Shown piece after piece: positions 1 through 33,165 of a stretch of 33,165 bases of DNA. The notes under the pieces are model-generated. The model saw only the letters and a list, made by a program, of their open reading frames with translations, ran no database searches and had not been told where the DNA came from. Origin of the DNA: Xenococcaceae cyanobacterium MO_167.B27 (GTDB lineage Bacteria; Cyanobacteriota; Cyanobacteriia; Cyanobacteriales; Xenococcaceae); assembly GCA_030065935.1 (NCBI GenBank), contig JASJCP010000042.1, positions 1-33,165 on the forward strand, given 5' to 3'. A program made the translations under genes and the position numbers. Position 1 is the stretch's first letter, and every line of letters begins with the position of its first letter.

Positions 1-452
1 ATTTTAGCCTACATAAAGATAAAATGTGTGTAGAAAATCTTAAAAGCCTAAAATGAGGAGCGCGGGAAGTCCGCTTCAGAACACAGCAATTCAACTCTAT
101 ATACAGAGGATAAAGCCTATAAAGCGGACTTCTCCCCCCGCTTGGCGCGAAAGACGCTCTGGGTAGCGCTCCGATATGTTTGTTAACTGATTTTGATTCA
201 TCTGACCGTTAACCCAAAGCGGGTTTAAGGTCTTTTCCAGAAAAAAATATACCACCTTCTATAGATCATCTAGTTAGGCATCATAGGGTTTCCCTTGTTT
301 CAAGGTGGTATATTTTTTCTCAGAGATCACCTAACGGTAGTCCTCTTACTTTTGAGAAACGGTATAAGATATTCCTTGAGCAAACTTGGGCAAATTAGCA
401 TTGAATAGGTTATTTATGAATAACCCACCTGAATTATCGCCCATTAAGCTAA
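1..452. other. Gene-free leader region with three inverted repeats
   Basis: No convincing coding frame or RNA gene is visible. The stretch holds an 11-bp inverted repeat with arms GAAGTCCGCTT (66-76) and AAGCGGACTTC (122-132), flanked by G-rich and C-rich continuations. A 17-bp inverted repeat with arms at about 239-258 and 302-320 has core AAGGTGGTATATTTTTT, with one extra A in the left arm. A short hairpin GGTTATT-TATG-AATAACC lies at 408-425, just downstream of the phosphoribosyltransferase gene; it could aid termination but has no U tract. The first two resemble dispersed cyanobacterial repeats or hairpin RNAs. Confidence 0.5.
239..320. repeat. Long inverted repeat, 17-bp exact arms, about 43-nt spacer
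   Basis: The left arm (239-258) and right arm (302-320) are reverse complements over TATACCACCTT plus the adjoining A/T tract; only the A-tract length differs (7 A versus 6 T). A transcript from either strand would form one long hairpin. It could be a MITE-like element or an intergenic RNA. I see no second copy in the window. Confidence 0.6.
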
Positions 453-965
453 TTATCCGCTTTTTTGTCCTAATTTAATAGATAACTCCTGTGGGGTGAG
501 TTGTTCGTATTTTTCAAAGGGTTGGTGAATCCAAGGATTATCTTGGAGGTAATCTATATAATAGTCTGGCGCGATCGCAGAACAGGCTTTATACCAGATT
601 ACCGCCGTTTTAATTTGTGTAATCTCATCTCCATATCTATTTTTCAGCCAAGCAACTGCTTCAGATAGACTTATTCCCGAATCTACCAAGTCATCTACTA
701 ACAAGACTTTTCCTGTTAAACTAGACTCTGTCATAGATAGGTCTTTAGAAAATACGATTTTGCCACGGGTTTTACCTTTGTAGGAAGCGCAAGATAGTAT
801 TGCTAGGGGTCGATCGAAGAGACGACAAAGAATATCCCCTACTCTTAACCCACCTTTGGCTATACAAACAATGCGATCGCTCTTCCAACCAGATTGATGA
901 ATTTTAATTGCTAATTGCTCTATTTTATGGTGATATTCTGCCCAAGAGATGTATAAATCTGTCAT
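453..965 (-). CDS. Phosphoribosyltransferase (purine-salvage type)
   Basis: The 170-aa protein has a type I phosphoribosyltransferase fold signature. The PRPP loop LLVDDLVDSGISL (residues 88-100) has the two acidic residues and the following small-residue turn typical of the family, and IVCIAKGGLRVGD (32-44) is the upstream nucleotide-binding loop. The C-terminal WIHQPFE is usual in xanthine/guanine-type and related PRTases (COG2236-like). It would transfer ribose-5-phosphate from PRPP to a purine base in the cytoplasm; the base cannot be read from sequence. The gene is divergent from the MFS transporter gene with about 40 bp between starts, so the two may share a control region; a transporter beside a salvage enzyme is suggestive but not proof of a joint role. 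Confidence 0.85.
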   Translation of the reverse strand: MTDLYISWAEYHHKIEQLAIKIHQSGWKSDRIVCIAKGGLRVGDILCRLFDRPLAILSCASYKGKTRGKIVFSKDLSMTESSLTGKVLLVDDLVDSGISLSEAVAWLKNRYGDEITQIKTAVIWYKACSAIAPDYYIDYLQDNPWIHQPFEKYEQLTPQELSIKLGQKSG

Positions 966-1004
966 GAATATAGCTTGATGGGTTAGTGTTAACTGGAAGA
1001 TGGG

Positions 1005-2639
1005 GTGATAAAAAGCAATATGAAAACCGAAAAACTTAATTTTACTACTAAATTAGCTTATGGTTCAGGGGATATGGGTCCTGCAATCACGGCTAATATT
1101 TTAGTCTTTTTCTTGCTCTATTTTTTTACTAATGTGGCTGGTTTACCTCCTGGTTTAGCAGGTAGTATTTTGGCTATTGGGAAGATTGGGGATGCTATTA
1201 ACGATCCTATTGCGGGGATTTTAAGCGATCGCACTCGCACCAAATGGGGAAGGCGGATTCCTTGGATGTTATGGGGAACAATTCCTTTTGGGGTATTCTT
1301 TTTTTTGCAATGGATTGTACCTGAATTTAGTAGCGATCCTGATCTTAATCAGTGGTGTTTGTTTGTATATTATATTCTCATTGCAATTGTATTTAATTTA
1401 GCTTATACAGCAGTTAATTTACCCTACACAGCTTTAACCCCAGAGTTGACTCAAGACTATAACGAACGCACTAATATTAATAGTTTTCGTTTTGCTTTTT
1501 CTATTGGGGGAAGTATTCTATCTTTGATTTTGGCGACGTTTATTTTTCAAGCTTATCCTGACAATCCTCGCCAACAGTATTTAATATTAGGTTTAGTTAG
1601 TACTGTACTATCTATTATTGCTTTATTTTGGTGTACTTTTCGGATTCAAGAACGAGGCGCAGAGCCAATTTTAAAGCAGCCACTAAAACGCAATATTGGT
1701 TATATTTTAATTGGAATTGCAGTCATTGCTATAATTTACAGCATTATCAATTTAGCTTCAGCTATTTTGTTTGGGTTATTAGGATTTTTAGTCGGGTTAC
1801 AATTATTGGGATTTGGGATTACTTTAATCTGGGCAAAAACTGAATCTCATTTATGCGATCGCGAGGCGATTGAACATCGTAATACTGTTGGATCAACTCC
1901 TACTATCCCGATTCTAGAGCAGTTAAAAATTGTTTTTAGGAATAAACCTTTTCTCTATCTTATTGGTATTTATTTATGCTCTTGGTTAGCAGTACAACTT
2001 ACAGCATCGATCCTAATTTATTTTGTAGTTAGTTGGATGGGAATGGACGAAGCTGCTTTTCCTACTGTGGCGATCGCCGTTCAAGGAACATCCTTAATTA
2101 TGTTGTTTTTCTGGAAATTTGTAAGTAGTAAAATTGGTAAAAAAGCAGTTTATTATATGGGTACAGGATTTTGGATTATTGCCCAAGGTGGTTTATTTTT
2201 ACTGCAACCAGAACAAACAACTGAATTATATTTGTTGGCAACTTTAGCAGGTTTTGGAGTTTCTGTAGCTTATCTAGTTCCTTGGTCAATGATACCTGAT
2301 GTTATTGAACTAGATGAACTCAATACAGGACAAAGAAGAGAAGGTATTTTTTATAGTTTCATGGTTTTATTGCAAAAGTTTGGTTTAGCTTTAGCACTAT
2401 TTTTAGTAGGATTAGCTTTAGAATGGTCAGGATTTATTGAACGACCACCAGGAGGAGAAATCCCCATTCAACCTGATAGTGCATTACTCGCTATTAGAGT
2501 TGCTGTTGCACCTTTACCTACTGTAGTTTTGATTATTGGTTTAGTGTTGGCTTATTTCTATCCTATTACTAAAGAAGTCCACGAAGAGATTAGATTAAAA
2601 TTACAAGCAAAGAAAGAAGGAGGAAGGGATGAAGGATGA
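1005..2639 (+). CDS. MFS transporter, GPH (glycoside-pentoside-hexuronide:cation symporter) type
   Basis: This is a roughly 540-aa polytopic membrane protein with about 12 hydrophobic segments. Near residues 60-85 it has GKIGDAINDPIAGILSD followed by RTRTKWGRR, the MelB-type loop with conserved Asp residues and the basic R-x-G-R-R turn. The family couples sugar or other small-solute uptake to cations; the substrate here is unknown. Two starts are possible: GTG at 1005, preceded by GGAAG, or ATG at 1020; I keep the GTG because of its better ribosome site. The C-terminal residues KKEGGRDEG and the stop codon are encoded by the beginning of a heptamer repeat array, so the original C-terminus may have been replaced. 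Confidence 0.85.
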   Translation: MIKSNMKTEKLNFTTKLAYGSGDMGPAITANILVFFLLYFFTNVAGLPPGLAGSILAIGKIGDAINDPIAGILSDRTRTKWGRRIPWMLWGTIPFGVFFFLQWIVPEFSSDPDLNQWCLFVYYILIAIVFNLAYTAVNLPYTALTPELTQDYNERTNINSFRFAFSIGGSILSLILATFIFQAYPDNPRQQYLILGLVSTVLSIIALFWCTFRIQERGAEPILKQPLKRNIGYILIGIAVIAIIYSIINLASAILFGLLGFLVGLQLLGFGITLIWAKTESHLCDREAIEHRNTVGSTPTIPILEQLKIVFRNKPFLYLIGIYLCSWLAVQLTASILIYFVVSWMGMDEAAFPTVAIAVQGTSLIMLFFWKFVSSKIGKKAVYYMGTGFWIIAQGGLFLLQPEQTTELYLLATLAGFGVSVAYLVPWSMIPDVIELDELNTGQRREGIFYSFMVLLQKFGLALALFLVGLALEWSGFIERPPGGEIPIQPDSALLAIRVAVAPLPTVVLIIGLVLAYFYPITKEVHEEIRLKLQAKKEGGRDEG

Positions 2640-2800
2640 AGGATGAAGTATGAAGAGTGAAGGATGAAGGATGAAGTATGAAGCATGAAGCATGAAGGAG
2701 GAAGGGATGAAGGATGAAGGATGAAGTATGAAGAGTGAAGGATGAAGGATAAAGGATGAGGAAGGAAGGGTGGAGGATACTAAGGATGAAGTAGCAAGTA
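2616..2800. repeat. Heptamer STRR array (GGATGAA and variants) with internal 57-bp duplication
   Basis: Repeated 7-bp units GGATGAA, AGTATGA, AGCATGA and AGAGTGA run from within the last codons of the transporter gene to about 2800. A 57-bp stretch at 2616-2672 recurs identically at 2694-2750, so the array also has a 78-bp higher-order duplication. Open frames crossing the array on the minus strand encode only repetitive SFILHPS-like peptides and are not genes. Confidence 0.9.
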
Positions 2801-2810
2801 GCGAGTAGCA

Positions 2811-2863
2811 ATTAACAATTAACAATTAACAACTAACAACTAACAACTAACAACTAACAATTA
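2811..2863. repeat. Heptamer STRR array (AACTAAC / AATTAAC)
   Basis: About seven 7-bp units, first AATTAAC and then AACTAAC, end just before the 3' end of the glycosyltransferase gene. The unit differs completely from the neighbouring GGATGAA array, but the period is again 7. Confidence 0.9.
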
Positions 2864-2889
2864 GTAATCAAAAATAACTAGATAGATAT

Positions 2890-3888
2890 TTAATTTTTAA
2901 AAAATTTGCGTTTGACTTTATCTAGCGATCGCATAAAGGATAATTTACGAATTCGCCAGAAGTCTAAATCAGAAATTGCAGACTGTTGCTGCTGTTTAAA
3001 TTCAAAAAATTGATTAATTTCTTGTAAAATAACTTGCAATCTAGTTACTAAATAATCTTTTCTATACTGTTGTAAGAATGACTCAGGTAATGGCGAATGA
3101 TTGTTATTTTCAATCGCTGCTAAAATTCTTTTTAAATCATACTCTACTGAATAGCCAGCAATCTTCTCACAATTAAAACCTGGATCGAGATAATCAGCTA
3201 AACCGTGATTAACACTAGAAAATATCTGACAACCACAAGCTAAAGCTTCTAAAGGTGGTAATCCAAAACCTTCTGTTACTCCACTTACTCCCCAGTATTC
3301 AGCAGAATCATATAAATAAACTTTACTTCTGTTAAATAAACCTGCTAAATCTTCTACATAACTATCTATCAGTTGTACTCGACAACGAGATTGTAACTTA
3401 GGAATTAATTGTGTTAATAAATACTCCGATGACTTGCGAGTCTGTACTAAAACATCAATATCTCTCGTCAAATTCTGATTATAAAATTCCGCTCCTATTT
3501 CATTGGGTAAATAGTAAATTAAACTATTAGGAGACTTTTGTCCCCAATAACCCATAGTGTTGCGACTAACCGTAACAATGGGAATATCAGAAGGTAATCG
3601 AAAACTGTAACCTGCGCTGTGAGCATGATAAATTACATTGTAATCTCGCAATTTTGGGATTAGTTTCGGAACATCAAAACCCCAACTCACGACAAAAATA
3701 ATATTTTGCAGATTCTCTTGTTGCAGAATATCCGTTAAAAAAAGATGACTGTCTTCTCTTTGACGGTAAGTAACAATTTCAGCTTCAGCAAAACACTTTA
3801 CCAGATTAACAGTTTTCAACTCCGCCCATAATCCACCACCACCAAATTTACCTCTTGTCCCTGGTAACAAAAAATATAGTTTTCTCAT
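2890..3888 (-). CDS. Glycosyltransferase, GT4-like
   Basis: The 332-aa protein has a GT-B architecture. The N-terminal glycine-rich loop (GKFGGGGLWAEL, 14-25) fits acceptor-side glycine motifs. The C-terminal EGFGLPPLEALACGC (206-220) is the EX7E donor-nucleotide motif of retaining GT4 enzymes. The last 60 residues are basic and glutamine-rich. It likely adds a sugar to a cell-surface glycan or glycolipid; donor and acceptor are not deducible. It lies alone between repeat arrays, about 200 bp upstream (in its own sense) of no obvious partner, and about 11 kb from the polysaccharide block at 15.4 kb. Confidence 0.8.
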   Translation of the reverse strand: MRKLYFLLPGTRGKFGGGGLWAELKTVNLVKCFAEAEIVTYRQREDSHLFLTDILQQENLQNIIFVVSWGFDVPKLIPKLRDYNVIYHAHSAGYSFRLPSDIPIVTVSRNTMGYWGQKSPNSLIYYLPNEIGAEFYNQNLTRDIDVLVQTRKSSEYLLTQLIPKLQSRCRVQLIDSYVEDLAGLFNRSKVYLYDSAEYWGVSGVTEGFGLPPLEALACGCQIFSSVNHGLADYLDPGFNCEKIAGYSVEYDLKRILAAIENNNHSPLPESFLQQYRKDYLVTRLQVILQEINQFFEFKQQQQSAISDLDFWRIRKLSFMRSLDKVKRKFFKN

Positions 3889-3931
3889 TTGTTATTAGTT
3901 ATTAGTCATTGGTCATTTGTTATGGAGGATA

Positions 3932-4072
3932 AAGTAATAAGTAATAAGTAATAAGTATTATTTCTCCCCAATCCCCCAGTCTCCCCAATCTCCCCAATCT
4001 CCCCAATCTCCCCAATCTCCCCAATCTCCCCAGTCCCCCAAGTCCCCCATTCCCCATTCCCCATTCCCCAAG
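3932..4072. repeat. Composite repeat: AATAAGT heptamers followed by CCCCAATCT nonamers
   Basis: 3932-3960 holds tandem AATAAGT units. 3964-4072 is an almost pure C-rich strand with about a dozen CCCC runs, mainly as the 9-bp unit CCCCAATCT. The minus strand therefore reads GGGG-AGATT repeatedly, a pattern that meets the usual G-quadruplex rule of four G-runs with loops of 1-7 nt. It lies immediately downstream of def. A related composite lies at 6190-6293. Confidence 0.85.
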
Positions 4073-4089
4073 ATTATGATGTCTGCGCA

Positions 4090-4638
4090 CTATAATTCAG
4101 TTGCTGTATTGTCAAAAATTCGCTTCTGATATTCTGCTTCTGAATATAAATCCTGGTTACTTTCTAAACGGTCTAAAAATAGGATGCCATCAAGATGATC
4201 TAATTCATGTTGAAAGATACGAGCGACAAAATCAGTTAAGACTTTACTTTCCAAGACACCTTCTCTAGTAAGATACTCTACTTCTACAGTTTGATATCTA
4301 GGTACTAAACCCCGTAAACCAGGAACACTTAAACAACCTTCCCAATCTTTAACCTTTTGCTCACTGTGAGAAATAATCTTGGGGTTAATCATTGCTGTGG
4401 GTTGCATCTTGGGTGCGTCAGGATAACGGATATTGGGGCGAGAAGCGACAATAAATAAGCGAAAAGACTGGGATACTTGGGGTGCAGCAATCCCTACTCC
4501 ATTGGATGCGATCGCAGTCTCAATCAGAGAGTCTATCAGTTGTGATATCTTGGGGTCTGTGATATCTGTTACTGCTTTAGCTTTTGTGCGTAATATGGGA
4601 TTACCTAGTTGAGCTATATCTAAAATTGGTTTTTCCAT
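4090..4638 (-). CDS. def: Peptide deformylase
   Basis: The 182-aa enzyme removes the formyl group from the N-terminal methionine of nascent proteins. All three family motifs are present: GVGIAAPQ (47-54), EGCLS (100-104, metal ligand C102) and QHELDH (143-148, metal ligands H144 and H148, catalytic E145). Length is normal for bacterial PDF. The gene is divergent from dnaA with about 50 bp between starts. The first in-frame ATG follows a short AT-rich leader without a strong Shine-Dalgarno. Confidence 0.97.
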   Translation of the reverse strand: MEKPILDIAQLGNPILRTKAKAVTDITDPKISQLIDSLIETAIASNGVGIAAPQVSQSFRLFIVASRPNIRYPDAPKMQPTAMINPKIISHSEQKVKDWEGCLSVPGLRGLVPRYQTVEVEYLTREGVLESKVLTDFVARIFQHELDHLDGILFLDRLESNQDLYSEAEYQKRIFDNTATEL

Positions 4639-4691
4639 TTTTTAAATAGTCTGTATTTGAGCTTTAATTTCTAGGTTACAATTCTTCCATC

Positions 4692-6077
4692 GTGGTTACA
4701 TCGGTAATAAGAGTGTCAATATCTTCTCAACAACTGTGGCAAAGAGTTTTAGAGCGTTTAGAGCGACAATTGAGTCGCCCAACTTTTGAAACCTGGATTC
4801 AATCAGCTACAGCAGAAGATTTTAGAAATAACTGTCTAACTATTTGTACCCCTAATCCTTTTATCCTCAATCATCTACAAAAGCATTATCTAAAAACTAT
4901 TAGTGAGGTAGTTAAAGATATTGTAGGAAATACTGTAGAAATTCGTCTTAAATCTGCTCAAGGAGGAGATAACACCTGGTTTGGTAATAATTTGTTTATT
5001 AACGGCAATTCTTTACAACATAAGACTATTTCCCATCCCCTCAATCCTACAGAATTAAATCCTAAATACACTTTTTATCGCTTTGTAGTAGGTCCTACTA
5101 ACCGTATGGCACACGCTGCTGCTTTAGCAGTAGCAGAGTCTCCTGGGCGAGATTTTAACCCTTTGTTTCTCTGTGGAGGAGTGGGTTTAGGAAAAACTCA
5201 TCTCATGCAAGCTATTGGACATTACCATTTAGAAATTAATTCTAATGCTAAGGTGTTCTATGTTTCTACAGAGCAGTTTACCAACGATCTTATTGCTGCT
5301 ATCCGTAATGATAATATGCAAAGTTTTCGGGAACACTATCGCACTGCGGATATTTTGTTAATTGACGATATTCAATTTATTGAAGGAAAAGAATATACCC
5401 AAGAAGAGTTTTTCCATACTTTTAATACTCTCCATGAAGCAGGAAAACAAGTAGTATTAGCCAGCGATCGCCAACCGAATCAAATTCCCAAACTACAAGA
5501 AAGATTAATTTCTCGCTTCTCTATGGGATTAGTAGCAGATATACAAGTACCCGACTTGGAAACTCGCATGGCGATCTTACAAAAAAAAGCGGAATATGAA
5601 AACATCCGTCTGTCTAGAGAGGCGATCGAATATATTGCAACTCGCTGCACTTCCAATATTCGGGAATTAGAAGGGGCATTAATTCGGGCGATAGCTTATA
5701 TTTCCATGTCAGGATTACCCATGACAGTAGAAAATATTGCACCAGTATTAAACCCTCCTGCAGAAAGAGTTGCAACCTCCCCTGAAATTATTTTGAAAGT
5801 AGTTTCTCAAGAATTAAAAGTTCCTATAGAAGACTTAAAAGGTAGCTCCCGTCGTCGAGAAATTAGCACCGCACGACAAATCGGAATGTATCTCATGCGT
5901 CAACACACAGACCTTAGTTTACCCCGCATTGGGGAAGAATTTGGCGGAAAAGATCACACAACAGTAATGTATAGTTGCGAAAAAATTGCCAAACAAATTG
6001 ACAAAGATCAACAAGTGCGTCAAATTGTATCTCAATTAAGCGATCTGATTAATTTTATGAGTAAAAACAATTCTTAA
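4692..6077 (+). CDS. dnaA: Chromosomal replication initiator DnaA
   Basis: DnaA binds DnaA boxes at oriC and opens the duplex in an ATP-dependent way. Seen here are an N-terminal domain I with [11 protein letters not shown] (26-36), a linker of about 40 residues, an AAA+ domain with Walker [10 protein letters not shown] (162-170) and Walker [10 protein letters not shown] (221-229), and a C-terminal DNA-binding domain ending in the DnaA signature around [15 protein letters not shown] (418-432). The 461-aa reading begins at GTG 4692. An alternative GTG at 4713 gives an N-terminus starting MSISSQQLW, which fits usual DnaA starts better and may be the true one. dnaN is not adjacent. Confidence 0.97.
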
Positions 6078-6189
6078 TAGTCTAATAATGCACCGCAATA
6101 TTAATTAAGTACCCAGGCAAAATTATTTACACATTTTTAGCGTCAGGTGTTACCTATTCCCTATTCCCAAGGATGAAGCATGATGAATT

Positions 6190-6293
6190 AATAAGTAATA
6201 AGTAATAAGTAATAAGTATTACTTCCCCCCACTCTCCGCCGTCCCCCAGTCCCCCAATCTCCCCAGTCCCCCAAGTCCCCAAGTCCCCATTCC
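6190..6293. repeat. Composite repeat: AATAAGT heptamers followed by C-rich array
   Basis: 6190-6220 holds tandem AATAAGT, followed at 6223-6293 by CCCC-rich sequence built from CCCCAGT, CCCCAAT and CCCCAAGT units. Order and content match the composite at 3932-4072, in the same orientation, so def and dnaA are bracketed by related cassettes. The rest of the 330-bp dnaA/DUF4399 gap (6078-6407) shows no gene and no convincing DnaA-box cluster. Confidence 0.8.
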
Positions 6294-6407
6294 TTATCCT
6301 CACTATGTAATTTATTCTGCACAGCTATTAGGGTCAGTTAGGAGATTAAACAAGACTTATCCCTTTGTGTCAAAATTATTAAATATTACTTAAATCAACC
6401 AGATATT

Positions 6408-6854
6408 ATGAAACTCGCGATCGCATTTATTGGCATTTTATCGGCATTTTTATTTGGTTTTGGGTTAGCAACACCACCAATGTCTGCTAACGAGTTAGTT
6501 TCCCCTGCACCCGATGATGCACAAGTTTATATTATCAGTCCCGCAGATGGAGATACTTTACCAAACTCCTTTCAAGTCCAGTTTGGACTATCGGGAATGG
6601 GAATTGCACCTGCTGGTATCGACAAGCAAAATACAGGACATCATCATCTGTTAGTGGATCTCCAAGAATTACCCGATTTAAGTGCATCCTTACCAGCTAC
6701 AGAACACATTAGGCATTTTGGTGGAGGACAAACCGAAACTACTCTCACTTTGCCACCAGGAGAGCATAAATTGCAATTATTACTGGGAAACTACGCCCAT
6801 ATTCCCCATGAACGTCCAATTCTGTCCGATCCAATTACTGTAACTGTCAAGTAA
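6408..6854 (+). CDS. DUF4399 domain-containing secreted protein
   Basis: This 148-aa protein starts with a signal-peptide-like segment: basic start, hydrophobic core to about residue 22, then ATPPMSA as a possible cleavage region. The mature part matches DUF4399: GMGIAPAGI, NTGHHHLLVD and HFGGGQTETTLTLPPGEH followed by an LQLLLGNYAHIPH-like end. The His-rich HHH and the HIPH segments are conserved in the family and could bind metal, but no function is established. It is probably periplasmic. It lies convergent to chlB with two hairpins between the stop codons. Confidence 0.85.
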   Translation: MKLAIAFIGILSAFLFGFGLATPPMSANELVSPAPDDAQVYIISPADGDTLPNSFQVQFGLSGMGIAPAGIDKQNTGHHHLLVDLQELPDLSASLPATEHIRHFGGGQTETTLTLPPGEHKLQLLLGNYAHIPHERPILSDPITVTVK

Positions 6855-6862
6855 GAAGTTAT

Positions 6863-6910
6863 ATCCCCGCAATAAAATTGACGGGGATGAGCTTACTTAA
6901 AACTAAGCTC
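6863..6910. terminator. Two tandem hairpins between convergent genes
   Basis: ATCCCCG (6863-6869) pairs with CGGGGAT (6882-6888). GAGCTTA (6889-6895) pairs with TAAGCTC (6904-6910), which overlaps the chlB stop. Position between two convergent stops suggests shared transcription termination, although no long U tract follows. Confidence 0.55.
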
Positions 6911-8429
6911 CTACAGATTCTTTGGCTGCGTACATTACCTCAAGAGTAATTTCACTTAAGCCTCTTTCACGAGCAAATTTTTCTGTATTCCGTTTCACTT
7001 TACCGCGAACAAAACCAGGAATTTTATTTAATTCGGCTTTAGCTTCTTTATCCCAATTCAAATCAGAATCAGCAGAGATGCTTTTAGTAATAACTTCTTT
7101 GGTATCGTGTCCGCCAAAGATTTCTAAAAGATGATCTTCCATTCCTAAAGTAAACGAGTTATAGACTAAATCCGCAATTTGGTTTGTTCCTTCATAACCG
7201 AGGAAAGGTTTATAACCAATGGGGAAATCTTGAATGTGAATTGGTGCTGCGATGACACCACAAGGAATACTCAGACGTTTTCCTACATGACGTTCCATTT
7301 GTGTGCCAAAAATTGCAGCAGGTTCAATTCTAGCGATCGCATCTCCAATTGCTCCGTTATCATCACTAATTAGTATCTCATCACAATATTCACTTACTTG
7401 TTCTCTAAAATAATCTTCATCATATTTACAGTAAGTTCCAGCTAAGACAACACGGATACCCATTTCACGAGCCAAGATTTTAGTCATAGCTATAGCGTGG
7501 GTGGTGTCACCAAAGACTACTGCTTTTTTTCCTGTTAAATTTTGACAGTCAATGGAGCGAGAAAACCAAGCAGCTTGAGAAACATAGAGAGTTTGATTGT
7601 TAATGTATTCTTCATAGTCTGCTGTTGCTCCTTGAGCGTTAATCACCTGCTGAATTTTGCGAATACACCTTGCGGTTTCTACCACACCCATAGGAGTAAT
7701 ATCCACATAAGGCATATTAAATTCTGCTTCTAAATATTGAGCAGTCATTACACCCAATTCACGATAGGGAACAAGGTTAAACCAAGCGCGAGTTAGATTT
7801 TTGAGATTATGAACTGATGCACCTTCAGGAATTACCTCATTAACTTCAATTCCCAACTCAGCCATCAGGCGTTTTAGTTCAGTACAGTCATGTTGGTTAT
7901 GAAAACCCAAAGTCGAAATACCGATTATGTTTACTGAAGGTTTAGAGGTTTTCTCTTGGGGTAATTCATTCTTTTTCTTGGCTTTAGTTAAATAAAACTC
8001 TACGATTTGTTGTAAAGTGCGATCGCCAGCTTGTAACTCATTAACTCGATAATGGTTGACATCTGCTAACAAGACATCTCCCTGAGTATCCATTCGAGCG
8101 CGATCTACAAAGTTTTGTAAGTCTTCTTGGAGAATACTAGAAGTACAAGTAGGAGTTAAAACAATGAGATCGGGATGTTCTTCTCGATCCTTACGAGTGA
8201 TGTTATCCACTACTTTTTCTTGTGAACCCCTTGCTAATACCTTACGATCTACCACACTAGCAGTAACAGGGGTAAAGTTTCTCTCTCGCTCCAACATCGA
8301 GCGCATAACATTAAAATAGTCGTCTCCTAAAGGAGCGTGCATAATCGCATGGACGTTTTTAAAAGAACTCGCAACACGAAGAGTACCAATATGAGCAGGT
8401 CCTGCATACATCCAATAAGCTAATTTCAT
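6903..8429 (-). CDS. chlB: Light-independent protochlorophyllide reductase subunit B
   Basis: ChlB forms the catalytic NB component of the dark-operative protochlorophyllide oxidoreductase with ChlN, and receives electrons from ChlL. This nitrogenase-like complex reduces ring D of protochlorophyllide without light. The protein matches ChlB throughout: start [20 protein letters not shown], then [14 protein letters not shown], then the C-terminal [20 protein letters not shown] domain. Starting at 8429 gives 508 aa, the normal ChlB length, and places AGGAAG about 8 nt upstream. An in-frame ATG at 8486 would add 19 unrelated residues and is not favoured. chlN and chlL are not in the window. Confidence 0.97.
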
Positions 8430-8846
8430 TGACTTCTTCCTGAATATAAAAATTGAGCAATCTCTCTCTATCTCAATACCGAACACATATTTCAGCTTGC
8501 TACTTTAATCGTTTCGGTAAGCTACGGTGCAATAAATCTTAATGCCTAAGATGAGAAGTTAAGCAACAATACCTATCCGAATCGGCAAAATTACAGTCAT
8601 TCGATCATGCAAAACTCTTTATTTCGGCGAAAGCACTACAGAAATTCTGTTCATACTGCTAATTTGTGCTACTGTAAATAGTAAGTCTAAAACATAAATT
8701 CACCCCTATTAAGTGTTTTTTTTGGGCTGTCGTCTAAAAATAAGTAGAAGTCTAACCTATTTAAAACATACAAGTAGGAGCTTTTTTAGCCATAAGGCAA
8801 AACCAATATAAGTAGTGTAAATTAAAACAGAGGAGCCGTCTATTCG
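8430..8846. other. Divergent intergenic region between chlB and the small ORF
   Basis: About 420 bp without a gene. It must contain the chlB promoter (minus) and the promoter for the 47-aa ORF/aroQ pair (plus). I see A/T-rich stretches and a T8 run near 8717-8724, but no promoter that I would name with confidence. Confidence 0.4.
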
Positions 8847-8990
8847 ATGGACTATTTAGAAAAACTACTGGAAAAACTGAAAGAGTGGGCCCAGAAATTA
8901 ATTGAAGTCCTAGCAGGGTCAGAAACTGAAACAGAGCCAGAACTGATACCTATACCAGTAAAAGACCCTCGTCATCGTAATTACCGTTAA
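8847..8990 (+). CDS. 47-aa acidic/amphipathic small protein upstream of aroQ
   Basis: ATG at 8847 is preceded by AGAGGAG at the right distance (about 8828-8834), a strong ribosome site. The product has an amphipathic helix (MDYLEKLLEKLKEWAQKLIE), an acidic stretch ETETEPE, and the tail LIPIPVKDPRHRNYR. The mix of a good start, regular heptad-like leucines and a defined tail argues for a real gene. It ends 25 nt before the aroQ start, so the two may be cotranscribed. The helix might bind a membrane surface or a partner protein. I do not recognise a named family. Confidence 0.7.
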   Translation: MDYLEKLLEKLKEWAQKLIEVLAGSETETEPELIPIPVKDPRHRNYR

Positions 8991-9015
8991 TAAAATTTCA
9001 TTTTAGAATTGAGTA

Positions 9016-9465
9016 TTGTCTAGGCTTAGTATTTTAGTGCTACACGGGCCAAACTTAAATCTCCTGGGAACTAGAGAACCTGAAGTTTATGGCTCAGTAA
9101 CTCTTGAAGGAATTAACCAATCCTTAACAGAGGAATCAAATAAGCTGCAAGTGCAAGTTTCGTGCTTGCAGTTTAACCATGAAGGGGACTTAGTAGATGC
9201 AATTCACAAAGCTCCCCTAGAACACCAAGGAATTATAATCAATGCAGCAGCATATACCCACACTAGTGTAGCTATAAGAGATGCTATCTCGGGGGTCAAT
9301 ATTCCTACTGTAGAAGTGCATTTGAGTAACATTTATCGTCGCGAAGAATTCCGCCATCATTCCTACATTGCCCCAGTTGTAATTGGTCAGATAAGTGGCT
9401 TTGGTAGTAACAGCTACATTCTGGGATTGGAAGCTATAGTAAGTCATTTAAGAACTACAAATTAA
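9016..9465 (+). CDS. aroQ: 3-dehydroquinate dehydratase, type II
   Basis: The 149-aa enzyme dehydrates 3-dehydroquinate to 3-dehydroshikimate in the shikimate pathway. Typical motifs are [21 protein letters not shown] (with the catalytic Tyr region), [28 protein letters not shown] and [19 protein letters not shown] (catalytic His). It is a soluble dodecamer in the family. The reading starts at TTG 9016, directly preceded by an in-frame stop at 9010-9012; the next candidate, GTG 9037, would remove the first beta-strand. TTG is therefore the likely start, perhaps helped by coupling to the small ORF just upstream. Confidence 0.95.
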
Positions 9466-10515
9466 TCAAAATTCTCGATTATTCCCATCACTAATTATCT
9501 TTAACCTAACTATTTTTTCTCCACCATCATCTAACTTTACTTGGATTGTTTCATTAGTTAAACTTTCCAAACAGTTAAGGAGCGATCGCAGATGAGGATT
9601 AGATGCGCCAGTCTCTACATAGAGGCGATCTGCGACATTGCCCATTCGCTTCCAGGTAGTATAGAGTTTTCCGACAAGTTGTTCCAGGTTAGTAGCTTGT
9701 TTGACTAAATCCGCAGCAGTATTAACACAATTTAACCGCATGGCTTCGTCTAGAGCCAATTCCATGTCAACATTACCATCTCTAATAGTTTGTACTTGAG
9801 CAGCAGAATCAAGGTATTTAGCCAGGTTTTTCGCCTCTGAGGTCATTAACTTAACCGTATCAATATCAGGACTATCTGCAACTTCCTTTTTGATACCTTC
9901 TAGGTGAAGATCGGGTAATTTCTCCATTTCTCGCACCAAAGGAGCAAGATGACGGGGTGGTAATGCACCTGCTGCTGCTTTTTCCTTGACTTCTTCAGGG
10001 AGTAATTCTGAAGTCATAGCCGTCCACTCATCAGAGAGTTGTTTCACTTCCCTTCTAGTAATGCGATCGCCTTTTTGAGCAGCTTCACTTACTAGCTTTT
10101 GCACTTCTGGATCGGCTTTAGCAGTTTCCACAAATGCCCGTTTACTAAAATTATTAATACTAGTAGGGTCTAATTGTCCTTCTGCTAAAAGAGTATCTGC
10201 ACTGTTAGCTAATTGAATTAAAGCATAGGCTTGAGACTTGGTAATTTCGCGATTTTTGAGCCAATTAAGAAATCCTGAGCCTCTACCTTCTCCTCCCTTC
10301 TTTTCTCTATCCCTTACTGCTCTTAGAATCCGTCCGCGCCAAATATCGGTTTGCAGATCGAAGCGATCGCAGACTTGCCATACCGCATCTAATTGCTGCT
10401 GAAAATCAAATTCTTCTATGGCTTCATCTTCAGGATCCGGAAGCTCAAAGTTAAAATCCACAGGAGTTTCTAACGCAGCAGCTATTTCTTCTTGAGATAC
10501 GGTAGTGCTATCCAT
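9466..10515 (-). CDS. Conserved-looking hypothetical protein, DUF3102-like segment
   Basis: The 349-aa, acidic, mostly helical protein is not one I can name. After an acidic N-terminus, residues about 50-105 (WRGRILRAVRDRE, then GFLNWLKNREITKSQAY) resemble the DUF3102/ParB-associated pattern of a basic helix, a glycine, an aromatic-W-L segment and a helix-turn-helix-like part. The rest is helical with no catalytic motif, ending in a short beta-rich tail (IQVKLDDGGEKIVRLKII). It might bind DNA. It ends on the last base before the aroQ stop region, so the two genes are tail to tail with no gap. There are no transmembrane segments. Confidence 0.6.
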   Translation of the reverse strand: MDSTTVSQEEIAAALETPVDFNFELPDPEDEAIEEFDFQQQLDAVWQVCDRFDLQTDIWRGRILRAVRDREKKGGEGRGSGFLNWLKNREITKSQAYALIQLANSADTLLAEGQLDPTSINNFSKRAFVETAKADPEVQKLVSEAAQKGDRITRREVKQLSDEWTAMTSELLPEEVKEKAAAGALPPRHLAPLVREMEKLPDLHLEGIKKEVADSPDIDTVKLMTSEAKNLAKYLDSAAQVQTIRDGNVDMELALDEAMRLNCVNTAADLVKQATNLEQLVGKLYTTWKRMGNVADRLYVETGASNPHLRSLLNCLESLTNETIQVKLDDGGEKIVRLKIISDGNNREF

Positions 10516-10565
10516 AAACAGTAAGGTGATAGTGATACAGCCTACTTATAATCTCATATTTGAGG

Positions 10566-11531
10566 TCAATCCTTCAGAGAGTAGATCGTCTTTGCCCAAA
10601 TTTGGATTTTTTCGGCAAATCTATAGTGATAAGCTTGTAACTCCCCTGGACTCATCCCCTGTTGGGTGGCTGTTTCAAAGATCTCACACAGCGATCGCAT
10701 TGTCTTCTGCGCTTCCTGGGGAGATTGAGGATTTATTTGGAGTAAAAAGTCTAATTTACTGCGGACTTGGGCGATCCTATCTAAAGCTCGCCATTGATTA
10801 GTCTCTTCTGGAAGGGATAAATCCGAAGCTGGTAGGAGTTCACAAGCTACTGGGGGAGCATGAGTCCTAGAATAATTCAGTCTTGAATTCTCGTTACTTT
10901 CTTCTAACAGTTGAGTTTGGGGAGATACATAAGTATGATTTGTTTCGTTATAGGCTAAAACTTCTCCCGTCTCTATATGATAAATCCAGCCGTAGATGTG
11001 TAGTTGACCCCGATGCAATTTTGCTTGTATCACTGGGTAAGTTTTAAGATTGGCAATCTGAATCAAAACATTTTCTGCGACTAAAATCTCGATTAATTCT
11101 TCGTCTGAGTAATTTAGATAATTTTCTGTTACCAGACGGCGTGTTGATTCTGCGTGTTTGAGCCAATCATAAACCAAGGGCATATCTTTTTGAAGTTGAT
11201 TTAGCTTCAGTAGTCCCTTCATTGCGCCACAATGAGAATGTCCACACACTATGATTTGCTGAATATCTAGAGCATGAATTGCATACTCTAAAGTTCCTCC
11301 TTCCCCTCCATTAGCTGCACCATAGGGAGGAATAATATTACCTGCATTGCGAATCACAAATAATTCTCCCACATCAGCATTGGTAATTAGATTGGGATCG
11401 ATTCGAGAATCAGAGCAAGTGATAAACAAAACTCTAGGCTTTTGACCGTGAGAAAGTTCTGTTAAGAGTTCTTGATGAGTAGGAACATAGGTATGGCGAA
11501 ACTCATCTAAACCGCGAATTAATTTTTTCAC
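10566..11531 (-). CDS. ccaA: Beta-carbonic anhydrase with C-terminal extension (carboxysomal CcaA/IcfA type)
   Basis: The 321-aa enzyme interconverts CO2 and bicarbonate. The zinc site is complete: CSDSRID (C39, D41, R43) and CGHSHCGAM (H98, C101). The GTG start at 11531 gives the usual MKKLI-GL-EF start. About 110 residues beyond the catalytic core (from about 210) match the extended C-terminus of cyanobacterial CcaA proteins, which dock to the beta-carboxysome through CcmM. The role is therefore probably CO2 supply to Rubisco inside the carboxysome. No ccm or rbc gene is nearby. Confidence 0.9.
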   Translation of the reverse strand: MKKLIRGLDEFRHTYVPTHQELLTELSHGQKPRVLFITCSDSRIDPNLITNADVGELFVIRNAGNIIPPYGAANGGEGGTLEYAIHALDIQQIIVCGHSHCGAMKGLLKLNQLQKDMPLVYDWLKHAESTRRLVTENYLNYSDEELIEILVAENVLIQIANLKTYPVIQAKLHRGQLHIYGWIYHIETGEVLAYNETNHTYVSPQTQLLEESNENSRLNYSRTHAPPVACELLPASDLSLPEETNQWRALDRIAQVRSKLDFLLQINPQSPQEAQKTMRSLCEIFETATQQGMSPGELQAYHYRFAEKIQIWAKTIYSLKD

Positions 11532-11551
11532 CTTAGTTCACTTCCTTAATT

Positions 11552-11588
11552 AGTAAGCAGTAAGCAGTAAGCAGTATTCAGTATTCAG
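11552..11588. repeat. Heptamer STRR (AAGCAGT then CAGTATT)
   Basis: Tandem AAGCAGT units pass into CAGTATT units. The same CAGTATT motif resumes at 11716 on the other side of a MITE-like element, so the element appears inserted inside the array. Confidence 0.8.
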
Positions 11589-11715
11589 ACTAAGTTGCGT
11601 TGTCATAGGATAATATGATCCCCCCTTGATCCCCCTTAACCCCCCTTAATAAGGGGGGTACGCAAAGAAGAACACAAAAAATCAAACGTTCGAGAGGGTG
11701 TGCAAAACTCGGTAT
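11589..11715. mobile_element. MITE-like element, copy A (ACTAAGTTGC ends)
   Basis: It starts ACTAAGTTGCGTTGTCATAG and ends GCAAAACTCGGTAT; the ends are imperfect inverted repeats of each other. It shares its left end, the internal CGCAAAGAAGAAC and its right end with 25507-25610. Inside is a hairpin CCCCCCTT-AAT-AAGGGGGG. There is no coding capacity. Heptamer repeats CAGTATT flank both sides. Confidence 0.7.
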
Positions 11716-11784
11716 CAGTATTCAGTAATTAATCATCAACCATTAACCATCAACAAGAACGCAATTAGCTTTTCATCCATCAAC

Positions 11785-12864
11785 TTAATCTCCCAAACAA
11801 ATTCCTAAACCTTTAGCAGTTTTAACTAAAGTATCTTGAGGATCCACAGCACGATAATTCTTAATGGCTTCTGCTATAGGTACGGCTTTAACTGAACGCT
11901 CTTGCCATGTCACCATATGATCGTACTTTTCCTGAGCAATTAATTCTACTGCTGCTACTCCAAAAGCGGAAGCTAATATCCGATCTAAGGGAGAAGAAAT
12001 ACCGCCTCGTTGGGTATGTCCCAATACTGTCACCCTAGTTTCCGCACCACTCATAGTGGTAATCTTTTCTGAGAGATATTGACCAATTCCCCCGAGACGA
12101 CAGTCAGCAAAATGTCCTTGCTGTACTAAATCTCCTGATTCAGTACACACTGCTTCTGACACTACCGCAATACTATAATCTTGTCCTTGAGCTTGTCTTT
12201 TTTTGATATGCTCACAAACTTTTTCTAATTTATAAGGGATTTCAGGAATTAAAATAATATCCGCCCCTCCAGCAATCCCTGCATTCAGTGCAATATGTCC
12301 CGCGTCTCTTCCCATAACCTCCACAATCATCACTCTACTGTGACTAGCAGCCGTAAAATGTAGGCGATCAATGGCTTCTGTGGCAATATTAACTGCTGTA
12401 TCAAACCCGATAGAGCGTTCTGTAATTCCCACGTCATTATCAATGGTTTTGGGAATTCCGACTAAATTAATTCCTCCTTGTTGGGCGAGTTTACGTAAGA
12501 TTGCTAGGCTACCATCTCCCCCGATACCAATCAAAGCATCTAAGCCCAACTTATCATAACCTTCGATAATTTCTTGAGAGCGATCGCATAATGAGCCATC
12601 CGTCATGGGAAAAGCAAAAGGATCGCCTTTATTGGTAGTACCCAGAAATGTTCCCCCAATAGTTAGTAAAGGATCGACTTTAGCAACATCTAATTTAATG
12701 GCTTGGGGAGGACGACTCATTAACCCGTGAGTTGCTTTACAAATACCCCAGACTTCCCAATCATAGACGTTAATAGCACAACGAGTAACTGCTCGAATAA
12801 CTGCATTTAAACCTGCACAGTCACCACCACTGGTGAGAATACCAATTCTTTTTTTGTCTGCCAT
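11785..12864 (-). CDS. pfkA: 6-phosphofructokinase
   Basis: The 359-aa enzyme phosphorylates fructose 6-phosphate to the 1,6-bisphosphate in glycolysis. It has GILTSGGDCAGLNA (8-21, nucleotide loop), GIGGDGSL (113-120), GIPKTIDND (136-144, catalytic Asp region) and EVMGRDAGHIA (substrate site). Gly in GGDGS usually goes with ATP use, whereas Lys in PKTIDND (Gly in classic ATP enzymes) is shared with PPi enzymes; the phosphate donor is thus not certain, though ATP is more likely. The gene is monocistronic in appearance. The C-terminus is complete. Confidence 0.93.
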   Translation of the reverse strand: MADKKRIGILTSGGDCAGLNAVIRAVTRCAINVYDWEVWGICKATHGLMSRPPQAIKLDVAKVDPLLTIGGTFLGTTNKGDPFAFPMTDGSLCDRSQEIIEGYDKLGLDALIGIGGDGSLAILRKLAQQGGINLVGIPKTIDNDVGITERSIGFDTAVNIATEAIDRLHFTAASHSRVMIVEVMGRDAGHIALNAGIAGGADIILIPEIPYKLEKVCEHIKKRQAQGQDYSIAVVSEAVCTESGDLVQQGHFADCRLGGIGQYLSEKITTMSGAETRVTVLGHTQRGGISSPLDRILASAFGVAAVELIAQEKYDHMVTWQERSVKAVPIAEAIKNYRAVDPQDTLVKTAKGLGICLGD

Positions 12865-13007
12865 AAACTATAGCTGTGAGAATTCCCTTCTAAATTGTTG
12901 GGGAAATTGGTCATAATCTCTTCAGAGTTAAGCAATTCTCTAGAATTTTGCTGAATGCTGTATGGAGAATCAGCGATCGCAATTTTTCAAATCTTAAAAA
13001 CTCCGAA

Positions 13008-13595
13008 TTACTTATTCATATTTGCTTGTAACTGGTTGATTATTTGTTTTAGACCCTGAATAAAAACCTGAAAGCTTTTAGAATTATTGCTACCCGGATC
13101 AAGATGTTTTGCGATCGCTCTACTTCCAGTTATTGGTTGATAATTTGGTGCAATCTTTCTTAATTCTTGTTTAGGAGAGCCAATATTGTCTGGATTTCTA
13201 TATTTTGCTTTCTCTTGTAATCTAGCTAATTTTCCCGACTTAATTTTTAATCCCTTTTCCACAGCAACTAAATCTCCTAAAAACCATGACTCTAGTTCAT
13301 GACAAGGAATTCTAATTAATGTATCGGGTCTATTTGCTTTTTGACATAATTGCAATAATTGTTGTTTAATTTTAAGGCAATCACCACTATCTTTATCTCG
13401 AAGAATAATAAATTTTGTTGGTTTGGGAAATGCTTTTAATTTTCTAGGAATAGACTTTTCTAAATCTTGCTTACCCTCGTGAGGAATACATTTATAAGTA
13501 ATCTTGTCAGGAATTATTTTTGGTAATAATATTTTCAGCATCTCTTTCATAGAAGGTTCCTCTAGAAGAAAAATAATTTGGTAATAATAACTCAT
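13008..13595 (-). CDS. DUF4276 family protein (Toprim-like), partner of the upstream AAA ATPase
   Basis: The 195-aa protein shows the DUF4276 pattern: FLLEEPSMKEML (9-20, acidic pair E12/E13), ILRDKDSGDC (64-73, D67/D69/D72) and IPCHELESWFLGD (96-108). An early Glu followed by a D-x-D in a strand-loop context is the Toprim arrangement, so metal-dependent nuclease or related activity is plausible but unproven. Its start ATG overlaps the stop of the ATPase gene (TAATG), which implies coupled translation. Family knowledge: DUF4276 genes often sit next to AAA_21/AAA_15 ATPases in phage-defence-like contexts. Confidence 0.85.
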   Translation of the reverse strand: MSYYYQIIFLLEEPSMKEMLKILLPKIIPDKITYKCIPHEGKQDLEKSIPRKLKAFPKPTKFIILRDKDSGDCLKIKQQLLQLCQKANRPDTLIRIPCHELESWFLGDLVAVEKGLKIKSGKLARLQEKAKYRNPDNIGSPKQELRKIAPNYQPITGSRAIAKHLDPGSNNSKSFQVFIQGLKQIINQLQANMNK

Positions 13596-14779
13596 TATGG
13601 ATTAGCATCTCCAAATAATCCTTGTTTCCAAAGATAACCAGGGAAATCTCCTTCCTTTACTAAGCCTTTCAGAATTTCGTCCTCAGATGCTTTATAAATA
13701 TTAGTTATTCCCGATTTCTTTTCTAACCAATAAATATTGTCTAACTCCACAGCATTAATAAAATCTGGGGAATGAGTCGTCACAAAAACTTGTCCTTCTT
13801 TCCTAGTATATGCAGCAAATTCTTCTGCTAGTTCAGATAATAAAGAAGGATATAATTGATTTTCTGGTTCTTCTACACATAGAAGAGGATGGGGATTAGG
13901 ATCGTATAATAATACTAGATAAGCAAACATTTTGATTGTTCCATCTGAAACATATCTAGCAATAAAAGGGTCTTTAAAAGCACTATCTTGAAACCGCAAA
14001 ATTAGGCGACCATCTTCTGTATTTTTAGCTTCTATTTGAGATACACCAGGAACTCTTTGTTTCATTTTTTCCAAAACAGTATTAAAAATATCTGGATAAC
14101 TTTCATATAAAAATTGAGCAACTAGGGGTAAGTTATCTCCAGTTTTTGATAAATGTTCCGCATAACCAGCATCTTTAATACCTCTAGCATCAGTAATATG
14201 AAAATCTGATACGTACCAATTTTCTATTAATAATCTAAAAGCACTTGCAGCCTTAAATCTTTTAAATTGCCCTAATCCTTTAATCGCAAGAATATCTTTT
14301 GATTCTAAGGTTTGTTCTTCCCTTTGTAGTTCTTCATCAGGTTTATCGAAATCTTCTTCATTAAGAATCGCATATCCTTGACCGTATTGAAAATCTAGAA
14401 AATGAAAAGGAGAACCATAAGAACCTCGTTTATAACGTAATATCTCTCGTTTCACTACAGGTCTATTTTTTTCTTGTCCAATTTTTAAAACATAAGTCAC
14501 TAATCTTTCTTTATCTATGATTTTCATCCGAAATTTTATTTCAAATTCTATATCCTCATTTTCATGTCCTCTGGTAATAACCTCTTTATAACCACCTCTA
14601 ACTTGCAAAGCTTGACGAACATTATTTTTTAAAGCATCTCGTAAAAATCTAAAAACATCAAAAAAAGTACTCTTTCCAGTTCCATTCGCTCCCACAAGGA
14701 CACAAAACGCTGGCATATTATTAATTTCAATATTTTGCAAACAGCGATATTTTTTAATTTTTAATGATTCTATTCTCAT
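13595..14779 (-). CDS. AAA family ATPase (AAA_21/AAA_15, OLD/SMC-like)
   Basis: This 394-aa ABC-type ATPase has an SMC-like head: MRIESLKIKKYRCLQNIEI start, Walker A GANGTGKS (30-37), signature-like YVSDGTIKMF (276-285), Walker B PLLCVEEPE (298-306) with the catalytic Glu, and H-loop VFVTTHSPDF (331-340). The middle insert (about 110-270) is mixed charge and lacks a long coiled coil. Toprim is absent from this chain and is probably supplied by the overlapping DUF4276 gene, like a split OLD nuclease. The likely role is an ATP-gated effector or sensor against phage or plasmid DNA; this is inference. No HIP1 site occurs in the gene. Confidence 0.85.
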   Translation of the reverse strand: MRIESLKIKKYRCLQNIEINNMPAFCVLVGANGTGKSTFFDVFRFLRDALKNNVRQALQVRGGYKEVITRGHENEDIEFEIKFRMKIIDKERLVTYVLKIGQEKNRPVVKREILRYKRGSYGSPFHFLDFQYGQGYAILNEEDFDKPDEELQREEQTLESKDILAIKGLGQFKRFKAASAFRLLIENWYVSDFHITDARGIKDAGYAEHLSKTGDNLPLVAQFLYESYPDIFNTVLEKMKQRVPGVSQIEAKNTEDGRLILRFQDSAFKDPFIARYVSDGTIKMFAYLVLLYDPNPHPLLCVEEPENQLYPSLLSELAEEFAAYTRKEGQVFVTTHSPDFINAVELDNIYWLEKKSGITNIYKASEDEILKGLVKEGDFPGYLWKQGLFGDANP

Positions 14780-14844
14780 AATTACAGTTCATTTTTTTAT
14801 CTCTATTATTGAGTTTTTTTGATTATTAGCTTGTGCAGAGGAAA

Positions 14845-14862
14845 GGTAATAGGTAATAGGTA
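14845..14862. repeat. Short heptamer STRR (GGTAATA)
   Basis: Two to three tandem GGTAATA/AGGTAAT units lie directly next to the left end of the MITE at 14863. Confidence 0.7.
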
Positions 14863-15012
14863 ATACCAATTATCGAAAATAGCTAGATATATAGACAATT
14901 TATTTTTTATTAAAATAAATTGCCAAATACTTTGTTATTTTAGGCTTTTGGCTATTGCAAGATTGCCTTTTGCCTCATTACTAAGTCTCTTGTTACTTTT
15001 GATAATTGGTAT
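14863..15012. mobile_element. MITE-like element with ATACCAATTATC terminal inverted repeats
   Basis: This is a 150-bp non-coding element whose first 12 bases (ATACCAATTATC) are exactly complementary to its last 12 (GATAATTGGTAT, ending 15012); the match continues imperfectly inward. An internal inverted repeat CAATTTATTTT / AAAATAAATTG lies near the left end. TA dinucleotides at both ends are consistent with TA target duplication of IS630/Tc1-type elements. No transposase for it is in the window. Confidence 0.75.
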
Positions 15013-15039
15013 AAGTTCAGAACTTTGTTCGTTGAGTAA

Positions 15040-15198
15040 CTATGTACGTTTGCCAATAAAATCTAGAAATTTTCCAACTTCTTGTTCAGCTTTATGGAGT
15101 GGCTTTTGCTTATGGATTTTGATGTAATCACTTAACCACTCTAGTAAATCTTCTTCAGCAATTTGCGTCCCCGCTTCGTTTACTCTGAATCCAAATAA
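15040..15198 (-). pseudogene. Possible gene remnant (52 open codons, no start)
   Basis: The minus strand is open from just inside 15198 to a TAG at 15040-15042. It encodes a soluble helical peptide ending HKAEQEVGKFLDFIGKRT with a natural-looking stop. No ATG, GTG or TTG opens this frame; it is preceded by an in-frame TAG. A second frame just upstream (RLLESLVIWIQSKRSGDANC, then stop) could be the preceding part joined by a frameshift. I do not recognise the family. Position next to a MITE and the ATPase module suggests debris. The remaining sequence to 15382 shows nothing. Confidence 0.3.
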
Positions 15199-15382
15199 CT
15201 AGACTTTCTAATAACCGTCTCAAAATTTATTGCCTCTTAAAAGGTTTAGCTCACTCCTCTTTTACTCCTTCAATCTTAAAGTACTCACCTCACAAGCCTA
15301 AAACACCATTGATTTTAATATTTCTTTCTAATACGGTATCGCAAGATATTTTTGTACTAATGTACCGACTATCTATACTTCC

Positions 15383-16627
15383 ATGATCAGATATGCTAAA
15401 ATCCCTGGAAATTTACCATGTTGTTCTAAAACATTGGATATTAATTATTCCGACTCTTCGCAATACAAATATGCTCTAGTTCATGAGTGGTTGACCCCAA
15501 AAGCTACAGGGGGTTCAGAGTTGGTAGTCCAAGAAATACTTAAGTTTATAGATGCCGATCTCTACGCTTTAATTGATTTTGAGTCGGTTAACCCCGATAG
15601 TTATCTTTATCAACGCCAAATTGGTAGTACCTTTTTGCAACATTTTCCCTTAGCTCGCAATGGTGTACAAAAATACTTACCTCTAATGCCTCTGGCGATC
15701 GAACAGTTAGATTTAAGGGAATATCAGGTGATACTATCATCTTCCCATGCAGTAGCCAAAGGGGTGTTAACCAGTCCTCATCAGTTACACATTTGCTATT
15801 GTCATACCCCGATGCGTTATGCTTGGGACTTGACTTTTGATTATCTTCAAGGAGATAAAAGAGGTTCAGGTCTTGCTGGTATTGCCACAAGATATATCTT
15901 GCACCAACTACGTCAATGGGATGTAATTTCTGCTAATCGAGTGGATTATTTTATTGCTAATTCTCATCATACCGCCCGTCGTATATGGCGTTGCTATCGT
16001 CGGAGGGCTAAAGTAATTTATCCTCCAGTAGCAATAGAAAGATTTAATAAGTCAGCCAAATTGCGATCGCCAAAAGCGGAATTTTATCTTACAGTATGTC
16101 GTTTGGTGAGTTATAAAAAAGTAGCTTTAATCGTTGAGGCATTCAACCAGTTAAAGAAGCCTCTAGTGGTAATTGGTTCTGGTTCTGACCTAAGTTTAAT
16201 TGGTCGGTTAGCCAAATCCAATGTGCAAGTCATGGGCTTACAACCCCATAATGTAGTAGAGGAGTATATGGCAAAAGCTAAGGCATTTGTTTATGCTGCT
16301 TGTGAAGATTTTGGTATTGCTTTAGTAGAAGCTCAAGCTTGTGGAACACCCGTAATTGCTTACGGAGGAGGAGGTGCTTTAGAAACAGTAAAAGATATTC
16401 GTCAAAATCCCCAAACTGGTACTGGTTTATTGTTTCCAGTACAAACTGCAACAGCAATAGTCCAAGCAGTTGAAACATTTGAACAAGTTGCCAGTAAAAT
16501 CAGTTCAGAACAATGTTGCTTACAAGCAGCTAAATTTAGTTCTTCCATATTTCAAAAGTCTTATCAAGAATTTCTCGATAACTGCTGTCGTGAATTCTAC
16601 TCCCATAATCAGCACAAAGAGATTTAA
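15383..16627 (+). CDS. Glycosyltransferase family 4, WbaZ-like (probable mannosyltransferase)
   Basis: This 414-aa GT-B enzyme has an N-terminal domain with YALVHEWLTPKATGGSE (30-46) and CYCHTPMRYAWDL (138-150), both characteristic of WbaZ-like GT4. The donor motif is EDFGIALVEAQACGTPVIAYG (308-328). WbaZ-type enzymes use GDP-mannose, which fits the gmd and GDP-fucose genes about 1-2 kb downstream. It probably acts at the cytoplasmic face of the membrane in exopolysaccharide or O-antigen assembly. The 28 residues before YKYALVHEWL look like an extra leader; there is no other in-frame ATG. It is the first gene of the plus-strand polysaccharide block. Confidence 0.85.
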   Translation: MIRYAKIPGNLPCCSKTLDINYSDSSQYKYALVHEWLTPKATGGSELVVQEILKFIDADLYALIDFESVNPDSYLYQRQIGSTFLQHFPLARNGVQKYLPLMPLAIEQLDLREYQVILSSSHAVAKGVLTSPHQLHICYCHTPMRYAWDLTFDYLQGDKRGSGLAGIATRYILHQLRQWDVISANRVDYFIANSHHTARRIWRCYRRRAKVIYPPVAIERFNKSAKLRSPKAEFYLTVCRLVSYKKVALIVEAFNQLKKPLVVIGSGSDLSLIGRLAKSNVQVMGLQPHNVVEEYMAKAKAFVYAACEDFGIALVEAQACGTPVIAYGGGGALETVKDIRQNPQTGTGLLFPVQTATAIVQAVETFEQVASKISSEQCCLQAAKFSSSIFQKSYQEFLDNCCREFYSHNQHKEI

Positions 16628-16716
16628 AATCACAAATTGCTCAAATTTTGGGTGGTGATTGCTCTTTCTAGCTTTATTATTGGGATTATGTGGTGTGTGT
16701 GATGTGAAGGAGTGAG

Positions 16717-17451
16717 ATGACTGCTACTAACAGCCAATTTGACTCCGTCAAAAGTTCCAGAAGGTTTCTCAAAAAAGGGTTTCGACCTTTTGCTAATCCG
16801 AGAAAGCCTCAAGGTTTATCCTTAAAAGCTCTAGACGGAGACGTTGCTAAACGTTTATTTGATATTGTTTTTTCCTTATTAATTCTGATTGTCTTCTTTC
16901 CTGTGTATTTGGTTCTGGCAATATTAATTGCTCTGAGTTCGCCAGGACCCATATTTTATGTTCAGCAGAGAATTGGTCAAGATTTCCAGCCTTTTAACTG
17001 TATTAAATTCCGTACCATGGTCACTAATGCAGACGAAATGCTAGAAGCTATGATGGCAGAATCTCCCCAAATGCGCCAGGAATTTAGGGATAATTTTAAG
17101 CTGAAACGTGACCCCAGAATCACTAAAATAGGACATTTTTTACGTCTGACTAGCTTAGACGAATTTCCCCAATTTTGGAATGTTTTAAAGGGGGATATGA
17201 GCGTAATCGGCCCTAGACCTCTCGTACCCGAAGAGCTATATAAGTATGGTCGTCATATCAATACAGTCTTAAAAATCAAACCAGGAATTACTGGATTATG
17301 GCAAGTATCAGGTAGAAACGACATTCCTTATCCCAAGAGAGTGAAAATAGATGTCTATTATGCTACTAGCCATAATTGGTTATTAGACCTTTGGATTATC
17401 ATCAAAACCATAGGAATAGTCCTTTTTCCCCATAATAATGGTGCTTATTAA
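16717..17451 (+). CDS. Polyprenyl-phosphate sugar-1-phosphate transferase (priming glycosyltransferase)
   Basis: The 244-aa member of the bacterial sugar transferase family attaches the first sugar phosphate to undecaprenyl phosphate. Motifs: KRLFDIVFSLLILIVFFPVY (46-65, membrane anchor), CIKFRTM (about 96-102, catalytic region), RLTSLDEFPQFWNVLKGDMS and VIGPRPL (donor/lipid site), and KPGITGLWQVSGRND near the end. It lacks the N-terminal multi-TM domain of full-length WbaP, so it is a minimal PglC-like core with a short basic leader. AAGGAG lies 6 nt before ATG 16717. It follows the GT4 gene by about 90 bp, consistent with one transcript. Confidence 0.92.
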   Translation: MTATNSQFDSVKSSRRFLKKGFRPFANPRKPQGLSLKALDGDVAKRLFDIVFSLLILIVFFPVYLVLAILIALSSPGPIFYVQQRIGQDFQPFNCIKFRTMVTNADEMLEAMMAESPQMRQEFRDNFKLKRDPRITKIGHFLRLTSLDEFPQFWNVLKGDMSVIGPRPLVPEELYKYGRHINTVLKIKPGITGLWQVSGRNDIPYPKRVKIDVYYATSHNWLLDLWIIIKTIGIVLFPHNNGAY

Positions 17452-17744
17452 CTAAATAGTACTATTGCTCTAGAACCGATTGTTACCAAAATAAATCATT
17501 TTAAAGTCCTACCCTTTATTGCTAAGTTAAGTCAGCAGCAACTCTTTTAAGTACTAATGACTAACAATTTCTAATTTATTAGGGGCAATCGGTAAACATT
17601 TAAGTTAATTTATTAAAGAAGAACTGATAAGTTGCGTCAAGTTACTTAGTAACACAAGTGTAATTTTTATAATTACTAAGCTGTTGCTTACTATGCAATA
17701 CTTTTTGGAGATTGCAATAAAAATACAATCAGGAATTATAGAGT
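17452..17744. other. Intergenic spacer upstream of gmd
   Basis: This 293-bp AT-rich spacer shows no ORF of interest, no STRR and no clear hairpin terminator. It may contain a separate gmd promoter. Confidence 0.4.
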
Positions 17745-18827
17745 ATGAGTGAACCCAAACGAGCCTTAATTACAGGTATTACTGGTCAAGATGGTTCTTA
17801 TTTAAGTGAATTATTGCTAGAAAAAGGATACGAAGTTCATGGTATTATTCGCCGAACTTCCACCTTCAACACAGATCGGATTGATCATCTATATATAGAC
17901 CCTCATAATTCAGATGCTAAACTATTTCTGCATTATGGAGATTTGACTGATGGGACAACATTAAGAAGAATCTTAGAAGAAGTTAAGCCAGTAGAAATTT
18001 ATAATTTAGGGGCGCAATCTCACGTTAGGGTTAGTTTTGACTCTCCAGAATATACTGTAGATGCAGTAGGAATGGGAACATTGCGTCTATTAGAAGCAAT
18101 CCGCGACTATCGGAAACGTACAGGTATTGAAGTCAGGTTCTACCAAGCTGGTTCTTCGGAGATGTTTGGCAAAGTTCAAGAAGTACCCCAAAAAGAAACA
18201 ACTCCTTTCTATCCCCGTAGTCCTTATGCTTGTGCCAAAGTCTATTCTCATTGGCAAACTCTAAATTACCGTGAGTCTTACGATATGTTTGCCTGTAACG
18301 GTATTTTATTTAATCATGAATCTCCCCGAAGAGGAGAAACTTTTGTAACTCGTAAAATTACGAGAGCTTTAGCGAGAATTGTCGCTGGAACTCAGAAAAA
18401 ACTCTATCTGGGTAATCTAGACTCTAAAAGAGATTGGGGCTACGCCAAAGACTATGTTAAAGCTATGTGGTTGATGCTCCAACAAGATAAACCAGATGAT
18501 TATGTAGTGGCTACAGGAGAAACTCACTCAATTCGAGAATTTCTGGATATTGCCTTTAATTACGCTAATCTGAATTGGGAAGACTATGTAGCTTTTGATA
18601 AACGTTATTTACGTCCAGCAGAAGTAGATTTGCTGATTGGCGACCCCAGTAAAGCTAAAGAAAAATTGGGTTGGGAACCTTCTGTGACTTTTGAAGGATT
18701 AGTTAAGCTGATGGTAAATGCTGATTTTGCAGTGCTAGGTTTGCCTAGTCCTGATGGAACAGAAAACAATATAGATAGCTCAGATAACGCTCACATTCGT
18801 CAAGGTGTAGCCTTAACAGTAGATTAA
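17745..18827 (+). CDS. gmd: GDP-mannose 4,6-dehydratase
   Basis: The 360-aa short-chain dehydrogenase converts GDP-D-mannose to GDP-4-keto-6-deoxymannose, the first step to GDP-L-fucose and other 6-deoxyhexoses. It has an NADP-binding [10 protein letters not shown] (11-20), GSSEMFG (136-142) and the catalytic [11 protein letters not shown] with Y161 and K165. The [17 protein letters not shown] stretch is typical of Gmd. Start ATG 17745 gives the normal N-terminus. The next gene, 43 bp downstream, encodes the second enzyme of the pathway. Confidence 0.97.
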
Positions 18828-18870
18828 AATATGATTGCTCTGATGTAAGTCAATCAAGGATGCAACAATA

Positions 18871-19809
18871 ATGCTGGATTTGAACGATAAGCGGATTCTC
18901 GTCACTGGTGGTTCTGGATTTCTCGGCAAACAAGTAGTAGAACAATTGTGTCAAGCTGGAGCTACTACTGATAAAATTACTATACCGCGATCGCGAGATT
19001 GTGACCTCAGAAATCTTGATAGCTGTAAAAAAGCCGTAGAACAACAAGATATTGTCATCCATTTAGCAGCCCATGTAGGGGGTATTGGACTGAATCAGGA
19101 CAAACCAGCAGAGCTTTTTTACAATAATTTGATGATGGGCGCGCAGTTAATTGACGCTGCTTATCACAGTGGTGTTAGCAAGTTTGTCTGTGTCGGAACA
19201 ATTTGCTCTTATCCCAAATTTACTCCTGTTCCTTTTAAGGAAGACGATCTTTGGAATGGCTATCCTGAAGAAACTAATGCTCCCTATGGCATTGCTAAAA
19301 AGGCTCTATTAGTACAGTTAGAATCCTACCGTTTACAATATGGCTTCAACGGGATTTATCTTTTACCAGTAAATTTATATGGTCCTGAAGATAATTTCGA
19401 TCTCAGAAGTTCCCATGTGATTCCTGCTTTAATTCGTAAAATACATGAAGCACAACAACAAGGAGAGAAGCAACTTCCTGTTTGGGGAGATGGTAGTCCA
19501 ACCCGTGAATTTTTATATTCTACTGATGCAGCACGGGGTATTGTGATGGCTACTCAGAAATATAACGAATCTGCTCCTGTAAATTTAGGGACTAATGATG
19601 AAATATCAATTCGGAATCTGGTAGAACTAATCTGTGAACTGATGGAGTTTGAAGGGGAAATTGTTTGGGAAACTGACAAACCCAATGGTCAACCCCGTCG
19701 TTGTTTGGATACTAATCGAGCTAAAGAAAAGTTTGGTTTTGTGGCAAAAACTGATTTTCGTCAAGGATTAAAAAATACTATTGATTGGTATCGTAACAAT
19801 GCTGATTAG
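18871..19809 (+). CDS. fcl: GDP-L-fucose synthase (epimerase/reductase)
   Basis: The 312-aa protein uses NADPH to epimerise and reduce GDP-4-keto-6-deoxymannose to GDP-L-fucose. It has the Rossmann loop [11 protein letters not shown] (11-21), an [21 protein letters not shown] stretch typical of Fcl/WcaG, and the catalytic [13 protein letters not shown] with Y139 and K143. Length is normal for the family. AAGGA lies upstream of ATG 18871. Together with gmd it makes the pathway complete. Confidence 0.95.
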
Positions 19810-19919
19810 GTGAAGTTTGACATAGCTCGCGCTCTTAAAGGATAAGTAATAAAGGATGAAGGATGAGGAAATAATTTACTTTCACTGTTTTCTCATCCCT
19901 CATACTTTCTGTTATCAGT

Positions 19920-19948
19920 AAAGAGTGAACAGTGAACAGTGAACAGTT
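19920..19948. repeat. Heptamer STRR (GAACAGT)
   Basis: Three to four tandem GAACAGT units follow the GDP-fucose synthase gene. The spacer 19810-20067 also contains GGATGAA-type units near 19852 and another array at 20030. Confidence 0.8.
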
Positions 19949-20029
19949 TAATTTTTTATTAAGGGTCTCTTATACCCCAGCTTCCTCTAGCTGTATGTTT
20001 CAATTAGGGAACGGTCTCCATCCAATACT

Positions 20030-20059
20030 TGATAACTGATAACTGATAACTGATAACTG
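20030..20059. repeat. Heptamer STRR (GATAACT)
   Basis: Four tandem GATAACT units end a few bases before the 3' end of radC. Confidence 0.85.
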
Positions 20060-20067
20060 GTTAAAGT

Positions 20068-20796
20068 CTAATCCGCATCTTGCCACAAATATACATATTG
20101 TCCCTGTCTGAGACTGTTATGATTGCCATTACCTAAAATAATATGGTCTAGGATCGGAATCTCTAAATACTGCGCCCCTTGTAATAGCTGTTGGGTTAAC
20201 TCAATATCTGTTTGAGAAGGCTGTAAGTTACCAGAAGGATGATTGTGAGCAATAATTAGCTTGGTTGCACCTTGTTTGATTGACTCTCTGAATATTTCTC
20301 TGGGATGAACTAATGTTTCTGTAGCTGTTCCGATAGTAATTACCTGAGTTCCAATTAGGCAATTTTTGGTATCAAGCATTAATACGGCAAATCTTTCTTG
20401 CTGTTGCCACATTAAATCGTGACTCAAAGCAGCAGCAGCAGCAGTAGGACTATCAATTGAGGCTCGTTGATTGGGGCGAAACTGAAAGGTTCTTTTTCCT
20501 AACTCCACAGCAGCTACAATCGTGGCTGCTTTTGCTGGACCAATACCAGGAATTTCCATTAATTCTTGAGGTCTAACCTCTCGCAATGTGTCGAGGGGGT
20601 TTCTTTTATGCTGACTTAGCTGAGTTAATATATGTTGTCCCAGACCGATAGCTGATAGTTTACCTTTACCTTGACCTGTACTGAGTAGGATGGCTAAAAG
20701 TTCTGCTGTAGTGAGATTTTTAGCACCTATTTCGAGCAATCTTTCTCTAGGACGTTCAGTAGGAGGAATATCAGCAATTCTGAGGCTATAGGTCAT
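20068..20796 (-). CDS. radC: RadC family JAB/MPN+ domain protein
   Basis: The 242-aa UPF0758 protein has an N-terminal helix-hairpin-helix ([13 protein letters not shown], 81-93) and a C-terminal JAMM metal site [14 protein letters not shown] (184-197; H184, H186, D197). Despite the name, a repair role is doubtful in the family; the metal site suggests a hydrolase. Length and motifs are intact, which matters because Tn554 elements can use radC as a target and this copy is uninterrupted. Confidence 0.93.
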
Positions 20797-20863
20797 TAAA
20801 TTCTTGAAAAAAGCGATTAACTGAGCTATCGCTAATATAACCTAGGATTTTAATGATAAGTGT

Positions 20864-20907
20864 AAAAAAAAAGACTGGGTTCTCAGTACAAAACTTTGAT
20901 ACCCAGT
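20864..20907 (-). terminator. Rho-independent terminator for the 20982-21371 gene
   Basis: On the minus strand ACTGGGT pairs with ACCCAGT across a roughly 20-nt loop and is followed by C then nine T. It lies downstream of the 129-aa gene and upstream of radC. Confidence 0.75.
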
Positions 20908-20981
20908 AATTAATTACGTAATCAACTGCTGAATTAAAAAATAAAAAATAACGATAGATTCGCTGATTTCTTCTATTCAGA

Positions 20982-21371
20982 CTATCGTCTGTTTCTAATA
21001 TTGCGAGCCATATTCAAGAACATATCCATACTAGTGTCTGTTTGACGACGCTCTTCTGGGGTTGGAGTTGGCTGAGTGATATTAGTTTCTTGAGAAGTTG
21101 TGTTGTTGACTTCAGGAGTAGAAGGAGTAGCAGGTGCAGCAGGTGCAGCAGGTGCAGTAAAGAAGTTATTAGATTGAGATTGAATACCTCTGTTTCTGTC
21201 TGATAAGGAAATATCTTCTGTTGCAGAAACTTGCTTCTCTACTGCAAAACCATCTTTGTTTTTTAAGGTTTTAGGAAAAGTTCTTCTAACTCTTACGGAT
21301 TTTCTCATGTAATTGATATCGCCCATAGTTTGAGCGTCATCTGGTTCTAGGAAAAAGTCGTTCTTACCCAT
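20982..21371 (-). CDS. Cyanobacterial hypothetical protein with Ala/Pro-rich linker
   Basis: The 129-aa protein has a conserved-looking N-terminal block (FFLEPDDAQTMGDINYMRKS, then VRVRRTFPKT), a low-complexity APAAPAAPATPSTPE linker at about 73-87, and a C-terminal helix ending MFLNMARNIRNRR. There are no membrane segments and no enzymatic motif. The N-terminal block looks like a short protein-interaction element. It is probably a lineage-specific cyanobacterial protein, and I cannot assign a function. It is a single gene with its own terminator. Confidence 0.7.
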   Translation of the reverse strand: MGKNDFFLEPDDAQTMGDINYMRKSVRVRRTFPKTLKNKDGFAVEKQVSATEDISLSDRNRGIQSQSNNFFTAPAAPAAPATPSTPEVNNTTSQETNITQPTPTPEERRQTDTSMDMFLNMARNIRNRR

Positions 21372-21740
21372 TGTTGATTTCTCTCTATAGTTTTTATTGC
21401 TTGTAATTGTACTATATTAAAATTTATCAAATAAATTTGCAAAAAGTAACTATTTTTTAAGTTAATTTAAGTAAAATTTTATACTGTGTACATTATAGAC
21501 CACTAAGAACCACTCCCAAAACCTCTAACTATTAAAGCTTTGGCTCGCTAGTTATTAGCTATTATTCCCCAACAAGAGTGCTTGCATATCCTGAGAAGGT
21601 GAGAATTTATACCCAAAAAACCCGCTTTAATTAGTTAAAAGTTGTTTGTTAAAAAATACTCACAATGATCCAGAAACATACCAAAATGCTGCTTAACTAT
21701 TAACTGAATCAGATTTTTGCTAAATTCTTGTGGAGAAACA
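21372..21740. other. Divergent AT-rich spacer
   Basis: The 369-bp region between two divergent hypothetical genes is very AT-rich, with no ORF, STRR or strong hairpin. It should hold the promoters of both genes. Confidence 0.4.
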
Positions 21741-22250
21741 ATGAGTAAACTACGAAACATTTTGATTGGTGCGGGGATTGCTGCTGTAGGTGCGATCGCC
21801 ACTAAAAAAGCAGTAGATTACTTCCGCAATCGAGATCAGGAAGAAGTGGTTGATGAAGCAGAGGGAGATGCGGAAGCAACAGAACCCGATGAGGTAGCAT
21901 ATGCAACAGTAGAGCCAGAATCAGTGCAAGATTTTTTAGATAAGAGTTTTGGCGATCCTGGTCGCTATGTTCCAACTCGTCCCCCCAAAATCTTTGATTT
22001 TCAGGGAGAACAATACATGGTAATTTGGGCGCGAGACAATAAAAAAGATAAAAACCAAATGTTAGCGTTTAAATACACTGATGCTGGTCGTGAAATGGTT
22101 GCTAGTGTTGGTTATACAGAAGATGCTACTGATTATAATCTCAGTTTAGATGGCACTTCTTTTGCGATAGAGGTGAATGGAGAACAGCTTATCTCTGGAC
22201 AAGGAGAAACTGATGGTGCAGATGAAGTAGATTTTGTTTTGGCTGCTTAG
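21741..22250 (+). CDS. Hypothetical acidic protein with N-terminal membrane-like helix
   Basis: Starting at ATG 21741 (preceded by GGAG) gives 169 aa; a longer reading from TTG 21717 lacks support. Residues 7-24 (ILIGAGIAAVGAIATKKA) are hydrophobic and may anchor it, followed by an acidic, Glu-rich stretch (about 32-55), then a beta-rich domain with PRPPKIFDFQGEQYMVIW and a final negatively charged tail. I do not recognise the family; it looks like a cyanobacterial surface- or membrane-associated protein. A terminator follows. Confidence 0.65.
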   Translation: MSKLRNILIGAGIAAVGAIATKKAVDYFRNRDQEEVVDEAEGDAEATEPDEVAYATVEPESVQDFLDKSFGDPGRYVPTRPPKIFDFQGEQYMVIWARDNKKDKNQMLAFKYTDAGREMVASVGYTEDATDYNLSLDGTSFAIEVNGEQLISGQGETDGADEVDFVLAA

Positions 22251-22272
22251 TTTCTTCACCATATCCTCATAG

Positions 22273-22310
22273 CCATCGGTTGCTGAATGTTAACAGTCGA
22301 TGGTTTTTTT
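22273..22310 (+). terminator. Rho-independent terminator
   Basis: CCATCG (22273-22278) pairs with CGATGG, followed by seven T. It follows the 21741-22250 gene and precedes murD. Confidence 0.8.
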
Positions 22311-22364
22311 CTAGAATTTTTCTGAAATAAGATATTGGTATTTCAAAATGAGTATTGGTGGAAT

Positions 22365-23741
22365 ATGGGGTACGCTGAAATTATCGGATTGGGAAGATCG
22401 GGAATTGCTGCTGCAAAACTACTGAAACAAGATGGTTGGGATGTGATTTTGAGTGATGCTGCTACAGAAGCTAAAATTTTATCTCGTCCCAACGCTGTAG
22501 AATTGCAGAAGTCAATACAAGAGTTGGAAGGAAGTGGTATTAAAGTTGAATTAGGTCAGCAAAAAAAACTCAATTGTGACCTCGTAGTTGTTAGTCCTGG
22601 TGTACCTTGGAATATTCCTTTACTTGTAGAAGCTAGAGAGCAAGGTATTGATACTATCGGGGAAATTGAGTTGGCTTGGCGTTATCTTAAAGATATTCCT
22701 TGGGTGGGAATTACTGGTACTAACGGGAAAACTACTACTACAGCTTTAATTGCTGCTATCTTTAAGGCTGCTGGCTTAAATGCTCCTGCTTGTGGCAATA
22801 TTGGTTATGCTGCTTGTGAATTGGCTCTTACTCACTTCAATTCTGATTCTAAATTGGATTGGATAATAGCAGAGTTGAGTAGTTATCAGATTGAATCTTC
22901 TGTTGAACTTCAGCCAAAGATCGGAATTTGGACTACTTTTACTGCTGATCATCTCAGTCGTCATCGAACTTTAGATAATTATTATCAAATTAAAGCTTCT
23001 CTGTTGCGTCGTTGTCCTAAACAAATATTTAATGGAGATGATCCCTATTTGCATCAAATTGGCAAGCAAGAATGGCAAAATGCTTATTGGACTAGTATTG
23101 CAGGAAAAGATGAGTTATTATGCGATCGCGCTTTAGGAGTTTATATCCAAGATAGTTGGGTGGTAGCTTTTGGAGAGTTGATTTTACCAATTTCTCTGTT
23201 TAAAATGCCTGGGTTGCATAATCAACAGAATTTACTTCTAGCGGTAGCAGCAGCTAAATTAGCAGGAATTGATAAAAATGCTATCGCTACGGCTATGGCG
23301 ACTTTTTCTGGTATTCCCCATCGGTTGGAGTATATTCGCACCTATCAAGGAGTTGACTATATTAACGATAGTAAGGCAACTAATTATGATGCAGCAGAAG
23401 TGGGTTTGGCTGCGGTAAAGTCTCCTACAATTCTCATTGCTGGAGGAGAAGCTAAAGAAGGAGATTATACAGCTTGGATACAGCAAATTCAAGCTAAAGC
23501 AGTAGCCGTATTACTTATTGGGGAAGCTGCGCCTATGTTGGCTCAGAGATTACAAGAATATAATTACGATCGCTATGAAATTGTGGAAACTCTTGAAAAT
23601 GCTGTTACTAGAAGTGTCGATCTAGCTAAAGAAAAAGATGCTGCCGTAGTTTTATTATCTCCTGCTTGTGCAAGTTTCGATCAATATCTCAGTTTTGAAC
23701 ATCGAGGCGATCGCTTTAGGGTACTATGTGAGCAATTATAA
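22365..23741 (+). CDS. murD: UDP-N-acetylmuramoyl-L-alanine--D-glutamate ligase
   Basis: The 458-aa cytoplasmic Mur ligase adds D-glutamate to UDP-MurNAc-L-Ala in peptidoglycan synthesis. It has an N-terminal UDP-binding start [14 protein letters not shown] (3-16), ATP loop [12 protein letters not shown] (115-126), and a C-terminal domain with YINDSKATN and [13 protein letters not shown] choose ATG 22365 because it gives the usual MurD N-terminus and has GGTGG upstream; TTG 22335 would add ten residues. It is convergent with the CPBP gene, with 17 bp between stops. Confidence 0.95.
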
Positions 23742-23758
23742 TAATTAAAAAGATTGAT

Positions 23759-25324
23759 TTAACTGCCACTGCCTAAAACAAATAAACTTAGTAGAGTGCC
23801 ACTGTTCCATAAACTGTGTAATAACATGGGAGCAAGTAAGTTGCGCGACCTTGTATAAACTATTCCCAAAATTATTCCTAATGTAGCTAAAGGTAGCACT
23901 TCTGATAAACTTAAATGGGCGATCGCAAAGAGCAAACCACTAATCATAATGGAAGTGGAAACAGAGAGATAACGAGTTAAAGAAGGCAACAAGAAACCCC
24001 GAAACATAATTTCTTCAAAGACTGGTGCTGCGATCGAAGCTGTAATAAAAAATATGGTTAAAGCTACCTTGTCTTGAGCTTGTAGAGCTAGATAAAGTAA
24101 GGGGTTACTTCCTCCTTGTCCTTGCCATATTTGTTGATTAATTAAAGAGATGAATAATACCGCAGGAATGGCTACTAAATATCCACCAAATCCCCAGACA
24201 AACCAATTACTTTTTAACTTCAATTTAAACCAAGTTTCAGGTAAAGGCAAAAAGGATTTGACGGATAAATATAAGACAATAATTCCTCCTGTTGCCATTA
24301 AAATGTAAGTAAACAAAACATACAGAGCTTTAATTCTGAGGCTAGAGTCACCAGGATTTAAACCTGTAATCCCTAGAAGCAAAGGTAAGATAAATTGTCC
24401 GACAAAGAAAAAGCCAACTATCAATACTTGCCAAGTAATTTCCCAATTCCAAGGAGTTTCCCAAGCTTTATTACTGTTAATAGCTAAAATAGAATTTTCT
24501 TGCTTGATAAATAGTTGAGCAACTAAAAAGATAACTAAGATAACTCCAGTAAATCCCCCTATTATGGGAATTCCACTAATCATAGATAGTTTAATAATGG
24601 CATTATTTGCTGCTTCTTGTTGCTGATTTTCTAGCAAAGATAAACTACTGGTATCATCTTGTACTTCATAAAGTTTTGCTAAAGCGCGATCGCGAAACCA
24701 ACCATCTAGATTATTTTTAATAGTAGATTGAGCATCACTAGTAACTTTAGGCTGATTTTGCCAGAGGTTATTTAATACTAAAGCTGTTTGATAATATGCG
24801 TCTTCTCCATCCTCAACACGATTTAGAAGTTTTTGCCAAAGCGTCAAAGCTTTTTCGGTTTTTTCTTCCGTTGCTAATAAAATTCCTGTCTTTAAATCTA
24901 TTTCATCTATGAAATTTTCTAGTTCAGTATTTTGGTTCTTTAATTGTTGTATTTGAAGAGATTTTTGGTTAATCTGAGTATCGGAAATAGCTTGAAGATT
25001 ATCATCTTTATTATCAGCAACAGATAATGATTCTATTTGATTCTGGAAGTTATCACGAGCGAGTTCAGCTTCTTTTTTGGCTTTTTGGTATTGTTTAACA
25101 GCATTACCGTAAGGATTTTCCCCAATAATTCCTTCAATAGACTGGCTGAAATTTTGGTTACTCTCATCAATGTGGAAATCTGATACTCTAAGTACTAAAT
25201 TCGTTTGATATAGTTCCAGTCTGCTTTGAATCTGAGGTTCAGAAAAGCTACGGTTTAAAGAATCGAAAATATTAACGACAGCAAGCAAGGTTAAAAAAGC
25301 CAAGATCAATCTTCTTATGATCAT
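23759..25324 (-). CDS. CPBP family intramembrane metalloprotease with long N-terminal soluble domain
   Basis: The 521-aa membrane protein ends in a CPBP (Abi/CAAX-protease-like) domain: EEIMFRG (437-443), AIAHLS with H470, and LLHSLWNSG with H503, the expected metal-binding residues. It has one N-terminal anchor (about 6-20), a charged helical region (about 75-240) with coiled-coil character, and about seven more hydrophobic segments. CPBP enzymes are predicted intramembrane endopeptidases or prenyl-protein proteases. The long soluble region before the catalytic domain is characteristic of cyanobacterial members and could be a substrate-binding arm. Confidence 0.88.
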   Translation of the reverse strand: MIIRRLILAFLTLLAVVNIFDSLNRSFSEPQIQSRLELYQTNLVLRVSDFHIDESNQNFSQSIEGIIGENPYGNAVKQYQKAKKEAELARDNFQNQIESLSVADNKDDNLQAISDTQINQKSLQIQQLKNQNTELENFIDEIDLKTGILLATEEKTEKALTLWQKLLNRVEDGEDAYYQTALVLNNLWQNQPKVTSDAQSTIKNNLDGWFRDRALAKLYEVQDDTSSLSLLENQQQEAANNAIIKLSMISGIPIIGGFTGVILVIFLVAQLFIKQENSILAINSNKAWETPWNWEITWQVLIVGFFFVGQFILPLLLGITGLNPGDSSLRIKALYVLFTYILMATGGIIVLYLSVKSFLPLPETWFKLKLKSNWFVWGFGGYLVAIPAVLFISLINQQIWQGQGGSNPLLYLALQAQDKVALTIFFITASIAAPVFEEIMFRGFLLPSLTRYLSVSTSIMISGLLFAIAHLSLSEVLPLATLGIILGIVYTRSRNLLAPMLLHSLWNSGTLLSLFVLGSGS

Positions 25325-25506
25325 GTAAAGCCTCTAGTGATATATTCCATGAGCATTATCTCACTTTCGTTTGTAATTGACAATTGATACTATCTGAAAT
25401 GAGCGACTTTGGCGATTGATTGTATTAAACCGCGTCCATTTTGCAACTAGTAGTTTTCATCTTTAACTATCAAATCCTTTTGTGTTTCTTACCTCTTACC
25501 TCTTAT

Positions 25507-25610
25507 ACTAAGTTGCGTTGTCATAGGATCATATTATCTCGCGCAAAGACGCAAAGACGCAAAGAAGAACGCAAATAATAAAATGATAAAGAGCGAGTGC
25601 AACTTGGTAT
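25507..25610. mobile_element. MITE-like element, copy B (ACTAAGTTGC ends)
   Basis: This 104-bp element starts ACTAAGTTGCGTTGTCATAG and ends GCAACTTGGTAT. The outer 12 bp, taken from 25505, are inverted repeats with one mismatch. It shares both ends and CGCAAAGAAGAAC with 11589-11715. It contains three tandem GACGCAAA-type octamers. There is no coding capacity. Confidence 0.72.
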
Positions 25611-25724
25611 TACCTATTACCTATTCCCTATTCCCTATTACCTCTTACCTATTCAAAAGTCCCAAAGCTCCGGATGTAATAACAATCAATCACCAATCCC
25701 CATTCCCCAATCCCCATTCCCCCC

Positions 25725-25793
25725 GGGAGGAGACTTAATAGATCTAGGTATTGAACCCAAAATAGATCGGTTTTCTAATGAAGTCTCCTTCCC
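25725..25793. repeat. Inverted repeat, 12-13-bp arms
   Basis: GGGAGGAGACTT (25725-25736) and AAGTCTCCTTCCC (25781-25793) are complementary with one extra base. The loop contains two ATAGATC motifs. The layout is similar to the 66-132 repeat. Confidence 0.6.
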
Positions 25794-25803
25794 GCCCCAT
25801 TCC

Positions 25804-26268
25804 CTATTCCCTATTATTTTCACTCAGGTTTAAGATATTTTTTGCTATCTCTAATTGAATTGGCATTACTGATAAACGATTGCCTTTTTTCACTAGTAAC
25901 AATTCATCTCCACTATAGTTTTGCTTGAGGTTACTTAAATAAATGGGTTGGGAATATTCTTTAACAAATTCTACTGTAACTGTATGCCAACGGGGTGCAT
26001 CTTGAGTGGATTTTGGGTCATAATATTTGCTGGTGCGATCAAATTGGGTAGGGTCGATGACATTAGTTTCAATAATTTTCATTAATCCCACAATACCAGG
26101 TAATTTTGTATTGGAATGATAGAAAAAAGCCATATCTCCTGACTTCATTTGTCGTAAAAAGTTTCTCGCTTGGTAATTTCTGACACCATCCCAAATTGTT
26201 GTTTTATCTGCTGCTAAGTCTTGAATGCTATAAGTCTTTGGCTCAGATTTCATTAACCAATAATTCAT
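25804..26268 (-). CDS. EVE domain-containing protein
   Basis: The 154-aa single-domain protein of the PUA-like EVE family contains MNYWLMKSEP start, WDGVRNYQARNFL, DMAFFYHSN and PRWHTVTVEF, which match the THYN1-like EVE fold. EVE domains bind modified bases in DNA or RNA. Its start is 6 bp after the stop of the FAD oxidoreductase gene, so they form an operon. The cellular substrate is unknown. Confidence 0.92.
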   Translation of the reverse strand: MNYWLMKSEPKTYSIQDLAADKTTIWDGVRNYQARNFLRQMKSGDMAFFYHSNTKLPGIVGLMKIIETNVIDPTQFDRTSKYYDPKSTQDAPRWHTVTVEFVKEYSQPIYLSNLKQNYSGDELLLVKKGNRLSVMPIQLEIAKNILNLSENNRE

Positions 26269-26274
26269 TAGTTT

Positions 26275-27444
26275 TTACTCAACACCACAATTCAACTGCT
26301 CTATAATCTCACTATTTTCTCCTGCTACCCAATTGGCAAAATGTTTAGCAAGAGGTGGTGCAAAAACTAGAGTACTGGTAAAGCCATTAAAAAGATAAAT
26401 TCCTGAAATATTTTTAACATTCCCCACAACAGCAACTTCTCGATTTGTAAAGGCTACTAGACAAGTTTCACAAGTTCCTGCTATATTTCCCAACATAGGT
26501 AGTATAATGCCTACTTTCTTGCGAATTGCTGACTCTCCCAATTCTGTATCCAGTTTTGCTTCTGGATTAGTTGCCAACGCGCTAATTTGACCTAAGCACA
26601 GACTACCATCAAGAAACTGTACAGCACCAGCATCGAGAATCGACTCTAGCAAATCATCCTGATAATTATCCCAACCAGACTCTTTTGTTAACTCTTCCGC
26701 TCTAGCTTCTAAAGTAAATCTTTGTTGCACTGCTGGCATTACTATAGTGCTGAGTTTGATATCTGTAGGAGGAGTTCTAATTAGTAAGCTGTGGGTAAAA
26801 TAAATCTTACTAGAGATACCAGCATCAGTTAAAAGACGACGACTTAAACCACCAGCGCACATTACAGTATTAGCAGAGTGATAAGTGTTTTTTTCCGTCA
26901 CAACTCCTGTGATAGTTTCCCCCTCTTGCAAAAGTTGATCGACTCTCTCATAAATAATCTTTCCTCCCTGACGCAGAAAAGCTTGTTGATAAGCTATGGC
27001 GGTTTTCTGGGAATGAATATGACCATGAGGAAGTCTTAAAGCTCCCGATATAGCATTAGGATTAAGTAGTGGTTCAAGTTCGCAAGCTTGTTTAATATCT
27101 AGTATGTCTGGTTTAATAGTAAAATTAGCATAATTTTTAGCTATGGTTTCTGGATGGTCATTGCGATCGCAAGTAAGTAATAAATCTAATTCTCTAAATT
27201 CCGTATCTCCGTCCAACTCTGCTGATAATTGACGGTGTAACTCTATCCCTTCTTGACCTAATTGGCGAGTTAACTCTGTTGTTCCTGACCAGTAAGCCAG
27301 CCCACCATAACTATAAACTGTAGCATTATCAGCAATAGTATCTTTTTCCAACAGTAAAACTTTAAACTGTTTCTTGCTCAATTCATAAGCTAGTGCTGAT
27401 CCTGTTATTCCTGCTCCTATTACTATCCAGTCATAGATATTCAT
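26275..27444 (-). CDS. FAD-dependent oxidoreductase, DAO family
   Basis: The 389-aa protein opens with a Rossmann FAD loop VIGAGITGSALAYEL (8-22) and LLLEKD at the strand-2 end. The DAO pattern continues with an internal CAGG turn and the C-terminal GIYLFNGFTSTLVF substrate/FAD-closing region. DAO enzymes oxidise amines or D-amino/hydroxy acids; the substrate is unclear. It is the first gene of a two-gene operon with the EVE gene and starts 78 bp downstream of the RNA ligase stop. It contains the last HIP1 site in the window (27163-27170). Confidence 0.88.
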   Translation of the reverse strand: MNIYDWIVIGAGITGSALAYELSKKQFKVLLLEKDTIADNATVYSYGGLAYWSGTTELTRQLGQEGIELHRQLSAELDGDTEFRELDLLLTCDRNDHPETIAKNYANFTIKPDILDIKQACELEPLLNPNAISGALRLPHGHIHSQKTAIAYQQAFLRQGGKIIYERVDQLLQEGETITGVVTEKNTYHSANTVMCAGGLSRRLLTDAGISSKIYFTHSLLIRTPPTDIKLSTIVMPAVQQRFTLEARAEELTKESGWDNYQDDLLESILDAGAVQFLDGSLCLGQISALATNPEAKLDTELGESAIRKKVGIILPMLGNIAGTCETCLVAFTNREVAVVGNVKNISGIYLFNGFTSTLVFAPPLAKHFANWVAGENSEIIEQLNCGVE

Positions 27445-27522
27445 TGTTTTATTATATAAGTCAAGATAAAGAACTTATATATTATAAAATACGCGATTAC
27501 AACCGTAACCGCGCTCAATAAT

Positions 27523-28746
27523 TTAACTAGTAACAATTTTTGTTTGATACCATTTTTTAGCATCATTGGTGATGGATTTATTCACTTCTTTCCAAGTTAA
27601 TCCTGCTGCTTCTAATTCTGCAACACTTTCTTTCTGAATATCGAGAGAGATCCATTTAAGAAAGTTACCAATTTTCTTGATATCATATTCTCCATCACAA
27701 GCTTCTGTGACTGCTTGTAATAACCTGGCTTCGGTCACAAATAGTGCGGTAAATTCTGCAATATTTTGGACTTTTTCGGGAGTAATCGATACTGGGGTTT
27801 TAGTTTTGACTACCTGATGTTTAATTCCTTTGGCTTTAAATATAAGGTCAGTATATTTATCTCGCTCTACTACTTTGTCAGTGTCAGGATACATTACTAA
27901 ACCTTCCCCAACCCCTTCAATTCCAAAAGTAGCTTGTACCCAAGGATCGAGCTTTTCAACATCTTCCACCATGTTGTTAATAGTATCAGCAGCATCCTGT
28001 AATTGTCTTTCATTACCAAAATTAATAGTAACTGGCTCACCATAAAAAGGTAAAACAAAAATATCTGGATGTTCTGGTACAAAGTCTTGGATTTTTTCAG
28101 GACGTATTTCTAGTTTTTTAGCAGTGGTAATATTATCACCTATTTGAATCGCAAAAACAGCGAATATTTTGCGTTCTAGTCGAGAAATAGCAACCCCTTT
28201 TTGAATATTGTTACCGCACCATTCACCAAAGATAGTAATATTTTCTGTACTTCTTAAGGCTGTAAAGTACTCCAAATTAGCATTTACCCAAGTTGCAAAA
28301 CCAGCATTATCTGATTGCGGGTTAATAATCTGGCTTCTTTTTTGAGCAGCGACTTTTCCTTCAGTAGTAACTTGTACTCCTGCATTAGTACCATGCAATT
28401 TTATTTTGGCACGATAAGTTATTTTTACCGCATTACCTAAAATATCTAAGTTACGACGTACATTATGTAAAAGTTCAATACTTGTCCATTTTTGAAATGG
28501 TAAATTTTCTTTGGTATTAACTAATTCTTGTTGACAGTAAATTTCAGATAAATCACTACCTAATTCTGCTGTAACTATTCCTAATGCCATCCCGTAAGAA
28601 TAAACACCACGTAGTTTAGAAGGCTTGATTTTTGTACCATCTTTTAACACTGAATCAACTAAAGCTACAGCTACAATATCACCTACTTGATAAGTGTTTT
28701 CTAAATTAGCTACTATCTGAACTTCATCACGATTAGGTGCTTGCAT
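27523..28746 (-). CDS. RNA ligase family protein, probably N-terminally altered
   Basis: The 407-aa protein has a complete nucleotidyltransferase set: motif I KLHGT (116-120; K116 would be adenylated), motif Ia QKRS (135-138), motif III FGEWCG (173-178), IIIa FAVFAI (195-200), motif IV EGVGEGLVMY (277-286) and V FKAKG (303-307). Residues 20-60 look like an N-terminal OB module with VGDIVAV and KLRG, as in the Naegleria-type (Rnl5) and DRB0094-like ligases, but relatives usually have about 15-30 more residues first. The ATG lies next to an IS200/IS605 right-end hairpin and no other start is available, so the true N-terminus may be lost. ATP-dependent joining of RNA ends is likely. Confidence 0.85.
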   Translation of the reverse strand: MQAPNRDEVQIVANLENTYQVGDIVAVALVDSVLKDGTKIKPSKLRGVYSYGMALGIVTAELGSDLSEIYCQQELVNTKENLPFQKWTSIELLHNVRRNLDILGNAVKITYRAKIKLHGTNAGVQVTTEGKVAAQKRSQIINPQSDNAGFATWVNANLEYFTALRSTENITIFGEWCGNNIQKGVAISRLERKIFAVFAIQIGDNITTAKKLEIRPEKIQDFVPEHPDIFVLPFYGEPVTINFGNERQLQDAADTINNMVEDVEKLDPWVQATFGIEGVGEGLVMYPDTDKVVERDKYTDLIFKAKGIKHQVVKTKTPVSITPEKVQNIAEFTALFVTEARLLQAVTEACDGEYDIKKIGNFLKWISLDIQKESVAELEAAGLTWKEVNKSITNDAKKWYQTKIVTS

Positions 28747-28749
28747 TTT

Positions 28750-28790
28750 TTGACAGTCCCTCGCTCCTTGACGAGGGATTCTTCTCGACT
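28750..28790 (-). other. IS200/IS605-like right end with hairpin
   Basis: On the minus strand CCCTCG and CGAGGG form a stem (28758-28763 with 28772-28777), followed by TGTCAA. This layout matches right ends of cyanobacterial IS605 elements; the same segment would encode the end of the TnpB guide RNA (omegaRNA). It lies 3' of the tnpB fragment and 5' of the RNA ligase ATG. Confidence 0.6.
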
Positions 28791-29076
28791 AAAGCAAAAC
28801 TGCTAAAGAAGGAAGCTTTTTATCCTGACTGCTGCCCACAGCCAGCTTTTTAATTAGTACGGCACTGTTATAGTCCCTATCGCAACTCAAAGTGCATACA
28901 TCGCAGTAATGCCAACGCTCGGAGAGTGTTTTACTTACTCGGTTTAAGCAACCACTGCAATACTGAGAAGTGCCTCTAGGATTAACCTTGATTATTCTAG
29001 TTCCATATTTTTGAGCTACTTGAGATAGTATCTGCACAAAGTTAGCCACCCCATTATCGCTCCAAGACTTATTCAT
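28789..29076 (-). pseudogene. tnpB: TnpB (IS200/IS605 family) C-terminal fragment
   Basis: Only the last 95 or so residues of a TnpB RNA-guided nuclease remain: KYGTRIIKVNPRGTSQ, zinc ribbon YCSGC and YCDVC, and CDRDYNSA, the third RuvC acidic site. The first two RuvC motifs and the N-terminal domain are missing. The frame runs about 14 codons further upstream without a start, then hits a stop. It is thus a dead fragment. No tnpA (Y1 transposase) is present. Confidence 0.85.
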
Positions 29077-29160
29077 CCCTGACTTTGATTTATCTCGTCT
29101 ATAACGTACACAACGTAATTACAGAAAGCAATTGACATTGTGGAAGTGTTACACGACATA

Positions 29161-29203
29161 AAAAAATGCTACTCCATCATCATAGCAATTGAGTAGCATT
29201 TTC
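29161..29203 (-). terminator. Rho-independent terminator after the tnpABC operon
   Basis: On the minus strand AATGCTACTC pairs with GAGTAGCATT and is followed by a run of T. It begins directly after the tnpC stop codon, so it ends the tnpABC transcript. Confidence 0.85.
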
Positions 29204-29204
29204 T

Positions 29205-30194
29205 TTATTCTTGATTTCGCTTTTGCAAATATTCCAACGTCCATCCTTTTTCTATCATTGTGGTTAAAGGTGTCCATTCGCCAGTTGATTCCATAACCAG
29301 GATTCCATCTTTAGTACCTTGACTGGCTTGTACAATTCCTTGGTCTTTGGCTAACTTAAACCATGAGGAGAAAGTATCAGTAACTTGAGTCAATTGTCTT
29401 TCTTCATTGGTCAAATTTGGAGTCCAACCTTCTTCTAATGCTGTTCTCAGTAATCCAGCTTTTGATTTAACTTTTTTATCAGTAGCTAGATATTCTTCTA
29501 CTGCCGAGATAGCGTTATTAACCTCTTGTTGTGTAGAAGATGAAATAATTTTCTTCAACGTAGAATTTAATCTAATTCCTAGATTAGATAATTTGGCTTT
29601 TAAACTATCATTAATTGGAGTATCGGTTACAGAATGTTTGAGTTTCTGACTGATAGGAGTAACTTTAGGATTACTTTCAAGTAATTTGCTTTGACAAACT
29701 GATAATTCATTCTTAGTAGATTCAAGTTCAGCTTTGAGCTTTTTAATTTCTTCTGCTTGCCTAATAGTTTCCTGTTTTACACGGTCAAATAAATCTAATT
29801 TAGTTCCTATTTGGTAAAGTTCGCCAGTCATTTTCTCGTTCTGTTTCTTTAACTCTTTTTTCTCCCATTCAAGAGTGTTAATACGTTCCCGTAATTGCTT
29901 AATCATTACCTGCTTAGACTTCTCTGAAGCGGTTTGAGGTCTAGTTAATTTTCTAGCACTCTTTACTTGTTGGTCGCGAATATCTTGAATGCGCTCTTTG
30001 ATTTCTGGATATTTGTAGAGATAACTAACGCTGACATTGGCAATTCTAGCAATAGCACCAAAAGAGACTCTTTCGTTATTTTGTAACAGTTTAGAGATGG
30101 CTTTTTCAGTACGGTCGATACAGTCTTGTTTTCTTTGTTGTTGAACAGCATTTAATTTAGCTATTCTTTGCTCCTTACCATTCATCTTACTCAT
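29205..30194 (-). CDS. tnpC: Tn554-type TnpC-like protein (DUF6262) with extended C-terminus
   Basis: The 329-aa protein begins with a basic helix and a helix-turn-helix (SFGAIARIANVSVSYLYKYPEI, 44-65), then a long coiled coil (about 95-175), as in DUF6262/TnpC of Tn554-type elements. These help the two recombinases and influence orientation. The C-terminal half (about 215-329) is not part of a classic TnpC: it has LLRTALEEGWTPN and a WTPLTTMIEKGWTLEYL end, which resembles the GW-type repeats of cyanobacterial plasmid replication-like proteins. The start overlaps the tnpB stop by 8 bp. Confidence 0.8.
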   Translation of the reverse strand: MSKMNGKEQRIAKLNAVQQQRKQDCIDRTEKAISKLLQNNERVSFGAIARIANVSVSYLYKYPEIKERIQDIRDQQVKSARKLTRPQTASEKSKQVMIKQLRERINTLEWEKKELKKQNEKMTGELYQIGTKLDLFDRVKQETIRQAEEIKKLKAELESTKNELSVCQSKLLESNPKVTPISQKLKHSVTDTPINDSLKAKLSNLGIRLNSTLKKIISSSTQQEVNNAISAVEEYLATDKKVKSKAGLLRTALEEGWTPNLTNEERQLTQVTDTFSSWFKLAKDQGIVQASQGTKDGILVMESTGEWTPLTTMIEKGWTLEYLQKRNQE

Positions 30195-31950
30195 CTCCTC
30201 CAGAAACTATGTCTTTATTTCCAGATTCGAGGGTAGTGATAATTTTATTTAGGTTATTTCTAACTTTAGTATTCATTTCTGCGTGGCGTTTCCATCCTTT
30301 TTCTTCAGCATTTTTGACCAGCTTTTCTGTTTCTATAAGATGTGCTTTGTGCTGGTCTAAAAACTCCAGGGTTGTACGAAAATCACTACAGGTAAGACAA
30401 GCATTAGCATGAGGAAATTCTCCTAATACGATGGGTCTAGCGCATGAACCATTGGGTAAAGATTGAGCTAATACTTTTTTCTTGAGAAGATGTAAGTCTA
30501 AGTCATTATCTAATTCTGGCGTTGTAGATTCAACTACTTCTCCAGCTACATTAACTACTCTACTATCGTGATATTTGGCTATTTCTTGTTTTAAAGTTTT
30601 GTCATGAATATGTGCATAAACTGATGTCATAGTTGGAGATGTATGACCCAAATAACGTTGAATAATATGATGCGGTACTTCATTATTAATCATTCGTGTG
30701 CCAACTGTATGACGAAACTGGTGACTCTGAAAAATCCAAGGTTGACCCGAATTATCACAGATATTGAATTCTTCAGCTAAATTTTTTAAATAACTAATAA
30801 AACTTTTGTCATACATTACTTTTGGTTTGGGTCTAAACCTATGGCGATAACCTGGAGGTTCTTGCTTTTTTGCACAAAAGAGATAGTTAAAAGTTTTGTT
30901 ATCAAAAGAATCTCTTATGTATTGCTTTTGTTCTTGAATTACTGCTGCTAATTCTTGAGAAATTGGTAGAGTAGTTTCACATTTTATTTTCCCACGCATA
31001 AACTGAATATACCAATCACCTTTTGCATCTTGTCTTAGGCAATTTATAGGTAAATTTAAAAGTTCACTAACTCGTAGTCCACATTCTTGTATAACTAAAA
31101 CCATTCTCATGATTTGTTCTGGTAATGCGTCTAAATGTTGATTAAGTTGCTGCATTACCTCTTCAGGAATATATCTAGGAAGCGGTCTATTATGCTTGGG
31201 GAAATCTTCTCTTAAAATTAGTCCTGCTGGGAGTTCAAACCATTGATTAGCTGTTCCTACATTAAATAAAGTATTTAACATACTTAAGCGATGAGCTTTT
31301 GTAGAAGAAGATAATCTCTCACTTAAATACTCAAGATAATCAACAATAAATTGTCTATCTATTTCATGAATTCCGTTTAAAAAAGAATATTTTTCAGCAA
31401 TAAATTCAGATAAACCATTCAATTCTGAAATATAGCCTGATAAAGTCTGAAACGATCTATTACTAGCCATATATCTAATAAATTTTTTCGCAATATCTTT
31501 TAACCATTGCTGTTCTATATAAACAAAAATCAATTTTGTTAAAGACCTATGTTTAGGAGTAGCAACTCCTAAATCTGACGCTAACCAAACATCATCAGAT
31601 AATGGTAAGTCTTTTTCATACTTACCGTGCATTGGATTGAGGTTAAAAGAACGGTTGCATTTTTTGCATCTATATCTTTGTCTTCCGTCTTTAGTTTTTC
31701 CTGCTTTCCAACATTGATTATTCCCACATTCAGGACATTGCAAACCTAGTTTAATACAATCTAAATTTGTTAATTCTTTTATTCCTGGAATAAAATGTCT
31801 TTTACAATTTTTGCAGTAATACTGTCTTCTGCCTTTATCAAATCCTTTTCTTCTATAGTCACTTGCTCCGCAATGATGGCAAGTAACCGAATTATCATCT
31901 ACCTTAGTTAAAGGTATTAGTTTTTTATCAGAACTTTTATTCGCTTTCAT
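30187..31950 (-). CDS. tnpB: Tn554-type TnpB tyrosine recombinase with two N-terminal zinc ribbons
   Basis: The 587-aa integrase has two InsA-like zinc ribbons: CHHC/CKNC (C24, C27, C46, C49) and CPEC/CKKC (C72, C75, C95, C98). The catalytic domain carries R293 (ECGLRVSE), H410-x-x-R413, H436 and nucleophile Y445 (TSVYAHIHD). The tail has the Tn554 TnpB Cys/His signature CARPIVLG, HANACLTCSDFRTT and H534. It should cut and join transposon ends together with TnpA. The start overlaps the end of tnpA by 14 bp, so translation is coupled. Confidence 0.9.
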   Translation of the reverse strand: MKANKSSDKKLIPLTKVDDNSVTCHHCGASDYRRKGFDKGRRQYYCKNCKRHFIPGIKELTNLDCIKLGLQCPECGNNQCWKAGKTKDGRQRYRCKKCNRSFNLNPMHGKYEKDLPLSDDVWLASDLGVATPKHRSLTKLIFVYIEQQWLKDIAKKFIRYMASNRSFQTLSGYISELNGLSEFIAEKYSFLNGIHEIDRQFIVDYLEYLSERLSSSTKAHRLSMLNTLFNVGTANQWFELPAGLILREDFPKHNRPLPRYIPEEVMQQLNQHLDALPEQIMRMVLVIQECGLRVSELLNLPINCLRQDAKGDWYIQFMRGKIKCETTLPISQELAAVIQEQKQYIRDSFDNKTFNYLFCAKKQEPPGYRHRFRPKPKVMYDKSFISYLKNLAEEFNICDNSGQPWIFQSHQFRHTVGTRMINNEVPHHIIQRYLGHTSPTMTSVYAHIHDKTLKQEIAKYHDSRVVNVAGEVVESTTPELDNDLDLHLLKKKVLAQSLPNGSCARPIVLGEFPHANACLTCSDFRTTLEFLDQHKAHLIETEKLVKNAEEKGWKRHAEMNTKVRNNLNKIITTLESGNKDIVSGGDE

Positions 31951-33040
31951 TACTTTGTTCTCTTCGCTGCAAATATTGTTGATATTCTGCTTTCAAATCA
32001 TCAGTAAGCAGATGAACATAAGTGTTAACTGTAGTTTGAATATCGCTATGTCCTAATCTTTTTTGGACATAACTCATATCCCAACCTGCTCTGACTAAAT
32101 TAGTCGCGTGGCTGTGTCTAAGTAGGTGAGCAGTAGCATAGATACCAGTCTTCTTTCTGAGGCGACGAAATAGGCTATCTACTGCGGAATAAGTTAATGG
32201 TGTTCCTGGTTCTACTTTGTGACTCCAGATAGAAACAAATACATAGTCTGAGTCAACATCTTCTGGATATTCATCAATTAAATAATCAGAAAAGAACTTC
32301 ATTAATTCTTTGTTGACGTGGATAGTTCTGTCTCCACTTTTGGCTCTAGCACCATTAAAATTATCAAGTCTATTTTTTACATTAATCTCATTAGTTCCTC
32401 CTGTAACAAAATCCTCAATCCGTAGTCCTAAAGCCTCGCCAATACGCATTCCTGTCTCATAAAGCAAACAGATTAAAAACTTATCTCTAACGTGCTTACA
32501 AGCATTGATTAGAGTTTTTACTTCATCATCATTTAGACAACCAGGAAAAGTTTTTGGTTCTTTGACTTTGAGTAATTTGGTTTTGTATGAATTGCCTTTG
32601 CTGATGTGATGTAGAAAAGGTTTATACTTACTTCCTTTCTGAGTTACATAACGATAATTTTCTACTCCTTCAGCCGTTCCCAAACGCTCGTGAAACTCGT
32701 AGAAAGAGGCAACAGTAGTTAAGGCATGATTTATGGTTTTCTCTGACCTTTTTGCTTGTTGTGGACGAAGTGGGATAGTTCCTGGTTGTGGATTCCTGAG
32801 CCAGTGAATAAACTCTGCTCTTTGTTCTAGATTGACCATTTTCCAATCTAAAGAGTTTTCTTTGAGGTATTCAAAGTAAAGCTTTAGATTACGAGCATAG
32901 CCAGAGATAGTGTTGGGAGAACGTTCTAAGCTGTCGAGGTAGCGTAAATACTTTGATATTGGTTCGACAGGTAGATAGTTATCATCCAACACTAACCAGA
33001 TTGTTTTGCCGTTGTCTAATTGTCCTTTCTGTACTTTCAT
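31937..33040 (-). CDS. tnpA: Tn554-type TnpA tyrosine recombinase
   Basis: The 367-aa tyrosine integrase has an N-terminal SAM-like core-binding domain (about 25-150) and a catalytic domain with R199 (ETGMRIGEALGL), H305-x-x-R308 (HLLRHSHATN), H331 (GHSDIQTT) and Y341. All catalytic residues are present. It is the first gene of the overlapping tnpA-tnpB-tnpC operon. A sigma70-like promoter lies just upstream and a long inverted repeat overlaps its -35 box. Confidence 0.92.
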   Translation of the reverse strand: MKVQKGQLDNGKTIWLVLDDNYLPVEPISKYLRYLDSLERSPNTISGYARNLKLYFEYLKENSLDWKMVNLEQRAEFIHWLRNPQPGTIPLRPQQAKRSEKTINHALTTVASFYEFHERLGTAEGVENYRYVTQKGSKYKPFLHHISKGNSYKTKLLKVKEPKTFPGCLNDDEVKTLINACKHVRDKFLICLLYETGMRIGEALGLRIEDFVTGGTNEINVKNRLDNFNGARAKSGDRTIHVNKELMKFFSDYLIDEYPEDVDSDYVFVSIWSHKVEPGTPLTYSAVDSLFRRLRKKTGIYATAHLLRHSHATNLVRAGWDMSYVQKRLGHSDIQTTVNTYVHLLTDDLKAEYQQYLQRREQSNESE

Positions 33041-33047
33041 GAAGTAT

Positions 33048-33077
33048 ATAATACATGAAGTAGAAATAATTAGTCAA
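33048..33077 (-). promoter_or_regulatory. Sigma70-like promoter for tnpABC
   Basis: On the minus strand TTGACT (33072-33077) is followed after 18 nt by TATTAT (33048-33053), about 7 nt before the tnpA ATG at 33040. A start that close implies a very short or absent leader. The -35 box overlaps the left arm of the inverted repeat at 33076-33141. Confidence 0.65.
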
Positions 33078-33141
33078 TATATTCTACGACAACTAAAATT
33101 TGAGCCTTTCGGCTCTTGTTGTTGTTGTTATAGAATATATT
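33076..33141. repeat. 18-bp inverted repeat upstream of tnpA, with inner hairpin
   Basis: Arms 33076-33093 (AATATATTCTACGACAAC) and 33124-33141 are complementary at 16 of 18 positions. Inside is a hairpin GAGCC-TTTC-GGCTC (33102-33115), terminator-like for an upstream minus-strand gene. The outer repeat may be a transposon end, recombinase binding site or operator. Confidence 0.6.
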
Positions 33142-33165
33142 TATTTGATTAGAGATAATTTGATG

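Follow-up and report, generated by a model that had tools for sequence, protein, structure and literature searches.

Tn554 of Staphylococcus aureus carries cargo and uses radC as its target, and it is described as inserting at a conserved coding sequence with 6-bp junction sequences (PMC3788773). According to the same source, Tn6188, Tn558, Tn559 and Tn5406 of Firmicutes have tnpABC and 6-bp junction sequences and use radC, with a constant relative site in the conserved gene despite divergence of the host protein. The element described here shares the gene trio, the junction type and the constant relative site, but it uses an IS200/IS605-type tnpB gene. A tolerance gene is present in Tn6188, for which that source reports no flanking inverted repeats, whereas the present element is cargo-free and has an inverted repeat. 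For Tn554 and SEs, PMC10214605 describes a fingerprint in which the 6 bp on the donor's left flank appear to the right of the new insertion, and it describes the transposition route of Tn554 as unresolved. In the accounts consulted, SEs have an additional core gene, tfp, and Gammaproteobacteria as reported hosts; the present element belongs to a cyanobacterium and has three genes between its ends, not the four core genes (including Tfp/GinC) of SEs and GInts. Actinobacterial Tn554-like elements share with it a short and a long recombinase and often TnpC, and at least two identical copies are described in some genomes (PMC3414803).

Here, we analysed a 33,165-nucleotide stretch of the genome of Xenococcaceae cyanobacterium MO_167.B27 (the window), which very probably contains a complete, cargo-free Tn554-family transposon that recombines at a 6-bp core and targets a conserved stretch of IS200/IS605-type tnpB. 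On the sequence evidence, we regard it as a member of the Tn554 family whose target is new and multi-copy. The titles and abstracts listed from the open-licence literature mention neither a cyanobacterial Tn554-type element nor the use of tnpB as the target of such an element, which is weak evidence of absence.

The module consists of three intact co-directional open reading frames on the minus strand: tnpA (31937-33040), encoding a tyrosine recombinase of 367 aa; recombinase tnpB (30187-31950), encoding a large tyrosine recombinase of 587 aa with N-terminal zinc ribbons; and tnpC (29205-30194), encoding a DUF6262 protein of 329 aa with a long C-terminal extension. The overlaps between the genes are 8 and 14 bp long. 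TnpA and recombinase TnpB each have a PF00589 match (E 1.4e-39 and 1.2e-26, respectively), and their translations contain the R (GMRIGEAL and GLRVSELL), HLLRH and HQFRH, LGH and Y motifs. BLASTP against the Tn554 proteins (OL539428) gave 44% identity over 365 columns for TnpA, 38% over 464 columns for recombinase TnpB and 37% over 109 columns for TnpC. PF19776 (DUF6262) is matched by TnpC here and in Tn554; it is the sole match of this third protein, which has no integrase match, and the module thus lacks the three tyrosine recombinases of RIT elements. Gene order is as in Tn554, but TnpC of Tn554 has only 125 aa and the N-terminus of its large recombinase differs from the zinc-ribbon region found here. 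The actinobacterial elements also differ at this point, having a long N-terminal extension described as without recognisable domain (PMC3414803). The initial annotation was right in calling an intact Tn554-type tnpABC module with overlapping genes, R-HxxR-H-Y in both recombinases and a HANACLTC tail in recombinase TnpB (present as FPHANACLTC); a frameshift, which would have spoken against it, was looked for and occurs in neither recombinase. The gene trio, the RHRY tyrosine recombinases, the TnpC homologue and the target-site specificity described below are those of Tn554-related elements.

The element measures 4,069 bp (29090-33158), and tnpABC are the only genes between its ends. It terminates in a perfect 7-bp inverted repeat (TTATCTC...GAGATAA), with the 6-bp cores outside. 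On the minus strand, the left end (33041-33158), examined in an alignment of nine left ends, comprises the TTATCTC terminus, a AACAACAACAACA run and a long hairpin (33076-33141), and is flanked by the attL core ATCAAA (33159-33164), where contigs C59 and C86 are identical up to base 33161 and divergent beyond. The right end (29090-29204, minus strand) has the terminus GACGAGATAA and is followed by the attR core ATCAAA (29084-29089, minus strand), placed by the junction pattern and by reading the junction. Folded as single-stranded DNA, the left-end hairpin of the window is strong (z -6.0), and a conserved structure is weakly supported (9 pairs, 1 changed on both sides, covariation term +0.8). 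The left end also holds the region's top promoter-like match, TTGACT-18-TATTAT (10/12), in a region with 13 matches in total versus 16.7 expected from shuffles. An intrinsic-terminator-like 10-bp stem followed by a T-run lies 3' of tnpC (29160-29200, minus strand), in agreement with the terminator proposed to close the operon; a consensus scan with a loop limit of 8 did not list it, presumably because its loop exceeds that limit.

Comparison of several insertions within this genome gave the boundaries, whose absence around the triad would have argued against an element. A chromosomal locus fixed by synteny was rejected, since these ends recur at several locations. The boundaries also correct the initial annotation, which had expected no terminal repeats and cargo that could include the RNA ligase side. 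A larger Tn554-type transposon with cargo downstream of tnpC, including the RNA ligase gene (27523-28746), would resemble Tn554, which carries its cargo there, and a dnaB-like gene does follow tnpC in the relatives G028, Calothrix NIES-4105 and others. However, such an element is highly improbable and was rejected: the right terminus at 29090, between tnpC and a tnpB remnant, has the matching inverted repeat and core, recurs at three further sites, beyond each of which the only homology is to tnpB, and coincides exactly with the cut in IS200/IS605-type tnpB, with the RNA ligase gene lying beyond it.

The remnant next to the right end (28789-29083, minus strand) is the C-terminal half of an interrupted IS200/IS605-type tnpB (PF07282, E 9.9e-16; uninterrupted homologues L160 and L161), the N-terminal half of which lies outside the window at the end of C59. 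L160, from the same genus, is one uninterrupted gene with 85% identity to the C59 half and 87% to the window half; L161 likewise spans both (77% and 79%, respectively). Joining the short flanks restores the in-frame reading PNGQASKSGMNKSWSDNG. By contrast with the staphylococcal target, radC (20068-20796) is whole (NCBIfam radC, 268 bits) and carries no insertion, so the initial annotation was correct that another target had been used.

The right end is present at six places in the genome. Four of them (window, C214, C246 and C256) are identical over 116-117 bp, and each precedes a different IS200/IS605-type tnpB C-terminal half at the same PNGQ..KSG codons; the remaining two, a decayed copy (C201) and an end 88% identical (C30), lie outside such genes. 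At the left end, 135-139 bp are 100% identical between the window, C59 and C86, after which the sequences diverge. The site specificity attributed to the element is thus borne out by four of the six right ends, together with G028. The element might instead have entered one tnpB once and then been carried passively by its host IS200/IS605 element, which may have been mobile: on C59, the tnpB N-terminal half has next to it a coding sequence for an IS200-like Y1 transposase, of which at least 79 residues are present. However, the C-terminal halves belong to different genes, with about 36% identity between the window and C214 or C256 and 84% between C214 and C256, and the element ends are identical while the flanks diverge; passive spread was therefore rejected and has very little chance of being correct. 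The C246 half is nearest to another lineage. Apparently, the transposon itself has entered the genes for the RNA-guided nuclease TnpB of other transposons at least four times, always at one conserved position.

The gene set, both ends, the cores and the tnpB position at the four right junctions and at both G028 junctions are direct readings, from which we infer that several full copies exist and that each right junction belongs to one. The element genes were assembled once, with two left flanks versus four right ends, and full copies at C214, C246 and C256 hence rest on an assumed assembler collapse. The C86 left flank carries about 27 bp of a tnpB-like target arm, with no IS200/IS605-type tnpB seen further upstream, and would pair with the C246 right end. 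Contigs that break at the element ends around a body assembled once could also reflect chimeric ends, or solo right ends at C214, C246 and C256, making the several-copy reading spurious. This is very unlikely, because the halves of the window copy form a continuous reading frame when joined and correspond to a single gene in each of two other genomes, the window itself reads through the right junction, and in G028 a single contig contains the complete arrangement. A relic fixed in place and no longer mobile, as the decayed C201 and the diverged C30 might suggest, is also unlikely, although less so, given the three open genes and the identity of the four right ends.

At three of the four tnpB sites in this genome attR is ATCAAA, as is attL at C59; at C256 attR is GACAAA, for which no donor was found. 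ATCAAA occurs in none of the 12 unoccupied sites counted (11 of them in other genomes), which are the loci, out of 59, that fitted the K/R/N form of the motif; L160, L161, L162, L143 and L153, whose motif lacks the K/R/N residue, were left out, and none has ATCAAA by eye. Motif patterns matched 8 of 60 loci of this genome, the L103 match and the second L130 match being in unrelated frames. A core-hexamer count in 30 PF07282 loci returned no rows, and in the 27 of the 30 loci with a listed protein, the catalytic end has no NGQ motif nearby. In L015, read-through of the right flank gave no Pfam family match and no open reading frame of at least 100 aa at that junction.

We propose that the two tyrosine recombinases TnpA and TnpB, helped by TnpC, recombine at the 6-bp core. 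One side of the recombination site would be an end of the element itself (TTATCTC or the inverse), and the other the target DNA encoding PNGQxxKSGLNKS of an IS200/IS605-type TnpB subclade (CCNAAYGGNCARG-NNNNNN); judging from the junctions, one of the recombinases may read this target. Insertion would split the gene between its IEDL and DRDYNSA parts, which we take to hold the second and third RuvC catalytic residues, and should inactivate the RNA-guided nuclease. During copying, the 6 bp to the left of the donor would be transferred to the right flank of the new insertion. The attL and attR cores of the window element are equal, which is compatible with a 6-bp donor footprint but cannot prove one.

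Across 388 genomes, the right-junction pattern had five exact matches, all in IS200/IS605-type tnpB: four in this genome and one in G028, the exact tnpB junction thus being confined to two genomes. In all, the true pattern gave nine matches versus five for a reversed control, and the four one-mismatch matches are therefore at background level. In G028, both junctions lie on one contig, with the core AGCAAA and IS200/IS605-type tnpB on each side.

Four related copies in Calothrix PCC 7716 have the attL/attR cores ACTCAG/ACCCAG, GTTAAG/ACTCAG, ATTGAG/GTTAAG and TGGGAG/ATTGAG, so that in three of four the attR core equals the attL core of another copy (with AG taken as fixed and the other four bases as free, the chance of this is roughly 6e-6). 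This pattern matches the fingerprint that PMC10214605 reports for Tn554 and SEs, and the cores can be read as a donor chain. Three of the four copies lie within TPR-like coding sequence.

Where a genome contains several copies whose 6-bp fingerprints can be read, donor-to-copy genealogies may be drawn from sequence alone, and the present case would be one of a transposon whose site is a motif conserved in the RNA-guided nuclease gene of another. As a broader hypothesis, somewhat less than evenly favoured, cyanobacterial Tn554-type elements may have moved from single-copy harbours, of which radC is an example, to short motifs conserved across gene families with many copies (PNGQ..KSG of tnpB here and in G028; NxGLVY of TPR repeats in Calothrix), becoming copy-number transposons that break rivals' RNA-guided nuclease genes and copy replicatively with a donor fingerprint, some branches having their own DnaB-type helicase after tnpC. 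Natural pairs could map what sets target choice. For example, the close relative in G006 occupies a different, non-tnpB site, and its TnpA, TnpC and recombinase TnpB are 91%, 77% and 63% identical, respectively, to those of the window element. A further copy, L023, initially considered a simple deletion, is instead a replacement: in place of about 1.9 kb of tnpB-tnpC it has about 1.3 kb that includes an ISL3-type transposase gene.

We consider the element at 29090-33158 to be, very probably, a member of the Tn554 transposon family that uses a different target, one present in multiple copies; the membership rests on its gene set, homology, target specificity and footprint in relatives. As the initial annotation claimed, tnpA, tnpB and tnpC at 29205-33040 are intact, overlapping genes. 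Their products share 44% (TnpA), 38% (TnpB) and 37% (TnpC) identity with the Tn554 proteins, confirming the proposed type, and a terminator-like stem 3' of tnpC agrees with the terminator said to close the operon. The radC gene, also described as intact, is so, 8.3 kb away from the element; it is the target of the Firmicutes Tn554 subgroup, from which our element differs in this respect. All 18 TnpA-matching loci in named genomes come from cyanobacteria. The assembly (7.02 Mb in 282 contigs, the window being the whole of C191) contains two other TnpA relatives, full-length or nearly so, on contigs C2 (51% identity) and C84 (39%), and a TnpA remnant on C201.

The stretch 3' of tnpC gave seven matches at six places in the genome: the window, C214, C256 and C246, plus a decayed copy on C201 that was matched twice and, on C30, a copy at 88% identity. 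The window, C214, C256 and C246 share an identical right end of 116-117 bp that runs as far as GACGAGATAA. Beyond the core, the 6-bp hexamer flanking each end, all four continue at the same codons into the C-terminal half of an IS200/IS605-type tnpB, an RNA-guided nuclease gene distinct from the recombinase gene of that name. The junction reads KSGMNKSWSDNG in the window, NSGLNKSWADAAFG in C214, KSGLNKSWADAAFG in C256 and KAGLNKSFADAG in C246, where the frame shifts afterwards; the right-end flanks in C201 and C30 are not a tnpB C-half. At the left end, an exact match to window 33027-33165 closes C59 and one to 33025-33161 opens C86, and these two contigs separate past base 33161. The outermost left base is 33158, adjoined by the core at 33159-33164. 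Because the right end is fixed by junction comparison, the element can be measured at 4,069 bp; its termini form a 7-bp inverted repeat, and the cargo proposed earlier is absent. Directly past the interrupted tnpB lies an RNA ligase gene (27523-28746; PF09414), whose N-terminal part resembles the tRNA-binding region of PheT/YtpR models.

The element's genes are present only once in the assembly. Since their ends are identical, C214, C246 and C256 probably adjoin further full copies that the assembler merged. Chimeric contig ends or solo right ends, which would make the several-copy reading spurious, agree with an element body assembled a single time, but we regard them as highly improbable and favor merged full copies.

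The sequence of C59 breaks off inside the N-terminal half of tnpB (...LAIEDLKIRNM...VPNGQAS); the opposite strand encodes at least 79 residues of an IS200-like Y1 transposase. Uninterrupted tnpB genes match both halves: L160, from G001 of the same genus, at 85% (C59 half) and 87% (window half), and L161, from G017, at 77% and 79%, respectively. Moreover, the short flanks joined around the core read in frame as PNGQASKSGMNKSWSDNG, and the alignment of the window half to the TnpB structure 8bf8 starts at residues 7 and 294, respectively. The insertion point falls between the IEDL and DRDYNSA parts, in which the second and third catalytic residues of RuvC presumably lie. PF07282 matches at least 150 times in this genome (150/222 candidates scored). 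Among 60 of its tnpB loci, the NGQ motif is limited to one subclade, and it or a near form occurs in four genes uncut at the site: L130, L131 (internal stop), and L143 and L153 (within short open frames). The four genes cut by the element, at the junctions in the window, C214, C256 and C246, come in addition to these. Within limited literature searches, three features look new: cyanobacteria as hosts, a site in tnpB, and a habit of occurring in several copies. That breaking tnpB is an advantage, as opposed to a side effect of targeting a widespread conserved stretch, is speculative. Short in-frame repeat-like peptide insertions (such as TPPYPSPTGEGTICSPL) occur in the loop past IEDL/IENL of several TnpB proteins (L104, L111, L122 and, ahead of the PNGQ motif, C59).

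In this genome, attR is ATCAAA, the attL core of C59, at three of four sites; of the 12 unoccupied sites that were counted (11 from other genomes), none carries this hexamer. The C86 left arm has core TCGAAA, as at tnpB loci L163 and L165, and matches L165 over 27 bp at 96%; the C-halves of L163 and L165 are nearest to C246 (85% and 77% DNA identity). We infer from these similarities that C86 and C246 are two sides of one site. If so, its cores would be attL TCGAAA and attR ATCAAA, as predicted for a C59-type donor. Just beyond the C86 target arm, 28 bp match a reversed stretch upstream of the L163 tnpB, a similarity that could reflect either a repeat common to both or an IS end that was rearranged.

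The G028 element (TnpA 63% identical) is inserted at the same tnpB codons, with core AGCAAA on both sides and about 3 kb beyond tnpC. When 388 genomes from this order were scanned with the right-junction pattern (at most one mismatch), nine matches appeared versus five for the reversed control; the five exact ones are the four MO_167.B27 sites and G028, and the four single-mismatch ones (one each in G037 and G344, and two in G305) are at control level. The left-junction pattern (at most two mismatches) found only C59, C86 (one mismatch) and G028, and its control none. The element with the nearest TnpA (91%), in G006, occupies GACGCAGC-CTGGAG-GCTGCC; its two cores are equal, and the site lacks tnpB. 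The left terminus TTATSTCTYATYAAAT lies 118-141 bases ahead of tnpA with 0-1 mismatches in 11/27 loci scored (L064, L011, L012, L013, L015, L016, L017, L023, L019, L020 and L024), four being copies within one genome; the other 16 have at least three mismatches, their ends being different or unrecognized.

Equal cores in G006, G028 and C59/window fit both the fingerprint and simple duplication models, and only Calothrix distinguishes them cleanly. The TnpA search found six loci of two element types in Calothrix sp. PCC 7716. The first type (L014 and L026) is 5.4 kb with different ends. In the second, L015, L016 and L017 agree at 99.9-100% across 4.04 kb, and both ends of L023 are 100% identical to theirs. 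The attL/attR cores are ACTCAG/ACCCAG in L017, GTTAAG/ACTCAG in L023, ATTGAG/GTTAAG in L016 and TGGGAG/ATTGAG in L015: equal in none of the four, with attR matching another copy's attL in three, which gives the copy order L017, L023, L016, L015. The chance of at least three matches is about 6e-6 (AG fixed, four free equally likely bases), only a rough figure because the targets resemble one another. The same attR-from-donor-attL pattern is described for SEs and Tn554-related elements in PMC10214605. Flank peptides match TPR_12 above cut-off at L016 and TPR models below cut-off at L017 and L023; the L015 flank is sequence without a name. In L023 (11717-13014), about 1.3 kb with an ISL3-type transposase gene replaces about 1.9 kb of tnpB-tnpC (L015 11717-13666), and its attL core recurs as attR of the intact L016; either the genes were lost after donating or the copy moved in trans. 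Elsewhere, the L019 cores are reverse complements (attL CGCAAG, attR CTTGCG) and L011 has attL ATTATT and attR AGCATT at a right end with two mismatches; no donor copy was identified for either pair. The L019 flanking arms are also partly inverted, and a long tnpB-like reading frame adjoins.

Several related elements carry a DnaB-family helicase gene 3' of tnpC, which is absent from the window's element: L013 (10646-11959), L014 (from 13793) and L019 (13547-14875), each overlapping tnpC with a Pfam DnaB domain; L020 (13535-14386, cut by the contig end), overlapping tnpC; L026 (from 13793); and, by tblastn, L062 on C84 of the window's genome (4869-3586). The helicase might be a helper in replicative transposition. 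Additionally, short dispersed repeats at window 2605-2778, 3925-4072, 6170-6330 and 25698-25819 recur inside the window and also occur on C59 or C86.
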